Of a stretch of DNA of 64,000 bases, positions 1 through 64,000 are shown one piece after another (the first letter of the stretch is position 1; each line of letters opens with the position of its first letter). The DNA is taken from the NCBI GenBank assembly GCA_035710745.1, contig DASTCX010000004.1:62001-126000 (forward strand), in the 5' to 3' direction. The stretch is from Candidatus Eremiobacteraceae bacterium. GTDB lineage: Bacteria; Vulcanimicrobiota; Vulcanimicrobiia; Eremiobacterales; Eremiobacteraceae. A program made the translations under genes and the position numbers. Below the pieces are notes generated by a model, which searched no databases, was not told the origin of the DNA, and was given only the letters and a program-made list of their open reading frames with translations.

Positions 1-1646
1 GGAGCGACCACGCGAAGCTCGATCTGGTCCAGATCGTTTCTGCTCGGCGTGAACTCGATGCGGAAGTCGTGCTTGCGGTCGATCCCCGGCGGCATGACTC
101 GCGCGGCGATGTCCAATCCGTCAGGCAGCGGGATCGCGTCGGGCTGCGCGAGACGGTAGACGTCGAAGCGCACCGCGTATGGGAAGCGAGTGATGGGCGG
201 ACTATCGCTGAGCCGGTAGGCGCGATCGAACCAATCGTATTCGAGCGGATCGACGAACGCGTGCCACGCGGCGTTGTCGACGTAGACCGTCGGCCGGTAC
301 TGCTTGAACGCCCAGATCCCGTCGCCGAGCGCGAGGTGCGGCGCGACGCCCGCGTTCGTCAGTCCCTCGTAATCGACGATCGGGCGGCCGGAGTAGTAGC
401 GCAGCTGCCCGATCTCGGGGTAGGCGATGGTGTCGGCGGGTCCCGTATGTGCTCCGAGCCACTCGCCGAGCTCGCGGTAGGCGCTGTCGCTCAACAGCGG
501 CATGACGACGGTCGCGCCGAGGCTCAACATGCGGACCGGCTTCGTCGTCGCGGAGATCATGAACCAGACATTCACCGCGACGATGCACAGCGACGCCACG
601 CGCGCGACGCCCACCCACGATCTCCGCGCGGGGCCGCCGTCCGAGTCGCGCGGCCAGCCGAGCGACGCGCAGACCGCCGCGAGCACCGCCAACTGGACGG
701 TGAACCAAAGGAAGAACGGCACGCGCATAAACGCGTAAAGCGCAGTGTATGCCAGCGCCCAAGCGCCCACATACCAAGGCGCGCCGTCGATCCAAGAGCC
801 TGCCCAGGCTGCGACGGCGGCCGCGATGCACGCGACGAGAAGCAGCGGCGCGAGCCAACTTCCTGCGCCGCCGCCGAGACCGTACGCCTGGCCCGCGAGC
901 GCGACGAGTCCGTGCAGGTACGGACCGACGATATTGTACGAAAGCTCGGCGCGCTTCGCCGCGATGCTCTGCGAGAACGGCGAACCGAAGTATGCGGTCG
1001 CCACGATGCACCACACAGCGAACGGGGCAAGGGCGACGGCGACGAACTTCAGGCCGGCGTTCGTGCCGTTAGTTCGGAACACGCCGAGCGCCGCCAACGG
1101 CGCGACGAGCAATGCTTCGGGGCGCATGAGCGTCGCGAGCCCGAGAACGATCGCCGCGCCGACGGCTCGACCACCTCTGAGCAGAAGCAACGCGCCGACG
1201 ACCATCGCCACGCATAGATACGTCTCGTGCGACCATAGGAGCAGTATGCTTGGCGCGCACAGCAGCGTGAGCGACGCGGCGAGCGCGCCCTCAGGCGCTG
1301 CAAGCGTCCGGACGAGCGCGTACGTGCCAAATCCGATCAACAGGCACGCCAGCGCCGCGAAGATCTGCGCGATCGTGACGACGTCGACGTGCGTGAGGAC
1401 GTTGAGCCCGGCGTAGACCAACACGGCGAGCGGCGCCGATGTGCTGAGAACGCGCTCGCCCGGATCGAACGAGAATCCCTGACCGGACGCGAGATCCGAC
1501 GCCGTGTCGTAGCCGATGAACGAATCGTCGAAGGCGTATTCGCCGAAAAACGCCCGGATCACCATGACGCACGCGAGCGCGATGATCGCCAGGTAGAGCG
1601 CCTCGAGAATGCGACGCGACGGGAGCGAGCGGGCCGTACGCGTCAG
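1..1646 (-). CDS. GT-C type membrane glycosyltransferase (partial, 3' end outside window)
   Basis: The open frame runs from just after murC off the left edge. Its protein has many hydrophobic segments, and near the N-terminus it shows the pattern DDSFIGYDTASDLASGQG followed by FSFDPGERV. That acidic pair plus 'G-F-x-F-x-P-G-E-x-V' pattern is characteristic of polytopic GT-C glycosyltransferases (PMT/ArnT-like and arabinofuranosyltransferase-like), which use polyprenyl-phosphate sugars in the membrane. The C-terminal part is hydrophilic, as expected for a periplasmic domain. The start is unclear: the first ATG (1565) would remove part of the first hydrophobic segment, and upstream only a CTG (1646) or other rare codons are in frame, overlapping the murC stop. 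It follows murC on the same strand, so it may add sugars to an envelope polymer. The donor and acceptor cannot be told from sequence. Confidence 0.7.
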   Translation of the reverse strand, partial: MTRTARSLPSRRILEALYLAIIALACVMVIRAFFGEYAFDDSFIGYDTASDLASGQGFSFDPGERVLSTSAPLAVLVYAGLNVLTHVDVVTIAQIFAALACLLIGFGTYALVRTLAAPEGALAASLTLLCAPSILLLWSHETYLCVAMVVGALLLLRGGRAVGAAIVLGLATLMRPEALLVAPLAALGVFRTNGTNAGLKFVAVALAPFAVWCIVATAYFGSPFSQSIAAKRAELSYNIVGPYLHGLVALAGQAYGLGGGAGSWLAPLLLVACIAAAVAAWAGSWIDGAPWYVGAWALAYTALYAFMRVPFFLWFTVQLAVLAAVCASLGWPRDSDGGPARRSWVGVARVASLCIVAVNVWFMISATTKPVRMLSLGATVVMPLLSDSAYRELGEWLGAHTGPADTIAYPEIGQLRYYSGRPIVDYEGLTNAGVAPHLALGDGIWAFKQYRPTVYVDNAAWHAFVDPLEYDWFDRAYRLSDSPPITRFPYAVRFDVYRLAQPDAIPLPDGLDIAARVMPPGIDRKHDFRIEFTPSRNDLDQIELRVVA

Positions 1647-3061
1647 ACGGATCCGACGCCCGCGTCTGCCGCGGACATCCCCGCGGCGAGCTCGTGTGCG
1701 ACGCCGCCGATGTCACCGGCGCCAAGCGTCAGGATGAGGTCGCCGCCTTGCATCGAGCGCTGCAGGTACGCCAAAGCATCCGCGGGCTTCGGCAGATGCG
1801 ACACGGGCTTCGACGGATCGAAATCGCGTATGCATTCGACGATCGATTCGGCGCGCACGCCCGGGAGCGGCACCTCGCCGGCCGCGTAGATGTCCGTCAC
1901 GACGATGACGTCTGCGCCCAGCAGCGCCTGCGCGAAATCGCGGAAGAGATAGGCCGTCCGGCTGTACCGGTGTGGCTGGAACGCGACGACGATCCGGCCA
2001 GGCCAGTAGGCGCGAGCGGCGGCGATCGTCTCCTGGACGGCGGTCGGGTGGTGCGCGTAGTCGTCGACGACGATCGCGTCTCGGCTCTCGTACAATATAT
2101 GGAAGCGTCGCGCGACGCCGCGGAAGCGGCCGAGCGCTCGAGCGATCGCTTCGAACGGGACGCCGAACTCCAAGCCGACAGCGATCGCGCTCAGCGCGTT
2201 GCAGACGTTTATGCGGCCCGGCACCCGAAGGGCGATATCGCCGAGACGGACGCCGCGCTGCTCGACGGTGAACGTCGATCCGAAATCCGCGAGGCGCACG
2301 ACGTCGGGCCGCACGTCCGCTGCCGTATCGAAGCCAACCGTCACCATGCGCGGATCGCCGAGCAGCCGCGGCGATTCGTTGAAGCGCCGCACGAGTTCGC
2401 GAACCGCCGGACAATCCGCCGATGCGATGACGACGCCGCTTTCCGGCACGCGTCCGACGAACGCAGAGAACGTCTCGATGAGGTGTTCGAGATCGCGATA
2501 GTAGCCGAGGTGATCGTTCTCGATGTTCGTGACGACCGCGCACCACGGCGTCAGTCGCAGAAACGATGCGTCGCTCTCGTCCGCTTCCGCGACGACGACG
2601 TCGCCCGCGCCGAGCCGCGCGTTCGCGCCCATGTCGTTCACTTCGCCGCCGATGAGGACGGTCGGGTTCAGTCCGCCCGCGTCGAGGACCGACGCGACCA
2701 TCGACGTCGTCGTCGTCTTGCCGTGCGTGCCGGACACCGCGATGCCGCGCTTGTCGGTCATGATCTCGGCGAGCATCTGAGCGCGCTGCATGACCGGGAT
2801 GCCTGCGCGCTGCGCGGCGATGACCTCGGGGTTATCTGCCGGGATCGCAGACGAGATGACGACCGCGTCCGCGCCCTTGATGTTGTCGGACGCGTGACCG
2901 AGCCGCACGTCGGCGCCGAGACCTCTGAGCTTCTCGAGGGTCGACGTCGTCTTGAGATCGGAACCGCTGACGGAGACGCCCATCGCGAGCAGCACGCGCG
3001 CGATCGCGCTCATACCGACGCCGCCGATGCCGACGAAGTGGACTTTGCGATGAAGCTTCAT
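1643..3061 (-). CDS. murC: UDP-N-acetylmuramate--L-alanine ligase MurC
   Basis: MurC adds L-Ala to UDP-MurNAc with ATP, the first peptide step of cytoplasmic peptidoglycan precursor synthesis. The 472-residue protein has the N-terminal Rossmann-like motif GIGGVGMSAIARVLLAMG (about residues 11-28), the Mur-ligase P-loop GTHGKTTTTSM (about 110-120) and the central-domain sequence ENDHLGYY. Length is normal for the family. It is the last recognisable peptidoglycan gene in the cluster. A 63-nt gap separates it from murG, unlike the overlaps elsewhere, and the fused MurB or downstream murB/ddl/ftsQAZ genes of many bacteria are missing here. Confidence 0.96.
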   Translation of the reverse strand: MKLHRKVHFVGIGGVGMSAIARVLLAMGVSVSGSDLKTTSTLEKLRGLGADVRLGHASDNIKGADAVVISSAIPADNPEVIAAQRAGIPVMQRAQMLAEIMTDKRGIAVSGTHGKTTTTSMVASVLDAGGLNPTVLIGGEVNDMGANARLGAGDVVVAEADESDASFLRLTPWCAVVTNIENDHLGYYRDLEHLIETFSAFVGRVPESGVVIASADCPAVRELVRRFNESPRLLGDPRMVTVGFDTAADVRPDVVRLADFGSTFTVEQRGVRLGDIALRVPGRINVCNALSAIAVGLEFGVPFEAIARALGRFRGVARRFHILYESRDAIVVDDYAHHPTAVQETIAAARAYWPGRIVVAFQPHRYSRTAYLFRDFAQALLGADVIVVTDIYAAGEVPLPGVRAESIVECIRDFDPSKPVSHLPKPADALAYLQRSMQGGDLILTLGAGDIGGVAHELAAGMSAADAGVGSV

Positions 3062-3124
3062 CTATATGGTCATATTGGCCTGATGGCCTTGCTCACCTTG
3101 CCGGTCGTCGAAGCGTGATCCCCG

Positions 3125-4363
3125 TCAGCGTGTGCTTTCGGTCGCAGCCGCGTTCGCATCGCCGCTGCCGATGCGGCCCATCAAGATCCGTTCGACCATG
3201 TCGGCGAGCGCGCGAGGGCGGGCAAGCGCATGCGCCGCTTCGCGCATCGTCTCGAGCCGGGTCGCGTCCATCGCCTCGATGAGCTTCCAGTAGAGCGCGT
3301 CCGGGTCGAGTTCCGCGTCGTCCATGACGAGCGCCGCCCCGGCGTCGGCGAACGCGACGGCGTTCTTATGCTGGTGAGCTTCGGCCGCGTGCGGGTACGG
3401 TACGAGGATCGACGCCACCCCGGCGGTCGACAGTTCGGCGAGCGTCGATGCGCCCGCGCGGCAGACCGCGATGTCGGCAGCGGCATACGCGAGCGCCATC
3501 TCGGCGAGATACGGGAGCAGGACGTAGCCGTTGGCGTTCGGCTCGGCACCGCGTTCGGCCGCCATCCACTCGTGGTCGCGTTCGCCCGCGATGTGGAGCA
3601 CTTGCCAATCGGGCGGGAGCCGCCGGCGCGACACGAGCGCGCTCGCAGCGACGTTGATCGTCCGCGCACCTTGACTGCCGCCGAACACGAGGATCGTCTT
3701 CTTGCCGGGCGCGAGCCCGAGACGCTTGCGCGCATCCTCGGGTCGCGCCAGATCGTAGAACTCCGGTCGTACGGGCGTCCCCGTGAGGACGAACTTGCGT
3801 CCGAAGAACTCCGCGGTCGCGGCATAGGCGCACCAGACCTCGTCCGCGATCTTGGCGAGCGCGCGGTTCGCGAGGCCCGGCGCGACGTCCGGATTCATGA
3901 CGGCGATGCGCGTCTGGCGCAGCGGGCCGGTCGTTCGGAGCATCGCGACCGCGGCGATCACCGGGAACGAGGCGTAGCCGCCGGCGCCGATGACGACGTC
4001 GGGCCGGAACGACGAGACGATGGGCATCGACTGCGCCACGCCGCGGACGTTACCGAAGAGGCCGGCTGCCGCGGCGCGCAGCGACGATCTCGACAGCGGC
4101 CTGCTTTCGACCGAGACGATCGGCACCTCGAACTCGCTGGCGATGCGATCGCCGATCTCCGTGCGATCGGTGACGAGCAGCAGTTCGGGTCCGGCATCGC
4201 CGGGCGCGTCGAGCGACAAGCGCATCGGCGTGCCGGGTGCGACGGGTATGGCTCGCGGCGAGCAGAGCCCGGGGTCAGCGGGCGCGCCGGAGAGCGCTCT
4301 GGCTAGTGACAGCGCGGGGTAGAGATGCCCCCCCGTGCCGCCGCCGGCGAGAAGGATGCGCAC
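3125..4363 (-). CDS. murG: Undecaprenyldiphospho-muramoylpentapeptide beta-N-acetylglucosaminyltransferase MurG
   Basis: MurG transfers GlcNAc to lipid I to make lipid II at the inner membrane face. The N-terminal motif RILLAGGGTGGHLYPALSLA and the later stretch FGGSQGARTIN (UDP-sugar domain) are diagnostic, and the acceptor-side motif VIGAGGYASFPV is present. I prefer the GTG at 4363 (MRILLAGG, as in most homologues). It has a GAGG eight bases upstream; a GTG at 4372 would add three residues. The gene overlaps the end of ftsW by about 89 nt, unusually long for this cluster. At about 412 residues it is longer than typical MurG (around 360) because of an insertion near residues 30-60. Confidence 0.95.
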   Translation of the reverse strand: MRILLAGGGTGGHLYPALSLARALSGAPADPGLCSPRAIPVAPGTPMRLSLDAPGDAGPELLLVTDRTEIGDRIASEFEVPIVSVESRPLSRSSLRAAAAGLFGNVRGVAQSMPIVSSFRPDVVIGAGGYASFPVIAAVAMLRTTGPLRQTRIAVMNPDVAPGLANRALAKIADEVWCAYAATAEFFGRKFVLTGTPVRPEFYDLARPEDARKRLGLAPGKKTILVFGGSQGARTINVAASALVSRRRLPPDWQVLHIAGERDHEWMAAERGAEPNANGYVLLPYLAEMALAYAAADIAVCRAGASTLAELSTAGVASILVPYPHAAEAHQHKNAVAFADAGAALVMDDAELDPDALYWKLIEAMDATRLETMREAAHALARPRALADMVERILMGRIGSGDANAAATESTR

Positions 4364-5507
4364 TCGATGCACCTCGTCGATGGAGATCGTCGCTGCCCGC
4401 GCCGTACGACGCTTTCGCCCTGCCTCGCGACACGCTCGCGAGAAGCCCGATGCCGAACAGGCTCATGACGAGCGACGTGCCGCCATAGCTGATGAACGGT
4501 AGTGGAACGCCCGTGACCGGCCACATCGACGTCGCGACGCCGATGTTGACGAACGCCTGCAAGACGATCGATGCGGTGATGCCGGTCGCGAGATAGAATC
4601 CGAAGCGGTCTTCGGCCGCCGCGGCGATCCGCGCGCCGCGATACGCGAGCGCGAGGAATAGCAGCAGCACCGCCGCGGCGCCGATGAAGCCGAGTTCTTC
4701 GCCGATGATCGAGTAGATGAAATCGGTGTACGGCTCGGGCAGGTAACCGAATTTCTGTCCGCTTTGCCCGAGCCCGACGCCGAAGACGCCGCCGGATCCG
4801 AGCGCGTAGAGCGACTGTATGATATGGTAACCCGTATCTTGCGGATCGTTGAACGGGTGGAGGAACGCGGTGAAGCGATCGCGTCGATACGCGCTCGAGA
4901 AGATGAAGGCAGCGATCGCCGGCACAGCGATGACCGCCTCGAGCAACAGGTGCATCGGTTTCGCACCGGCTGCGAACATGACGACGAACGCGGTGATGAC
5001 GAAGAGAGACGCGGTGCCGAGATCGGGCTGCCGCAAGACGAGCGTGAACGCGATGCCGACCGCGAAGAGCGCCGGCGCGCCGGCGCGGCGGAACGAGCGA
5101 GCGCCGTCATCGCGATCCGCGAACATGCGCGCGAGGAGCACGACGAGTGCGAGCTTCGCGAACTCCGACGGCTCGAACGAGATCGGCCCGTACGCGAACC
5201 AGCGCTGCGCGCCGCCTTCTTCGGTGCCGATATGCGGCACGAGGACAGCTCCCAAGAGCACGACCGCGATGCCGAATATCCAGTACGCTCCCGCTTGGAG
5301 CTTGGCGTAGTCGATGCGCGCGCCGATCATGAGCGCCACGATCCCGACGCCGAGCCAAACGATCTCGCGCTTGAAGTAGTACGCGGCGTCGTGATACGTG
5401 CGATACGCATCGGCCGACGACGCCGAGTAGACCATGATCGCGCCGATGGTCGCGAGCAAGCCGGTGATGACAAGCAGGCCGAGGTCCGGACCGCGCCGCT
5501 TCTTCAC
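4275..5507 (-). CDS. ftsW: Lipid II polymerase FtsW (SEDS family)
   Basis: FtsW is the septal SEDS-family peptidoglycan glycosyltransferase partnered with FtsI. The protein has about ten hydrophobic segments and SEDS signatures such as NIGVATSMWPVTGVPLPFIS near the C-terminus and GLGQSGQKFGYLPEPYTDFI in the middle. I place the start at GTG 5507 (MKKRRGPDLGLLV), where GTGA overlaps the murD stop. Longer upstream readings are arginine-rich and antisense-like. That gives 410 residues. The basic C-terminal tail (about the last 40 residues) runs into murG and may not be conserved. Confidence 0.95.
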   Translation of the reverse strand: MKKRRGPDLGLLVITGLLATIGAIMVYSASSADAYRTYHDAAYYFKREIVWLGVGIVALMIGARIDYAKLQAGAYWIFGIAVVLLGAVLVPHIGTEEGGAQRWFAYGPISFEPSEFAKLALVVLLARMFADRDDGARSFRRAGAPALFAVGIAFTLVLRQPDLGTASLFVITAFVVMFAAGAKPMHLLLEAVIAVPAIAAFIFSSAYRRDRFTAFLHPFNDPQDTGYHIIQSLYALGSGGVFGVGLGQSGQKFGYLPEPYTDFIYSIIGEELGFIGAAAVLLLFLALAYRGARIAAAAEDRFGFYLATGITASIVLQAFVNIGVATSMWPVTGVPLPFISYGGTSLVMSLFGIGLLASVSRGRAKASYGAGSDDLHRRGASSAHPSRRRRHGGASLPRAVTSQSALRRAR

Positions 5508-6883
5508 GACGCTGCGACTCCGTGGCGCCGATCGCGGACGAGCGTGGCGAAGACGTCGCCGCGATGCTCCGCGCTGTCGAACATGTCGAAGCTCGCGCAT
5601 CCCGGCGAGAGCAAGACGACGTCGCCTGGAGAGGCCGCATGAGCCGCAGCCTCGACCGCCTCGCTCATCGCGCGGGCATAGATGACGTCGACGCCGCTCA
5701 GCTGCGCGCCGATCTCCTTGGCCGATTCGCCGATGAGGATGACGGTTTTTGCGCGCTCCGACGCGGCGTTCGCGAGGGCGGCGAAGTCGGTGTTCTTCGC
5801 GCGGCCTCCGGCGATGAGGACGATCGGCTCGTCGAACGATTCGAGCGCTTTGACGACCGCATCCGGATTGGTCGCTTTGCTGTCGTCGACCCAGCTTATC
5901 CCGTCATCGGATTCGACCGGCGCGAGGCGATGCGGTAGCGGCGCGAAGGAGCGTAGGCCGGTGCGAACCGCAGATGCCGGTGTTCCCGCAAGCAGCGCCG
6001 CGAGCGACGCGGCCATCGCATTTTCGACGTTGTGAGCGCCTCGCAGGCGCATTTCGTCCGTGGTGATGAGCGTCGTTCGTCGGCGGCTCCGACCGGAACG
6101 GCGTACGATCGCACCGTCGTTAAGCGACATCTCCGCGGTCGGATCGCCGGCCGCGCTGAACCAGTGCTGCGCGCTCGGGATCGAGCGCGCGCCGGCTCGG
6201 AGTCGCGCGCAATACTTGTCGTCGGCGTTGCCGACGAACGCGTCTTGGGGGCGTTGGTTCGCGAAGATGCGATACTTGGCTTCGGCGTACTCCTCCATCG
6301 AAGGATAGCGGTCGAGATGGTCTGCCGTGATGTTGAGAAGCACGCTGATTCGCGGCGCGAATTCGCGGATGCCTTCGAGCTGGAAGCTCGAGACCTCGGC
6401 GACGACCCACTCGTCGGGCGTCGCCTGAGCCGCTTCGTAGATGAGCGGGTCGCCGATGTTGCCGCCGACGCGCGCGCCGATGCCGGCGGTCCGCAGGATG
6501 TGGCCGACGAGCGCGGTGGTCGTCGACTTGCCTTTGCTGCCTGTGATCGCGATGATCGGGGCGGCGCAGATACGATACGCGACCTCGATCTCCGCGTAGA
6601 CGGGCACGCCGAGGCGCTGGACCGCCAACACTGCGGCATTCGTGAACGGCACGCCGGGTGAGAGGACGGCCGCGGTCGCGGCGCGAGCGGCTTGGTCGAG
6701 TTCGGCGTGTCCGATGAGCGGCACGCCGATCCGCTTGAGCGAGTCGACCCGGTCGCGAAGCTTCGATGCTTCCCTGTCGTCGTACGCGACGACGGCGATG
6801 CCGCGGCTGCGCAGCACTTCTGCGGTGGCCATGCCGCTGCGCCCGACTCCGATGACGAGGACGGAGTCCGAGTCGTTAAACAT
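5504..6883 (-). CDS. murD: UDP-N-acetylmuramoylalanine--D-glutamate ligase MurD
   Basis: MurD adds D-Glu to UDP-MurNAc-L-Ala. The 459-residue protein begins with a dinucleotide-like motif VIGVGRSGMATAEVL (about 10-24), then the P-loop ITGSKGKSTTTALVGHIL (about 115-132) and the C-terminal motif WVDDSKATNPDAVVKALESF, typical of MurD. It sits between mraY (18-nt gap) and ftsW (GTGA overlap), matching translational coupling in dcw operons. Confidence 0.96.
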   Translation of the reverse strand: MFNDSDSVLVIGVGRSGMATAEVLRSRGIAVVAYDDREASKLRDRVDSLKRIGVPLIGHAELDQAARAATAAVLSPGVPFTNAAVLAVQRLGVPVYAEIEVAYRICAAPIIAITGSKGKSTTTALVGHILRTAGIGARVGGNIGDPLIYEAAQATPDEWVVAEVSSFQLEGIREFAPRISVLLNITADHLDRYPSMEEYAEAKYRIFANQRPQDAFVGNADDKYCARLRAGARSIPSAQHWFSAAGDPTAEMSLNDGAIVRRSGRSRRRTTLITTDEMRLRGAHNVENAMAASLAALLAGTPASAVRTGLRSFAPLPHRLAPVESDDGISWVDDSKATNPDAVVKALESFDEPIVLIAGGRAKNTDFAALANAASERAKTVILIGESAKEIGAQLSGVDVIYARAMSEAVEAAAHAASPGDVVLLSPGCASFDMFDSAEHRGDVFATLVRDRRHGVAAS

Positions 6884-6901
6884 CCTGTGCTCGAGCGTTC
6901 G

Positions 6902-7891
6902 TCATGGCGACGGCCTCAACCCGCCGGGCGGCAACACGTCCGGGCCGATGAAATTCTTCGTCGCGATGATGGCTACCATCACCGCGAGCGTCATCACGAC
7001 CGACGCAGTGACGAACATCGCGGTGATCCAACGCTCGTTCCAGCCCGACAACTCGAAGTGATGATGGAGCGGGCTCATCTTGAAGATGCGTTTGCCGGTG
7101 AGCTTGAAGCTGACGACCTGTGCCATGACCGAGAGCGCTTCTACGACGTAGACGAGTCCGACGAGCGGTAGCAGAAGCAGCAACCCGCTTTGGATCGCCG
7201 CGCCGGCGAGCAAAGCGCCGAGCAGCAGCGACCCCGCGTCGCCCATGAAGATCTTCGCCGGATGACGATTGAACCAGAGGAAGGCGACGCACGCGCCAAG
7301 GACGGCGAGCGTCACCGAACTCAGCGCCGCAAGTCCGAAAAGCAGAAGCGGTGCGAGGGCCGTGCCCGTCGCAAGCCCGTCGACGCCGTCGGTGAGGTTG
7401 ACGGCGTTCGCCGCGCCGACGATCGCACAGAGCGACAGCACCCACCAGATCCAGGAGGGCAGCACGAGACCGATCGTGCCGAACCAAACCTCGCCGTACC
7501 CAAGCGGGGCGGTTCCCGATTGCAGCCAGTACAGGTACCCGACGGCGAGGAGCGCGAGGAGCGCGAACTTCCAACGCGCCTTCAGGCCGAGCGCGCGCCG
7601 GCGGAAGAGGATGATGAAGTCATCGGCGGCGCCGATCGCACCGGCGCCCGCAGCGAGGACGAACAGCTTCGCGTCGTTGGCACCGCTCGTGAAGATGAGG
7701 CCGAGCGCCGCGGCGGCGATGAACGCGAGCCCGCCGAGCGTCGGCGTGCCTTGCTTGGCGGCGTGCGATTTCGGCCCGTCTTCGTAGATCTGCTGGCCGA
7801 GGTGCCGTCCGTGCTGCCATTGGATGAGGTACGGCACGATGATGGCGCATGCGATGAAACCCGCGCCGAACGGCCAGATGGTCGACGTCAT
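6902..7891 (-). CDS. mraY: Phospho-N-acetylmuramoyl-pentapeptide-transferase MraY
   Basis: MraY attaches phospho-MurNAc-pentapeptide to undecaprenyl phosphate, giving lipid I. Visible signatures are KSHAAKQGTPTLGGLAFI near residue 40, the catalytic NAVNLTDGVDGLATG loop, FMGDAGSLLLGALL and the histidine motif PLHHHFELSGWNE. I choose the ATG at 7891 (329 residues), which overlaps the stop of the CofE-like gene as ATGA; the longer open frame upstream is the antisense-like region of that gene. Confidence 0.96.
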   Translation of the reverse strand: MTSTIWPFGAGFIACAIIVPYLIQWQHGRHLGQQIYEDGPKSHAAKQGTPTLGGLAFIAAAALGLIFTSGANDAKLFVLAAGAGAIGAADDFIILFRRRALGLKARWKFALLALLAVGYLYWLQSGTAPLGYGEVWFGTIGLVLPSWIWWVLSLCAIVGAANAVNLTDGVDGLATGTALAPLLLFGLAALSSVTLAVLGACVAFLWFNRHPAKIFMGDAGSLLLGALLAGAAIQSGLLLLLPLVGLVYVVEALSVMAQVVSFKLTGKRIFKMSPLHHHFELSGWNERWITAMFVTASVVMTLAVMVAIIATKNFIGPDVLPPGGLRPSP

Positions 7892-8610
7892 CGCGCCGCC
7901 GCTCGCACGAGTGGACTTGCGGGCGGCGAACCTGTGGCCGCTCGATACTTGAGCACGACGATCGGGGTCTGCTCGTCGCCGTTGCCGTGCGGATTCGAGC
8001 GAAGACACGCGCAGATCGCATCCTCGTCGACCCCGGCGCTCGCGCCGAGTATCGCGACCGTCTCGAGATCGTTCGCGTCGACGACGGCCGCGTGCGCGCC
8101 GCATGCGGCCGCGATCGCGGTCGCTTGGGAGGCCGGATCGATGGGTCCGAGGACGATATGGCGCTCGTAGGGCGGCATCGTGCCGGTGTAGCCGTCGATC
8201 TGGGAGATCGTCGGTCCGAGTATGCGGTAGAAATCGCCGCGACGGCCGATGAGGCGGCCTGCCGCGCCCACCGCCACGGCAGCGAGCACTTTCAGCGTCC
8301 CCGCGCTGTCCATGACCAGCTGCATCGACTCGGGCTGGCTGACGGTCGCGTAGGGCCCGGCGCGATCGGATAAGATGCGTGCGAGCATCGTCGGGCGGAT
8401 CGCCTCTGCTGCGATCGACCTGCCCTGCGCGATCGCGACGGCGGTCTCGGAAATGCAGACGACGTCCTCTGGCGATGCGATGCCGCGAACGCAGCCGGCC
8501 ACGAGCGACGGCAGATCATCGCCGCTCCGGACGACGGGGGTCCGCACCGGCAGCGCGACGATCCGAGGCGGCAGCCCTTCGACGTCGACGACGAACGTGC
8601 GCCTGTTCAC
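7888..8610 (-). CDS. CofE-like protein (coenzyme F420-0:L-glutamate ligase family) inside the dcw cluster
   Basis: This 240-residue protein resembles the F420-0:gamma-glutamyl ligase family (PF01996, CofE/FbiB N-domain). Seen are the N-terminal DVVCISETAVAIAQGR (CofE-type 'DVV..S...A...GR'), the middle AAGRLIGRRGDFYRILG, the segment MPPYERHIVLGPIDP and the C-terminal NPHGNGDEQTPIVVLKYR, which carry the acidic and glycine residues expected for a GTP/metal site. Known family members add glutamate to F420-0 by an amide bond. Here the gene lies between murF and mraY with ATGA overlaps on both sides (8607-8610 and 7888-7891), so it is translated with the wall genes. No other F420 gene is in the window. 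A role in modifying a peptidoglycan precursor is an inference; F420 biosynthesis is the alternative. Confidence 0.75.
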   Translation of the reverse strand: MNRRTFVVDVEGLPPRIVALPVRTPVVRSGDDLPSLVAGCVRGIASPEDVVCISETAVAIAQGRSIAAEAIRPTMLARILSDRAGPYATVSQPESMQLVMDSAGTLKVLAAVAVGAAGRLIGRRGDFYRILGPTISQIDGYTGTMPPYERHIVLGPIDPASQATAIAAACGAHAAVVDANDLETVAILGASAGVDEDAICACLRSNPHGNGDEQTPIVVLKYRAATGSPPASPLVRAAAR

Positions 8611-10019
8611 GATGCTTCGCCGTCGCCGAGCAGCGCGGCGAGGATCTCCTCCATCCGCTGCACGCGCGAACCTTTGAGCAGCACCGCGTCACCGTCGCCG
8701 ATCAGTCCCCGCAAACGCGCCGCGACGCCGGCGTTGTCGGCGAACACGGAGATGCGATCGGGCGGCATCCCCGCACCACGAGCGCCAGCTGCGAGCCGCT
8801 CGGCGAAAACACCGCCGCAGTAGAGCGCATCGATGCCGGATCGAGCCGCGGTCGCACCCGTCACTTCGTGCTGCGCCGGCGCATCTGCGCCGAGCTCGGC
8901 CATGCTTCCGAGGACAGCGATCCGCCGCGCCGCCGGCACTTCCGCGAACGCATCGAGCGCGGATGCGACCGACGTCGGGCTCGCGTTGTACGCGTCGTAG
9001 ATGACAATCGCGCGGCTTGCCAGGACGTGCTGTTCGAAGCGGCCCGCCGGCAGCGCGAGAGCGCCGATCCGTTCAGCCGCCTCCTCGAACGTCATACCGG
9101 CGAGGATCGCAGCGCCCGCCGCGAGCAGCGCGTCGCGAAGATGATGCTCGCCGACGAGCCGCCACCGCGCGAGGGCGTGCGATGATCCAAATGTGAGCGG
9201 GACCGCCCCGTCTTTGGGCACGCCGGCCTCCAACGTGAGTCCTTGCGTGCGCGGGTCGCCGCACAGACGCACCCACACCGCGGATCGCTCGACCCCCGAC
9301 TCGGGCGCCAAACGTCGCGACCACTCATCGGCCGCGTTGAGCACCGCCTTCGCGCCGCGCGAGAAGAGCGCGAACTTCGTCCGCGCGAGCTGTTCGCGGC
9401 TTTCGTAGAATTCGAGGTGCGCTTCGCCGACGTTCGTCAAAACGCCGATGTCCGGCCGCGCGACGTCGACGAGCTCCGCGATCTCTCCCGGCGCGCGCGC
9501 TCCCATCTCGATGACCGCAACGCGAGTCGAATCGTCGAGTGCGTAGCATGCTTTGCTGACACCGAGCTCGTTGTTCTCGTTCTCGGGCGTTTCGATGGTC
9601 GCGCGGTTCTCGCGCAACAGCTGCGCGCACATCGACTTGACCGTCGTCTTGCCGACGCTGCCGGTGATGCCGACCACGGTGCAACGCTTGGCCCGAGAAC
9701 GCGCTTCGGAGGCGCCCGCCATGTACGCGCGCTTCGTGTCGGCGACGCGAAGCACGGGTGCGTCCACGCCCGACGGCAGCGACGCGCCCTCTTCAGCCAC
9801 GACGGCGATCGCCCCGCGCTGCGCGGCTACGTCGGCGTAGCGATGCCCGTCGTGGTTCGGACCGCGCAGGCAGACGAACGTTTCGCCGGCCTGGATAGTT
9901 CGCGAATCCGTCGACGGCGCGAACGCCGCTTCCGTGAGGCGCCGGTCGTGTGATGCTTTGCTAGGTTCGTAGCGCGCGCTCGCGACGCGCGCGAAGCGCT
10001 CGATCGTCAGCAGGCTCAC
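8607..10019 (-). CDS. murF: UDP-N-acetylmuramoyl-tripeptide--D-alanyl-D-alanine ligase MurF
   Basis: MurF adds D-Ala-D-Ala to UDP-MurNAc-tripeptide, completing the pentapeptide. The 470-residue protein has the N-terminal substrate domain motif STDSRTIQAGETFVCLRG (about 36-53), the P-loop VGITGSVGKTTVKSM (about 115-129), the nucleotide-domain segment TPENENNELGVSKA and the C-terminal YDAYNASPTSVASALDAF typical of MurF. It overlaps murE upstream and the CofE-like gene downstream, both as ATGA. Confidence 0.96.
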   Translation of the reverse strand: MSLLTIERFARVASARYEPSKASHDRRLTEAAFAPSTDSRTIQAGETFVCLRGPNHDGHRYADVAAQRGAIAVVAEEGASLPSGVDAPVLRVADTKRAYMAGASEARSRAKRCTVVGITGSVGKTTVKSMCAQLLRENRATIETPENENNELGVSKACYALDDSTRVAVIEMGARAPGEIAELVDVARPDIGVLTNVGEAHLEFYESREQLARTKFALFSRGAKAVLNAADEWSRRLAPESGVERSAVWVRLCGDPRTQGLTLEAGVPKDGAVPLTFGSSHALARWRLVGEHHLRDALLAAGAAILAGMTFEEAAERIGALALPAGRFEQHVLASRAIVIYDAYNASPTSVASALDAFAEVPAARRIAVLGSMAELGADAPAQHEVTGATAARSGIDALYCGGVFAERLAAGARGAGMPPDRISVFADNAGVAARLRGLIGDGDAVLLKGSRVQRMEEILAALLGDGEAS

Positions 10020-11494
10020 GCGCGTACCTTCGCGATCGCGCTGCGAGCGACGGCGACGTCGGAGAACGGACGGCGCTCGTCTCGCACGAGCTGGTACGCC
10101 TCGTGCCCTTTGCCGGCGATCACGACGACGTCGCCGGGCTTCGCGCCAGCGATCGCGCGCTCGATGGCGCGCTCGCGATCCGGCTCGACTTCATAGGCGC
10201 CGCCCGGGCCCGCCATCCCGGCGACGATTTCGTCGATGATCTTCGCCGGATCTTCGTAGCGCGGATTGTCGGACGTGACGATCGCGACGTCGCTCGCTTC
10301 GCGCGCGATCCTGCCCATGAGCGGCCGCTTGAGCGGATCCCGGTCGCCGCCGCAGCCGAAGACGCAGATCAGCCGCCCGGTCGCGATCGCGCGCGCGGCG
10401 CGCAACACGTTCGCGAGCCCGTCGGGCGTGTGCGCGTAGTCGACGAAGACGCCGATCGGACCGGCCTCGACGCGCGTCATGCGCCCAGGCACCGCTTCGA
10501 GTTCGTAGAGCCCTTGCGCGATCGCTTCGACGTCGACGTCGAGCGCGACCGCAGTCGCGATCGCGGCGAGCGCATTCGAGATGTTGAACGGTCCAGGCAG
10601 CCGGATCTCAAAACGCGCCGGCCGCACCGCGCCGACCGTGAAGCGTGAACCGCGTGTGTCGAGCTCGATGTCGGAGGCGTGAAGCGTCGCCGATCTATTG
10701 CTTACGCCGAACGTGATGCGCCGCGCTACCGGCGCGCCGAGCAGTTCGAACGCCGGATCGTCGGCATTGAGGACGGCGACTCCGCCGCTCTTGCTTGTCA
10801 TCTCGAAAAGACGGCGCTTCGTCGCGCGGTAGTCGTCGAACGTCGGATGGAAGTCTAGGTGGTCTTGGGTGAGGTTCGTGAACGTCGCCACATCGAACGC
10901 GACGTCATCGACGCGATGGAGCTTCAGCGAATGGCTCGACACCTCGAGCACCGCGCCTTCGGCGCCCGCGTCGCGGAACTCGGCAAGCAGCCGCTGCACT
11001 TCATGCGCGAACGGCGTCGTGTTCTCGAGTTGGGTATCGAAAACGCCGCGAAGGCGAGCGCCGAGCGTCCCCACGAGGCCGAATGGCCGCCCCGCCGCTG
11101 CCACGATCGATTCCACGAAGTGCGTCGTCGTCGTCTTGCCGTTCGTGCCGGTGACGCCGACGATGGTGAGCTTCTCCGAAGGACGATCGTACAGCGTCGC
11201 CGCGATCGGCGAAAGCGAAGCAAGGGCATCTGGCACGCGCGCGAGCGCGATGCCTGCGGGCACCGCGATCGGTCGCTCGGCGAGCACCGCGACGGCGCCT
11301 CGCGAGACCGCTTCGGCGACGTGCGCGTGACCGTCATCGCGTGCGCCGCGAAGACAGACGAAGAGCGCGCCGGGCTCCACGCGGCGCGAATCGACGGCGA
11401 TCGAAGCGATGGTGACGTCGGGGTTGCCGGATAGGGAGCTTTGGCCGGCGCCGGCGATGAGTTCCGCCAGCGATTTCGGCATGTTCGGGGTCAT
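10016..11494 (-). CDS. murE: UDP-N-acetylmuramoyl-L-alanyl-D-glutamate--diamino acid ligase MurE
   Basis: MurE adds the third residue of the stem peptide. The protein (492 residues) carries AVDSRRVEPGALFVCLRG near the N-terminus, the P-loop GVTGTNGKTTTTHFVESI and the carbamylated-lysine region. The motif TSDNPRYEDPAKIIDEIV near residue 410 resembles the DNPR motif of enzymes that use meso-diaminopimelate, so an mDAP wall is likely. Two in-frame ATGs (11494 and 11482) could start it; neither has a clear Shine-Dalgarno. It begins 4 nt after the ftsI stop. Confidence 0.95.
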   Translation of the reverse strand: MTPNMPKSLAELIAGAGQSSLSGNPDVTIASIAVDSRRVEPGALFVCLRGARDDGHAHVAEAVSRGAVAVLAERPIAVPAGIALARVPDALASLSPIAATLYDRPSEKLTIVGVTGTNGKTTTTHFVESIVAAAGRPFGLVGTLGARLRGVFDTQLENTTPFAHEVQRLLAEFRDAGAEGAVLEVSSHSLKLHRVDDVAFDVATFTNLTQDHLDFHPTFDDYRATKRRLFEMTSKSGGVAVLNADDPAFELLGAPVARRITFGVSNRSATLHASDIELDTRGSRFTVGAVRPARFEIRLPGPFNISNALAAIATAVALDVDVEAIAQGLYELEAVPGRMTRVEAGPIGVFVDYAHTPDGLANVLRAARAIATGRLICVFGCGGDRDPLKRPLMGRIAREASDVAIVTSDNPRYEDPAKIIDEIVAGMAGPGGAYEVEPDRERAIERAIAGAKPGDVVVIAGKGHEAYQLVRDERRPFSDVAVARSAIAKVRA

Positions 11495-11498
11495 TTAA

Positions 11499-13307
11499 CT
11501 AGTGCCCGCGGGCAATCCCTCGCGCGGCGGGAGCACCCGCGGCGGGCGAGACGGCGCGCGCGTCGGGATCGTCGATCGAGACGCTCGGGCGTTTGGGAAG
11601 GATTCCTTCGCGCCAAAGCACGCGGCTCGCGAGGTCGCGGAATGCGGGCGCCGCGACGATGCTGCCGTAGTAGGCGCCGACGGGCCTGTCCACTTTGACG
11701 AGGATGACGTACTGCGGCCGATCGGCGGGAACGATTCCGACGAACGACGCGGTGTAGGCGCCGAGGACGTACGAGCCGTCGACGACCATCTGCGCGGTGC
11801 CGGTTTTCCCGGCGAGCGCATAGCCCGGCATAGTGATCGCGCTCGCGGTGCCGTGCGCGAAGACGTCACGCAGCATCTTCAAGAGCTCCGCCGCCGTCTG
11901 GACGTTCATGACGCGACCCTGTTGTTGCGGCGCATACGTCTTGATGACCTTGCCGTTCGGCGCGACGAGCGATCGCACGATGAGCGGACGCATGAGCTCT
12001 CCGCCGTTCGCGATCGCGCCGTATGCGCGCGCGAGCTGGAGCGCCGTGATCGACACGCCTTGTCCGAAGCCGATCGTCGCGAGACGCGAGCCGTACCACG
12101 TGTCCGGCGTGCCGACGAGTCCGCCGCTCTCGCCGGGAAGATCGACGCCGGTCGGCTCGTCGAGACCGAAGCGCCGGATGTAGTCGTACATCGTCTGTTT
12201 GCCGACGCGCATCGCGACTTCGGCGGCGCCGACGTTGTGCGAGTACGCGATGATGTCGTCGAGCGTCTCTTCGCTGTGCCCGGATGCCATCAACCCGTCG
12301 TCGGCGTTGTGGATGATTCGGTCGCCGACTTCGATCGCGTCGAGCGCCGGGAACGTGTCGGTCAGCGACACCTTGCCCGAGTCGAGCGCGGCGGTCGCGG
12401 TGATGAGCTTGAACGTCGAGCCCGGCTCGTATGGGTCGGCGATGGCGCGGTCGGACCACGACGTCGCTGGCGATGCGCTGAAATCGTTGGGATCGTAGTT
12501 CGGATAGTTCGCGAGCGCGAGGATCTCGCCGGTCTGCGCCCGGAGCACGATCGCGCACCCGTCCTGAGCATCGTATTTCTCGACGACGGATCTGATGACG
12601 GCCTCGGCTTCGAACTCGAGCATGCGGTCGACCGTGAGGACGACCGTGTCGCCGACGACGGCCGGCTGGACGACGCGGCCGCCGAACGGGATCGGCCGGC
12701 CGGCGTTGTCCGTGCTCTCGACGATCCGGCCGGGCTTGCCGCGCAGCACGTCGTTGAACGCGTACTCGATGCCGGCAAGGCCTTGATTGTCGACGCCGGT
12801 GAAACCGACGACCGTCGACCCGATCCTTCCCTGCGGATCGACGCGCAGACCGAGAGGTTCGTCGCTCGTCGCGACGCCGCGAAGATCGAGGTGATCGACG
12901 GCGGCGGCGACGTCCTTCGGAACGTCACGCTTCAGATAGACGAACGATTCCTTCGATGTCAACGCCGACTCGATTCCCGCCGGCTGCTCGTGCAGCACGG
13001 GCGCAAGCTCTGCAGCCGCCTTCTTCGGATTCTCCACGTCGGTAGGCTGGGCGTAGATCGCCGACGATGGAAGATCCGTCGCGAAAGGTACGCCGAAACG
13101 ATCGACGATGTCGCCGCGTTTGCCGTCGACGGCGATGGTCGACTGGTGTTCGTCGCCCGCGCCGGCCGCGAGAGCGGCGCCGTCGCGGACTTGGACGCCG
13201 TAGAGGCGGCAGAGCAAGAGCGCGGCGATCGCCGCGCACGTCCAAAAGACGACCGCGGAGCGGATCCGCAGCCTGACGCGTTCTTTATCCTTTAGATGTG
13301 GAGCCAC
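11499..13307 (-). CDS. ftsI: Peptidoglycan D,D-transpeptidase FtsI/PBP2-type (class B PBP)
   Basis: This class B penicillin-binding protein (602 residues) cross-links septal peptidoglycan. It has one N-terminal transmembrane segment (about 16-36), a dimerisation region and a transpeptidase domain with all three active-site motifs: STFK in EPGSTFKLITATAAL (about 295), SHN in YSHNVGAAEVAMRVG, and KTGT in ALAGKTGTAQMV. There is no PASTA extension, and the C-terminus is short. It overlaps the ftsL-like gene by 16 nt, the usual ftsL-ftsI order. Confidence 0.94.
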   Translation of the reverse strand: MAPHLKDKERVRLRIRSAVVFWTCAAIAALLLCRLYGVQVRDGAALAAGAGDEHQSTIAVDGKRGDIVDRFGVPFATDLPSSAIYAQPTDVENPKKAAAELAPVLHEQPAGIESALTSKESFVYLKRDVPKDVAAAVDHLDLRGVATSDEPLGLRVDPQGRIGSTVVGFTGVDNQGLAGIEYAFNDVLRGKPGRIVESTDNAGRPIPFGGRVVQPAVVGDTVVLTVDRMLEFEAEAVIRSVVEKYDAQDGCAIVLRAQTGEILALANYPNYDPNDFSASPATSWSDRAIADPYEPGSTFKLITATAALDSGKVSLTDTFPALDAIEVGDRIIHNADDGLMASGHSEETLDDIIAYSHNVGAAEVAMRVGKQTMYDYIRRFGLDEPTGVDLPGESGGLVGTPDTWYGSRLATIGFGQGVSITALQLARAYGAIANGGELMRPLIVRSLVAPNGKVIKTYAPQQQGRVMNVQTAAELLKMLRDVFAHGTASAITMPGYALAGKTGTAQMVVDGSYVLGAYTASFVGIVPADRPQYVILVKVDRPVGAYYGSIVAAPAFRDLASRVLWREGILPKRPSVSIDDPDARAVSPAAGAPAARGIARGH

Positions 13308-13729
13308 TTGCGTAGCCCGTCGATCGTGGCTGCGATCGAGGTCGCGGTCTTCGTCGTGGCAGCGTGTGAGGGCGCGACGATCGCGACGCTCTGCGGCACG
13401 TGCATGTGGAGCTTCGCGGCGGCGGATTCGAGGCGCGGCAGCGATTCGAGCTGCGCGACTTGCTGGCGGAGCTCGTTGTCGCGCTGGACGAGCGCGTTGC
13501 GCAATGCTTGGTCGTCGTGCAGCCTGTAGGTTTGAGCCGTCAGCTGCGCGGTCAGCCAGACGTACGTGACGATGAGCGCGATCGGCAGCGCGACGAGAAG
13601 GCCGAGCCGCACCGTCCGGTCGAGACGGACCTTGACGAGCCGCGTCTTTCGGATGACGCGCGGGCGAGGTTTGGTCGACGGCCGATCGGGGAGATCGTCG
13701 TGCTGATAGACGCGAGCTGCTAGCGCCAT
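13292..13729 (-). CDS. ftsL: FtsL-like cell-division protein
   Basis: This is a 145-residue bitopic protein with a basic cytoplasmic N-terminus (about 1-40), one transmembrane helix (LGLLVALPIALIVTYVWL, about 43-60) and a heptad-rich segment rich in Leu, Gln and Arg (about 70-110), as in FtsL/DivIC. Sequence identity to known FtsL is always low, so the call rests on topology and on position between rsmH and ftsI, where ftsL is almost universal. The short C-terminal part beyond the coiled coil is unassigned. Confidence 0.75.
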   Translation of the reverse strand: MALAARVYQHDDLPDRPSTKPRPRVIRKTRLVKVRLDRTVRLGLLVALPIALIVTYVWLTAQLTAQTYRLHDDQALRNALVQRDNELRQQVAQLESLPRLESAAAKLHMHVPQSVAIVAPSHAATTKTATSIAATIDGLRKWLHI

Positions 13730-14676
13730 CCTCGATCCTCCGTGATCTCGTGCGGCGGTTCTGTCTGCGCGGAAAGCCGCTCCGCGGCGCGCAGCTTCGC
13801 GCTCCTGCTGCGCGGATTCGCTTTCGTCTCCTCGACCGTCGGCGTCATCGGCTTGCGCGTTATCACGGTCGCGAGACCGTCGTGTTCCCAGCGGCGGAAG
13901 GTGCGCTTCACCGACCGGTCTTCTCCGGAATGGTAGCTGATGACGACGGCTCGTGCGCCCGGACGCAGACGGCGCGCAGCCGCGGCGAGGCTCCGCTCAA
14001 GCCGCTCGACATCGTGATTGACCGCCATCCGCAGAGCCTGAAAGGTGCGCGTCGCCGGATGGATCTTGCCGCGCGATGCGTTGCGAGGCAGCGCCGCGAG
14101 AATGGCAGCGACGAGATCCGACGTCTTGCGCAGCGGCGATCGCGCGCGGCGCGTGACGATCTGGCGCGCTATGCGGCGCGCGAAACGTTCGTCGCCGTTT
14201 GCATGGATGAGGTCGGCGAGCTCCCGCTCGGACAGTGTGTTGAGCAGATCGGCCGCCGACGGGTCGCCGGTCGTCGGATCCAAGCGCATATCGAGCGGCT
14301 CGTCGCCGGCGAACGAGAAACCGCGCTCGGCGTCTGCGAGCTGGATCGACGAGAGCCCGAGATCGTACAGGATGCCGTCAACTCCGTCCACACCGAGCTC
14401 TTCGAGCGCCTCGTCGAGATCGGCGAAGTTCGAGTGGACCGCTGTCAGGCGGCCCGGGTACCGGCTCGATAGTTCGACCGCGCGCACGACCGCCGCCGGA
14501 TCGGCATCGAGCGCGATGACGCGGCCGGAAGGCTGCCGCGACAATATCTCTTTCGTGTGGCCGCCCGCGCCGAAGGTCGCATCGACGATCGTCGCTCCGC
14601 TGCCGAGCGCGCGCTCGGAGAGGACGAGATCGACGCTCTCCTCCAGCATGACCGGAGCATGGCTAGTAAAGTCCAA
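13720..14676 (-). CDS. rsmH: 16S rRNA (cytosine1402-N4)-methyltransferase RsmH
   Basis: RsmH methylates N4 of C1402 in 16S rRNA. The 318-residue protein begins HAPVMLEESVDLVL, followed by the SAM-binding motif VDATFGAGGHTKEIL, the segment GILYDLGLSSIQLADAERGF and the C-terminal motif VISYHSGEDRSVKRTF, all characteristic. It overlaps mraZ (14 nt) and the ftsL-like gene (10 nt), consistent with the mraZ-rsmH-ftsL order. Confidence 0.96.
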   Translation of the reverse strand: MDFTSHAPVMLEESVDLVLSERALGSGATIVDATFGAGGHTKEILSRQPSGRVIALDADPAAVVRAVELSSRYPGRLTAVHSNFADLDEALEELGVDGVDGILYDLGLSSIQLADAERGFSFAGDEPLDMRLDPTTGDPSAADLLNTLSERELADLIHANGDERFARRIARQIVTRRARSPLRKTSDLVAAILAALPRNASRGKIHPATRTFQALRMAVNHDVERLERSLAAAARRLRPGARAVVISYHSGEDRSVKRTFRRWEHDGLATVITRKPMTPTVEETKANPRSRSAKLRAAERLSAQTEPPHEITEDRGWR

Positions 14677-15103
14677 GCTCCGTCATCAGATCCGCCATGC
14701 CGTCGGGCGCGCCGCCGGCCTTCCGCCAAGCGGGCGCCGACCACACTTCGACACGCGTCAACGTGCCGACGAGCACGACGTCCTTGTCGATCTCCGCATA
14801 GTCGCGCAACGGTTGAGGCACGACGACACGGCCTTGAGCATCAAGCGACACCTCCTCGGTGTTCGCGAAGAGATGGCGGACGAAGCTCCGGTAACGCGCA
14901 TCCTTGCGCGTCGCCGATTCGAGCTTAGTGCAGAACTCCGACCAAGTGGGCTCGGGATAGAGCGCGAGGCACAACTCCGGGGGCGCGATCGTCAGCACGA
15001 AGTGGTCGCCCAAACGCCCCCGCAACCGGGCGGGAATGGTCAACCTGCCCTTGTCGTCGAGGGAGTGTTCGAACTGTCCCGTAAACTTCGGGAGAGCGGT
15101 CAT
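14663..15103 (-). CDS. mraZ: Transcriptional regulator MraZ
   Basis: MraZ is an AbrB-like, ring-forming DNA-binding protein that represses its own dcw promoter. The protein (146 residues from ATG 15103) has the two expected SpoVT/AbrB-type repeats: one around FEHSLDDKGRLTIPARLRG (about 8-26) and one around EVSLDAQGRVVVPQPLRDYA (about 84-103). An earlier in-frame start (15124) would put operator DNA inside the gene and is less likely. Three GTGG boxes lie directly upstream. Confidence 0.93.
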   Translation of the reverse strand: MTALPKFTGQFEHSLDDKGRLTIPARLRGRLGDHFVLTIAPPELCLALYPEPTWSEFCTKLESATRKDARYRSFVRHLFANTEEVSLDAQGRVVVPQPLRDYAEIDKDVVLVGTLTRVEVWSAPAWRKAGGAPDGMADLMTELGLY

Positions 15104-15118
15104 CGAAGGTGCACCAGA

Positions 15119-15172
15119 CCCCACTTTGAGCCACTTTCACCCACTATACTCCAATAATCGGCGGATTGTCAA
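15119..15172 (-). promoter_or_regulatory. dcw promoter overlapped by a triple MraZ operator
   Basis: On the minus strand there is a -35 TTGACA (15172-15167), an 18-bp spacer and a -10 TATAGT (15148-15143). Starting at the -10 end and running towards mraZ are three boxes GTGGG, GTGGC, GTGGG (plus-strand CCCAC 15140-15144, GCCAC 15130-15134, CCCAC 15120-15124) spaced exactly 10 bp apart, i.e. one helical turn. This is the known architecture of MraZ binding sites (TGGG-type boxes with 5-nt spacers), so autorepression of the whole cluster is likely. Confidence 0.85.
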
Positions 15173-15183
15173 AACTTAATGAG

Positions 15184-15310
15184 TGTAGCGGCCGAGCTTT
15201 AGCTCGACCGCCGCGATCTTACAGAGAGACGACCCGCGTTAGCCGGTCGTCTCCCTTTTTGGAATCGTACTTCGAGGCCGCGGCGGTCGAGATGAATCTC
15301 GACCGCTCCC
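15184..15310. repeat. Pair of short hairpin palindromes between the TlpA-like gene and mraZ
   Basis: Two 20-bp palindromes lie here: 15190-15209 (GGCCGAGCT-TT-AGCTCGACC, one mismatch) and 15285-15304 (GGTCGAGAT-GA-ATCTCGACC). They belong to a family seen six times in this window. Between them, GAGACGACC (15226-15234) pairs with GGTCGTCTC (15245-15253) and is followed by CCTTTTT on the plus strand. This looks like a terminator, but it points against the flanking minus-strand genes, so its role is open. Confidence 0.8.
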
Positions 15311-15322
15311 TCTGTTATGTGG

Positions 15323-16978
15323 CTAGGTGCTGGGCTTGGCTGAGACCGTTGCGATCGCGTTCGCGGTCTTCGACGCGATTGTGACCGACGCGGTCGAACC
15401 GCCGTCCGCCTTCACGTGCATCGACCACGGGCCGCCGCTATCGGCCAGCGGCACGACTTGCAGTTCGACGCGCATCGATCCGTTGGCGGCGAGGTTGATC
15501 GTGCTCTTGAACGGCTGACACACTTTTGCGTAGCAGAACGAGAGCAGCCAGTGGTCCGGAAGTCCGGTCGCGGCGAGGTTGACGGACCGCGCCACTGACG
15601 ACGGATTTTTCACGAGCACCCAGAGCTTCGCGGGCGAAGCCTTCAGCGCGTGCGCGGCGGAGGCGCCGGAAATAGTCATCGCGATGTCCGCCGGCTCGAG
15701 CGCCGCATACTGCTCGTTCGCCTCTTCGGCGACCATCGAGTTAGGCTGGGCCGCCGCAGAGTCAAGCATCATCGCCTGGCCCGCCGCGTTGTTACCCGCG
15801 GCGATCTCCGCGCGCCCGAACTTGAGCCAAGCGCGTGCGAGTTCGTGCTTCGCGCTGTCATCGGTCGGCTTCTTCGCGTACGCCGCGCTCGCAAGCGCCA
15901 GCGCGTGCGATGAGGCGTCGAGCGCGTCCGGATAGTCTTTCGCCCCGAGGTCGGCTGAGGTCAGCGTCATCCAGCTTTCCGGATCGTCGGGCACCGCAGC
16001 GGCAAGCGCCTTGCCCGCGGCCACAGCCTTATCGTGATCCTTCATCTCGACCGCGGCGAGATACAGCCCGTTGTACGCGTCGCTCGCGGTCGACGGATCG
16101 AGGGTAACGGCCTGACCGTATGCGGCGTACGCTTGCGCGAATTGCTCCCGATCTTCGGCGACCTGTCCGCGCTGGAGCGCTTCTTGCGCTAGATCCGCAT
16201 TTGCGGGGGCGCCCGTTTCGGTCTTCGCCCGCGCGTCGTACGCATCGCCGAGCGCCGTGTAGAGCGCGTCGAGCTCCTGCGTGGCTTTGAAGTAATCTAT
16301 GGAAGAAGAGCCGTCGCCGCTCTGGATAGACGTGAGCTTGTCCGAGCCCTTCTTGCCGGCATCGATCGCATCGGCCGGGTTGCCGGCGGCGAGCGCAGCT
16401 CGCACCGTCGCCAGCGACGACGCCGCGGTGTCGTCGAAGGACTGCGCGATCTTCGTCTCGGGCACCGGCCTATCAGCGACGACCGCGTCGAGCGCGCCGG
16501 TCAGCGTCGACGATTCCAACTGGTCGAGCTGCCGGTAGCGGATGACGCCGTTGCGGTCCAAGATATACGTCGTCGGGATCGCACGCACGTCGTACATCTC
16601 TTCGACGGAACCTGTCGAATCCATGACGAGCGGGAAGCGGACGCCCTTGCCCTTCGCCCACACTTGCACGAGCGGCATCTGCTCGCGGTCGTCGACGCCG
16701 AAGAACACGACGTCGCTGCCCGAATATTTCTTCGCGGCGGCGACGAGATCGGGCGTCTCTGCGCGACACGGCGGACACCACGTCGCGAAGAAGTTCAGCA
16801 CGACGACGTGACCCCGCAGATCGGAGAGCGACATCGTGTGGCCGCTCGTGCTTTGCAATTTGAAGTCCGGCGCGAGCGTGCCGATGCCGGGCGAGGCTGC
16901 CCAGGCCGGCTTGGGCACGGCAAGGGCGAGCGCGAGGACGAATGCCGGCGCGAGCCGACGGGCGATCGATGCGTTCAT
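15323..16978 (-). CDS. Exported TlpA/ResA-like thioredoxin domain fused to TPR-like region
   Basis: The protein (551 residues) has a signal peptide (cleavage probably after AWA, about residue 28). A thioredoxin-fold domain (about 30-170) follows with the redox motif FFATWCPPCRAE and the cis-proline segment AIPTTYILDRNG. Residues about 180-430 contain alanine-rich helical repeats resembling TPRs (for example QALAAYGQ-type and AYNGLYLAAVEM segments). The last 100 residues look like a beta-sandwich (NPSSVARSVNLAATGLP). It would act outside the inner membrane as a thiol-disulfide protein, perhaps for cytochrome maturation or oxidative protection; the substrate is unknown. It is the gene upstream of mraZ but separated by about 220 nt of repeats. 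Confidence 0.8.
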   Translation of the reverse strand: MNASIARRLAPAFVLALALAVPKPAWAASPGIGTLAPDFKLQSTSGHTMSLSDLRGHVVVLNFFATWCPPCRAETPDLVAAAKKYSGSDVVFFGVDDREQMPLVQVWAKGKGVRFPLVMDSTGSVEEMYDVRAIPTTYILDRNGVIRYRQLDQLESSTLTGALDAVVADRPVPETKIAQSFDDTAASSLATVRAALAAGNPADAIDAGKKGSDKLTSIQSGDGSSSIDYFKATQELDALYTALGDAYDARAKTETGAPANADLAQEALQRGQVAEDREQFAQAYAAYGQAVTLDPSTASDAYNGLYLAAVEMKDHDKAVAAGKALAAAVPDDPESWMTLTSADLGAKDYPDALDASSHALALASAAYAKKPTDDSAKHELARAWLKFGRAEIAAGNNAAGQAMMLDSAAAQPNSMVAEEANEQYAALEPADIAMTISGASAAHALKASPAKLWVLVKNPSSVARSVNLAATGLPDHWLLSFCYAKVCQPFKSTINLAANGSMRVELQVVPLADSGGPWSMHVKADGGSTASVTIASKTANAIATVSAKPST

Positions 16979-17028
16979 AGTGCGCTTCGTTTCGGCGACG
17001 AGAGGGCGCGGCCTCGCGCCCGGTGTGG

Positions 17029-17057
17029 TTGCTTTTCAGGAGGCGGCATGCTAGAGT
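17029..17057 (+). promoter_or_regulatory. Possible sigma70 promoter for the zinc-ribbon gene
   Basis: TTGCTT (17029-17034) and TAGAGT (17052-17057) are separated by 17 bp in the divergent spacer, 80 nt upstream of the chosen GTG start. Both hexamers deviate from consensus, so this is only a candidate. Confidence 0.35.
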
Positions 17058-17083
17058 CATCCTACCGCTTGCGGCCATCCGTC

Positions 17084-17099
17084 ATTGGCCGCGGCCAAT
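17084..17099. promoter_or_regulatory. Perfect 16-bp palindrome, operator candidate
   Basis: ATTGGCCGCGGCCAAT is a perfect inverted repeat with no spacer, lying between the candidate promoter and the zinc-ribbon start. Its position and symmetry suit a repressor site in the divergent TlpA-like/zinc-ribbon spacer. No regulator can be named. Confidence 0.4.
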
Positions 17100-17137
17100 T
17101 CTTGCGTTTCCAAATGGCGGAATTCGAGGAATATCTA

Positions 17138-17437
17138 GTGGCTTATCAAGACCGAACCCTGATTTGCCGGGACTGCGGTGCGGAGTTCATCTTCACCGCC
17201 GGTGAACAGGACTTCTACGCGCAAAAGGGCTTCGAGCACGAGCCGACCCGATGCGCCGCGTGCCGTCAGGCCCGCAAGCGCGATCGCGGTTCCCAGACCG
17301 GCGAGCGGGCGATGTACGACGCCGTATGCACGCAGTGCGGCGCCGCGACACAAGTGCCGTTCTCGCCGCGCCCGGACAAGCCGGTTTATTGCCCGGATTG
17401 CTACCGGACTGTCGCCGGCAGGCGCGCGCGAGTGTAG
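17138..17437 (+). CDS. Small double zinc-ribbon protein
   Basis: This protein (99 residues) contains two zinc-finger-like knuckle pairs. An N-terminal TLICRDCGAEFIFTAGEQDF followed by CAACRQAR forms the ribbon found in many bacterial 'zinc-ribbon domain-containing' proteins. A second CTQCGAAT...VYCPDCYR pair at the C-terminus resembles the CxxC region of the same group. The GTG at 17138 is preferred because GAGGA lies seven bases upstream and homologues begin near here; the longer frame upstream has no support. The family is widespread but its function is not established; nucleic-acid or protein binding is likely. Confidence 0.8.
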   Translation: MAYQDRTLICRDCGAEFIFTAGEQDFYAQKGFEHEPTRCAACRQARKRDRGSQTGERAMYDAVCTQCGAATQVPFSPRPDKPVYCPDCYRTVAGRRARV

Positions 17438-17671
17438 TCTGATCCGCCCCTGATCGCTGGGGCGCGCTCCAGGTCACATCTCTCGGCCGTTTATATGCGG
17501 TCTTTTCGGCTTCGGCTACCAGCCGTGCGGCAGCCCGTGCGGGGGGCCGGGACCTTGCTCTCACCGAAAGTCCCTTTTCGGGGCGACGGTTAGCCGATAC
17601 TATTGCTATACGTTTCGGGGCGGTCGACGCCGCCGAATCGACCGCACATTGGGACAGGAGTTGCCACCCGG
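17438..17671. other. Intergenic spacer without recognised gene
   Basis: The 234 nt between the zinc-ribbon and transglycosylase genes contain a short hairpin (CCGAAA-GTCCC-TTTTCGG near 17564-17581) and a direct repeat CGTGCGG. I see no open frame with coding character and no known riboswitch motif. Confidence 0.5.
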
Positions 17672-18190
17672 ATGGCGTCCACGAGATCTTCGGGCCGGAC
17701 CACCGTCGTCAGCCTCGTCATCATCTTCGCGACGGCCGCGGCTGGCTGCAGCGGCGGCGGTTTTCTTCCGTTCGGCGACGGACCGCACTCGATCGCGCCA
17801 TCCGTTCTCAACTCGATCATCGCGCAACAGTCCGCCGAGCACGGCGTCAATCCGCAGCTCGTCCGCGCGGTCATCCATCAAGAATCCGGCGAAGATCCGT
17901 CGGCGATCTCGTCCGCGGGCGCGATGGGACTGATGCAGCTCATGCCCGGCACGGCCGACGCGTACGGCGTTAGCGATCCGTTCGATCCCGCGCAGAACGT
18001 CGCAGGCGGCACGGCGCTCCTCGCCGACCTGCTCCGTCAGTATCGCGGGAACGTCCGCCTCGCGCTCGCCGCGTACAACGCCGGCTCCGGCGCGGTCGCG
18101 AAATATCACGGCATTCCGCCGTTCGCAGAAACGCAGGCGTACGTGCGCGACGTGACGTCGCTCTATCGCGCCTCGTCGTCGCATCCGTAA
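17672..18190 (+). CDS. Lytic transglycosylase (SLT) lipoprotein
   Basis: This is a 172-residue soluble lytic transglycosylase-like protein that cleaves the MurNAc-GlcNAc bond. From the ATG at 17672 it has a lipoprotein signal ending AAAGC (lipobox), then an SLT domain with the catalytic glutamate in IHQESGEDP, the conserved SAGAMGLMQLMPGTA and the C-terminal LALAAYNAGSGAVAKY. The frame extends 23 codons upstream, but those residues do not resemble a signal peptide. A CAGGAG lies 11 nt before the chosen start. It is followed 5 nt later by the LptF/G gene, suggesting a shared envelope operon. Confidence 0.9.
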   Translation: MASTRSSGRTTVVSLVIIFATAAAGCSGGGFLPFGDGPHSIAPSVLNSIIAQQSAEHGVNPQLVRAVIHQESGEDPSAISSAGAMGLMQLMPGTADAYGVSDPFDPAQNVAGGTALLADLLRQYRGNVRLALAAYNAGSGAVAKYHGIPPFAETQAYVRDVTSLYRASSSHP

Positions 18191-18194
18191 GCTC

Positions 18195-19436
18195 ATGGAT
18201 AGCGCCCGCCCCGGCCGTCCGGCGTTCGCGACAAGCCTGCGCCCGGTGACCGAGCCGGCCGACATCGGCCATGGCGCGGCCGATCGGCTCGATTGGCTAT
18301 CGGGCGGACATTGGGAACCGGAGCCGCAGGTACGCCGGCGCGGATTCTCGTTCGGCCTCCAGATCCTCGACAAATACATCGTCAAGGAGATGCTCGGCCC
18401 GTTCGCATTCGGCTTCATCGCGATCACGCTGTTCATGACCGTCAACATGCTCTACCTCGCGGCCGACTTCATATTCGGCAAGGGCATCCCGGTCGACATG
18501 ACGATGCGCTGGCTGGTTCTCCAGCTGCCGGCGCTCATGTACCTCGTCCTTCCGTTCTCGACGCTGTGCGGCGTCATGCTCGGCTTCGGTCGGCTCGCCG
18601 GCGATCACGAGCTCACCGCGTTGCGTACGAGCGGCGTGCCGCTCCACCGCATCGCATTGCCCGGCTACGTCGTCGGTGCGATCATGTTCGGGCTCGCGTT
18701 CCTCGTCAACGAGAACCTCGCTCCGCCGTCCGAGCGCCAAGCAGACGTCGTCTTCCGCCAGATCGCCTACCATTCGAGCCAGCCGATCATCGCGCCGAAT
18801 CAGATAATCAAGACGACGAACGGCTCGCAGCAGTACACGCTCTTCGTCGGTTCCGTCGACTCGGCCACCGGCCTCATGCACGACGTTCAGATATTCGTCA
18901 TGCAGGCCGGGTACTTCCCGATCCGATGGACGGCGCAGACGGCGCGGCAGGCCGGGAACAAGATCGTGCTGTACGATGGCGTCGAGAGCCACACGGGCAA
19001 GGATGGGCTCGTCAACGCGCAGCAACGTTTCAAGGAGATGGATATCCCGATCGGCGATACGCAAGCGCTGTACGGCGGTCAACTGACGGCTTTCGAGATG
19101 AACTCGAAACAGCTGAAGCAGCAGGTCGACGCGGAAAAATCGAGCGGCGAAGACGCGCGTCAGGACGAGATGGTGCTCGCGGAAAAATTCGCGATGCCGG
19201 CCGCGAGCTTCATCGCGGTCATCATGGCGTTGCCGCTCGCGGCGCGCTTCGGCCGGCACGGCCGGGCCGTCGGGGCTCTCATGACGATCGCAGCGATGGT
19301 CGTCTACTATTTGTTCATGGCTGCCACTAATGCGATGGGGAAGAACGGCATCATGTCGACGTGGCTCGCAGCATGGACCCCGAACATCCTGTTCGGCGTC
19401 ATCGGTCTCGCGCTCCTGATTCGAGAAGAGCGCTGA
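18195..19436 (+). CDS. LPS export permease LptF/LptG family (YjgP/YjgQ)
   Basis: The protein (413 residues) begins with about 50 hydrophilic residues. It then shows the family pattern LQILDKYIVKEMLGPFAFGF, several N-terminal transmembrane helices, a long periplasmic jellyroll domain and three C-terminal helices (for example FIAVIMALPLAARFGRHGRA). LptF and LptG form the transmembrane part of the LptB2FG ABC exporter. Only one such permease is present here and no LptB, so it may form a homodimer or its partner is elsewhere. Context with an LptD-like and an LptC-like gene supports the assignment. Confidence 0.9.
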   Translation: MDSARPGRPAFATSLRPVTEPADIGHGAADRLDWLSGGHWEPEPQVRRRGFSFGLQILDKYIVKEMLGPFAFGFIAITLFMTVNMLYLAADFIFGKGIPVDMTMRWLVLQLPALMYLVLPFSTLCGVMLGFGRLAGDHELTALRTSGVPLHRIALPGYVVGAIMFGLAFLVNENLAPPSERQADVVFRQIAYHSSQPIIAPNQIIKTTNGSQQYTLFVGSVDSATGLMHDVQIFVMQAGYFPIRWTAQTARQAGNKIVLYDGVESHTGKDGLVNAQQRFKEMDIPIGDTQALYGGQLTAFEMNSKQLKQQVDAEKSSGEDARQDEMVLAEKFAMPAASFIAVIMALPLAARFGRHGRAVGALMTIAAMVVYYLFMAATNAMGKNGIMSTWLAAWTPNILFGVIGLALLIREER

Positions 19437-19439
19437 AGG

Positions 19440-21788
19440 TTGACCTTCGGTCGCTCGTCTGACCGAGCCGCCCGAGTCGGCGGAATCGTCGCCGCGGCGT
19501 GGCTCGTGGGGATTTTTCTCGTCGCGCAAGCGGGCCGCACGCCCGCGGTAGCGGATCCCATGCCGTCGCCCGGCGCGAGCGCGCTGCCCTTCTACGCGAA
19601 TCCGTACGCGACTCCGGCCGACGACATCCCCACCATCTACCACTCACCGTTGCCGATCCCGTCGCCGCTTCCGTCGGGCGAGGTCGCGCCGTCGCCTGGT
19701 CCGACCTCGACGACGTTGCCGCTGCCGCAAGGCTCGGCGAAGGTCACCGCGGATCAGATGTTCGGCAACGGCGGACCGACCGGCGATATCACCGCTCTCG
19801 GGCACGTCGACATCAAGTACGCAGACGTCGACATCATCGCCGATCAAGCCGTCTACCACGCCTCGACCAAAGTGATCAGTGCGACCGGACACGTCCACTT
19901 CGTCGATGCGAACGGCGACACGGCGACGGCGCAAACCCTCGACTACGACACCGTCGACGGCCACGTCTCGATGACCGACGTCGTCGGCCAGAGCTCGTCG
20001 CTCTACGCGCAAGGCGAGCCGATACAAGGCTACGTCTACTACAAGGCCAAGAAGGCGACGTCGTATCGCGACGGCCACACGATCCTCGAGGACGGCTGGA
20101 TAACGACGTGCGACTTGAGCCACGTCGCGTATCACATCACCGGCAACGAGATCGAGGTGCGGCCCGGCGACCGCATCATCGCGCACAACTCGCACCTCTA
20201 CCTCGGCAAGTATCTCGTCGCCGCGCTCGGCATCCTCGTCATCCCGCTCTCGAAGGCGTCGGCGCAGCATCCGGAAGCGCTCGCACCGCGCGTCGGCTAC
20301 AATTCGACCTTCGGCTGGTTCGTCAAGACGTTCATCAATTTCTACCGCAGCCCGTACTACTACGGCACGTACCATGTCGACTATTACCAAAAGGTCGGCA
20401 TCGGGCTCGGAGCCGACCTCTATCTCTACCGGCAAGACGGCCGCGGTCAGGCGACGATCACGCTGTATGACTTGCGGAGCAACACGCAGCAGCAGCTGCT
20501 CACCGGACAGAAGAGCACGTTCCAGAGCAGCCTGTCGGCGCAAGAGCCGCTAGGAGCTCACCTCAACGCGACGGTCAATTTCGGATATTCGGGTCAGTCG
20601 TTCGTCACCGGCAACATCCCGCCGCAGACCGAAGCGAACGTCTCGCTCGCGCATCTTGGAGCACGGACGCAGACGAACTACGGCCTCACGTTCCAGAACA
20701 GCGGCGGCAACTCGTCGCTCGGACTGCTCTTCAGCCACACGATCCAGTTCTCGGAATTCCTCAGCCAGCAGTTCAACATCTCGGTGAACAACACGCACAT
20801 ACTCGGCTCGTCGTTCTCGCACTCGGTCGGTTTCAACACCGACACGCACTTCGGCGGACGTGCGCTCGACGGCGATCTCACGATCGAGACGAGCCACGGC
20901 TATCAGTACGCGAACCTCGGCGGCATCCGCACCGACCTCCCCGCCTTCCAGAAGCTGCCCGAACTGACGCTGAACGCGCACCCGTTCGAGATCGACCAGC
21001 GCATCCCGGTCGATATCACGCTCATCGGCGGCGTCTACGACGACCCGTTCGAGACATTCGGCTTCACGACGCAGCACGTCGAGACATCGCGTCTCGAAGC
21101 GGGTGTCCAACTCGGGGACGCACTGTTCCGGATCGGCGGGAACACGGATCTCACCGCCTCGGCGACGGTTCGTCAGGACGCGTACGGCACGGGCGACCTG
21201 CGTGGACTCTTCGGCGACGACTTCTCGGTCCATACGCTCTACGGCACGCACGCGGATACGACGTTCGGCTACGCCGTGAACAGCATCCGCGGCTTCACGC
21301 CGCTCGAATCATTCGACGGCGACGTATCGTCGAACACGTACACCGAAGCGCTCGATGTGTACAACGGCAGTTACTACCGCTTCACCGCGTCGTCGACGTA
21401 CGACGTGCTCCAGCACTTCCAAGGCTCGATCGCATATCAGCTGACGACGACGCCCGGTCCGTTCGCATCGCTGACGCTCGGCACGAGCTTCGATCCGCAT
21501 GGTACGGGCTTCTCACCGATGAGCATCCAGCTGCAGACGCCGGTCGGCAAGGACGACTACTTCCAGATGCTCGCGAACTACGACTTCAAGCTGCACGGGC
21601 TGCAGGGCCAGAACTACTATCTGACCCATAACGTCAACAACTGTTATCTCGTGCGCGTGTCGTATCTGCAGCCGCTGCACGAGGTCGACCTGAGCCTAAG
21701 CCTACTCGCGTTCCCTGGCGAAGGCGTCACCTTTGGTTTCACCAACCAAGGCGGATCACTGCTGCCGCAGAGCTTCGGCTCTCAGTAG
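19440..21788 (+). CDS. lptD: LptD-like outer-membrane LPS assembly protein
   Basis: This long exported protein (782 residues; start TTG 19440, uncertain) has an N-terminal hydrophobic segment, a Pro/Ser-rich linker, and an OstA/LptA-like domain at about 95-240 with repeated GDIxALGHVDIKY and ISATGHVHFVD strands. A long C-terminal region of alternating polar and aromatic strands follows, as in a beta barrel (for example YYYGTYHVDYYQKVGIGLGA). LptD inserts LPS in the outer leaflet. The start directly follows the LptF/G stop. Barrel sequences diverge strongly, so the name rests on domain order and neighbours. Confidence 0.85.
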   Translation: MTFGRSSDRAARVGGIVAAAWLVGIFLVAQAGRTPAVADPMPSPGASALPFYANPYATPADDIPTIYHSPLPIPSPLPSGEVAPSPGPTSTTLPLPQGSAKVTADQMFGNGGPTGDITALGHVDIKYADVDIIADQAVYHASTKVISATGHVHFVDANGDTATAQTLDYDTVDGHVSMTDVVGQSSSLYAQGEPIQGYVYYKAKKATSYRDGHTILEDGWITTCDLSHVAYHITGNEIEVRPGDRIIAHNSHLYLGKYLVAALGILVIPLSKASAQHPEALAPRVGYNSTFGWFVKTFINFYRSPYYYGTYHVDYYQKVGIGLGADLYLYRQDGRGQATITLYDLRSNTQQQLLTGQKSTFQSSLSAQEPLGAHLNATVNFGYSGQSFVTGNIPPQTEANVSLAHLGARTQTNYGLTFQNSGGNSSLGLLFSHTIQFSEFLSQQFNISVNNTHILGSSFSHSVGFNTDTHFGGRALDGDLTIETSHGYQYANLGGIRTDLPAFQKLPELTLNAHPFEIDQRIPVDITLIGGVYDDPFETFGFTTQHVETSRLEAGVQLGDALFRIGGNTDLTASATVRQDAYGTGDLRGLFGDDFSVHTLYGTHADTTFGYAVNSIRGFTPLESFDGDVSSNTYTEALDVYNGSYYRFTASSTYDVLQHFQGSIAYQLTTTPGPFASLTLGTSFDPHGTGFSPMSIQLQTPVGKDDYFQMLANYDFKLHGLQGQNYYLTHNVNNCYLVRVSYLQPLHEVDLSLSLLAFPGEGVTFGFTNQGGSLLPQSFGSQ

Positions 21789-21807
21789 CGACGTGTGTAC
21801 GCCACCT

Positions 21808-22656
21808 TCACGCGCTCGGACTTGGGCTCGGGCTTGGACTCGGAGAGGGTTTCGATCCGGGAATCTGCACCTGGACCAAGCCGCCGGTGATGTTGAGGTC
21901 TTGATTTCCGTCGGGCGGCCCGGTGCAGGTGGTCGACTTCGTGAACACCTGTGTGTTCGAGACGGTGACGTCGACTGGGAAAAGCTGACCCGAGAGGCAC
22001 GCGAGCTGGTCTTGTGCTACGCCGGACGAGTCGAGCGTGATGAGGTTGACGTAGATCTGCGTGACGTTCGAAGTGACCGTGTCGCACGACTGCGTGTTGG
22101 AGCCGGCGAAAATCGACAAGCACGAAAGCGGGAGCCGCAAGATGATCGCATTGCCGACGCCCGAACCGCCGTTGCCGGACGGGTTGAACGTGAACGTGCC
22201 TGGCGTCATGACGATGGGGATGAACCTGATCGTTATCTGACCGCCGTTCTGGCTCACCGCTTTGTAGCAGTAGAAGAACGTGCCGACCGGAGCGAGGACG
22301 CAGTTCGGCAGCCCGCTCGGAGCATCGCCGTATACGAGTGCTTGATCCCAATGGGTGAACGGAGGGGGCTGCAACCCGTAGGCTTCGAGGATGGTCGGCT
22401 CGCCGGGTTGTTCGCCCGCTTTGACGTTGATGTTGACGAAATTCGGGGCTACGCCGGTGTTCGCGTTGAGGACGAAGATGTAGTCGCCTTCGCTCGGCAC
22501 GATCGCGCCCTGGACGAAGAGCTCGAGCGTGATCGTCGGTACCGTCGGCAACCCGATAGGCTCGACGGGACCGCGCCCGCACGCGGTGAAGGAAAGGACG
22601 ACCGCCGCGACCGCGGCGCCGAGCCCCAATCCTATCGACCGGAACGATACGCGCAT
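21808..22656 (-). CDS. Putative lipoprotein of unknown function, Pro/Ser-rich tail
   Basis: From the ATG at 22656 the protein (282 residues) has a lipoprotein-like signal (VLSFTACGRG). It has no recognised domain; the middle is rich in beta-type sequence with paired cysteines (LPNCVLAPVGTFFYCYK and similar). The C-terminus is a repeating Ser-Pro tail (positions near 21811-21840). It is on the opposite strand between lptD and lnt, convergent with lptD (19-nt gap). Its ATG shares bases with an in-frame ATG of lnt (22655), an unusual divergent start overlap. Confidence 0.65.
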   Translation of the reverse strand: MRVSFRSIGLGLGAAVAAVVLSFTACGRGPVEPIGLPTVPTITLELFVQGAIVPSEGDYIFVLNANTGVAPNFVNINVKAGEQPGEPTILEAYGLQPPPFTHWDQALVYGDAPSGLPNCVLAPVGTFFYCYKAVSQNGGQITIRFIPIVMTPGTFTFNPSGNGGSGVGNAIILRLPLSCLSIFAGSNTQSCDTVTSNVTQIYVNLITLDSSGVAQDQLACLSGQLFPVDVTVSNTQVFTKSTTCTGPPDGNQDLNITGGLVQVQIPGSKPSPSPSPSPSPSA

Positions 22657-24217
22657 GTCTTCTGTGACCCGTGAGCTGTTCGCGGGGAGCCCAGCGCCGG
22701 CGAGAGCCGGCATGCTCCTCCGCCTTGGGGTCGCCATCGTGCCGCCGCTCGCCCTGTCGATGGCTTACCCGAAACTCGACGTGAGCGCGCTCGCGCTCGT
22801 CTCGTTGGCACCACTCTTCTGGTCGTGGTCGAAGTCGTCCTGGAAGCGCGCGTTCCTCGACGGTTGGCTGAGCGGAACGATCTTCTTCTTCGTCATGTGT
22901 TTGTGGATGACGAACTCGCTCGGCGATTACATCGGAGAGTGGAAGCTGCTCGCCGGCGTCTTGCTCGCCGCGCTCGAAGGCCTGTCGTTCGCAGGTGTCG
23001 GTGCGCTCACGTCGCTCGTCTGCCAAGGCGAGATCGGTGCGACGGCCGTTTTCGCGCTTCCATCTGCTTGGCTGCTCGTCGAATCGGTGCGGACGCGCGG
23101 CGCGTCGGGCGTTCCCTTCGGCGAGCTCGGGCTCGTCGGCGCCCATGCGCAGTGGCTTCTGCCCGTCGCGGCTTTTGGGGGCGTCTACGCGATGAGCGCG
23201 ATCATCGCGCTGTGCAACTCGGCGCTGCTCGGAATCGTCGCAGGTTCTCGAAACGGACGTACCGCCGGCATCGTCGCGATCGCAGCGATCGTGGCGATTG
23301 TCGGCGCGGCGGATCTCGCGCGCAGTCGCATCGCCGTCGATCCGCCTTCGGTTCGCGTCGCCGTCGCGCAAGGCGGCATTTCGCAGCGAGAGAAATGGTC
23401 GCCGGCGGTTTTCGAACACACGATGGCGGTCTATTCCGACTTGACGCATCGCGCCGCCGCGCAGGGCGCCCGCGTCGTCGTCTGGCCCGAAACCGCGATC
23501 ACGTCGAACCCGCTTCAAAACCCGCCGCTGCTCGCGTTCCTCGAGCGGCTCGCCACCGCGAACGACGTGTGGCTCATCGCGGGCGCGATCGATCGGCCGC
23601 AAGCGGATACGCTCTACAACTCGGTCCTCGAAATATCGCCATCCGGCGTATTCGTGAAGAAATACGACAAGCACATCCTCGTGCCGTTCGCCGAGTATCT
23701 GCCGTTCGAACACGCGCTGCGCGGCGTGCCGCTATTCGCCGAAGCATCGCACTTCTCGTCGGGCACCGGGCCGGAGCTGTTCGACGCGGCCGGCGTGCGC
23801 ATCGGACCGCTCGTATGTTACGAGTCCGCTTTCGCGCCCTACGCGCGCGAGATCGCGAACGCCGGCGCCGGCGCGCTGATCGTCGTCACGGACGACGCGT
23901 GGTTCGGAGACACATCCGGACCGTATCAGCACGCCGAGATGTCGATCGTCGACGCCGTAGAGACCGGCCGCTGGCTCGTGCGCGGCGGTGACACGGGTAT
24001 CTCCGAGATCATCGATCCGAAGGGCCGCGTCGTCGAAAGCCTCGGTCTTGGCGCGTCGGGCGTTCTCGCGGGTGAGATCGGCGCGCCAGTCGACGCGCCC
24101 TACTTGCGCTGGGGCATCTGGTGGTTGTTGGTGCTCGCGGGAGCCACGCTTGCGTGGGGGCTTTATCCGCGCCGCCGCGTCGCGCACGGCTGGCGTTCGA
24201 GGCGTGGGCGATCGTGA
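22655..24217 (+). CDS. lnt: Apolipoprotein N-acyltransferase Lnt
   Basis: Lnt adds the third acyl chain to lipoproteins in the periplasmic leaflet. The 520-residue protein has several N-terminal transmembrane helices and a carbon-nitrogen hydrolase domain with the catalytic triad residues: Glu in VVWPETAITSNP, Lys in KKYDKHILVPFAEYLPF and Cys in PLVCYESAFAP. The last helix is near the C-terminus (WWLLVLAGATLAWGLY). Start choice is open: ATG 22655 overlaps the divergent lipoprotein start, while ATG 22712 (MLLRLGVAIV) removes 19 residues before the first helix. Its stop overlaps the lptC-like gene as GTGA. Confidence 0.92.
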   Translation: MSSVTRELFAGSPAPARAGMLLRLGVAIVPPLALSMAYPKLDVSALALVSLAPLFWSWSKSSWKRAFLDGWLSGTIFFFVMCLWMTNSLGDYIGEWKLLAGVLLAALEGLSFAGVGALTSLVCQGEIGATAVFALPSAWLLVESVRTRGASGVPFGELGLVGAHAQWLLPVAAFGGVYAMSAIIALCNSALLGIVAGSRNGRTAGIVAIAAIVAIVGAADLARSRIAVDPPSVRVAVAQGGISQREKWSPAVFEHTMAVYSDLTHRAAAQGARVVVWPETAITSNPLQNPPLLAFLERLATANDVWLIAGAIDRPQADTLYNSVLEISPSGVFVKKYDKHILVPFAEYLPFEHALRGVPLFAEASHFSSGTGPELFDAAGVRIGPLVCYESAFAPYAREIANAGAGALIVVTDDAWFGDTSGPYQHAEMSIVDAVETGRWLVRGGDTGISEIIDPKGRVVESLGLGASGVLAGEIGAPVDAPYLRWGIWWLLVLAGATLAWGLYPRRRVAHGWRSRRGRS

Positions 24218-24858
24218 TCGGAACGCTTCGCGCGGCTCTGCGCCGGCCAGGCACTTGGGGCTGGGTCCTCGGCGGCGCGGTGGTCGCGTATCTCGTCTAC
24301 CTGCTCGTCGCCGGCTTGCTCACGCCCGAAGCTCCGAGCGGACCGGGCGCGAATCTCATCACCATGCGCGGCATCGTCAGCGAAGGACAAAACGGCAAGA
24401 GCGGCTGGTACTTCGAGGCGTCGAATAGCGAGGTCTCACCGGACGGCTTCACGACGACGTACCATGACGTCCGCAACGCGACGTTTTTCCGTGAAGGCCG
24501 CCCTGCGTATCGCCTGAAGGCCGGGCTCGTCACGGTCGACTCGCGCAATCAGAACTATTCCGCGACGGGCGGCGTCCACGTCTGGTCGTCGGATCAGGCT
24601 TTGCCGGACGATCTCCAAACCGACGACGCGTATTGGAATCAGGCGAGTCAGATGCTGACGTGTCCGGGACCGACATCATTCCTCTATCGGGGTACGACGA
24701 TGCACACGACCCACATGACGGTCAATCTGCAAAGCGGCGCTTCGCAGCTCGGCGACACGACGATCGATTACTTCAAGATTCCCTCGCCGGCCCCGCTCGT
24801 CTCCGCGGCCCCGCTCCCGATCGCCACTCCAATAAACGTACCATCACCGAGCCCTTAA
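24214..24858 (+). CDS. lptC: LptC-like LPS transport protein
   Basis: From GTG 24214 (overlapping the lnt stop) the protein has 214 residues: one N-terminal transmembrane helix (about 17-38, VLGGAVVAYLVYLLVAGLL) followed by a beta-rich OstA/LptC-like domain (for example KSGWYFEASNSEVSPDG and ATGGVHVWSSDQ) and a Pro-rich tail. This is the layout of LptC, the inner-membrane anchor that passes LPS to LptA. Sequence similarity to E. coli LptC is low, so the call depends on topology, jellyroll-like strands and linkage to lptF/G, lptD and lnt. Confidence 0.75.
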   Translation: MIGTLRAALRRPGTWGWVLGGAVVAYLVYLLVAGLLTPEAPSGPGANLITMRGIVSEGQNGKSGWYFEASNSEVSPDGFTTTYHDVRNATFFREGRPAYRLKAGLVTVDSRNQNYSATGGVHVWSSDQALPDDLQTDDAYWNQASQMLTCPGPTSFLYRGTTMHTTHMTVNLQSGASQLGDTTIDYFKIPSPAPLVSAAPLPIATPINVPSPSP

Positions 24859-24870
24859 GGAATATCCGCT

Positions 24871-24991
24871 CGTCGCCGGATGGCCCCTTGCGGGGACGCG
24901 GCTTGAATCGGGGCAAACTGACCTAACGCCGCTCGGCTTCGGCGCCTCCTCGGCGCCTCAGACGCCCCGCAATTGGGGCCATCCGACGACG
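24871..24991 (+). repeat. Structured intergenic element, copy 1 (three-way-junction-like)
   Basis: Outer arms CGTCGCCGGATGGCCCC (24871-24887) and GGGGCCATCCGACGACG (24975-24991) pair over 17 positions with one mismatch, then TTGCGGGG (24888-24895) pairs with CCCCGCAA (24965-24972). Inside are GCGGC/GCCGC (about 24898-24902 with 24927-24931) enclosing a 25-nt loop, and GGCGCC-TCCTC-GGCGCC (24941-24957). It follows lptC with no open frame. The same core occurs inverted at 25013-25136 with different but still paired stems. A noncoding RNA, a mobile repeat or a processing signal are possible. Confidence 0.7.
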
Positions 24992-25012
24992 CACACAAAC
25001 TTTGCGTTCCGA

Positions 25013-25136
25013 GCGGTGCGAGGGTGTCGCGCTAAGCGGGGCGTTGGAGGCGGCGAAAGCCGCCGGAATCGAGCGGCGGAAGGCAAGTATTTCCCGACTT
25101 CCGCCGCGTCCCCGCGAGCGCGACATCTCGCGGCGC
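25013..25136 (-). repeat. Structured intergenic element, copy 2, inverted
   Basis: Arms pair as GCGGGG (25036-25041) with CCCCGC (25110-25115), TGTCGCGC (25025-25032) with GCGCGACA (25118-25125) and GCGAG (25018-25022) with CTCGC (25127-25131). Internal hairpins are GGCGGC-GAAA-GCCGCC (25049-25064) and GCGGCGGAAG/CTTCCGCCGC (25073-25082 with 25098-25107). Read on the minus strand it shares GCGGGGACGCGGC, a same-length 25-nt loop, CGCCGCTCG, a hairpin and ACGCCCCGC with copy 1. The stems differ by paired changes, which argues for a conserved structure. Confidence 0.7.
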
Positions 25137-25149
25137 TATTTTGGAAAGG

Positions 25150-25180
25150 CCGCGGCGGTCGAGATAAATCTCGACCGCTC
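25150..25180. repeat. Short hairpin palindrome
   Basis: GGTCGAGAT-AA-ATCTCGACC at 25157-25176, flanked by CGCGGC and CGCTCCC exactly as at 15285 and 45731. It lies just before the 3' end of the PGI/PMI gene. Confidence 0.8.
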
Positions 25181-25188
25181 CCAAACTA

Positions 25189-26289
25189 TCAGGATGCGAA
25201 GTAGGGTTTGGCGAGTTCGGACTTGAGCCAATCGATGACTTTGACGGGTGTCGGATCTTCGCCGTACGCATACGCGAGGTAACAGGACGCGAAATCTCCG
25301 ACGTAGATGAGCGACATCATCCGCGCGAGCGCGCTCTCGCCGGTGGCCCAGACCTCGTCGATCCCGTCGACGTGCTCGGCGATGATCTTCTTGGTGAGCT
25401 CTACACGCCGCTTTATGTGCGCGGGTTCGCGGTCGTCGCGAAGAATGCAAAGGCGCAACACCTTCTCCGGATTGCCTTGTCCGTGCGCGCCGCTCCAACC
25501 GACGGTCTCGTTATGGTTGAGCTCCGGAAAGACGTTCGAGATCGCATACGCCTTCGCGTTTTCGTTTATCTGCGTCTTCCAGCGATATGCGGCGACACCG
25601 CGCTCGCCTTGAGAGCCGTAGATGACGGGCAGCTTGCCGCGCCAACTCGACGCGAGTGATCGCGCGACGTTCTCATCGCCCGGAGCGTCGGGATTGCACC
25701 GATCGCGGACGCCGCGCATCGTCGCGACCGCCTCGTCGATGTCATCGACGAGCGGCGACGGCAACAGGCCGAGCCGCGCCGAGGCGACGACGAGCGGGAT
25801 GAACCCGTAGCCGAGCGATGCTCGCGGCTGCAAGCCGCCTGGAAACGTGACGAGAGAAACGCCGTCGCGCGACGCGCGCTTTCCGAGCTCGCCGCCGGTC
25901 GTGAACGCGACGATCGTGGCGCCGGCTCGGCGCGCTTGATCGTACGCCGAGAGCGTCTCCTCGGTATTTCCGGAATTGCTCGCCGCGAATACGAGCGTAT
26001 CGGGTCCGACGTACGCCGGCAGATGATAGTCGCGAGCGACTTCGACCGGGCAGCGCAGCACGGACTGATAACACGCACGGAGCAGATCGCCGCCGATCGC
26101 CGAGCCGCCGAGGCCCGCGATGACGAGCGAGTCGAATCGCTTGCGCTCGGCGGCCGCCAGATCCGCAGTGGATCCGATGATCGTAGCCGCCGAGCACTGC
26201 TCCGGGAGGCCGAGGATGGCCCCCATCATATCCTGCGGGTCCGTCGCGCGAGCGGGCGCGAGAGCGGTGCCGTCAGGTCGAGCCGTCAT
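25189..26289 (-). CDS. Bifunctional phosphoglucose/phosphomannose isomerase
   Basis: This is a 366-residue member of the bifunctional PGI/PMI family, interconverting glucose-6-P/fructose-6-P and mannose-6-P/fructose-6-P. Seen are the SIS-domain sugar-phosphate motifs GLGGSAIGGDLLRACY (about 60-75) and FAASNSGNTEETLSAY (about 107-122) and, near the C-terminus, FPELNHNETVGW with the catalytic Glu and His region. The short length (about 350 rather than 550) separates it from classical PGI. It lies 34 nt downstream of the KGG-repeat gene on the same strand. Confidence 0.9.
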   Translation of the reverse strand: MTARPDGTALAPARATDPQDMMGAILGLPEQCSAATIIGSTADLAAAERKRFDSLVIAGLGGSAIGGDLLRACYQSVLRCPVEVARDYHLPAYVGPDTLVFAASNSGNTEETLSAYDQARRAGATIVAFTTGGELGKRASRDGVSLVTFPGGLQPRASLGYGFIPLVVASARLGLLPSPLVDDIDEAVATMRGVRDRCNPDAPGDENVARSLASSWRGKLPVIYGSQGERGVAAYRWKTQINENAKAYAISNVFPELNHNETVGWSGAHGQGNPEKVLRLCILRDDREPAHIKRRVELTKKIIAEHVDGIDEVWATGESALARMMSLIYVGDFASCYLAYAYGEDPTPVKVIDWLKSELAKPYFAS

Positions 26290-26323
26290 GAGCCTCCATC
26301 CGGAAGAGAAGGAGGCGGAAGGG

Positions 26324-26629
26324 TCAACGTTCCGAGCGCTTCGCCTCTTCGATGAGGCGCTTTACTTTCTGCCCGCCCTTGTGCCCGATCTCTTCGTAAA
26401 AACCGGGTCCGTATTTGTCCTTGACCGCATTGCCGCCCTTTTGTCCGATGTTCTCGTAGAACTCTGCGCCGTGGCGCTCTTTGGTGACTTCCCCGCCTTT
26501 GCGGCCTATCTCTTCGTAGAACGACGCACCGTACTTCGCCCGTACGGCGTCGCCGCCACGTTTGCCGGCTTCACGCACGGACATCTCGCCGCCCAGCCGA
26601 TCCTTGGCTATTTCCTTCGTCCGGATCAT
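26324..26629 (-). CDS. KGG-repeat stress protein (group 1 LEA/GsiB-like)
   Basis: This is a 101-residue very hydrophilic protein built of 20-residue units, each starting G-x-[RK]-G-G and ending F-Y-E-[EN]-I, three full copies plus a fourth start (GKRGG, GRKGG, GQKGG, GHKGG). This matches the KGG motif (PF10685) of B. subtilis GsiB and the 20-mer of plant Em/LEA proteins, associated with desiccation and general stress. No signal peptide or membrane segment is present, so a cytoplasmic role is expected. It is divergent from the D-aminoacylase gene with a 130-nt spacer. Confidence 0.88.
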   Translation of the reverse strand: MIRTKEIAKDRLGGEMSVREAGKRGGDAVRAKYGASFYEEIGRKGGEVTKERHGAEFYENIGQKGGNAVKDKYGPGFYEEIGHKGGQKVKRLIEEAKRSER

Positions 26630-26759
26630 GAATCACCTATTCTTACGGCAACAAGGGTAATGATATCGAGCGGGGCGAGGAACCGCCCGCGCGTGATATC
26701 AATGTACGTGTACCCGAGAGGGCAGACGCTAAACCGGCAGCTGAAATCGGTCCCATATT

Positions 26760-28349
26760 GTGTTTGACGTCATTCTTCGCGGTGGTCTCATCGTCGATGG
26801 TACCGGGACGCCCGGGTACCATACAGATATCGCGCTCAAGGACGGCAAGATCGCGCGCATCGGCGATTGTTCTACGGCCGACGCTGCGGAACGCCTCGAT
26901 TGCACGGGCCTCGCGATCGCGCCAGGCTTCGTAGATATGCACGGCCATTCCGATGAGATTCTCCTCGTTGATCCGCTCGCCGACGCGAAGATCCGACAAG
27001 GGGTCACGACCGAAGTCGGTGGCAATTGCGGCTCATCTCCCGGACCGCTGTCCCAAGACGAATTCAATAGTCGCAAGCAGCGTTTCAAAGAGGCGTACGG
27101 ATTCGATCTAGAGACGTCGACGATCGGCGCGTTTCTCGATGCGCTCGATTCTGCTGAACCCGTGATGAACTTCTGCACGCTCGTGGGATGCGGCGAGACT
27201 CGCGCGGCCGTCGGCGGCCTCGACGACACGCCGCTCGACAAGGAGGCGCTGCGCCGCGAATGCGATCTCGTGCGCGACGCGTGCGAGCAAGGCGCGATCG
27301 GCATCTCGTCGGGGCTCATCTATCCGCCGGGTCGCTTCGCCGACATCGCCGAGCTGACGGCGCTCGCATCGGCGGCTCGCGCCGCAGGCAGCCCGCTATA
27401 CGCATCGCACATCCGAAGCGAAGGTCGCGACCTCATCGAGGCGGTGGAAGAGGCGCTCGAGATCGGCGCGCGCGCCGGCGTCGGCGTGCAGTTGTCGCAC
27501 CACAAAGCGTCCGGCAAGGCGAACTGGGGCAAAGTGCATGACAGCCTTGCGCTCGTCGAGCGATCGCGGGCGTCCGGCAACGACGTCGTGCTCGATCAGT
27601 ACCCGTACAAAGCCTCGAGCACCGGGCTCGACGTCATCTTGCCGAAGGACGTCAACGTCGGCTCGGCCGATGCGGTTGCAACGCGGCTGGCTGACAAAGG
27701 CTATGCCTCGCTCGTCGCGGCGCGTGTCGAGCTCGAATATGCGGACCGGTGGAAGGACGTCATGATCGCGGCGGTCGCGACGGAGAAGAATCGGAGGTTC
27801 GAGGGTATGACCGTCGAGCAGATCGCCCAATCGCAACAGCGGCGGCCGGTCGCCGTCGCGCTCGATCTGCTCGTGCAAGAGCGGCTGCAAGTCGCGGCGA
27901 TCTTCTTCACGATGTGCGAGGACGACGTCCGGACGGTGCTGTCGTACGCGCACACGTCGATCGGAAGCGATGCATCCGTGCGCTCTGTGGGCGGCATAAC
28001 CGCGCGCGGCAAGCCGCACCCCCGCGCGTTCGGTACGTTCCCGCGCATCTTCAAACGCTACGTGCGCGATACGCGGCTGCTCGCGCTCGAAGAGGCGGTG
28101 CGGCGAGCCACGAGACTGCCTGCGACGCGCCTCGGCCTTCGCGATCGCGGCGAGCTCAAGGAGGGCTGGCACGCCGATATCGCCGCTTTCGACCCGGCGG
28201 CTATCGCCGATATGTCGACGTATGAGGATCCGTACCGGTATCCCGTAGGCTTGCCGCACGTTTTCGTCAATGGCGTCGCGGTCGTACGCGATGGGCGTTC
28301 GACGGGAGCAAAGGGCGGCCGTGTCTTGCGGCGCGGACGCGATTTGTAG
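26760..28349 (+). CDS. N-acyl-D-amino-acid deacylase (D-aminoacylase), amidohydrolase superfamily
   Basis: The 529-residue enzyme would hydrolyse N-acyl-D-amino acids. It opens with the amidohydrolase pattern FDVILRGGLIVDGTGTPGY, then the metal motif GFVDMHGHSD (about 60-69), the stretch EVGGNCGSSPGPLS typical of D-aminoacylases, the histidine segment QLSHHKASGKANWGK and GSDASVRSVGG near residue 405. The C-terminal YPVGLPHVFVNGVAVVRDG is the usual small beta domain. Start is GTG 26760, without a clear Shine-Dalgarno. It may recycle D-amino acids; the substrate is not determined. Confidence 0.88.
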   Translation: MFDVILRGGLIVDGTGTPGYHTDIALKDGKIARIGDCSTADAAERLDCTGLAIAPGFVDMHGHSDEILLVDPLADAKIRQGVTTEVGGNCGSSPGPLSQDEFNSRKQRFKEAYGFDLETSTIGAFLDALDSAEPVMNFCTLVGCGETRAAVGGLDDTPLDKEALRRECDLVRDACEQGAIGISSGLIYPPGRFADIAELTALASAARAAGSPLYASHIRSEGRDLIEAVEEALEIGARAGVGVQLSHHKASGKANWGKVHDSLALVERSRASGNDVVLDQYPYKASSTGLDVILPKDVNVGSADAVATRLADKGYASLVAARVELEYADRWKDVMIAAVATEKNRRFEGMTVEQIAQSQQRRPVAVALDLLVQERLQVAAIFFTMCEDDVRTVLSYAHTSIGSDASVRSVGGITARGKPHPRAFGTFPRIFKRYVRDTRLLALEEAVRRATRLPATRLGLRDRGELKEGWHADIAAFDPAAIADMSTYEDPYRYPVGLPHVFVNGVAVVRDGRSTGAKGGRVLRRGRDL

Positions 28350-28372
28350 GCTTTTCGCCGGCTCGTCCGGCC

Positions 28373-28400
28373 TTGACCGGCGGGCGGCTCGCGCTATAAT
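28373..28400 (+). promoter_or_regulatory. Sigma70-type promoter
   Basis: TTGACC (28373-28378), 16-bp spacer, TATAAT (28395-28400): a near-consensus promoter 60 nt upstream of the small exported-protein gene and its polysaccharide deacetylase partner. Confidence 0.6.
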
Positions 28401-28460
28401 GAGTCCTAGGAGCGTACCGGCGGCTCGCGACTATCGCGAGTAAGGAATCGTTATCATAAC

Positions 28461-29024
28461 GTGAGATCGATCTGGGTGGGCGTCATCGCCGGCTTCGCGG
28501 CTTTTGTTGTCGCGACGTCTTGCGCGTTCGCGTCCGAGACGAGCGCCGCGCATCTGCCGCTGAAGCCGGCGGCCGTCGGGCCTTCGACGGAGCGCAAGCC
28601 GTGGATCGAAGGCGTCGATCCATCGGTCGAAAACAGTCTATTCTTCGCGACCTACGAAGCGCTGTCGACGCACAACGTCCTTAAGGTGTACGCGTTCGAC
28701 GCGGGCGGGTACGAGTCGGCGGCGATCCGCATATCCGGCCGCATCCCGCACGAGCCCGAAGACCTGAGCCTCGACGAGCTCGCGTCCGAGGCCGTCACGC
28801 TTATCCGCACGACCTTCGACCGCTTCCCGGAAGTCCAGCATGTCGACATCTGGGCGACCGTGCCAGTACCGCAATCCGAAGCGACGACCGTCGAGAACAC
28901 GGTGTTCTCGGTCTCCGCCGATCGCAGCGTCTACGAGAAGATCGACGACGGAAATCAGATGACCGACCTCGGTTTCCTCGGCGCGTTCGGTCGCGTCTGG
29001 GTGGCGCCCGAGGTGCCGCGATGA
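28461..29024 (+). CDS. Exported protein of unknown function, coupled to polysaccharide deacetylase
   Basis: From GTG 28461 this 187-residue protein has a signal peptide (IWVGVIAGFAAFVVATSCAF, then cleavage near FAS). The mature part contains no domain I can name; it has an acidic, mixed alpha/beta composition (DLSLDELASEAVTLIR, PEVQHVDIWATVPVP). Its stop overlaps the deacetylase start as ATGA (29021-29024), implying co-translation, and a good promoter precedes it. It may assist or target the deacetylase; this is inference. Confidence 0.7.
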   Translation: MRSIWVGVIAGFAAFVVATSCAFASETSAAHLPLKPAAVGPSTERKPWIEGVDPSVENSLFFATYEALSTHNVLKVYAFDAGGYESAAIRISGRIPHEPEDLSLDELASEAVTLIRTTFDRFPEVQHVDIWATVPVPQSEATTVENTVFSVSADRSVYEKIDDGNQMTDLGFLGAFGRVWVAPEVPR

Positions 29025-29821
29025 TCCGTCGCGCGACCGTCGTCGCGATCATCGCGAGTATCGCCGTCGCGCCGCAGATCGCGAACGCGGCGCCGAAACG
29101 CCCGGTCTCGCTGCCACAGCATCCGGTGACGAGCATCGATGGAACTTCCCGGACGTCGCCTGTCGACGGGGTCGGACCGCTCGGCGAGGTCTGGCGCGTT
29201 CCGATGCGGCGCAAAGAGATCGCGCTTACCTTCGATGATGGACCGTATCCGTTCTATACGGATCTGCTCCTCCACGAGCTCGAGCGCTCGCACGCAGTCG
29301 CGACGTTCTTCCTCGTCGGCCGCTCGTCGCAGGAGTTCCCCGAGCTCGTCAAGCGGATCGTCGCCGACGACGATGAGGTCGGCGACCACACGTTCAATCA
29401 CTACAAGCTGACGAAGCTGTCGGGCCCGCAGATCGCCGCCCAGATCTCCGAGGACGCGACTCTGCTCGAGCCGTTCGTGGGCGCGCCCCTGAAGCTATTC
29501 CGCCCGCCGCATGGCCGCTTCGATCATCGGGTCGTCGCGCTCGCGCATGCGATGGGCTACGACACGATCTTTTGGAGCGACAGCCCGGAGGATACGAAGG
29601 ACATCTCGCCTGCGCTCGTCGTCAAGCGCACGCTCGACCAGGCGACGCCGGGCGGCATCATCCTCATGCACAACGGGCAGTATAGGACGATCGAAGCGCT
29701 TCCGATCATCATCGATCGTCTGCGCTCCGAGGGGTATACGTTCGTGACGGTGACGCGTCTGCTCGAAGACGGCCGTCGCTACGACGGTTTGAACGTCAAA
29801 GCAACGCCGTTCATGCAGTAA
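29021..29821 (+). CDS. Secreted polysaccharide deacetylase (NodB domain)
   Basis: The 266-residue protein has a signal peptide (ending near ANA, residue 22-24) and a carbohydrate esterase family 4 NodB domain (about 65-255). Visible are motif 1 LTFDDGPYPFYTD with the catalytic and metal Asp, motif 2 GDHTFNHYKL with the metal His pair, motif 3 FRPPHGRFD and the C-terminal motif GGIILMHNGQ. These enzymes remove acetyl groups from peptidoglycan or surface glycans; the target is not clear. It is translationally coupled to the preceding unknown gene. Its 3' end overlaps the msrB 3' end by 43 bp (convergent). Confidence 0.93.
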   Translation: MIRRATVVAIIASIAVAPQIANAAPKRPVSLPQHPVTSIDGTSRTSPVDGVGPLGEVWRVPMRRKEIALTFDDGPYPFYTDLLLHELERSHAVATFFLVGRSSQEFPELVKRIVADDDEVGDHTFNHYKLTKLSGPQIAAQISEDATLLEPFVGAPLKLFRPPHGRFDHRVVALAHAMGYDTIFWSDSPEDTKDISPALVVKRTLDQATPGGIILMHNGQYRTIEALPIIIDRLRSEGYTFVTVTRLLEDGRRYDGLNVKATPFMQ

Positions 29822-30270
29822 CGCAGGCCCGTCGGCGGCGGCCCGTCATCGAAGACGTGGCCGAGATGGCTGCCGCACCGCCGGCAATGCACTTCCGTCC
29901 GATCCATCCCGAGAGAGTCGTCGCGGCTCGTCAGGACTGCGTTCTTGAGTGGTGCGTAGAAGCTCGGCCACCCCGTGCCGCTGTCGAATTTCGTCTTCGA
30001 TGAGAACAAGTCGAGCGCACAACCCGCGCACGCGTACGTGCCGGGGCGCTTCTCCTCGTCGAGCGGGCTCGAGAATGCGTATTCCGTCCCCGACTGCCGC
30101 AGCACCGCGTACTGCGCGGGCGTCAGGAGCTTGCGCCACTCGGCATCGGTATGCTCGACTTCGTAGTGCACGGTCGAAGCGTCCGCGGAGCGCGCGATCT
30201 TTGCCCGGATGCCGAGTGCCAGACCCGTCGCGCCGAGGGCCGCTATCGATACGAAAGAACGCCTATCCAT
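29779..30270 (-). CDS. msrB: Peptide-methionine (R)-S-oxide reductase MsrB, exported
   Basis: MsrB reduces methionine-R-sulfoxide. The protein has the zinc CxxC pairs (CAGC and CRRC), the substrate region FDSGTGWPSFY, and the catalytic Cys in GLRYCMNGVALTF; the resolving Cys cannot be judged. The N-terminus MDRRSFVSIAALGATGLALG has the twin-arginine pattern, so export by Tat is likely. I choose ATG 30270 (or 30276), since earlier codons are Arg-rich and unconserved. It is the last gene of the polA-mutM-rpsA-coaE-msrB run. Confidence 0.92.
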   Translation of the reverse strand: MDRRSFVSIAALGATGLALGIRAKIARSADASTVHYEVEHTDAEWRKLLTPAQYAVLRQSGTEYAFSSPLDEEKRPGTYACAGCALDLFSSKTKFDSGTGWPSFYAPLKNAVLTSRDDSLGMDRTEVHCRRCGSHLGHVFDDGPPPTGLRYCMNGVALTFKPS

Positions 30271-30298
30271 TTCCATGCGCCTCCGTACGTGTATACGT

Positions 30299-30901
30299 TC
30301 AGCCGGCCCGACCGGATGCCTTCGCAAGCTCCGCCCAGACCTTTTCTACTTCGGCGTCGAGCGCGATCTCATCGCCGTCGTTGCGGATGATCCACGTCGC
30401 TTTGCCATCGTACCCTGATTCGGGCAACTGTACGCGCATCCGTGCGCGGACCTCGGCCTCGGCCATGTGGTCGCGTCGCATGACGCGCGCGATGCGCGCC
30501 GGCTCGGGGGCCGTCACCGCGATGACGGCGTTGCAATTGCGATCGAAGCCAGATTCGAACAGCAGCGGCACCACGACGACGACGACCGCCGACGGCGGAT
30601 AGCTGCCGATGCGCGCGAGCACGCGCTTGAGTATCTCGGGGTGCGTGATCTCGTTGAGGCGCTGCCTGCGGGATTCGTCGTTGAAGACGATACGCGCGAG
30701 CGCTTCGCGGTCGAGCGCGCCGCCGCGGCCGATAACCGACGCGCCGAATTCGCGCGCGATCTCATCGAGAACGGGGCTTGGCGGTTCGACCACCTCTCGC
30801 GCGATGACGTCGGTGTCGATGATCGTCGCGCCGCGCTTTTCCAACAGCTTCGCCACGGACGATTTGCCGGCGCCGATGCCGCCGGTAAGGCCGACGATCA
30901 C
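30299..30901 (-). CDS. coaE: Dephospho-CoA kinase CoaE
   Basis: CoaE phosphorylates dephospho-CoA, the last step of coenzyme A synthesis. The 200-residue protein starts with the P-loop MIVGLTGGIGAGKSSVAKLL, followed by IIDTDVIAREVVEP (substrate Asp), the motif RLNEITHPEI and the lid-like segment VVVVVPLLFESGFDRNC. The length is normal. coaE next to mutM and polA is a common bacterial arrangement; here rpsA is inserted between mutM and coaE. Confidence 0.94.
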   Translation of the reverse strand: MIVGLTGGIGAGKSSVAKLLEKRGATIIDTDVIAREVVEPPSPVLDEIAREFGASVIGRGGALDREALARIVFNDESRRQRLNEITHPEILKRVLARIGSYPPSAVVVVVVPLLFESGFDRNCNAVIAVTAPEPARIARVMRRDHMAEAEVRARMRVQLPESGYDGKATWIIRNDGDEIALDAEVEKVWAELAKASGRAG

Positions 30902-30959
30902 GCTGCTGAAAAGGGCGGCATGTGATGCCGCCCCTCAGACCGCTTGACCACGACTCCTC

Positions 30960-32180
30960 TTACGAGGCGGAGGTCGACGCGTCGGGCGGCTCCGGCGCGC
31001 CCGCCGCATCCGACGGTTCGGTGGTGTTCGCCTCGAGCGAGTCGCCGATCGACGACTCTTGCGCCTGCTGGCTCGCGAGGAATTCCGCGACCTCGGGGTT
31101 GCCGCCGTCGTTCGACGACGCCTTTGTGACGCTTGCGGTGATGCGCCGCGACGGCACGTTGATCGAGAGGAGGCGGACCTGGACGGTTTCGCCCGTCGCG
31201 GGCGGCGTGCGGCCGTCGAACTCCGACTTCGGCACCATGCCCGTGACGCCGGGCAGGATCTCGACGAGCAAGTAGTTCTGCGTCACCTTGATGAGCGTCG
31301 CGGGGACGACCGTGCCTTCGACGAGTTGGTCGGGCACGTTCTTCCACGGATCTTCGAGCGAGTGCTTGAGCGAGAGGCTTACCTTCTTCGCTTCGGGGTC
31401 GAACTTCATCACTTCGACCTGGACCTTGTCGCCGATGTTGACGACTTCGCTCGGGTGCTTGATGCGCGACCACGACAGCTCGCTGTTGTGGATGAGACCG
31501 TCGATGCCGCCGAGATCGACGAACGCGCCGAAATCCGCGAGCCGCACGATCGTGCCTTCGCGGATCTGCCCCGCTTGGAGCGTCGCGAGCAGCTCTTGCT
31601 TCTTCTGGTTGAGCTCTTCTTCGAGCACGACGCGCTGCGAGAGGACGACGCGCTTGCGCTTGTGGTCGAGGTCGATGACCTTGAGACGCAACTGTTTGCC
31701 GACGAGCTCGTCGAGGTTGCCCACGGGATGACGGCGGATCTGCGATGCCGGCACGAAACCGCGCATGCCGAGGTCGACGAGCACGCCGCCTTTGACGACT
31801 TGCGTGACTGTCGCCGTGACGACTTCGTTCTGCTCGTGCGCTTCGAGGACTTTCGTCCACGTCTTGAGCGCGCGCGCGCGTTTTTCGGAAAGGTAGAGCG
31901 TGCCGTCGCCGTCGCCGTCGATGCGGTGGACGAGCACTTCGAGCGTATCGCCGACCTTGAGGTCTGCGACCGACATCCCGGGCGAGAGCTCGCGGGATGT
32001 GACGATGCCTTCGGACTTGCCGCCGATGTCGACGAGCAGTTCGTCGTTCGTCTTCGCGACGATCAGGCCGGTGAGGACCTGACCTTCGTCGAGCGTTCGA
32101 AGGCTCTCCTCATAGAGGCGCTGTTCGAGGGCGAATTCGTCTTCCGCTTGCGATGGTTCGAGCACGTGCGTATCAGCCAT
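30960..32180 (-). CDS. rpsA: 30S ribosomal protein S1 (four S1 domains)
   Basis: The protein (406 residues from ATG 32180) contains four OB-fold S1 domains, visible as GQVLTGLIVAKTNDELLVDI (about 35), VVTATVTQVVKGGVLVDLGM (about 120), IREGTIVRLADFGAFVDLGG (about 205) and LVEGTVVPATLIKVTQNYLL (about 290). The C-terminus is an acidic Ser/Pro/Glu tail. Four domains rather than six is the short S1 form common outside Proteobacteria. An upstream ATG (32219) adds 13 residues. The internal start is preferred because AGGTGATC, complementary to the 16S rRNA 3' end, lies about nine bases before it. Confidence 0.92.
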   Translation of the reverse strand: MADTHVLEPSQAEDEFALEQRLYEESLRTLDEGQVLTGLIVAKTNDELLVDIGGKSEGIVTSRELSPGMSVADLKVGDTLEVLVHRIDGDGDGTLYLSEKRARALKTWTKVLEAHEQNEVVTATVTQVVKGGVLVDLGMRGFVPASQIRRHPVGNLDELVGKQLRLKVIDLDHKRKRVVLSQRVVLEEELNQKKQELLATLQAGQIREGTIVRLADFGAFVDLGGIDGLIHNSELSWSRIKHPSEVVNIGDKVQVEVMKFDPEAKKVSLSLKHSLEDPWKNVPDQLVEGTVVPATLIKVTQNYLLVEILPGVTGMVPKSEFDGRTPPATGETVQVRLLSINVPSRRITASVTKASSNDGGNPEVAEFLASQQAQESSIGDSLEANTTEPSDAAGAPEPPDASTSAS

Positions 32181-32320
32181 AGAGGAAAGATCACCTTGGT
32201 TTCTTTTAGATTCGGGCATGCCCGCCGGTCGGGCGCGGACACCTAGATTCGCGGAAACCCGAAAGGCTCCGCCCTCAGAGGTCCGTCGTCACCGAGGCGA
32301 GATGTGGTGCGAGTCGTCGA

Positions 32321-33124
32321 TTATCGCTGGCAAGCGGGACAGTAGAACGTCCCACGCTGGCCGAGCACGATGCGCTTGATCGGCGTCCGACAACGCCGGC
32401 ACGGTAGGCCGGCACGCCCGTAGACGTTGAGCTTTTTCTGAAAATCGCCCGGTAAACCCTCCGCATCGACGTAGTCGTCGACGCTCGAGCCGCGCGACTC
32501 GATCGCGCGGAGCAACACGCGGCGCAGTGCCGCGAGCAGCGCTTTCCGCTCGCGCTCGGTGAGCCGCCCGGCGGGTCGTCTCGGTCGGATGCGCGCCTTG
32601 AAGAGCGCTTCGTTCGCGTAGATGTTGCCGACGCCGGCGATCCGCTGCTGATCGAGGAGCAGCGTCTTGACGGGCGTCTTGCGCTTTCGGACGATGCTCG
32701 CGAACGCCGCGACATCGAGCGACTCCGAGAGCGCGTCGATGCCGACGCCGAGGACGTCGCTGCTCACGTCGTCGAGCAGACGGATGCGTCCGAACTTTCG
32801 CGCATCCGCGAACGAGAGCTTGTCGCCATCTTCGAAAACGAGCGCGAGGCGTTCGTACGGGACGTGCGCGTCCGCCTTGGCGACGGTGAGGCGTCCGGTC
32901 ATCCGCAAGTGGACCGTGAGCGTGCGTCCGCTGCGCAAGCGGATCGCCACGAACTTGCCGATGCGCCCGACCGATTCGATCGAATCCCCGCGCAGCGATT
33001 CGAGCGGAATGCTTCGCGTGTCGACCGTCCGATCCCATAGGATCTCGGCTTTCGCGATGGCGCGCCGGCGGACGAGCGGGTCCAGGCCGCGCGCGATCGT
33101 CTCTACTTCGGGCAGCTCAGGCAT
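32321..33124 (-). CDS. mutM: Formamidopyrimidine-DNA glycosylase MutM (Fpg)
   Basis: The enzyme removes 8-oxoguanine and formamidopyrimidines. It begins PELPEVETIARGL with the catalytic Pro2 and Glu3, contains a conserved Lys in the KVG-like loop region, the H2TH segment (RIAGVGNIYANEALF) and a C-terminal zinc finger with CRRC ... CPAC. At 267 residues it has family length. It lies between polA and rpsA on the same strand. Confidence 0.95.
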   Translation of the reverse strand: MPELPEVETIARGLDPLVRRRAIAKAEILWDRTVDTRSIPLESLRGDSIESVGRIGKFVAIRLRSGRTLTVHLRMTGRLTVAKADAHVPYERLALVFEDGDKLSFADARKFGRIRLLDDVSSDVLGVGIDALSESLDVAAFASIVRKRKTPVKTLLLDQQRIAGVGNIYANEALFKARIRPRRPAGRLTERERKALLAALRRVLLRAIESRGSSVDDYVDAEGLPGDFQKKLNVYGRAGLPCRRCRTPIKRIVLGQRGTFYCPACQR

Positions 33125-33154
33125 TCACTCGGCATCCTGACTTTGATCCGAATG

Positions 33155-33210
33155 TAGTAGGCCGAGCGAAGCTCGGCGTTTTGTGGTATGCCGAGCGAAG
33201 CTCGGCGAGT
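33155..33210. repeat. Pair of GCCGAGC-GAA-GCTCGGC hairpins after polA
   Basis: Identical 17-bp palindromes occur at 33161-33177 and 33190-33206, 12 nt apart, directly downstream of the polA stop and before mutM. This is the second subtype of the window's palindrome family. In the RNA they would fold into stem-loops with a GAA loop and could act as a processing or stability element. Confidence 0.8.
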
Positions 33211-35915
33211 CACTCGAGATCCGCCCAGGTCGGACCGCTCGAGAAATGGACGGCGAGCGGCACTCGCAGCGACATGGCGTTCTCCATCGCGTCCTCGACG
33301 ACGGCACGCAGCCGCGAGATCTCTTTCGTCGGCGTCTCGAAGATCAGCTCGTCGTGGACCTGGACGAGCATGTTCGCTTCGACCTTCGCTTCTTCGATGC
33401 CGTGCGCGACGCGGACCATCGCGAGCTTGACGAGGTCGGCCGCGCTCCCTTGCAGCGGTGCATTGATCGCCATCCGTTCCGCAGCGGCGCGGACGGCGTG
33501 ATTGCTCGATCGCAGGTCGGGGAGATAACGGCGCCGTCCGAGGATCGTCGTGACGAAACCGTCGGTCCGCGCTTGCGCGAGGCCCGCGTCGATGTACCCC
33601 TTGATGCGCGGGAAACGCGCGAAGTATTGCGCGATGAACTCGCGCGCTTCGGCACGCGTGATGCCGGCGCTCTGCGCGAGTCCGAAGCTGCCCATCCCGT
33701 ACAGGACGCCAAAATTAATCGCCTTTGCGCGGCGGCGCAACTCGGGATCGAGCGGCGCGTCGTCGGGAATGCCGAAGATGCGACGCGCCGTATACGCGTG
33801 CGCGTCGTGGCCCTCGGCGAACGCCGCGAGCAGATTCTCGTCTTGCGACAAGTGCGCGAACAAGCGCAGCTCGATCTGCGAGTAGTCGGCGGCGACGAGC
33901 GCCATGTCGGTTCGTCTCGGAACGAACGCGCGCCTGATCGCTTTGCCCGCCGCCGTGCGCACCGGGATGTTCTGCAGGTTCGGGTTCGTCGACGATAGCC
34001 GCCCGGTCGCAGCGCCGAGCTGATGGAACGTCGTGTGGAGGCAGCCCGTCTTGGGGTTCACGAGGGCGGGCAGCGCGTCGACGTACGTCGACTTGAGCTT
34101 GGCGACTTCGCGATACTCGAGGATCTTCGCCGCGATGGTGTGTTCAGCCGCGAGCGGTCCTAGGACCTCGATGCCGGTCGCGTAGCCGGTCTTCTTCTTG
34201 ATGCCGCCAGGCAGCGACATCTTCTCGAACAATATCGCGCCGACGGCCTTGGGAGAATTGAGGTTGAACTCTTCGCCGGCCATCTCGAAGATCTCAACGC
34301 TCGCTTTAGCGATCATGCCGTCGAGCTCGGCGCGGATACGGTCGAGCTCTTTGAGGTCGAGCGCGAAGCCGCGTGACTCCATCCGCGCTAGGATGCGAGC
34401 GAGCGGCAGTTCGACGTCGCGCAGCAGCGAGCTCTCACCGGCGTCTTCGATCATGCGCTCGAGGACGGGCGCCGCGCGGAACACGGCGTCGGCGGCCGAC
34501 GCGAACGCCGGGTCCAGCGACGCGGGCGCTGCGAACAGATCCATAGCCGCGGGCGCCTTCGGTTTGTCGACGAGCGCCACGACAGCGCCGCTCATCGTCG
34601 CCGCTTCCGCTAGCGAGGGTTCCCCGAGCGTCGGGTTGACGAGACCAGCTCCGAGCATCGTGTCGAAACCGATGTCGGAGAGGCGGTGATCATTGGCGTC
34701 CGCCCATGCGTAAAAACTCTTCGAATCGTGAACGCTTTTTCGCGGCGCCTTCGCGTCGAGCAGCGACTTCATCGCGGAAACGGTCGCCGCATGTCGCAGC
34801 GCGGAACTCTCCGGCACGACGAACGCGTCGCCGGGCGATGCGCAAAACGCTAGTCCGGCGGCGGCGCCATCGTTACCGGCGACGAGCGCGATCCCAACGG
34901 CCGCCTGTTTGCGCAGTTCGTCGATTGCCTCCGCGGCGCGCGCGTCTTCAAGCGTTCGATAGCGCGTCGGGATCTCGACGCCGAGCGGCGCGACCGCCGG
35001 CGAGGTGCCTGCCGCAATATCGGCGCCTCTCGCCTCGCCGTTCGGCGTACGAGAGGCGAGCGTCCGGAACTCGAAGGCCTCGTAGAACTTCGCGAGCCGT
35101 TCGCGCGGCGGCGGCTCGTACTTGAGTTCGTCCCAACCGACGTCGATCGGCAGGTCGCGTTTTGCCGTCGACACGGCGCGACAGCGACGAGCTTGGTCGG
35201 CGTATTGGTCGAGCAATCCGGCGATGCGCTTCGGGGTCACTTCGGCGGTATGTTCGAGCAACGCGTCGAGCGTGCCGAACTGAGCGATGAGCTTGGCCGC
35301 CGTCTTCTCGCCGATGCCGGGTACGCCGGGAAGATTGTCAGATGGATCGCCCTTGAGCCCGCGATAGTCTGGAAGCTGGCTAGGATCGAGCCCAAAACGC
35401 TCGCGCACCGCTTGGGTATCGTAGCGCGTCATGTCGGTCATGCCGCGCCGGGTGACGACGACCGTGACCCAGTCGTCGACGAGTTGGAGCAGATCGAGGT
35501 CGCCCGTGATGATCGAGGTGAAGATGCCGTCGCGCGATGCGCGTGTCGCGAGCGTCGCGATGCAATCGTCGGCTTCTTCGCCGTCGACCTGGAGCGCGCG
35601 GATGCCGTACGCGTCGAGCGCCGCTCGCACGCTCTCGAATTGCGGCCGCAAGTCGTCGGGCATGTCCGGCCGCTGCGCCTTGTACGACGGCATCGCGTCG
35701 AAGCGCTCTTGCGGTATGCCCGCATCGAAGCACGCGGCGATGTGCGTCGGCCGCTCCATGCCGAGGACGCGGTTGAGCATGCGATCGAAACCATAGACCG
35801 CGTTGACCGGCACGCCCGCCGATGTCGTCAGCGGCGGCAACGCGAAATACGCGCGGTAGACGAGCGCGTAGACGTCGAGGAGCAGAAGTTCGGGTTCGCG
35901 CTGTCGTTCGGGCAT
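33210..35915 (-). CDS. polA: DNA polymerase I
   Basis: The 901-residue protein has an N-terminal 5'-3' exonuclease (LLLLDVYALVYRAYFALP; GDPSDNLPGVPGIGEKTA), a middle region and a family A polymerase domain with motif A ADYSQIELRLFAHLSQDENL, motif B RRAKAINFGVLYGMGSFG and motif C LVQVHDELIFE. The middle 3'-5' exonuclease domain appears degenerate: no DxE proofreading motif is visible near the start of that domain (around residue 330). This is common in thermophilic and some other bacterial Pol I. It precedes mutM on the strand. Confidence 0.94.
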   Translation of the reverse strand: MPERQREPELLLLDVYALVYRAYFALPPLTTSAGVPVNAVYGFDRMLNRVLGMERPTHIAACFDAGIPQERFDAMPSYKAQRPDMPDDLRPQFESVRAALDAYGIRALQVDGEEADDCIATLATRASRDGIFTSIITGDLDLLQLVDDWVTVVVTRRGMTDMTRYDTQAVRERFGLDPSQLPDYRGLKGDPSDNLPGVPGIGEKTAAKLIAQFGTLDALLEHTAEVTPKRIAGLLDQYADQARRCRAVSTAKRDLPIDVGWDELKYEPPPRERLAKFYEAFEFRTLASRTPNGEARGADIAAGTSPAVAPLGVEIPTRYRTLEDARAAEAIDELRKQAAVGIALVAGNDGAAAGLAFCASPGDAFVVPESSALRHAATVSAMKSLLDAKAPRKSVHDSKSFYAWADANDHRLSDIGFDTMLGAGLVNPTLGEPSLAEAATMSGAVVALVDKPKAPAAMDLFAAPASLDPAFASAADAVFRAAPVLERMIEDAGESSLLRDVELPLARILARMESRGFALDLKELDRIRAELDGMIAKASVEIFEMAGEEFNLNSPKAVGAILFEKMSLPGGIKKKTGYATGIEVLGPLAAEHTIAAKILEYREVAKLKSTYVDALPALVNPKTGCLHTTFHQLGAATGRLSSTNPNLQNIPVRTAAGKAIRRAFVPRRTDMALVAADYSQIELRLFAHLSQDENLLAAFAEGHDAHAYTARRIFGIPDDAPLDPELRRRAKAINFGVLYGMGSFGLAQSAGITRAEAREFIAQYFARFPRIKGYIDAGLAQARTDGFVTTILGRRRYLPDLRSSNHAVRAAAERMAINAPLQGSAADLVKLAMVRVAHGIEEAKVEANMLVQVHDELIFETPTKEISRLRAVVEDAMENAMSLRVPLAVHFSSGPTWADLE

Positions 35916-35929
35916 GAGCGAGCTGCCGC

Positions 35930-36346
35930 TCAGGGCTTGTAGACGAGGCGCGCCGCGCTCATCGCCGCCGGCACGCGGAACCCGATCGTGATATCCATCG
36001 GTTTGCCCCCGGCGAGTTGGACGGTCGCCATGGTCGGGATCGAGATGCCGCCGCCCGACAAGCCTTGATACGTCGCCATCAGGTTCGGGTCGAGCAGCGC
36101 GAACTTGTCAGGTGATATCGTCTCGGGCTGCGTTTCCGGATTCGTGTACGTCGCTTGGATGACGACGATGAGCGAGTCAGTCGTGTTGCCGTTCGGATCA
36201 TTGTAACGCTGCACGTTTTTGATGACGAACGTCGTCGGGTCTGCGGTGATGTAGTCGTTCGGAGGCGAAGCCGCCGACTTCAGTTGACACCCAGGTAAGA
36301 GCGCGACGCAAAGCGCCGCCCAGAGGGCGATGCGGGATACCGACAT
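35930..36346 (-). CDS. Putative lipoprotein, unknown function
   Basis: This 138-residue protein has a lipoprotein signal ending in ALLPGCQ (lipobox near residue 20). The mature domain is an all-beta-like sequence (VIQATYTNPETQPETISPDK; PMDITIGFRVP), reminiscent of DUF4352-type immunoglobulin-like domains that bind partners outside the cell, though similarity is only general. It is 14 nt upstream of polA on the same strand and 19 nt downstream of the MFS gene. Confidence 0.6.
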   Translation of the reverse strand: MSVSRIALWAALCVALLPGCQLKSAASPPNDYITADPTTFVIKNVQRYNDPNGNTTDSLIVVIQATYTNPETQPETISPDKFALLDPNLMATYQGLSGGGISIPTMATVQLAGGKPMDITIGFRVPAAMSAARLVYKP

Positions 36347-36365
36347 GCGGGAGACTGCTCCTGAT

Positions 36366-37571
36366 CTAACGGTGCTCGACTACGGAAGCGGCGAGGTTCC
36401 GTGCGCCCACGACGGCGTCCTCCGGCGCACGATGGCGCGAGCTCGCGGGCATGAGCATGGTCAACGCGGTGCCGACGACCGAGACGCCGACGAGCGACCA
36501 AAGAACGACTGGGAGCCCCGCGACATCGGCGACGTGTCCGAGACCGGCGATCGCGACGCCGCCGATCCCCGACGTGAAGCCGATGACGAGCGCCGACGCG
36601 AGCGCGATCCGGTGCGGCATGAACTCGTGCGCCATGACGACGGTGATCGTCGTCGTACCGATGAGGAACGCACCGACGAGGACGAGCGCGACGATGCCGA
36701 TCGGGCCGGGCGAAACGAGGTATAGCGCGAGCAGCGGCGGCACGAACGCGAAGGAGATCGTCATCGTCTGCTTGTTGCCGACGCGATCGCCGATCGCAGC
36801 GCCAGCGATTGTCGCGATGGCGCCTGCGGCGAGGATCGCGAAGAGCAGCGGTCCGTTCTGTGACGGCGCGTGATGAAGCACGTTCACAGCGTAGAGAGGA
36901 ACGAAGACGAGGATGCCGCTGTAGATGATCGAGCGCGTCGCGACCACGACGACGAGCATCGCCATCGCGCGTTTGTCGGAATCCGCCGACGTCGGCCGCG
37001 GGCCGGCCGCTTGGGCCGTTTCCGCGCGCGAGATCGATGGCCCGATGATGGCCACACCAAGCGCTGCGATGATCCCCGCGATCGCGTAGGCCGCGGTCGC
37101 GTGCAAGCCGCCCCAATCGACGAGCAGTGTGAAAACGAGCGGACCGAGCGCGACGCCGATGTTGCCGCCGATCGTGAAGAACGACATGCCGGTCGCGCGC
37201 ATCGGACCGGAGACGAAGCGCGCCGACTTGGTCGCCTCAGGATGGAAGATGGCGGATCCGATGCCCGTCACCGCGATCGCGACGAGCATGAGCGCGTACG
37301 ACGGCGCGTTGCCGAGCGCGGCAAAACCGCAAGCGGAAAGGAGAACGCCGAGCGGGATGAGATAGCGCCGCGCGCCGGCGTCGGAGTACGTGCCGAAAAT
37401 CGGCTGCGCGATCGACGACGTCACCTGGTACGTCGTCGCGACGAACGCGACCATGAGATACGACAGCCCGAACTCGTGCTGCAAGAACGGCAGCGCGGCA
37501 GGGACGGCGCCGGCCGTCACATCGACGACGAGGTGCCCTATCGAGAGCAACGAAAGAGGCCGGCGCTTCAT
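36366..37571 (-). CDS. MFS transporter, fosmidomycin-resistance (Fsr)-like
   Basis: This is a 401-residue protein with about 12 hydrophobic segments. The N-terminal half has the Fsr-like order LSLLSIGHLVVDVTAGAVPA, then SSIAQPIFGTYSDAGARRYL and the family-typical GIGSAIFHPEATKSARFVSG. The start is ATG 37571 (MKRRPLSLLSIG); the longer frame to 37778 contains repeat DNA and is not coding. Fsr proteins export fosmidomycin-type or other small compounds; the substrate here is unknown. The intergenic region upstream is about 240 nt and carries two hairpins. Confidence 0.85.
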   Translation of the reverse strand: MKRRPLSLLSIGHLVVDVTAGAVPAALPFLQHEFGLSYLMVAFVATTYQVTSSIAQPIFGTYSDAGARRYLIPLGVLLSACGFAALGNAPSYALMLVAIAVTGIGSAIFHPEATKSARFVSGPMRATGMSFFTIGGNIGVALGPLVFTLLVDWGGLHATAAYAIAGIIAALGVAIIGPSISRAETAQAAGPRPTSADSDKRAMAMLVVVVATRSIIYSGILVFVPLYAVNVLHHAPSQNGPLLFAILAAGAIATIAGAAIGDRVGNKQTMTISFAFVPPLLALYLVSPGPIGIVALVLVGAFLIGTTTITVVMAHEFMPHRIALASALVIGFTSGIGGVAIAGLGHVADVAGLPVVLWSLVGVSVVGTALTMLMPASSRHRAPEDAVVGARNLAASVVEHR

Positions 37572-37576
37572 GATAT

Positions 37577-37666
37577 CTATGCTCCGCCGACAAAGACGTG
37601 CCGACCTTCGACCGTCACTATTGGCTCCATCACATCGGCGCGACAGATGTAGTAGATGCGCGCCAC
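37577..37666 (-). CDS. Candidate small open reading frame upstream of the MFS gene
   Basis: GTG 37666 opens a 29-codon frame ending 5 nt before the MFS start; an earlier in-frame GTG could add seven residues. The peptide (ARIYYICRADVMEPIVTVEG and nine further residues) is well balanced in composition, unlike random antisense reading. There is no good Shine-Dalgarno. It could be a leader peptide, a real small protein, or chance. Confidence 0.25.
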   Translation of the reverse strand: MARIYYICRADVMEPIVTVEGRHVFVGGA

Positions 37667-37699
37667 GTCGTTGGCCCGATGTCGCACGCCGCGCGAAAA

Positions 37700-37780
37700 T
37701 GTTGTAGCGGTCGAGCTTTAGCTCGACCGCCGCGGCCTCGCGGTTCACCGATGTAGTAGGCCGAGCGAAGCTCGGCATGG
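37700..37780. repeat. Two short hairpins, one of each subtype
   Basis: GGTCGAGCT-TT-AGCTCGACC at 37709-37728 and GCCGAGC-GAA-GCTCGGC at 37760-37776, preceded by TTGTAGC and ATGTAGTA flanks seen at the other copies. They sit in the divergent spacer between the MFS and CPBP genes. Confidence 0.8.
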
Positions 37781-37810
37781 AGCGGCGAACCTGCGCTGGA
37801 ATGAGGCAGA

Positions 37811-38605
37811 GTGAACGCCGCTTCGTGGTTCCCTCGTTGGCTGCCGTCTGAAAGCGTCGCGCTGTTCGCGGTGCTCGTGCTGCTCGTCATCGCCGTTCCA
37901 GCGATGGGCGCGCTCGTCGCTGCCCGTCTACGATCGGTCGAGGACACGCCGGCGCGCAAACGCGCGCGGTACGCGCGAACGATGCTCGTCCTTTGGACGA
38001 TGACCGGGCTCGCTTACTACGCGCTTCAGCTCCATGGCCTATCGCCGGCAGATATCGGCGCGCGTCCGCCGGTGAACTTCATCTGGTATGCTGTCGGGCC
38101 GCTCATCGTCGCGGTGCTGCTATCGACGAGCGGCGCCGGACGCGGCGACATATCGGACTCGTACGCACGCGCCATCCGCCCCGTCATCCCGAATGACGCA
38201 GTCGACTGGTGCTGGTTCGTCGGGGTCGCCGCGACCGCCGCGATCTGCGAGGAGTTCCTCTATCGCGGCTATGCGCTGACGCAGATCGCCGCGTTGACGC
38301 ACAGCGTCGTCGCCGGTGTCGTCTTGTCGTCGCTCGCTTTCGGGCTCGGGCACGCGTACCAGGGACGGATCGGCATGGTAGGAACGGCGATCACCGGGCT
38401 GCTCTATTCCATGCTTTATTTGGCAAGCGGGTCGCTCGTGCCGTGCATGCTCGCGCATTTCATGCAGGATATTTTCGGTGCGGCTTTACTCTCTCGCCGT
38501 CTTCGCTTGACCGCGTCCGCGGTAGGGCCAAAAGGTGCGCCGGGAGAAGAAGGGCGGGCTTATCAAGAGATCAGCGACAACGAACCCGGGAGAATGCGAC
38601 CTTGA
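37811..38605 (+). CDS. CPBP family intramembrane glutamic protease
   Basis: This is a 264-residue protein with six or more hydrophobic segments. It carries the three CPBP (CAAX protease/bacteriocin-processing) motifs: EEFLYRG (about 144-150), FGLGHAYQG (about 176-184) and the C-terminal HFMQDIFGAAL (about 215-225). These proteases cleave within the membrane; the target is not known. The stop overlaps the ferredoxin start (TTGA at 38602), suggesting co-translation. Confidence 0.88.
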   Translation: MNAASWFPRWLPSESVALFAVLVLLVIAVPAMGALVAARLRSVEDTPARKRARYARTMLVLWTMTGLAYYALQLHGLSPADIGARPPVNFIWYAVGPLIVAVLLSTSGAGRGDISDSYARAIRPVIPNDAVDWCWFVGVAATAAICEEFLYRGYALTQIAALTHSVVAGVVLSSLAFGLGHAYQGRIGMVGTAITGLLYSMLYLASGSLVPCMLAHFMQDIFGAALLSRRLRLTASAVGPKGAPGEEGRAYQEISDNEPGRMRP

Positions 38606-38844
38606 CCTACGTCATCTGCGAGCCGTGCATCACCGTCAAGGACAAGTCGTGCGTCGACGTGTGCCCGGTCGACTGCATCAAGGGCACGGACGAAGATAAG
38701 ATGCTGTACATCGACCCGGCGACGTGCATCGACTGCGGCGCCTGCGTCGCCGCCTGCCCGGTAAACGCGATCTACAACGAGACCGAAGTGCCCGAGCAGT
38801 GGACGGAATACACGAAGATCAACGCTGACTATTTCAACAAATAA
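38602..38844 (+). CDS. fdxA: 7Fe ferredoxin (3Fe-4S/4Fe-4S)
   Basis: This 80-residue protein starts at TTG 38602, overlapping the CPBP stop, with GGGAG nine bases upstream. Cysteine spacing CEPC...KSCVDVCPVDC and CIDCGACVAACP matches 7Fe ferredoxins of the FdxA type, which carry electrons at low potential. It is divergent in function but adjacent, tail to tail, to the formate dehydrogenase genes, whose 3' end is 49 nt away, so a role as redox partner is possible but not shown. Confidence 0.9.
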   Translation: MTYVICEPCITVKDKSCVDVCPVDCIKGTDEDKMLYIDPATCIDCGACVAACPVNAIYNETEVPEQWTEYTKINADYFNK

Positions 38845-38905
38845 GGTGGGTCGAGCGTTTGCTCGACCATCGTAAGATGTAGCGGTCGAGCTTTAGCTCG
38901 ACCGT
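38845..38905. repeat. Pair of short hairpins between ferredoxin and formate dehydrogenase genes
   Basis: GGTCGAGC-GTTT-GCTCGACC at 38849-38868 and GGTCGAGCT-TT-AGCTCGACC at 38884-38903. The second overlaps the 3' end of the FdhA iron-sulfur half. As convergent hairpins they could act as a bidirectional terminator, though no T-run follows. Confidence 0.8.
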
Positions 38906-39747
38906 TCGTCTTTCGGTCTTCCCTTCTTGCCCACGAACTGCCAACCGAAGCGGCCCTTGATGCAAAGGTGACCGCGCGTCACATCGTGATCGAGCGGCGA
39001 CGACACCTTGACGATTTGATTGTCTTGTGCGTGGACGGTAAGCGTGCAACCGACGCCGCAGTACGCGCAAATCGTATCGCCTTGCGTCTGCTTCGATTCG
39101 TCCCACGTGCCCGCTTCGCGCATGTCGTACTCGGTCTTGAACATGAGCGCGCCGGTCGGGCAGACGCCGATGCAGTTGCCGCAGTAGACGCACGCGGAGT
39201 CGGGGAGCGGCACGTCGGACTCCGTCGAGATGTGTGCTTCGAAGCCACGGCCTGCGACCGCGATCGCAAACGTGTTCTGCGCGTCTGTGCCGCACGCTTC
39301 GACGCACTTGTAGCAGAGCACGCACTTCGAGTAGTCGCGGACGTAGAGATCGTTGTCGATCTTCACCGGTTGATGCGTCGTCTGCGCCCGCTCGCCGTAG
39401 CGCGAAGGATCGGCGTCGTAGCGCTTCATCCGCGTCTGCAAGTCGGTCGCGAGCGAAACGTCGACGGACGACGCTAGGAACTCGAGCACCATCTTGCGGC
39501 TCAAGCGGACGCGGTCGCTGTCCGTCTTCACCTTCATCCCGTTCTCGCATTTGCGCGAACACGCAGGCACAAGGGTGCGCGCGCCTTCGAGTTCGACGAC
39601 GCATACCCGGCAGGCGTTGACAGGCGTCAGGTTTTCCAGATAGCAGAGCGTCGGCGTGTCGATCGATGCCTGCCTGCACGCGTCGAGCAGCGTCGCGCCG
39701 TCTGCGACGGTGACCGGCTTACCATCGATCTCGACTTGAACGCTCAT
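38893..39747 (-). CDS. Formate dehydrogenase alpha N-terminal half (iron-sulfur part)
   Basis: The 284-residue protein starts at ATG 39747, overlapping the NuoEF stop as ATGA. It carries a plant-type [2Fe-2S] domain (CRQASIDTPTLCYLENL; CRVCVVELEG), the NuoG-like [4Fe-4S] region, two further [4Fe-4S] motifs (CVLCYKCVEACGTDA; CVYCGNCIGVCPTGA) and finally the Fe4S4 cap of molybdopterin oxidoreductases (ICAYCGVGCTLTVHA ... GHLCIKGRFGW). It stops there, exactly where the molybdopterin domain would begin in a complete NAD-linked FdhA. That missing part is the first gene of the same cluster. It probably transfers electrons from the catalytic half to the NuoEF-like subunit. Confidence 0.85.
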   Translation of the reverse strand: MSVQVEIDGKPVTVADGATLLDACRQASIDTPTLCYLENLTPVNACRVCVVELEGARTLVPACSRKCENGMKVKTDSDRVRLSRKMVLEFLASSVDVSLATDLQTRMKRYDADPSRYGERAQTTHQPVKIDNDLYVRDYSKCVLCYKCVEACGTDAQNTFAIAVAGRGFEAHISTESDVPLPDSACVYCGNCIGVCPTGALMFKTEYDMREAGTWDESKQTQGDTICAYCGVGCTLTVHAQDNQIVKVSSPLDHDVTRGHLCIKGRFGWQFVGKKGRPKDERSS

Positions 39748-41642
39748 CCGGCTTTGGTCCCGAAGAGATCGAACTTCACGATCGCCGACTCGACGGCGCT
39801 CGAGGCCGTTTGGCCGAGTCCGCAGATCGAAGCGTCGCGCATAGCTTGCCCGATTTCGCCGAGCAGCGCACGCTCGGCGTGCGTCTTGCCGTTCGATGCA
39901 CCGCTTGCGAGGCGTTCGAGCAGTTCCTCTTGCCGCACCGTTCCGACGCGGCACGGCACGCACTGCCCGCACGATTCCTCGCGGAAGAAGCGCGCGATGC
40001 GCGCGACGATCTTGCGGAGATCGATGCGGTCGTCGAAAAGCATGACGACCCCAGAGCCGAGTGTCGCCTTGATCGCACGCACGCCTTCGAACGAAAGCGG
40101 CACATCGATCTCATCGGGCGTCAAGAATGTGCCGGCTGCGCCGCCGAGAAGGACCGCCTGCAGCGTGCGTCCGCCGCGCACGCCACCAGCCTTATCGATA
40201 AGCGCACGCAACGTCGTGCCGAACGGAACCTCGTAGACATCGGGTTTCGCAACGCACCCTGAAAGGCAGAACAACTTCGTGCCAGTCGATTCGTTGGTAC
40301 CGATCTTCGCGTACGCTTCGCCGCCCTCTAGGATGATATCCGGTATGTTAATCAGCGTCTCGACGTTGTTGACTATCGTCGGTTTTCCGAATAAACCTTG
40401 CTGGACGGGAAACGGCGGCTTGTTGCGCGGCTCACCACGATAGCCTTCGATAGAATTGAAGAGCGCCGTTTCCTCGCCGCATATGTACGCGCCGGCACCG
40501 CGCCTTATCTCGATGTCGAAGTTAAATCCGCTTCCAAAGATGTTTTCACCGAGCGCGCCTGCTTGACGCGCTCGGTGGATCGCAAACCAAAGCTGCCGCT
40601 TTGCGTTCGGGTACTCCCAACGCACGTAGATGTACCCCTTGGTGCAGCCTCCAGCGTAACCAGCGATCGTCATGGCCTCGATGAGGCTCTCGTGGCGCCA
40701 CTCCATGAGTCGCAGGTCTTTGAAGGTACCTGGCTCCGACTCGTCGGCATTGCAGACCAAGTAATGGGGCCGTTCTGGCTCATTTGCGACTGCTTCCCAC
40801 TTTCGTCCGGTCGGGAAGGCCGCACCGCCGCGCCCCATGAGCTTGGACTTCTTGACTTCCTCGATGATATTGCTCGGCGGGAGCGCTAGAGCCCGACGAA
40901 GAGCAGCGTGATCCTGACGCCTCATGTGCCGCAACATGTGCGCCGGAACTTTACCAAGACGTTCGCGCACTTGCTCGATCATTTCTGGTCTTACCGAGTG
41001 CCCGTCGTGGGTAAGTAGCCGGGCGTCGTCGTCCGTCAGGTAAATACTTCCATGTCCCCCCAGCGACGCCTCATCCAGCGCCCGCCGCACAAGCGAGGGG
41101 GCGGCGAATGGAAGGGGCTCTTCGATCTGTCGTTCACCGCTATGCTTATAGAGCGCTGCCGGCGCGCTATCGCACAATCCGAGGCATGGGCTGCGTAGCC
41201 AGACTTGCGTACCCGCTCGGGCTGGTTCGCCTTCGGGCCCTACCTGCTGCGTAAGTTCGTCGCACAACTGGTCCGCGTACGCGCACATGCAGGCGATGTC
41301 ATCGCACACGAACACGACGTTCTTCGGGCGCGGCTTGAGCGAGAACATGTGGTAGAAACTCGCGACGCCGTACGCTTCCGCCGGCGGAATCGTCAACCGC
41401 TCGCAGATGTAGTTCAGCGCACCTTCGCTGATCCAGCCGATGCGGTCGTTGGCCGCGTGCAGCGCCGGCAAGAGCAGATGCCTGCGCTCGCGCGCCACGT
41501 GGCCGGCGCCCTCAGCGAGGTGATCGTCGCTTGCACGCGATCGATCGCCGCCATCCCATCTGCCGGTGGGCGCGCCCAAGACGGCGTCGATCGCCGCCTT
41601 CTCTTCCGCACTCGCCCGTGCCTCAGTGAGATGGATGTCCAA
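39744..41642 (-). CDS. NAD-linked formate dehydrogenase beta subunit, NuoE-NuoF fusion
   Basis: The 632-residue protein fuses a NuoE-like domain (about 60-190) to a NuoF-like domain (about 230-620). The NuoE part has the [2Fe-2S] ligands in CDDIAC and SPCLGLCDSA. The NuoF part has the NADH/FMN motifs LMGRGGAAFPTGRKWE and NADESEPGTFKDL and the [4Fe-4S] site ESCGQCVPCRVGT. Fused NuoEF subunits are typical of NAD-dependent formate dehydrogenases such as Methylobacterium FDH1. It starts 4 nt before the stop of the catalytic half and ends by ATGA overlap with the iron-sulfur half. Part of its DNA (about 40250-40650) looks less GC-rich than its neighbours. Confidence 0.9.
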   Translation of the reverse strand: MDIHLTEARASAEEKAAIDAVLGAPTGRWDGGDRSRASDDHLAEGAGHVARERRHLLLPALHAANDRIGWISEGALNYICERLTIPPAEAYGVASFYHMFSLKPRPKNVVFVCDDIACMCAYADQLCDELTQQVGPEGEPARAGTQVWLRSPCLGLCDSAPAALYKHSGERQIEEPLPFAAPSLVRRALDEASLGGHGSIYLTDDDARLLTHDGHSVRPEMIEQVRERLGKVPAHMLRHMRRQDHAALRRALALPPSNIIEEVKKSKLMGRGGAAFPTGRKWEAVANEPERPHYLVCNADESEPGTFKDLRLMEWRHESLIEAMTIAGYAGGCTKGYIYVRWEYPNAKRQLWFAIHRARQAGALGENIFGSGFNFDIEIRRGAGAYICGEETALFNSIEGYRGEPRNKPPFPVQQGLFGKPTIVNNVETLINIPDIILEGGEAYAKIGTNESTGTKLFCLSGCVAKPDVYEVPFGTTLRALIDKAGGVRGGRTLQAVLLGGAAGTFLTPDEIDVPLSFEGVRAIKATLGSGVVMLFDDRIDLRKIVARIARFFREESCGQCVPCRVGTVRQEELLERLASGASNGKTHAERALLGEIGQAMRDASICGLGQTASSAVESAIVKFDLFGTKAG

Positions 41643-41645
41643 ACT

Positions 41646-43556
41646 TCAGTCTCCGGCGTGCACTGCGGCGCCGACTTTTTCTATACGGACCGCAGACGCC
41701 TTGAACTCCGCCGTGCCGGATTTCGGATCGGTCGCATCGATGGTCAAGAAATTGACCGGCAAATCGTAGTGGAACGCGAAGAACGCAAGCCCAAACCGCA
41801 GTGACGGGTCGATATGCAAATTCGCACGGACCGAGCCGCGGCGTGACGTCACCGTCACCTCTTCGCCTTCCGCGACGCCGAGCATTGCAGCGTCCTCCGG
41901 CGAGACGTCGATCCAGTCGCCGCGCGTCCGCAGCGGCGATTCGAACTCGCCGCTCTGCACGCCCGAGTTGAACGAGTCGAGGCGCCGTCCGGTCGTCAGC
42001 ATGATCGGGAACTCCGCTGTGATGGCATCGACCGGCGGGTCTTGGATGACGACGTTGAACGGAGCAAGCGTGCCGCGAGCGGGCTTCTCCCACAAACGCG
42101 CGTGGAGGAATTGTTCGCCGGGGTGCTGGTCGTCGTAGCACGGCCAACGGATGCCCTTGAGCGCCTCGAGCCGCGGATACGACATGCCCGCGTGCATCGA
42201 GCTCAGCGAACGCAGCTCATCCCAGAGCGATTGCGCGCTCGGTTTCGGCCACTTCGCTCCCATCCGCGTAGCTATCGACCACACGATGTCGATATCGTCA
42301 CGCGCCTGACCCGGTGGATCGACGATCTTGCGCACGCGCTGCACTCGGCGCTCGCTGTTCGTCACCGTGCCTTCGCTCTCACACCATCCCGCGGCGGCCG
42401 GCAGCACGACGTGCGCGAGCTTGGCCGTATGCGTCAGCGTGACGTCTTGGACGACGAGGCAGTCGAGCCGCTTCAGCAAGTCTTCGGTTCGGTGTCGATC
42501 CGCCTCCGACACGAGCGGGTTCTCGCCGACGATGTAGAGCGCGTGCATCTCGCCGTGCTCGACGGCATCGAACATCTCGTTGAGCCGCTTGCCTCGTGTC
42601 GGCGGGATCTTGACGCCCCACGCCGCTTCGAACTTGCCGCGCGCCGCATCGTCGCCGACGGCTTGAAAACCCGGCAGTCGATCCGGGATCGCGCCCATGT
42701 CGCCGCCGCCCTGCACGTTGTTCTGACCGCGCAAGGGATTCAAGCCGGAACCGTAACGGCCGACGTGACCGGTGAGCAAGCCGAGATTGATGAGCGCGAA
42801 GACGTTGTCGACCGCGTTGTGATGTTCGGTGATGCCAAGCGTCCAGCAGATCATCGCCCGCTTCGCGGTCGCGTACTCGACGGCGACTCGTCGGATAGCA
42901 TCGGCCGGAACACCGGTGATCTTTTCCGCCTCATCGGGCGTCGTGGCGGCGACGCTCCCACGGTATGCGTCGAAGCCCGAGGTCGCATTGGCGATGAACT
43001 CGCGATGCTCGAGACCGCGAGCGAGGATCTCGTTCGCCATCGCGTTGGAGAGCGCGATGTCCGTGCCGACGTTGAGGCCGAGCCACGTGTCTGCCCACTG
43101 CGCGCTGAACGTCCGGCGAGGATCGACGACGACGAGCTTCGCACCGCGCCGCACCGCCTTCAGGACGTGATGGAAGAAGATGGGGTGCGTCTCGCGCGCG
43201 TTGCTGCCCCACAAGAAGATGAAGTCGGCTTCCTCGACTTCCTCGTACGAGCTGGTGCCGCCGCCGGCACCGAACACCGCCGCCAGACCGACGACGCTAG
43301 GAGCGTGTCACGTCCGGTTGCAGCTGTCGACGTTATTGCAGCCGACGACAGCGCGGGCGAATTTCTCGGTGAGGAAGTTGAGCTCGTTCGTCGCCTTCGA
43401 GCAGCTGAATAGACCGAACGAATCCGGTCCGTGCGCCGCCACGACCTCGCGGAAGCCTCGAGCGGCGCGATCGAGCGCCTCGTCCCAGCTCGCGGGTCGC
43501 AGCCTGCCGTCCTCACGGACGAGCGGCTCGAGCAGCCTTTCGAACGTTTCCCTCAT
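41646..43556 (-). CDS. Selenocysteine-containing formate dehydrogenase, molybdopterin catalytic half
   Basis: Two adjacent frames form one gene through an in-frame TGA at 43310-43308 (codon 83 of about 636, counted from ATG 43556). Upstream reads CNNVDSCNRT and downstream HAPSVVGLAAVFGAGGGTSS, the exact FdhA sequence around the residue that ligates Mo or W, where other enzymes have Cys or Sec. A hairpin follows immediately. Downstream are family motifs: VVDPRRTFSAQWADTWLGL, AMICWTLGITEHHNAVDN and GHVGRYGSGLNPLRGQNNVQ. The gene lacks the N-terminal iron-sulfur domains of normal FdhA, which are encoded at 38893-39747. ATG 43556 has TGAGG nine bases upstream. The enzyme oxidises formate (or reduces CO2) with NAD through the NuoEF subunit. 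selA/B/C/D are not in the window. Confidence 0.85.
43278..43310 (-). promoter_or_regulatory. UGA selenocysteine codon with SECIS-like hairpin
   Basis: On the minus strand, 11 nt after the TGA, CGTCGTC (43296-43290) pairs fully with GGCGGCG (43284-43278), counting G-U pairs, closing a five-base loop GGTCT (43289-43285). Bacterial SECIS elements lie directly after the UGA and need GGU/GGUC in the apical loop for SelB binding; position and loop both fit. Confidence 0.75.
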
Positions 43557-43763
43557 GGATACGAACCTCAGATGGCCGTTTCGGACGTCAGGAATCGCCT
43601 CATATGCGCCCGAAATCGCCGACCTGTTCCGCGATGCGGCGGCCATGTCCGCCTCATGCGAGGTCTCCCGTTTGCCGATGTCTTCCATAGAAGCACCACG
43701 AATAAGGGCCATCTTATCCGCGCGCTTTGGCCGCGCGTACGATGCCCCGCCGCCCGCTAGACG

Positions 43764-45722
43764 GTGCGGCTTTTTCATCGACGGGTGAACGACCGAGTGA
43801 AAGAATCGCTAGCAGATCGGGTGCGCGCGCGGCTGCGCCGTCTGCTCGGCTACGTCACCGGTGAAAGCAGCGGTCTTACGCAGCGTCCGGAGGACGTGCT
43901 GCCGCATGTCTTGCGGCCGCCGCGGTTCCCAGGAGCCGATGCCGCTGCCGATGGCGAGCTCTCCGACGACGATTTCGATTCGCTCCTGCGCGAAGGCCGC
44001 ATCCGCACCGAGTATCAACCGATCGTCTCGCTCGGTGACGGGAGCGTCATCGGATACGAAGCACTGTCGCGCGGCCCGATCGGTACGCGCCTCGAGACCG
44101 CGAACGCGCTCTTCGAAGCCGCGCGTCGTCGCGGCGTCGGCCCGGTGCTCGAGCGACTCTGCCGGTTCCGCGCGCTGAGCGGCGCCTCGAGTTTGCCGCC
44201 GGGCTGCTCGCTGTTCTTGAACATCAGTCCGAACGTCCTCGAAGAGCGCCACGGCGGTCTCACGCATGACGTCCTCGAGCAGCATCACCTCCCGAGCGAG
44301 CGCATCGTCCTCGAGATCACCGAAAAGGAAGCGATCGCGGACTTCGATTTCTTCAAGCGGACGCTGCTCCACTATAGCCGGCAAGGCTTCAAGATCGCGA
44401 TCGACGACGCCGGCGCCGGACACAACAGCTTGCACGCGGTCACCGAGATCCGGCCGCACTACATCAAGCTCGATATGGCGCTCGTCCGCGACATCGACCG
44501 CGACCGCGCGAAGAACGCGCTCGTCGCCGCGATCATCATGTTCGCCCGGCGGATCGATGCGCGCGTCCTCGCGGAAGGAGTCGAGACGGTCGAAGAGCTC
44601 GCGACGCTCATCGAGATCGGCGTCGACTACGGTCAAGGCCACGTGCTCGCGAGGCCGGCGCCCGCTTTCGTCGAGCCGAAGGCGGAAGTCGCGGCGTTCA
44701 TCCGCGAGAGAGCGTCGGCGAGCCGCGTCGTCGCCGCGCCGACGCGCATGGCGGTCAACACGATCACGCGTCGCGCGCCCGCGCTCATGCCGACGGCGTA
44801 CACCGGTGAGGTGCTCGAGATATTCGAGCGCAACCCCGACCTCGACAGCGTCGTGCTCACCGAGTACGGCGCGCCCGTCGGACTCGTCAGCCGTACGAAA
44901 CTGTACGAACGGCTGTCGCGGCAATTCGGCTACTCGATATACGCGAAGCGGCCGGTGCGGCTCGTCATGGACGACGCGTATCTCTCGGTCGACTCGAAGG
45001 ATTCGATCGACGAGGTCGCCCGCAAGGTCGTCCATCGCCGCCGGACGGAGATCTACGACGAAGTCATCGTCTTGGAGAACGGCGTCTATTCGGGCGTCGT
45101 CTCCGTACGCGATCTGCTCCACACGATGACCGAGTTCCAAGCATCGGTCAACCGCTACTCGAACCCGCTGACGGGCCTGCCGGGCAGAACCCTCGTCCAG
45201 CAAGAGATCGAGCGCCGCGCGAACTCCGGGGCGCCGTACGCGCTGCTCCACGTCGACATCAACCATTTCCGGGCGTACAACGAGCGCCACGGCTACGGGC
45301 GCGGCGACGAGGTCATCAAGGCGCTCGCCGAATGCCTCGTCACCGTGACGAAAGAGATCGAAGGTCCGCAAGGCCTCGTCGGCCACCTCGGAGGCGTCAA
45401 TTTCGTCGTCGTCGGGAGCGAGCGAACGGTCGAGGCGATGGGCATCGCGATCATCGAGCGATTCGAGCGGCGCGCCGCCGCCCTCTACATCCAGCGCGAA
45501 GTGTCGCTGCTCGGGGCCGACGTCCGCTCGGCGCCGCCGGAGATCGAGCTCGCCGCCGCGGGCGTCACCGCGACCGCTGCTCAGGGCAGCGGCGGGGGCG
45601 GGCTAGCGGCACGAGCCGCGCAATACAAACGGATGGCGCGCACGATGCGCGGCAGCGCGTTCGTATTAGACGGCCGCGTCGTCGTCGGCAGCAGAGAAGG
45701 CGGCGCTTTCAGACGCGCGTAG
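43764..45722 (+). CDS. EAL-CBS-degenerate GGDEF c-di-GMP signalling protein
   Basis: This 652-residue soluble protein has an EAL domain (about 75-315) with a full set of phosphodiesterase residues: GYEALSRG (EAL), LFLNISP, LEITEKE, AIDDAGAG, IKLDMALV and LAEGVET. A CBS-pair region (about 335-465) follows, then a GGDEF-like domain (about 470-610) in which GGDEF is replaced by GGVNF, so cyclase activity is unlikely. This order is known from EAL-CBS-GGDEF proteins where the last domain regulates. A PilZ receptor gene lies 2.4 kb away. Start GTG 43764; later GTG codons (43785, 43797) are possible. It is divergent from formate dehydrogenase. Confidence 0.88.
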   Translation: MRLFHRRVNDRVKESLADRVRARLRRLLGYVTGESSGLTQRPEDVLPHVLRPPRFPGADAAADGELSDDDFDSLLREGRIRTEYQPIVSLGDGSVIGYEALSRGPIGTRLETANALFEAARRRGVGPVLERLCRFRALSGASSLPPGCSLFLNISPNVLEERHGGLTHDVLEQHHLPSERIVLEITEKEAIADFDFFKRTLLHYSRQGFKIAIDDAGAGHNSLHAVTEIRPHYIKLDMALVRDIDRDRAKNALVAAIIMFARRIDARVLAEGVETVEELATLIEIGVDYGQGHVLARPAPAFVEPKAEVAAFIRERASASRVVAAPTRMAVNTITRRAPALMPTAYTGEVLEIFERNPDLDSVVLTEYGAPVGLVSRTKLYERLSRQFGYSIYAKRPVRLVMDDAYLSVDSKDSIDEVARKVVHRRRTEIYDEVIVLENGVYSGVVSVRDLLHTMTEFQASVNRYSNPLTGLPGRTLVQQEIERRANSGAPYALLHVDINHFRAYNERHGYGRGDEVIKALAECLVTVTKEIEGPQGLVGHLGGVNFVVVGSERTVEAMGIAIIERFERRAAALYIQREVSLLGADVRSAPPEIELAAAGVTATAAQGSGGGGLAARAAQYKRMARTMRGSAFVLDGRVVVGSREGGAFRRA

Positions 45723-45724
45723 GT

Positions 45725-45795
45725 CGCGCCGGTCGAGATAAATCTCGACCGCTCCCTAAGATGAATGCGCGGTCGAGACGAGTCTCGACCGCTTC
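45725..45795. repeat. Pair of short hairpins between EAL and histidine-kinase genes
   Basis: GGTCGAGAT-AA-ATCTCGACC at 45731-45750 and GGTCGAGAC-GA-GTCTCGACC at 45771-45790. The arms differ at two positions but each remains paired. They fill the convergent spacer. Confidence 0.8.
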
Positions 45796-47952
45796 TCATT
45801 TGTCTTCGGCGCGTTTGGCGAACGGCAGCGCGAACGTGAACGTCGAGCCTTCGCCGAGCCTGCTCGACACGGATATCGATCCGCCGTGCGCCTCGACAAG
45901 ACCCTTCGAGATCGCAAGGCCGAGACCGGTTCCCGGACCGGTGCGTCGTCCATGCTCGAGCTGGGTGAAGCGTTCGAACAGCCGCGGCAGGTCATCTTCA
46001 GCGATGCCCACGCCGCTGTCGGCGACATCGACTTTCAAGAAATCGCCGTCGGCGCACGCGCGCACGACGACCTCGTCGCCGCGATGAGAGAACTTCACGG
46101 CGTTCGAGACGAGATTCGTCACGATCTGTTCGACGCGATCGGGGTCGGCGACGATCGGAGCGAGACCGGGCGCGACGTCCGCGCGCACGATCACGCCGTA
46201 TTCCTCCGCATATCCTGCCATGCTCGCGACCGCCCGTTCGAGGAGCGGCTTGGCCTCGATGGCGCGGCGCCGGATCGCGAGCTTGCCGGCTTCGAGTTTC
46301 GTCGAGTCGAGCAGGTCGTTGATGAGACGCAGCAGGCGCTCCGAGTTGTTGCGCACCATCTCGAGCAGCTCGCCGGTCGTGCCGGCATCGTTGCCGATCT
46401 GATCAAAGAGCAAAGCCGTCGCACCCTTGATCGACGTCAGCGGCGTCCGCAGTTCGTGGCTCACCGTGCTGATGAACTCGGACTTCATCTGCTCGACTTC
46501 GCGCGCGGCAGTCACGTCGCGGAACGCGTGGACCATCGCGCCGATCGAACCCGCGTGGTCGCGCAAGGGCGATGCCGAAACGCCGACCCAGCGCGACGTC
46601 GCGTCGAAGTAGACCTCATACGAGAACGAGTTATGGCGCTTCGTCGGATCGGCGACTGCGGACTCGAAAGCACGCCGGTCGAGGTCGGCGAGCGAACGGC
46701 CCTGACGGTCGGCGCCGCCGATCGCCTCGTAGCCGATCGCAAGCGCTTCCTCGGGTCCGACGCCCGTCATCCGCGCGGCCGCGGCATTCCAAAGCAAGAA
46801 CCTGCCTTTCGCATCGATGACGTAGACGCCGTCGGCGGTCCCGGCGAGCACCCGCTCGAGCGTGTTCTTCTGATCGCAGATCTCATCGACGAGCCGCGCT
46901 CGACCGAGCGCGATCGCGAATTGGCCTTGGGCCAGGCGAAGCGTCTCGCGTTCGGTCGGCGAGAACGGTCGCGAGAAGCGGTTGAATATCTGAAGGACGC
47001 CGATGACGCTTCCGCCGTCGCGCAACGGCAGCGACGCGATCTGTCTGATGCCAAGACGCTGCGCGATCCGGCGCGATGATTCGGGCAGCCCGTCCGTCGT
47101 CAGGTCATCGGCGAAAATGGCGCCGCCGGACGATATCGTGCGCCGCAGGATGCTGTCGGCGCGAGGATCGTTCGCTCGCTGCGCGAGCGATGCGGCGTCG
47201 GTCGACGTCATGCCGACCGAACAGACGAGGGCCGCCTCGCCGCCCGTAGTCGAGCGCTCGAAAACGAGCCCACCGTCAGCGCCGAGCGTTTCAAGCAGCG
47301 TCTGGACCGCAGCCGGCAGCACGGTCGCAAGATCGGTGCCGCCGACGAGTGCGGCGCTAAGTTCGTTGACCGCCGTCAGTTGCTCGTCGTAGCGGGCCGC
47401 GACCGACTCGATCTCCCGGCGCTCCGACAGCTCGGCGACCACGCCGGCAGCTACCGCGGCAAGCGCCACGACGAAGTCTTCGTCGTCGACGTCAAAACCG
47501 TTGAGCGGGCGGTCGAACAAACATAGCGCGCCCGCGATCGTGCCGCGGGCCGTGATGGGTGATGCGACGGCGCTGGCGATACGCTCGGACTGCGCGAATT
47601 GATCCGCGAGCAAGCGCTCGGGCGCGAAGAAGGACGCATCGCTTATCGTCGGCGGCGAGAGCTTCCACCCGGATGCCGTGTCCTCGCGTAGGCCGCAGTG
47701 CGCGACGATGCCGTAGCTGCCCGTGACGCGGTCGTGGACGAAGATGCAACCGCGGCGCGCACCTGTGGCGGATAGCGCTTCTTCGAGCAGCGACTGCAAG
47801 CGCGCGATGGGTGCTCCGGCGGATGAAGCAGCGCTCGCGGCGCGTGCGACCGCCGAGATCGTTATTCCGTGGCGTTGGCTTTGCCGTTGGCGGCTCGCGG
47901 ACGCGCTCAACGCGGATCGCGCGCGCTGCATGATGTGCGGTGCTTCATCCAT
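45796..47952 (-). CDS. Hybrid-sensor style histidine kinase (GAF-GAF-PAS-HisKA-HATPase)
   Basis: The protein (718 residues from ATG 47952) has no transmembrane segment. It contains two GAF-like domains (about 30-165 and 190-340), a PAS domain (about 345-470, DGVYVIDAKGRFLLWNAAAA), the HisKA phospho-acceptor motif STVSHELRTPLTSIKGA and HATPase_c boxes NLVSNAVKFSHRG (N), DSGVGIAEDDLPRLFERF (G1/F) and GTGLGLAISKGLVEAHGG (G2). A response regulator is not adjacent. It is convergent with the EAL gene and divergent from the PilZ gene, so a link to c-di-GMP signalling is plausible but unproven. Confidence 0.9.
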   Translation of the reverse strand: MDEAPHIMQRARSALSASASRQRQSQRHGITISAVARAASAASSAGAPIARLQSLLEEALSATGARRGCIFVHDRVTGSYGIVAHCGLREDTASGWKLSPPTISDASFFAPERLLADQFAQSERIASAVASPITARGTIAGALCLFDRPLNGFDVDDEDFVVALAAVAAGVVAELSERREIESVAARYDEQLTAVNELSAALVGGTDLATVLPAAVQTLLETLGADGGLVFERSTTGGEAALVCSVGMTSTDAASLAQRANDPRADSILRRTISSGGAIFADDLTTDGLPESSRRIAQRLGIRQIASLPLRDGGSVIGVLQIFNRFSRPFSPTERETLRLAQGQFAIALGRARLVDEICDQKNTLERVLAGTADGVYVIDAKGRFLLWNAAAARMTGVGPEEALAIGYEAIGGADRQGRSLADLDRRAFESAVADPTKRHNSFSYEVYFDATSRWVGVSASPLRDHAGSIGAMVHAFRDVTAAREVEQMKSEFISTVSHELRTPLTSIKGATALLFDQIGNDAGTTGELLEMVRNNSERLLRLINDLLDSTKLEAGKLAIRRRAIEAKPLLERAVASMAGYAEEYGVIVRADVAPGLAPIVADPDRVEQIVTNLVSNAVKFSHRGDEVVVRACADGDFLKVDVADSGVGIAEDDLPRLFERFTQLEHGRRTGPGTGLGLAISKGLVEAHGGSISVSSRLGEGSTFTFALPFAKRAEDK

Positions 47953-48152
47953 AGATATATCGGCAGCAAAGACTGTGGACGGGGACAGCGCTCCCGGCTT
48001 TGCTTGACACTGCGACCACCGCAAAGTATGATGGAAATCACGATGGGCATAAGGTCCCATCAACAATCAGCCGTTCGCCCGCACCCGGTCGACCTCGGAC
48101 AGCGAAAACCGACCGACCCCTGACCGACAGAGAGGGAAGACCCGAGCCGCGC

Positions 48153-48581
48153 ATGTCGATCTTCGATTCGATCTTGAACGTGTTCCGCGGGGCACCGGCA
48201 CGTGCCGTGCGCAGCCCGCGCTCGTCTCCGCGTCTCATGGTGAGCGTTCCCGCGCGGCTCCGTGCCCTCGGCGACGGCGATCAGCCCGCTATCCTCGAGG
48301 ATCTGTCGACCGGCGGGGCTTGCATCCGCAGCCACACCCGCATGCGCGGCGGCGACCAGATCGATCTGGCGATGAACCTCGGCATCGGCTATAAATTCGA
48401 CGTCCATGGTCGGGTCGTCTACGCCCGACCCGACGCGCACGGCTTCCAGTGCCGCTACGGATTGCGCTTCATCGCGTTGTCGCAAGACGACCAGAACCGC
48501 ATCGCCACGTACATCAACGATCAGAAGTACGGGCGCCAGTTCGGCGTGCGGCCGTTCTCGTCGGAATCCGAACCCGCCTAA
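48153..48581 (+). CDS. PilZ-domain c-di-GMP receptor protein
   Basis: This 142-residue protein starts at ATG 48153. The PilZ signature is clear: RSSPRLMVSVPARL (the Arg-rich binding motif, here SPR...R) followed by DLSTGGACIRS (the D/NxSxxG motif) and a beta barrel (KFDVHGRVVYARPD, CRYGLRFI). PilZ proteins bind c-di-GMP and pass the signal to partners, often affecting motility or exopolysaccharide. The gene is close to the EAL protein and kinase. The longer upstream frame overlaps the kinase promoter region and is not used. Confidence 0.88.
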   Translation: MSIFDSILNVFRGAPARAVRSPRSSPRLMVSVPARLRALGDGDQPAILEDLSTGGACIRSHTRMRGGDQIDLAMNLGIGYKFDVHGRVVYARPDAHGFQCRYGLRFIALSQDDQNRIATYINDQKYGRQFGVRPFSSESEPA

Positions 48582-48609
48582 GTCTCCGCCTGGAGAGGCA
48601 GGCCGCCTC

Positions 48610-49236
48610 TTGTTCGCTGACCGCCGCGAAGCCGGCCGTTCACTTGCAGTGCTGCTCACGTCCGAGCGCGATCCCCTCATCCTCGGCATCGCGCGCGGCG
48701 GCGTCATCGTCGCGCACGCTGTCGCGATCGCGCTCGACGCCGATCTCGACGTCGTCGTCATCCGGAAAGTCGGTCACCCGCGACAGCCCGAGCTCGCGCT
48801 CGGCGCCGTGTCTGCGTCCGGCGAGTCGGTCGTCGCGCCGTACGCGGAAGAATATTATAGCGGTCCGGTCGCGCCGCTCTTCGACGAGCAGACGAAGCGG
48901 GCGCGCGATCTCGAACTGCGCGTGCGCGGCGACGCATCTCCGGTGCCGATCGAGGGGCGAAACGTCGTGATCGTCGACGACGGGATAGCGACATCCGCGA
49001 CGATGAAGTGCGCCGTCGCCCACGCCCGCCGTTCGCTCGCCGCTCGTGTCGTATGTGCCGCACCCGTCGCGCCGGCGGAATCCATCGAGTTCATCCGTCG
49101 ACGGTGCGACGACGTCGCCGTCGTCGTCACCGCGCGCGAACGCGACTTCGCCGTCGGGCGATACTATCGCGACTTCCGAGAGGTCGACGATCGGCAGGTC
49201 ATCGAGGCGCTGCGAAGTTCGGTCGGACGAGGGTGA
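48610..49236 (+). CDS. Phosphoribosyltransferase family protein
   Basis: This type I PRTase-like protein (208 residues) has the PRPP-binding loop VVIVDDGIATSATMKCAVAH (about 118-137) and the N-terminal segment LILGIARGGVIVAHAVAIAL, as in the 'phosphoribosyltransferase' family seen near dienelactone hydrolase genes. The TTG at 48610 is preferred (MFADRREAG; GGAGAGG lies upstream), because extending the frame enters the PilZ gene. Its substrate is unknown. It is 29 nt before the OpuB-like operon and may be co-transcribed with it. Confidence 0.75.
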   Translation: MFADRREAGRSLAVLLTSERDPLILGIARGGVIVAHAVAIALDADLDVVVIRKVGHPRQPELALGAVSASGESVVAPYAEEYYSGPVAPLFDEQTKRARDLELRVRGDASPVPIEGRNVVIVDDGIATSATMKCAVAHARRSLAARVVCAAPVAPAESIEFIRRRCDDVAVVVTARERDFAVGRYYRDFREVDDRQVIEALRSSVGRG

Positions 49237-49265
49237 GTCCGGGCGCTCCATGAAGCGGTCGCCTC

Positions 49266-49898
49266 ATGCCGCCCGTCTCGTTCGCGACGTTCATCTCGGC
49301 CCACCGTGCGGACATCATCGCGGCCATCCAAACGCATGCGGGCCTGAGCGGCGCGGCGCTCGCGATCGCGGTGCTCGCCGGCGTGCCGCTCGGCCTGTGG
49401 TGCGCGCATGACCGGCGCGCCGCGTCGGCGGTGGTGACCTTCGCCGGCGCGGCTCGAGTCGTGCCGAGCCTCGCCGTCCTCACGCTCATGCTTCCGATCC
49501 TCGGCCTCGGCTTTCGTCCTGCGCTCGTCGCGCTGACGCTGCTCGCACTGCCGCCGATCATCATCAACACATATGTCGGATTCCGCGACGTCGACCCGTC
49601 CATCACCGAAGCGGCGAAGGCGATGGGCATGAGCGCAGCGACGATCGTCCGCCGAGTCGAGTCGCCGCTCGCCTTTCCAGTCGCGATGACCGGCGTCCGC
49701 ACCGCCGCCGTCGAGGTCATCGCGTCGGCGACGCTCGCAACGTTCATCGGCGGCGGGGGGCTCGGCGATCTCATAAACAACGGCTTGCAGCTCGACGACA
49801 GCACGATGTTATTGACGGGCGCCGCCCTCGTCGCACTTATGGCGCTCGTCGCAGAGATCGTGCTCGGCGGCATCGCACGCCTTGCGCGTGCCGCATGA
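49266..49898 (+). CDS. OpuB-type osmolyte ABC transporter permease 1
   Basis: This 210-residue permease has about five transmembrane helices and the binding-protein-dependent transporter motif around EAAKAMGMSAATIVRRVESPLA (the EAA loop) and GGGGLGDLINNGL, characteristic of the OpuBB/OpuCB/ProW type that carry glycine betaine, choline or carnitine. It is the first gene of a four-gene transporter: permease, substrate-binding protein, ATPase, permease. Confidence 0.85.
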   Translation: MPPVSFATFISAHRADIIAAIQTHAGLSGAALAIAVLAGVPLGLWCAHDRRAASAVVTFAGAARVVPSLAVLTLMLPILGLGFRPALVALTLLALPPIIINTYVGFRDVDPSITEAAKAMGMSAATIVRRVESPLAFPVAMTGVRTAAVEVIASATLATFIGGGGLGDLINNGLQLDDSTMLLTGAALVALMALVAEIVLGGIARLARAA

Positions 49899-49926
49899 GC
49901 CGGCGATCGAAAGGACTCGTGATCAC

Positions 49927-50829
49927 ATGACGCCACTTCGGATCGGCCGGCGAAGCGCGCTCACCGCAATCGCCGGCTTGGCGCTCGCGCCGGCTGCCTG
50001 CGCACGCCCGGCGGGCGCGGCGATCAAGATCGGCTCGAAGAACTTCACCGAAGAGCTCATCCTCGGCGAGCTGTACGCGCAGTCGCTCGAGCACGCCGGG
50101 CTGCGCGTCGATCGCCGCTTGGATCTCGGCAGCGTCGAGGTCGCGATGGCTGCGCTCGAGCGAGGCGATATCGATCTCTATCCCGAGTACACCGGCACCG
50201 CATTGCTCGTCGTCTTGAAGCTGCCGCCGATTTCGGATCGCGACCGCACCTTCGAAACCGTGAAGCGCGAATACGAGCGGCGCTTCCATCTGTCGTGGTT
50301 GAAGCCGGCGCCGATGAACGACAGCCAGGCGCTCGCGACGACGCCTGCGGTCGCGGCGAAGTATGGATTGCGCACCCTCTCAGACTTATCGCGTCAAGCG
50401 CCGAAGCTCAGGCTCGCCTCGGTTCCGGAATTTACGGATCGCCCGGACGGGCTTGCCGGACTCAAGAAAGCGTACGGCGGCTTTGCGTTCGCCAGCATCC
50501 GCTACATCGCGATCGGGCTCAAGTACAAGGCGCTGCTCGACGGCGACGTCGATGTGGCGGTCGCCTTCGGTACCGACGGTCAGATCGGCGCCGATCATCT
50601 CGTCGTGCTCGAAGACGACAAGCGCTTCTGGCCTCCGTACCAGGTCGCACCGGTCGTGCGCGACGACGCGCTCTCGCGCTTCCCTTCGATCGAGCCGGCG
50701 CTCGACGCGCTCGCGCCGCACATCACGGACGCTGCGATGCGCGACTTGAATTGGCGCGTCGACGGCGATCACCAAGAACCCGCCGACGTCGCGCGCGCCT
50801 TCCTCCGCTCGGCCGGACTTACCGCGTGA
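49927..50829 (+). CDS. OpuBC-type glycine betaine/choline substrate-binding lipoprotein
   Basis: The protein (300 residues from ATG 49927) has a short signal peptide with lipobox-like LAPAACA and the OpuAC domain start KIGSKNFTEELILGELYAQS. Other family features are GSVEVAMAALERGDIDLYPE, YTGTALL (ligand region), GLRTLSDLSRQAPKL and QIGADHLVVLEDD. It would capture quaternary ammonium osmolytes. Its stop overlaps the ATPase start as GTGA. The extra 15 codons upstream in the open frame are in the spacer and unlikely to be translated. Confidence 0.88.
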   Translation: MTPLRIGRRSALTAIAGLALAPAACARPAGAAIKIGSKNFTEELILGELYAQSLEHAGLRVDRRLDLGSVEVAMAALERGDIDLYPEYTGTALLVVLKLPPISDRDRTFETVKREYERRFHLSWLKPAPMNDSQALATTPAVAAKYGLRTLSDLSRQAPKLRLASVPEFTDRPDGLAGLKKAYGGFAFASIRYIAIGLKYKALLDGDVDVAVAFGTDGQIGADHLVVLEDDKRFWPPYQVAPVVRDDALSRFPSIEPALDALAPHITDAAMRDLNWRVDGDHQEPADVARAFLRSAGLTA

Positions 50830-51818
50830 CCGGCGAGCCCGCGAAGTCGCCGGCGCTTCGCTTCGACGCAGTCGTCCACGCGTACGGCGGACGGCGCGGC
50901 GTCGACGGCGTCACGCTCGACGTGGCCGCGGGCTCGTTTTGCGTGCTGCTCGGTCAGTCGGGGAGCGGCAAGACGACGCTGCTGAAGACGGCTAACCGGC
51001 TGCTCGAACCGACGAGCGGTCATGTGTATGTCGAGGGCGTCGACGTCATGTCTATGCCGCCGGTGCTCCTGCGGCGTCGCATCGGCTATGCGATCCAAGC
51101 GGTCGGCCTCTTCCCGCATATGCGTGTGCGCGAGAACATCGCGGTCGTCCCCGAGCTCCTCGGGTGGGATCGCATGCGCATCGCCGCGCGCGTCGACGAA
51201 CTTCTCGACCTCGTCCACCTGCCGCCGGCGGAATATCGGGACCGCTTTCCCCGCGAGCTGTCGGGCGGACAGCAGCAACGCGTCGGGCTCGCGCGAGCGC
51301 TTGCCGGCGACCCGGCAATCCTCCTGATGGACGAACCGTTCGGCGCGGTCGACGCGATCGAGCGCACGCATCTGCAGGACGAACTCGCGGCGCTGCATCG
51401 ACGTTTGGGCAAAACCGTGCTGTTCGTGACGCACGACGTCGATGAGGCGCTGCGTCTCGCCGATACGATCGCCGTCATGCGCGATGGCCGCGTCGAACAA
51501 TCGGGGTCGCCGCTCGCTATTCTCGCTCGGCCGGCGACGCCGTTCGTCGCAGATCTCGTCGGCTCGCACGATGCGCTTCGGCTGCTCTCGGTCGTCACGG
51601 TGGCCGACGCTCTCGACGGCGCCTCGTCCGGGTCGACGAGCGCGCAGCCTCAGGCCGCCGTCGCATCCGAGGCGACGCTTCGCGACGCGCTTTCTGCGTT
51701 GGCCCAGAGCGGCGACGCGAACGTCGCCGTCGAGCGCGACGGCGCTCGAGTCGGCGTCATCGGCGTCGACGACATGCTCGCGGCGCTGCGGCGCATCGCC
51801 GGAGGTCGCGGCAGATGA
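50826..51818 (+). CDS. OpuBA-type ABC transporter ATPase
   Basis: The ATPase (330 residues from GTG 50826) shows the Walker A LGQSGSGKTTLLKTANRLL, Q-loop AIQAVGLFPHMRVREN, signature LSGGQQQRVGLARALA, Walker B AILLMDEPFGAVD and H-loop LFVTHDVDEALRLAD. A C-terminal extension (about 235-330) resembles a CBS-like half, as in the osmoregulated OpuA/ProV ATPases (VGVIGVDDMLAALRR). GTGA and ATGA overlaps couple it to the binding protein and second permease. Confidence 0.92.
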   Translation: MTGEPAKSPALRFDAVVHAYGGRRGVDGVTLDVAAGSFCVLLGQSGSGKTTLLKTANRLLEPTSGHVYVEGVDVMSMPPVLLRRRIGYAIQAVGLFPHMRVRENIAVVPELLGWDRMRIAARVDELLDLVHLPPAEYRDRFPRELSGGQQQRVGLARALAGDPAILLMDEPFGAVDAIERTHLQDELAALHRRLGKTVLFVTHDVDEALRLADTIAVMRDGRVEQSGSPLAILARPATPFVADLVGSHDALRLLSVVTVADALDGASSGSTSAQPQAAVASEATLRDALSALAQSGDANVAVERDGARVGVIGVDDMLAALRRIAGGRGR

Positions 51819-52432
51819 CGTATTTCCTCGGACATCAACCAGACGTCTGGCTCGCGATCGGCCAGCACGCGCTCATATCCTTCGTGTCGCTGGTCATCGC
51901 GCTTGCGATCGCGATCCCCCTCGGCGTTCTCGCCGCGCGGTCGCCCGCCGTCGGCGCGCCCGTCCTCGGCGTCCTCGGAGCGATCTACACGATCCCGAGC
52001 ATGGCGCTGCTCGGCGTGCTCGTCCTGGTCGAGGGCCTCGGTTTTTGGACCGCCGTCACGGCGCTCGCGGCGTACGCGCAGATGATACTCGTCCGGAACG
52101 TCGCCGCCGGCATCGCGGGCGTCGATCGCGGCGTCGTCGAGGCGGCGCGTGGTCTCGGCATGGGGGCGTGGCAGCTGTTCTGGCGGATCGAACGTCCGCT
52201 TGCGACTCCCGTCTTCATCGCGGGCCTGCGCGTCGCGACGGTATCGATCGTCGGCATCGCAAGCGTCGCGGCTTGGGTCGGCGCCGGCGGCCTCGGAACG
52301 CTCATCTTCGCCGGCATCGATCAAGGCAACGACGCGAAAGCCGTGACCGGCGCGATCGCCGCGATGGTCCTAGCGCTTGCGGCTGACGGCTTGCTTCGCG
52401 CGCTCGAGCGCCGGTACGTGGTGCCGCGTTAA
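51815..52432 (+). CDS. OpuB-type osmolyte ABC transporter permease 2
   Basis: This is a 205-residue permease with about five helices and the EAA-loop sequence VEAARGLGMGAWQLFWRIER, followed by VGAGGLGTLIFAGIDQGND. It pairs with the first permease (OpuBB/OpuBD order). Its ATGA overlap with the ATPase supports a single operon. The 3' end overlaps the frameshifted gene on the other strand by a few bases. Confidence 0.88.
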   Translation: MTYFLGHQPDVWLAIGQHALISFVSLVIALAIAIPLGVLAARSPAVGAPVLGVLGAIYTIPSMALLGVLVLVEGLGFWTAVTALAAYAQMILVRNVAAGIAGVDRGVVEAARGLGMGAWQLFWRIERPLATPVFIAGLRVATVSIVGIASVAAWVGAGGLGTLIFAGIDQGNDAKAVTGAIAAMVLALAADGLLRALERRYVVPR

Positions 52433-52814
52433 GGACGCGCCTTGAAGCTCGCGAACGTCAGGTAAGCGCCGAGGGCGAACGCGATCGCCATGCACATAGA
52501 AATACTGCTCGTACGGCGAACCCCAGAGCACGAAGCCCGGCGCGGCGAGAAAAAACCAGACCCTTTGCGAGCGTCAGCCAGCTTATGAGTCGGAGGACGA
52601 TCAGGAGCGCACCTCCCGAAGACCAGCCAAGGCTGAGGATCATCGCAAGCCCGGCCGCCACGAGAATGAGGCCCAAGACGAAGACGAGCGGCTCGTTGCG
52701 GACGAGCGCCTCCACCGTCTGTATCGTCGCAACCTTGTTCGCAGCCATCGCGATCGCAACGATGATGAGATAGATACCGAGCAGCTTCCCGAGAAACGTC
52801 GTCCGCGCGTTCAC
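52429..52814 (-). pseudogene. Small membrane protein gene with two +1 shifts in T-runs
   Basis: Coding character changes frame twice. From GTG 52814 (GGAGG just upstream) the first part reads KLLGIYLIIVAIAMAANKVA and continues to ISWLTLAKGLV. Dropping one T of the six-T run (plus-strand A's 52550-52555) gives FLAAPGFVLWGSPYEQY. Dropping one more T near 52500-52502 gives MCMAIAFALGAYLTFASFKARP-type ending (20-residue core MAIAFALGAYLTFASFKARP) and a stop at 52429. The intact product would be about 127 residues with four helices. Both errors are in homopolymers, so assembly error is as likely as decay. Confidence 0.55.
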
Positions 52815-52843
52815 CAGGCCCTCCGTCGTATCGCCGACCCACT

Positions 52844-53299
52844 CTACCAAGGTACCTTTGGGAAGCGCTCCGCGAGAAGGGCATCGACGCCGAACGTCCG
52901 CCCGGCGCTGCCGATGATGAGCGCTAATGCGATCATAAAGTCCGCGGCGTCGTTGCTCGACGGGTACCACCACCACAGACCCTTGGCGAACATGTAGTTC
53001 GTCACGAGGAACATCGCCACCACGGCCGCGAGCCGCGTCGCCGTACCGCTGATGAGCGCGAGCGCGACGAACGTCTCGGCGATCTGGATGAGGACGCCGA
53101 ACGTGGCGATGTGCGGCAGGACCGTCCCCGAGAGGAACGCGGCGTAGAACGGATGCGCATTCGCGAGTGCGAAGCGTTCGAGGAAAGCGCGCAGCATCAC
53201 CGGATACTGCGCGCCCGCCGCGAGTTTGGGGTAGACCGCTATCGCGAAAGTGACCCCGAGGAACAAGCGAAGAAGGACGAGCGCATTGTTCGCCTTCAC
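52844..53299 (-). CDS. DoxX family membrane protein
   Basis: This is a 151-residue protein with four hydrophobic segments, beginning ALVLLRLFLGVTFAIAVYPK (the typical DoxX start 'LLRLxLGxxFxxxGxxK'). It has the central IQIAETFVALALISG and the end FMIALALIIGSAGRTFGVDA. DoxX/DoxD-like proteins are small subunits of quinone-linked oxidases, but most members have no proven role. The start is GTG, 1 nt after the TIGR03803-like gene stop; the frameshifted membrane gene follows 30 nt later. Confidence 0.8.
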   Translation of the reverse strand: MKANNALVLLRLFLGVTFAIAVYPKLAAGAQYPVMLRAFLERFALANAHPFYAAFLSGTVLPHIATFGVLIQIAETFVALALISGTATRLAAVVAMFLVTNYMFAKGLWWWYPSSNDAADFMIALALIIGSAGRTFGVDALLAERFPKVPW

Positions 53300-53300
53300 G

Positions 53301-54566
53301 CTAGTGCGCCCGGATGACGTCCTTCATCGTCCGCACCGAGGGCGTCACACCGAAGATGACGCCTTGTCCGAACGTGCCGCCGCCGACCGTCGAAGTGAAG
53401 AGGTTGCCGTTCGCGTCGGGCGTCAGCCCGTACAGCGGCGATTGACCGTCGTTGCGCGTCGAGCCGAACGTGTGGACGACACTCTCCATGCCGGTCATGT
53501 GGTCGAGCTTGAAGATGACGCCGCAGCCGCACGAGCCGCCGCCCGCGTCGGTCGTGCCGAAGAGGTCGCCGGCAGCGTCGAACACCAGCGTCGACGTCGG
53601 ATTGCCGCCGTCGCTGCCGCCGGTGAAGCTGTAGAGGACGCGCTCCGCGTACCTCCCGGTCGATCTCGGCATCAATTCGTAGACCGCGCCGTTACCCGAC
53701 GTTCCGCCGAAGTATGTCGTGCCGAAAAGATCGCCTTGCGCATCGGCGATGAGGCCGCCGTACGGAGATCCGGCATCGGGCGTGCCTTTGAACTGGTAGA
53801 TGACGCTGAAGCTGAACGTATTGTTCGGCCCCGGCACGAGCTTGAAAGCGGTGCCAGCTTGGTGCATACCGCCGATCTCGGCGACGCCGAAGATGTCGCC
53901 GGCGGAGTCGATGAGCAGCGGGCCGAGCGATCCGATCCCGCCGTCGTTGCCGCCGGTGAATGCGTGCAGCACCTTGAACTGCCACTGCGTCCGGTGGAAC
54001 GACAGCTGGTAGACGACCCCTATGCCGTGCGCACCGCCGTCCGGGGCGTCGCCGTAGAGATTGTCGTGCGAATCAATGGCGACGGGATTGCCCGGACCGA
54101 AGCCGTCCTTGTTGCCGGTGAAGTTGTAGATCACCTTGAACGCGTTGTGCGCGCCCTTCTTGAAGATGACGCCGCAGCCGTCGCCCACGCATATGCCGCC
54201 CGCGCCACCCGCGACGGTCGTGCCGAAGAAGTTTCCGGCGGAATCAAACGTCACGCCGCCGTGCGGATTCTTCCCGTCGGCGCCGCACGTGAACGTCCAC
54301 ACGAGCTCCTCGGTCCACAAGCCCTGCTTCGGGATCAGGCGGTCGATGGTGCCGCAACCGTCGAACCCGCCTTGAACCGTGGTGACGTACGCGCGCCCTT
54401 GCGGATCGAACGCGACCGTCGTCGCCGCGTTGCCCCCGTCGGTGCCGCCGCTGAAATTGTACACGACGCCCTGCGTCGTCGACGCGGATGCGCTGCAGAA
54501 AAGCGAAAGCGCCGCGATGCTCAACGCACCCGCGGTCGCAAGAAGTCGAAGGCCATGGTTCCGCAT
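53301..54566 (-). CDS. Secreted repeat protein with TIGR03803/GloVer-type repeats
   Basis: The 421-residue protein has a signal peptide (cleavage near ASA, residue 26-28) and about eight tandem units of some 45 residues. Each contains variations of VIYNFTGNKDG or VLYSFTGGSDGGNP followed by LIFDAAGDLFGTT and GGSGxGVVFKL. This is the TIGR03803 (GloVer) repeat of extracellular beta-propeller-like proteins found mainly in Acidobacteria, Verrucomicrobia and similar lineages. The function is unknown. A strong GAGGGGGG Shine-Dalgarno-like sequence precedes the ATG. It may be co-transcribed with DoxX. Confidence 0.85.
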   Translation of the reverse strand: MRNHGLRLLATAGALSIAALSLFCSASASTTQGVVYNFSGGTDGGNAATTVAFDPQGRAYVTTVQGGFDGCGTIDRLIPKQGLWTEELVWTFTCGADGKNPHGGVTFDSAGNFFGTTVAGGAGGICVGDGCGVIFKKGAHNAFKVIYNFTGNKDGFGPGNPVAIDSHDNLYGDAPDGGAHGIGVVYQLSFHRTQWQFKVLHAFTGGNDGGIGSLGPLLIDSAGDIFGVAEIGGMHQAGTAFKLVPGPNNTFSFSVIYQFKGTPDAGSPYGGLIADAQGDLFGTTYFGGTSGNGAVYELMPRSTGRYAERVLYSFTGGSDGGNPTSTLVFDAAGDLFGTTDAGGGSCGCGVIFKLDHMTGMESVVHTFGSTRNDGQSPLYGLTPDANGNLFTSTVGGGTFGQGVIFGVTPSVRTMKDVIRAH

Positions 54567-54631
54567 ATGAAACGTCCCCCCTCAAGAGTCCGGACGTTTT
54601 CGCGAAGCCGCCCTAGGCCACCTCGACTTTT

Positions 54632-55567
54632 TCAGGTACGAGCCGTCAGCAGATAGTCCGCGAAGCGTTCGGATGCGTCGGTCCAGCGGCCCGTCACCGC
54701 GAAACCCGCAGCCACTGCCAACGACGAGATCGAAGCGTCGTCGAACTTATATGACGACTCGGTGTAGATCGGCTCGCCGGCTTCGAAGTGCGCGACCATG
54801 CCGATGCGGTCGATGGCCACATCCTGTTCAACCGTGCTGACCAAGCGGATCTCGATCCGCGACGCCGCGGGGTTGTAGCGCGCGGTGTGCTGGAACGTCG
54901 ATAGGTCGAAGTGGCCGCCGAGCTCGCGATTGATCCTGCCGAGCAGGTTGCGGCTGAACGCCGCGGTGACGCCGGTCGGGTCGTCGTACGCGGCTTCGAG
55001 CGTTCGGGCGTCTTTTTTCAGGTCGGCGCCGAGGAGAAACCCGTCGCCGGGATCGAGCACCGACCGCAGTGCGGAGAGCGTCGCGCGCGCCTCGTCGGGC
55101 TCGAAATTGCCGATGTTCGACCCGAGGAAAAGCGCGAGCCGGCAACGCGCCCCGTTGCGCGAGAGGCGTGCGATGCCGCTGAGATATTCGGCGTTGATGC
55201 CGTCGACGACGATGCGCGGATATTCCCGGCGCAGCGCCTTCGCGCTGGCATCGAGAGCGGCGCTCGATATGTCGATGGGGCAAAACCGCAAAGTCGGCTG
55301 GCGCACGAACGCGGCGTCGATGAGGAGACGCGTCTTCACCGCGCTGCCGCTGCCGAGCTCGATGAGTTCGACGGGATAGCCGACCGCGTCGATGATCTCG
55401 CCGGCGTGGTTCCGGAGGATCTCCGCCTCGGCGTTGGTCAGATAGTATTCCGGCAGCGCCGTGATAGCGTCGAAGAGCGCCGACCCGAGGTCGTCGTATA
55501 GGTACTTCGGCAAAAGGCGCTTTTGCGGCGCGCTCAAACCCGACCGTACGTCGGCGGCAAAATCCAT
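54632..55567 (-). CDS. egtD: L-histidine N(alpha)-methyltransferase EgtD
   Basis: EgtD trimethylates histidine to hercynine in ergothioneine synthesis. The 311-residue protein begins with the substrate segment LPKYLYDDLGSALFDAITAL (about 19-38), then the SAM-binding ELGSGSAVKTRLLIDA (about 70-85), FLGSNIGNFEPDEA (about 150-163), LLGADLKKD and NLLGRINRELGGHFD, all strongly conserved in EgtD. EgtB (sulfoxide synthase) is not adjacent, so the pathway partner lies elsewhere. It is divergent from an alpha/beta hydrolase (91-nt spacer). Confidence 0.92.
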   Translation of the reverse strand: MDFAADVRSGLSAPQKRLLPKYLYDDLGSALFDAITALPEYYLTNAEAEILRNHAGEIIDAVGYPVELIELGSGSAVKTRLLIDAAFVRQPTLRFCPIDISSAALDASAKALRREYPRIVVDGINAEYLSGIARLSRNGARCRLALFLGSNIGNFEPDEARATLSALRSVLDPGDGFLLGADLKKDARTLEAAYDDPTGVTAAFSRNLLGRINRELGGHFDLSTFQHTARYNPAASRIEIRLVSTVEQDVAIDRIGMVAHFEAGEPIYTESSYKFDDASISSLAVAAGFAVTGRWTDASERFADYLLTART

Positions 55568-55658
55568 CGCGGCTCATTCGGACTGCCCCAAGACGCAACC
55601 CGCCAAACCTTCGCTGCGACGCGGGACAGCGACGGTCGCCGCGAGAATCGGCGCGGCT

Positions 55659-56453
55659 ATGGCCACGACTGAAATCGATCTCGACGACGGCGCGCGCACT
55701 ATCCTCGAGGTATGGGGCGAGCGCGGACCCATAGTGCTTTGCGTCCACGGCATGACGAGTTCGCGAAAAGCGTGGGTCAGGTTAGCGGAGCGCCTCGACG
55801 GACGTTGCCGGATAGCGGCGTACGATCAGCGCGGGCATGGTGACGCCGCGAGCACGCGCGGCCCGATGACGCTCGACACGCATGTCGCGGATCTCGACGC
55901 AGTCGCGCGATCGCTCGGCCCGGATGTGTTCGCGCTCGTCGGACATTCGTGGGGCGGAGCGGTCGTGATCCTCGCGGGCAAACGCGACGAAGCTCGGCGC
56001 GTCGTCGCCATCGACCCGGTGTTGCGCGTGCTCGCGGGAACGTGGAACGCCGACTACCTCGACGATGCGCAGGCGCTTTTCGCACTTCCCAAAGCCGCGC
56101 GTGAACTCTCGATACGTTCGGCGCTCGCCGGCTGGCATCCGACCGACGTCGAAGGCAAACTCCACGCCGTCGAGCACATGACGGCCGAGCCGATCGCACG
56201 CCTCGGGTCGGAGAACCGCGTCGACGAAGGCGGTTGGAACCTGCTCGATGCGCTCGTCGATTATCCGAAGCCGCTGCTCGTCTTCGCGGCCGGACCCGAT
56301 GACTCGGTCATGTCGAGCAATGACGTCGCGCACCTGAAGGCACGCGGCGGCGCGAACGTGCGAGTCGCGGAGTTTCCGAACGAGGGCCACAACCTCCATC
56401 GCACCGCGTTCGATGCGTTCGCGACGGAGGTGGCGGCCTTCTTGGAAGTGTGA
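55659..56453 (+). CDS. Alpha/beta hydrolase
   Basis: This is a 264-residue alpha/beta hydrolase-fold protein. From ATG 55659 it shows the oxyanion-side CVHGMTSSRKAWVRLAERL, the nucleophile elbow LVGHSWGGAVVILAG (Ser about 105) and the C-terminal histidine segment FPNEGHNLHRTAFDAF; the acid is likely in FAAGPDDSVMS. The substrate cannot be predicted. Upstream frame is not used because it has no coding pattern and overlaps egtD. Confidence 0.85.
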   Translation: MATTEIDLDDGARTILEVWGERGPIVLCVHGMTSSRKAWVRLAERLDGRCRIAAYDQRGHGDAASTRGPMTLDTHVADLDAVARSLGPDVFALVGHSWGGAVVILAGKRDEARRVVAIDPVLRVLAGTWNADYLDDAQALFALPKAARELSIRSALAGWHPTDVEGKLHAVEHMTAEPIARLGSENRVDEGGWNLLDALVDYPKPLLVFAAGPDDSVMSSNDVAHLKARGGANVRVAEFPNEGHNLHRTAFDAFATEVAAFLEV

Positions 56454-56457
56454 GCGT

Positions 56458-56904
56458 CTAGCGGCTCAGCTGGGTGTGCAGCTCGTGCAGATCTTCGAGC
56501 ATGTTGAGCGTGACGGCGTCCTTGACTCCCTCACCCTTCAGTCCGGTCGCTCCGCGGATCCCTTTGCATGTGTCATCGCCGTGGTTGTATCCGAACACCG
56601 CGTCGTTATGCTTCTTGACGGTAGCGGCGTCGGTGTTGCCGTTGGTCTTGACGTACTCTTCGAATTGCACGTACGTCGGCTTGCTGTTCTTGACGAAGTC
56701 GAGCAGCTTCTGCTTATCGAGTCCGAGATCGCCGATCGTCATGTCGTCGAAGCCTTGGCCGCAATAGTCCCAGCCTTCGGCGAGAACCCCGGCGTTGCCG
56801 AGCGACAGCTTCGTCCACAGTCGCGGGAGATGCGCGATGCCGAGCGGGCCCATCGCGCTCGACGGGATGAACGGGACGACTTGTTTTTCGGTTGTGGTTG
56901 CCAT
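56458..56904 (-). CDS. DUF5069-like protein
   Basis: The 148-residue protein has no signal peptide. The arrangement GPLGIAHLPRLWTKLSLGNAG then YCGQGFDDMTIGDLGLDKQKLLDFV resembles DUF5069, a small alpha-helical family of unknown role. A downstream stretch YVQFEEYVKTNGNTDAATVK fits its helical tail. AAGGA precedes the start by about nine bases. It is convergent with the alpha/beta hydrolase (4-nt gap) and 39 nt downstream of the HIBADH-type gene on the same strand. Confidence 0.6.
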   Translation of the reverse strand: MATTTEKQVVPFIPSSAMGPLGIAHLPRLWTKLSLGNAGVLAEGWDYCGQGFDDMTIGDLGLDKQKLLDFVKNSKPTYVQFEEYVKTNGNTDAATVKKHNDAVFGYNHGDDTCKGIRGATGLKGEGVKDAVTLNMLEDLHELHTQLSR

Positions 56905-56943
56905 TGTGGTCGATCCTTTCGATCAGCGTGCAGCGGGGTGCGA

Positions 56944-57852
56944 TCAGGCGCGCGCGAGCGTCGGAGCGTGCCTGGATTTGAACGTCAGTTCTGCGACGCC
57001 GGACTTGTCGAGCTCGCCGAGCCCTTGGCCGATCATCGCATCGAACTGGCCCTTCGTGGCGGCGGCGAGCGGCAGGTCGAGACCGGCCGACCGCGCGAGC
57101 TCAAGCGCGATGCCCGAGTCCTTCGCGGCGTGCGCCGCCGAGAAATAGCAATCGTGTTCCCTGTTCTGCATGTCGGCGCCGTCCGTCTCGAGCACGCGCG
57201 AGTTCGCGCCGGTCTGCGCGAATATCTCGCGCAGCATGTCGAGATCGAGCCCGAGCGCATCGCCGAGTCCAAGGCCTTCGGCGAGACCTGCGGTGTTGAT
57301 GTTCATGACCATGTTGACGAGCGCTTTCACCTTCGCCGCTTCACCGCTGGCGCCAACGTAGCTAAGCGACTTGCTCATGCGCTCGAGCATCGGACGCGCC
57401 TGTTCGAACGCATCCTTGCGACCGCCAATCATGAGGTAGAGCGTACCGTCGCGAGCTTGTGGGATCGAGCTCGCCATACATGCCTCGAGGCTTCGTCCGC
57501 CCGCGGCCTCGACGAGCTTTTCGACCTCGACGTGCACGTCCGGCGTGATCGTCGCGCAGTTGATGAAGAACTTGCCGCCGGCACTTTGCAGAAGGCTATC
57601 GCCGCTTTGCGCGTAGATGCGGCGCATCGCCGCGTCGTCGGTCACGACCGTGATGACGACATCCGATGCCGATGTGACGCCGGCGAGCGTCGGAGACGCC
57701 TGAGCACCGAGCTCGGCCGCGATCGAGCGCGCCAAGTCCGGCTGGATATCGTAGACCGCTGCGATCGGGTAGCCGACGTCTTTCAACCGGCGAGCGATAT
57801 TCGCGCCCATCCGGCCCACGCCGACGACGCCGATGCTTGGATTGCTGGCCAA
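56944..57852 (-). CDS. 3-hydroxyisobutyrate dehydrogenase family oxidoreductase
   Basis: The 302-residue NAD(P)-dependent enzyme begins with the Rossmann motif VGVGRMGANIARRLKDVGYP. It has the family motif of a conserved lysine near GASGEAAKVKALVNMVMNIN (about 170-190) and GLGDALGLDLDMLREIF. Such enzymes reduce or oxidise beta-hydroxy acids (3-hydroxyisobutyrate, tartronate semialdehyde, or gamma-hydroxybutyrate); the exact substrate is not clear. The TTG start at 57852 has GGAGG eight bases upstream, a clear site. Confidence 0.88.
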   Translation of the reverse strand: MASNPSIGVVGVGRMGANIARRLKDVGYPIAAVYDIQPDLARSIAAELGAQASPTLAGVTSASDVVITVVTDDAAMRRIYAQSGDSLLQSAGGKFFINCATITPDVHVEVEKLVEAAGGRSLEACMASSIPQARDGTLYLMIGGRKDAFEQARPMLERMSKSLSYVGASGEAAKVKALVNMVMNINTAGLAEGLGLGDALGLDLDMLREIFAQTGANSRVLETDGADMQNREHDCYFSAAHAAKDSGIALELARSAGLDLPLAAATKGQFDAMIGQGLGELDKSGVAELTFKSRHAPTLARA

Positions 57853-57932
57853 GATCAGGTCCTCCGTTTCAGGGGGCGTGAGAGTTTGCCGCCGCCCGAT
57901 GTGTTTCCCTACTCGGGTCGAATGGGCCGGAT

Positions 57933-58463
57933 ATGCGGATCGGTCGCGCCGAACTCGTGCTCGTTCGCGGGGACATCACGAAGATCGCAGCCGATGCGAT
58001 CGTCAACGCGGCGAACAGCGCTTTGTTAGGCGGCGGCGGCGTCGACGGCGCGATCCACCGAGCGGGCGGCCCGTCCATCATGGCCGAGTGTCGAACGATC
58101 GGCGGATGCCCGACGGGCGGCGCGGTCGCGACCGGCGCCGGCGCGCTTCCCGCACGTCACGTCATCCACGCGGTCGCGCCGATCTATCGCGGCGCTGCGT
58201 CCGATGCGCGGCTGCTGCGGTCCGCGTACGAGACGAGTCTGAAACTCGCCGGGTCGCTTGGCGCGAAGTCGATCTCGTTTCCATCCCTTGGCACCGGTGC
58301 GTACGGCTACCCGATATGGCAAGCCGCGCCGATAGCGATCGACGCGGCCGTCGTGCATCTGCGAAGCGGCTCGGATCTCGAGCGCGTCACGTTCGTGCTC
58401 TTCTCCGAGACCGACCTCGCGGTCTACGAAGAGACGCTCGCCGCTTTTAGCGCTTACGGATAG
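57933..58463 (+). CDS. Macrodomain protein (ADP-ribose-binding/deacetylase)
   Basis: The 176-residue macrodomain has VRGDITKIAADAIVNAANSA with the adenine-binding Asp and Asn-Ala-Ala-Asn motif, GGGGVDGAIHRAGG, and the C-terminal SFPSLGTGAYGYP. These features match MacroD-type O-acetyl-ADP-ribose deacetylases that remove ADP-ribose modifications. It is convergent with gdhA by a 10-bp overlap and divergent from the HIBADH gene. Confidence 0.92.
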   Translation: MRIGRAELVLVRGDITKIAADAIVNAANSALLGGGGVDGAIHRAGGPSIMAECRTIGGCPTGGAVATGAGALPARHVIHAVAPIYRGAASDARLLRSAYETSLKLAGSLGAKSISFPSLGTGAYGYPIWQAAPIAIDAAVVHLRSGSDLERVTFVLFSETDLAVYEETLAAFSAYG

Positions 58464-59731
58464 ACGCCGCGCAGCTTCGTCGCTTCCGCGACGCGGCTGA
58501 CCGCGACGACGTAGGCGGCGCGCCGCATGTGGACCTTGTGCTTTTTCGACTGCTCGAGCGTCTCGCGAAACGCTTTGGTCATCTTGCGTTTGAGGCGCTC
58601 GTTGACTTTGTCCTCATCCCAGAAGTCTTCTTGCAGGTCTTGCACCCACTCGAAGTACGAGACCGTCACGCCGCCGGCGTTCGCGAGGATGTCGGGCAGC
58701 ACCATGATGCCGCGGTCGAAGAGGATGTCGTCGGCTTCGGGAAGCGTCGGCCCGTTCGCCGCTTCGGCGATGATCTTCGCGCGGATGCGTGGCGCGTTCT
58801 CCGCGGTGATGACTTTCTCGAGCGCCGCAGGCACGAGCACGTCGCACTCGACCTCGAGAACGTCCTTGTTCGACATCTTGTCGCCGCCGGAAAAACCCGA
58901 CACGCTGCCGGTCTCTTGCTTGAACGCGACGAGCTTGCCGACGTCGAGCCCCTTCGGATTGGCGACGCCGCCGCGGCTGTCGGAGACGGCGACGATCTTG
59001 TAGCCGGCTTCGGCGAAGAGTTCGGCCGCGTGCATGCCGGCATTGCCAAAGCCCTGGATCGAAGCGGTCGCTCCGTTGATGTTGCGCCCGATCTCCGCCA
59101 TCGCCTCGTTGGCTACGACGAGACATCCTCTCGCCGTCGCCTTGTCACGGCCGAGCGAACCGCCGATCGCGATCGGTTTGCCCGTGACGACACCCGGTAT
59201 CGAGTAACCCTTTTGCATGGAATACGTGTCCATGATCCACGCCATGATCTGCGGCGTCGTATAGACGTCGGGCGCAGGGATGTCTTTCTCGGGTCCGATG
59301 ATGATCGAGATCTCGCTCGTATAGCGGCGCGTCATGTTCTCGAGCTCGCGCATCGACATCGACTTGGGATCGCAGATGACGCCGCCCTTCGCGCCGCCGA
59401 ACGGGATGTTGACGAGCGAGCACTTCCACGTCATCCACATGGCGAGCGCTTTCACTTCATCGAGCGACACGTCCGGGTGGAACCGGATGCCGCCCTTCGC
59501 CGGTCCGCGCGACATATTGTGCTGAACGCGATAGCCCTCGAAGACACGCAGCGTGTGATCGTCCATCTCGCACGGGACCGATACGCTGAGCACGCGCTTC
59601 GGAACGCGCAGATACGCATGGACGGACGCGTCGAGGCCGATGAGCTTCGCGACGTCGTCGAGCTGCGCCTGAGCCATCTGCCAGACGTTCTTCTCGGACT
59701 GGACTGCCGACCGGTCAAGGGTGGAAGACAT
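58454..59731 (-). CDS. gdhA: Glutamate dehydrogenase (Glu/Leu/Phe/Val dehydrogenase)
   Basis: The 425-residue enzyme converts glutamate and 2-oxoglutarate. The substrate-binding motif GPAKGGIRFHPDVSLDEVKA (about 75-94), the catalytic lysine region VNIPFGGAKGGVICDP (about 106-121) and the dinucleotide motif IQGFGNAGMHAAELFAEAGY (about 225-244) are present. Length fits the hexameric NAD-type enzymes. The upstream 50 nt separate it from the tRNA-Leu gene on the same strand. Confidence 0.93.
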   Translation of the reverse strand: MSSTLDRSAVQSEKNVWQMAQAQLDDVAKLIGLDASVHAYLRVPKRVLSVSVPCEMDDHTLRVFEGYRVQHNMSRGPAKGGIRFHPDVSLDEVKALAMWMTWKCSLVNIPFGGAKGGVICDPKSMSMRELENMTRRYTSEISIIIGPEKDIPAPDVYTTPQIMAWIMDTYSMQKGYSIPGVVTGKPIAIGGSLGRDKATARGCLVVANEAMAEIGRNINGATASIQGFGNAGMHAAELFAEAGYKIVAVSDSRGGVANPKGLDVGKLVAFKQETGSVSGFSGGDKMSNKDVLEVECDVLVPAALEKVITAENAPRIRAKIIAEAANGPTLPEADDILFDRGIMVLPDILANAGGVTVSYFEWVQDLQEDFWDEDKVNERLKRKMTKAFRETLEQSKKHKVHMRRAAYVVAVSRVAEATKLRGVYP

Positions 59732-59783
59732 GCGGACTCCTCGTGTAAATCAGCGCGGGGCATGGTGAAAGGGACGCGTTTCT

Positions 59784-59867
59784 TGCCGAAGACAGGACTC
59801 GAACCTGCACGTCCTTTCGGACACAAGTACCTGAAACTTGCGCGTCTGCCAGTTTCGCCACTTCGGC
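59784..59867 (-). tRNA. tRNA-Leu(CAG)
   Basis: Minus-strand cloverleaf of 84 nt: acceptor GCCGAAG (59867-59861) pairs with CTTCGGC (59791-59785), discriminator A at 59784, no encoded CCA. The anticodon loop reads TTCAGGT between CAAGT and ACTTG, giving anticodon CAG. A long variable arm (GTGTCCGAAAGGACGT) and T-arm GCAGGTTCGAGTCCTGT confirm a class II leucine tRNA. Confidence 0.95.
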
Positions 59868-59951
59868 CAGGGACGCGAGGTTTTCCCGCGCTCGCGAAAA
59901 ACGCCTCTTGCGCGCGCAACGAATGCGCGGGCGAGGAGCGTTCTCACCTAT

Positions 59952-60446
59952 ATGAAGACGGCATTTCTCGCGACGGCGGCGTTGATCGCTGCGGCATCCA
60001 TGGCCTCGGCGGCCGCACCCGTGCCGTACCTTCCGGTTCCGAAGGATGCGGCGGTCATCCTCAACACCGGGTCGACGAACGCGCAAGGTTATCGGATCGT
60101 ACTGCAGCGGTCAGGCGACGCCGAGTTCGTATGGGGCGCGCGGCGCGCCACCGCGACGATCGACAAAGCGATCGCTTCGAAGTTCTTCGCAGATGCGATG
60201 CTCGGCATGCCGCTTTCGAAACTTCAAGTCGCGCCGTGCATGAAGAGCGCTTCCTTCGGCACGTCGACGTTCGTCTGGTGGCGCGGCCAGCGCAGCCCCG
60301 ACCTCAGCTGCCCCACCGACGCGAGATCATCGCACCTCAACGATGACGCGCTCGCGGTCGCGGCGGCGCTCCAGATCGGCGCCGGGCACCCCGTCTATCT
60401 GCCGACGGGCGAGCCGCGAAAACCGGTTCCTACTCCGACTCCCTAA
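59952..60446 (+). CDS. Small exported protein of unknown function
   Basis: From ATG 59952 this 164-residue protein has a clear signal peptide (MKTAFLATAALIAAASMASA). The mature part is Cys-poor (two cysteines, MKSASF and CPTD segments) with a proline-rich C-terminal tail (PTGEPRKPVPTPTP). I recognise no domain; similar small, exported, single-domain proteins occur in this region. It is convergent with the next gene by a 4-nt overlap. Confidence 0.6.
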   Translation: MKTAFLATAALIAAASMASAAAPVPYLPVPKDAAVILNTGSTNAQGYRIVLQRSGDAEFVWGARRATATIDKAIASKFFADAMLGMPLSKLQVAPCMKSASFGTSTFVWWRGQRSPDLSCPTDARSSHLNDDALAVAAALQIGAGHPVYLPTGEPRKPVPTPTP

Positions 60447-61714
60447 GGAAACGCGATGACGGCCGTTCCGCCGGTCATGTTCGCGGGCGGCGCAGATCCC
60501 TTCGTTCCTATCGTTCCACCGTCGTAGGCGCCCGCGCCGTTCATCGTCATCGTGTGCGTGTACTTGCCGGGCCAAGGGAACGGCAGCGCCGGACCCGACT
60601 TCGGGCTGTTAGGATTCACCGCGACGGCGCACGGACCGATCGATGCGCCGGCAAGATAGCAGGCCGCATATTCCCTGCCGTACACGCCGCCGGGCTGCGC
60701 GAGCGAGTCTATGCTCGACGGCGTCGGCACGAGCGGCTGCTTTGGCACGAGCAGCGTCTCGGGCATGATGGTCACTTGAGACGGCGTCAGGAACTCCGTG
60801 TTCACGACCGAGCTCGCGACGTCGTACGAAAGCAGGAACGAAGCGTAGAAGTACGTGCGCAGCGCGTCGTTCGACGATGCTTGCACGTACGCGTCGCCGT
60901 GACAGACGAACACCCTGCCTTGGGCCTGCATCCTCAGCTCGGTGTTCTCCATCGCCAACCAATTCGGCGCGAAGTGGTATCCGGTCGGCGTCCGCCCGAC
61001 GTAGCAGTCCTCGCCCATCCCGCCGTTCGCCGTCGGATTCAGCCCGATCGCCGGCGCCGGGCTCGCGGTTCCGGGTGGCACGTGGGCGAGTCCGTTGTAG
61101 ATGATCGGATATCCGAGGTTGCTGTCGAGGTCGTTCGTCTCGTTCGTCCAGCGCGTCTGATCGAAGTTGCACGGCATCGCGCTCAACTTCACTCCCACGA
61201 CCGAGTCGGCCGTGTCTTCGAAGATGTAGTCGTAGACGCCGCCGCCGTCCCAACCGATCATCGTGTTGACGGCTTTCGGCCACAGGTTCCACAGGTGCGA
61301 CGAGTAGACGTTCATGAGCTGCTTGTTCTTGCCGATCACTTGGATGCGTTTGCCGCTGCAGTCGTGCGCGTATGTCGCCTCGTCGTTCGTGTGCATGAGA
61401 TCGCCTTGGCCGGTCCGGTTAGGATCGGTGTACAAGATCGTCTTCATGCCGAGGGCGTGGGCGATCTGCGATGTCGATTGCTTCGTCATCGTGTAGTCGA
61501 CCCACGCGACCACTTTCGTCGGATCGAGGCTCGGGCCGCCTGGCGCATCGAGGATGAGCCACGTGAGGACGTGAGTCGGAACCGTCTTGCCGCGCAGCGC
61601 GTTCATCTGCGGCTCACGAACCGAGGTCGGGACTACGCCGCTAACATGCGAGCAGCCGCTCGCCACCATGGCGAGAATGACGAATGACGTAGCGCAGAAC
61701 GCAGAAATACGCAT
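60443..61714 (-). CDS. Large lipoprotein, possibly glycoside-hydrolase-like
   Basis: The 423-residue protein has a lipoprotein signal (VILAMVASGC). The sequence shows alternating beta/alpha stretches (VLTWLILDAPGG, WVDYTMTKQSTSQI, MKTILYTDPNR, GGGVYDYIFEDTADSVVGV, GYPIIYNGLAH) like a TIM barrel with acidic residues on strands, as in GH114/DUF4434-type endo-glycosidases. I cannot confirm the catalytic residues and do not name an activity. The C-terminus is a Pro/Gly-rich beta tail. Confidence 0.5.
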   Translation of the reverse strand: MRISAFCATSFVILAMVASGCSHVSGVVPTSVREPQMNALRGKTVPTHVLTWLILDAPGGPSLDPTKVVAWVDYTMTKQSTSQIAHALGMKTILYTDPNRTGQGDLMHTNDEATYAHDCSGKRIQVIGKNKQLMNVYSSHLWNLWPKAVNTMIGWDGGGVYDYIFEDTADSVVGVKLSAMPCNFDQTRWTNETNDLDSNLGYPIIYNGLAHVPPGTASPAPAIGLNPTANGGMGEDCYVGRTPTGYHFAPNWLAMENTELRMQAQGRVFVCHGDAYVQASSNDALRTYFYASFLLSYDVASSVVNTEFLTPSQVTIMPETLLVPKQPLVPTPSSIDSLAQPGGVYGREYAACYLAGASIGPCAVAVNPNSPKSGPALPFPWPGKYTHTMTMNGAGAYDGGTIGTKGSAPPANMTGGTAVIAFP

Positions 61715-61833
61715 CAGAAATCGTTTGCTTCCCCAACGATTTACCTGGGACGGTCAAGAATCTGCGTACCCAGATATCTAGAGCTTAAACGATTTCGGAT
61801 GATTTTTTGCCGCGCCATATGACGCGACGCGGA

Positions 61834-63177
61834 TCAGAACGTCGTCGCGCTCGTGAAGTGAAAGCCGTCGATGCGGACTGCCGGCAATACCATGTTCTCG
61901 GATCGGACCAGCTCGCTGGCCAGCTCGCATCGCCCAAGCGCTTCGATGATCGATTCGTTGAAACGCATGTTCTTCAAGCCGCGCGTGATGACGCCGTGCT
62001 CGATGAGGAACACGCCGTCGCGCGTCATCCCGGTTATGAGCATCTTCTTCTGATCGACGAGCCTGATGTACCACGTGCGCGATACGAGCACGCCGTGTTC
62101 GACGCTGCGGACGAGCTCGGCGGTGCTATACGACCCGGGCTCGACGATGATGTTGAGCGGCAGCGGTCCGATCGAGTTGGGCGCGGGCAGCGCGTGCCCG
62201 GTGTTCGCGTGTCCGAGCTTGTGCGCGTAGTACGAGTCGTAGACGACCCCTTTTGCGACGCCCGCCTCGATGATCGGCACGCTCGTCCGGGCCATGCCTT
62301 CGAAGTCGATCGGAATGCCCGGGCTGAGCGGATGGGCGAAATCGTCGCGGATGGTGACGTTCTTCCCCATCACATGGTCGCCGATACGGCCGGCGAGGAA
62401 CGACGAACCGTCGTCGAGCGATTGCGCGCCGAAGCCGGCCCACGAAAGGTAACCGAGGAACTCGCGAAACGCCGGCGGCTCGAGGATGACCGTGTAGGCG
62501 CCTGGGCCGAGCGGTTCGGGATCGCGGCCGTCGAGCACTTTCTTCGCAGCGATCGCGGCGAGCGCGTCGAAGTCGAGCTGTTCGAGCGAGCGCGCGAAGC
62601 CCTCGGCGTAACCTGACGAGTCGTCGCCGATCGCTTTGATGTTGACCGATGCGTCGGTCGATTCGAAGTACCGGCGAGTTCCTTTCGAGTTCGCGATCGC
62701 GATGGCGTCGCAGCGACTCGCGACGAACCCGGCGGCGTGGAGCTGATGATGCTGCATCGTCGCCGCGATCCGGCCGACGGCGGCCGCTCGATCGTCCGGT
62801 GAAGCCGAGGCCGTCGCGGCATCGTATGCGCCGGCGAGCGTTCGAGGCTCCGGCCCGCCTTCGGGCAGGCCGGGGAACATCGGATCCTCGGGCGACAGGC
62901 GGGCGATCGACGCCGCGCGCGCGAGCGTATCGGCGATCGCGCGGTCGTCCAGACGGCTCGTCGATGCGACGCCGACGCGTTTGCCCACCACCGCTCGGAT
63001 GCTCAGCGACGCATCGCCTTCGATGACGTTCTCGTGGATCTCGTTGCGCGTATAACGCGTCAGCGCGGCCTCGGAGCGGCTGAAGATGACTTCGGTCTCG
63101 TCGACGTTCGATGCCGCGATGACGCCGGACAAGACGCTCGCGATCGCGTCCGGACCGGACGTGGTGTCAATCGCCAT
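61834..63177 (-). CDS. tldE: TldE/PmbA family metalloprotease regulatory subunit
   Basis: The protein (447 residues) is TldE (PmbA)-like: it has the N-terminal segment EVIFSRSEAALTRYTRNEIH and the long middle and C-terminal region of the family (PGAYTVILEPPAFREFLGYL, GIPIDFEGMARTSVPI), but lacks the HExxxH zinc motif. TldD and TldE form a heterodimeric protease that matures small peptides, such as microcins, and degrades CcdA. Its start overlaps the TldD stop by 11 nt. Confidence 0.9.
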   Translation of the reverse strand: MAIDTTSGPDAIASVLSGVIAASNVDETEVIFSRSEAALTRYTRNEIHENVIEGDASLSIRAVVGKRVGVASTSRLDDRAIADTLARAASIARLSPEDPMFPGLPEGGPEPRTLAGAYDAATASASPDDRAAAVGRIAATMQHHQLHAAGFVASRCDAIAIANSKGTRRYFESTDASVNIKAIGDDSSGYAEGFARSLEQLDFDALAAIAAKKVLDGRDPEPLGPGAYTVILEPPAFREFLGYLSWAGFGAQSLDDGSSFLAGRIGDHVMGKNVTIRDDFAHPLSPGIPIDFEGMARTSVPIIEAGVAKGVVYDSYYAHKLGHANTGHALPAPNSIGPLPLNIIVEPGSYSTAELVRSVEHGVLVSRTWYIRLVDQKKMLITGMTRDGVFLIEHGVITRGLKNMRFNESIIEALGRCELASELVRSENMVLPAVRIDGFHFTSATTF

Positions 63178-64000
63178 ATCCGACTCCGACTTGGATACCG
63201 CGGAAGCGAGCCGGCGACGAGCCCTGCGACGACCGCGCCGTCTGCATCGGCTCGCCTTTGCCGCAGTTCGGCGTGCCCCAGGCGACCCAGCTCTTCGCGT
63301 CGCCGATCGCGTCGCACGCGCCCCAGAACGCCGGCGTCATCCCCGCGTACGTCGGGTTCTTCAGCATGCGCGTCTTCTTGCCGTCCTTGATCTCGTATCC
63401 GATCTCGCAGCCGAACTGGAAGTTGAGCCGCTTGTCGTCGATCGACCACGAGCGATTGCTTTCCATATAGATGCCGCTGCGGACGTCGCCGATCAGCTGC
63501 TCTTCGGGAACGTTTCCGGGCTCGAGGTTGACGTTCCCGATGCGGATCATCGGCAAGCGGCCCCAGTACTCGGAGCGGACGACGCCGCCGACCGGCACGT
63601 TCGCGACGTGCGCCGTGTCGCGGCCGGCCATGTAGCCGACGAGGACGCCGTGACGGATGAGATCCACCGACCGCGCCGGCGTGCCTTCATCGTCGTAGCC
63701 GTGCGTCGCGAGCGCGAGCGGACACGTCATGTCGCAGACGACGTTGACGAGGTCGTTGCCGTAGCGGAAGGTGCCGAGCTTGTCGAGCGTCGCGAACGAT
63801 GTTCCGGAGAAGTTCGCCTCCCAGCCCATGACGCGGTCGAGCTCGAGCGCGTGGCCGATCGACTCGTGGATCTGAAGCGATACTTGGTCGCTCGAGAGCA
63901 CGACGTCCATGTCGCCCGTCGGACATTGGTCTGCGGTGAGCAGCGCGACCGCTTCTTCGCCGATACGGCGGGCGTTTTCGAGCAGCTTCGCTTTGCGGAC
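63167..64000 (-). CDS. tldD: TldD metalloprotease (partial, 5' end outside window)
   Basis: The visible part (about 278 residues) contains the zinc motif HESIGHALELD (HExxxH), followed by GSGTSF-like and GYDDEGTPARSVDLIRHG, GYMAGRDTAHVA and LEPGNVPEEQLIGDVRSGIY, typical of TldD. The frame continues upstream off the right edge (KAKLLENARRIGEEAVALL) without a start. It is the catalytic partner of the overlapping TldE. Confidence 0.93.
   Translation of the reverse strand, partial: VRKAKLLENARRIGEEAVALLTADQCPTGDMDVVLSSDQVSLQIHESIGHALELDRVMGWEANFSGTSFATLDKLGTFRYGNDLVNVVCDMTCPLALATHGYDDEGTPARSVDLIRHGVLVGYMAGRDTAHVANVPVGGVVRSEYWGRLPMIRIGNVNLEPGNVPEEQLIGDVRSGIYMESNRSWSIDDKRLNFQFGCEIGYEIKDGKKTRMLKNPTYAGMTPAFWGACDAIGDAKSWVAWGTPNCGKGEPMQTARSSQGSSPARFRGIQVGVGYGD

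Follow-up and report, generated by a model that had tools for sequence, protein, structure and literature searches.

The window analysed here is a 64,000-nucleotide stretch of Eremiobacterota DNA, in which three minus-strand genes very probably encode a single cytoplasmic, NAD(P)-linked, Mo- or W-dependent formate dehydrogenase (FDH), with the UGA at codon 83 of the catalytic gene specifying selenocysteine (Sec). Judged from the sequence, this in-frame TGA is almost certainly decoded as Sec in the formate dehydrogenase active site. Placement of Sec at the Mo/W-ligand position is argued from the sel genes of the host genome, from alignment with Sec140, His141, and Arg333 of Escherichia coli FdhF, from the finding of TGA in every orthologue that spans the site, and from a conserved bSECIS hairpin. 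From sequence features, conservation, and sel genes, we also infer actual Sec insertion, assembly of the complex, the cofactor metal, the direction of the reaction, and the use of NAD.

Translation of positions 43556–41646 (minus strand) gave 636 codons with a single internal stop, the TGA at 43310–43308 (codon 83), which lies in the context SCNRT-U-HAPSVVGLA and aligns with Sec140 of FdhF. With table 11, the open reading frame list instead holds two separate frames, 43308–43778 and 41646–43277. Both halves matched the Pfam Molybdopterin domain, with 250 bits for the joined protein and 192 and 44 bits for the halves; no frameshift was found in 41646–43556, and the frame is otherwise open. The join across the TGA is thus not a matter of chance, since both halves match one Pfam domain, no frameshift intervenes, and each examined orthologue that spans the site retains TGA. 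An earlier note on this DNA had joined the two frames through this TGA, assigned its flanks to the metal-ligating Sec site of FdhA, taken the codon to be the only interruption, and anticipated that standard annotation would miss or misjudge the gene, all of which is borne out by the translation, the shared domain, the FdhF alignment, and the two table 11 frames. The note's length of about 636 codons was also correct, but not its equation of this length with the whole FdhA: the 636 codons make up the catalytic two-thirds only (Molybdopterin and Molydop_binding domains), the Fe–S third being a separate gene at 38893–39747.

For assignment of the catalytic piece to a family, profile, sequence, and structure comparisons were used. 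A selenoprotein of the same fold acting on a substrate other than formate, such as a nitrate reductase-like enzyme or another C1 oxidoreductase, could be proposed for a clade that stands at 36–46% identity from the other FDHs of its phylum and in which FdhD is missing in several genomes. Such an enzyme is improbable, as the catalytic piece scored far above NasC (394 bits) with TIGR01591 (Fdh-alpha), its best family (657 bits, model 52–672). The N-terminal piece matched the same model at 1–53 with 53 bits, and the cut-off of 666 is exceeded only with both pieces counted. The His and Arg diagnostic of FDH, whose role in the active site is given in PMC10385643, are represented by His84 and Arg276, equivalent to FdhF His141 and Arg333, and were invariant in 87/87 aligned sequences. 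FDHs were also the best matches in a sequence search and the top fold matches of a structure model (pLDDT 72, medium confidence), with FdhF, R. aestuarii FDH, M. extorquens FDH1, and R. capsulatus FdsA (RcFdsA) among the best in the PDB.

Conservation of the codon was then examined across genomes. TGA was found in 80/80 relatives (the best 80 of 438 in the genome collection, at 64–94% identity), and Cys or another sense codon in none; these relatives belong to the Acidobacteria, Chloroflexi, Planctomycetes, Rokubacteria, Gemmatimonadetes, Actinobacteria, and other groups, the nearest named one being a Candidatus Eremiobacteria MAG that is 94% identical in the catalytic gene. A rare Cys form may occur beyond these best 80. 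Among Eremiobacterota, TGA was likewise carried by each of the 34 orthologues with 60% identity or more that cover the codon, a count that leaves out G010 and G105, whose sequences do not span it; for Acidobacteriota (a sample of 297 genomes), the same was true of 22/22 orthologues covering the codon. More distant FDHs (36–46% identity), mostly in much longer open frames, included both TGA and sense forms. Among cultured Acidobacteriota, Occallatibacter riparius is credited with three selenoprotein genes (PMC12013277). Two cases of extra TAG or TAA stops in relatives (G002/L104 and L062) were examined and were terminal stops. Separately, a further FDH-like gene, open over ∼1000 codons and likewise interrupted by an in-frame TGA, was observed (L111–L113, L115–L117, L124, and L127) in the family genomes G001, G002, G003, G007, G008, and G009.

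The host genome, an Eremiobacterota MAG of 2.97 Mb that is 98% complete, was searched family by family for the machinery of Sec insertion. It contains tRNA-Sec (selC; 74.5 bits, anticodon TCA), selD (362 bits), and, side by side on contig C15, selA (516 bits) followed at once by selB (310.5 bits). The genome also has moaA. The selD gene (G000:C4:25558–26484, L018) has its own in-frame TGA near the start, within a UASK motif corresponding to UxxK (PMC13188914), and its product is therefore probably a selenoprotein too. Elsewhere, selA was found in 13/14 genomes of the family and in 31/33 genomes of other groups with this split FDH, the two without it being assemblies of 2.3 and 3.2 Mb whose completeness is not established. 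In one family member (G010), the split FDH is present (L110, G010:C327) and selA was not found; this contig breaks off only a few codons beyond the Sec site. The earlier note had listed, as grounds for abandoning the Sec reading, a genome without selenocysteine genes, a codon other than Cys or Sec in a related strain, and further frameshifts in the gene; the reading survived all three, with all four of selA, selB, selC, and selD present.

A bSECIS hairpin was located at 43278–43296 (minus strand), with the sequence CGUCGYC-GGUCU-GGCGACG. Counted from the U of UGA, its 6–7-bp stem is formed by nt 15/16–21 with 27–32/33, and its GGUCU apical loop occupies nt 22–26 (43289–43285, minus strand). 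The bSECIS model describes an apical loop of 3–9 nt, with G in the first two positions, 16–37 nt from the UGA (PMC13188914); here, the loop is GGUCU, 18 nt lie between UGA and loop, and the pairing is conserved. The six inner pairs were standard in 450/450 cells (75 distinct sequences), with compensatory C-G to G-C changes at pairs 18–30 and 21–27 and one-sided exchange at others, whereas slid partners, used as a control, paired in 16–87%. For synonymous conservation, codons +4 to +9 ranked 16, 3, 2, 6, 1, and 4 of 592 scored and formed the best of 600 six-codon windows, with a ratio of 0.16 compared with 0.56 for the best window elsewhere; the strongest synonymous constraint in the gene falls on these codons because the hairpin lies there. 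The folding energy of the single copy in the window was modestly lower than that of shuffles (z = −1.56), and the case for the SECIS rests for this reason on the cross-species comparison. No signal emerged when the 55 nt that follow the TGA were folded (z = 0.13); the signal came from the 27-nt hairpin and from pairing across species.

These results also bear on two other explanations of the TGA. Readthrough of UGA by other tRNAs occurs in some bacteria, and the codon could accordingly be read as another residue (Trp or Cys), by readthrough or through a changed code. This is very unlikely, given that TGA also ends genes in the host, including the catalytic gene itself at 41646–41648, that a SECIS at canonical distance is accompanied by a tRNA-Sec with anticodon TCA, and that a sense codon was seen at the site in none of the close orthologues. 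Less likely still, to the point of being negligible, is that the TGA is a real stop, a mutation, or a sequencing error, and that fdhA is a broken pseudogene, as the two frames of the table 11 translation might suggest; the codon is TGA in every examined orthologue covering it, across phyla, in a frame that is otherwise open, with sel genes in the genome and a conserved hairpin under synonymous constraint. Decoding as Sec is thus the reading adopted below.

Alongside the catalytic piece (41646–43556, minus strand) are two further genes on the same strand. The first is a NuoE–NuoF fusion (39744–41642), a diaphorase subunit with 2Fe-2S thioredoxin-like, FMN/NAD, SLBB, and 4Fe-4S parts; the second, whose ATG overlaps the NuoEF stop (ATGA), is the FdhA N-terminal piece (38893–39747), with 2Fe-2S, two 4Fe-4S, and the MopB Fe4S4 domain. 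Together, the two FdhA pieces tile RcFdsA, the N-terminal piece corresponding to residues 25–304 and the catalytic piece to 307–932, so that almost nothing is missing, yet the chain is spread over two genes. Gene order is reversed relative to the FdsA chain (catalytic, NuoEF, N-terminal), and this order, with the genes on one strand, was seen in 64/64 loci where all three genes were found. A search for other conserved neighbors left these three genes as the only general core, and no plasmid-borne relative was found. The NuoE–NuoF fusion beside the FdhA pieces points to an NAD-linked complex.

Ligands of cluster A4 are absent from the N-terminal piece in the window and in 12 relatives (13 sequences aligned). 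In RcFDH, the direct electron path runs through A1, A2, A3, A5, and B6, and A4 (His117, Cys121, Cys124, and Cys130) lies off this path, at the dimer interface (PMC7171172). As the A4 ligands alone are missing, the direct path is predicted to be kept and the inter-protomer link to be lost. An AlphaFold model of the N-terminal piece was too poor (pLDDT 54.8) and was set aside, and stops in alignments of this piece fall in a false upstream extension or past the true end.

Several other features of these loci were observed. The NuoEF of L092 has an isolated in-frame TGA at query position 277, within an insertion, which may stem from the assembly or the alignment. In the Chloroflexi loci L054, L067, L076, L079, and L099, the catalytic gene is separated from NuoEF by an additional 0.8–2.7 kb, and a selD-like ORF is nearby in eight loci. 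In the window, the ferredoxin domains of the ORF at 38209–38844 (plus strand) are confined to its C-terminal part, and its listed start is therefore probably too far upstream.

In the mechanism that we propose, the hairpin a short way downstream of UGA codon 83 would guide SelB and tRNA-Sec in decoding this codon, and the two FdhA pieces would assemble non-covalently. The enzyme would catalyze formate + NAD+ ↔ CO2 + NADH, with the metal ligated by Sec and with His84 and Arg276 serving as conserved second-sphere residues. Electrons would pass from the metal to Fe4S4, the 4Fe-4S clusters, and then 2Fe-2S, all in the N-terminal piece, and from this 2Fe-2S to the FMN of the NuoE–NuoF subunit.

In E. 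coli, FDH activity depends on the sulfurtransferase FdhD, and fdhD is already known to be absent from some FDH-bearing organisms (PMC10609526). No match to FdhD was found in the host genome (98% complete) using TIGR00129 or PF02634, a result that weighs against the FDH reading, because the FDHs studied so far need FdhD to be active. With PF02634, FdhD was likewise not found in 12/13 other family genomes, the sole one with FdhD being a genome without this split FDH, nor in nine Acidobacteria genomes with this split FDH, including G023, a single 5.1-Mb chromosome. FdhD was present in the tested Chloroflexi, Planctomycetes, and other genomes. We tentatively suggest, as a possibility that is somewhat against the odds, a Sec-only FDH clade, widespread among bacteria not yet cultured, in which two separately translated pieces would make up the catalytic chain and which, in Eremiobacterota and some of the Acidobacteriota, would be matured without FdhD, its cofactor being sulfurated by another route or needing no sulfuration. 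With FdhD apparently lacking here, the idea that FDHs generally need this sulfurtransferase can be put to the test.

Selenocysteine FDH itself is already known. What is new, within the open literature searched, is a Sec-only clade in which the α subunit is split and permuted, the diaphorase is fused, and cluster A4 is missing; searches of that literature found no paper on a split Sec-FDH of such layout or on Sec in Eremiobacterota. This conserved selenoenzyme clade extends over Eremiobacterota, Acidobacteriota, Chloroflexota, Planctomycetota, and others, where ordinary annotation would call the gene broken. Because ordinary gene calling would misread the gene in these uncultured soil and groundwater groups, formate oxidation there is likely underestimated. 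The split also marks a point at which an FdhA chain can be divided and still be maintained by selection, a useful guide for protein engineering.

Among known systems, the closest solved sequences to the catalytic piece are HDCR FdhF and methanogen FDH catalytic subunits (7qv7 and 7bkb), which differ in being single-chain catalytic subunits that include the Fe4S4 domain and in having other electron partners. R. capsulatus FdsABGD (6tg9/6tga) shares the 2Fe-2S, 4Fe-4S, and Fe4S4 clusters, the bis-MGD catalytic domain, and a NuoE- and NuoF-like diaphorase. RcFdsA, however, is one chain with Cys386 and with the A4 ligands, whereas the present protein is split near residue 305, with the pieces permuted and Sec in place of Cys; the NuoE-like and NuoF-like parts are fused here, and the FdhD/FdsC of the R. 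capsulatus system was not found in the present genome. E. coli FdhF (formate dehydrogenase H) differs in that its Fe4S4 domain and catalytic part share one chain and in that it belongs to formate hydrogenlyase, with no diaphorase. It resembles the catalytic piece in its 38% identity over 632 aligned positions, in Sec at the metal ligand with His and Arg partners, and in the GGUCU SECIS loop, which is found at nt 22–26 in fdhF of the E. coli K-12 genome sequence as it is here.
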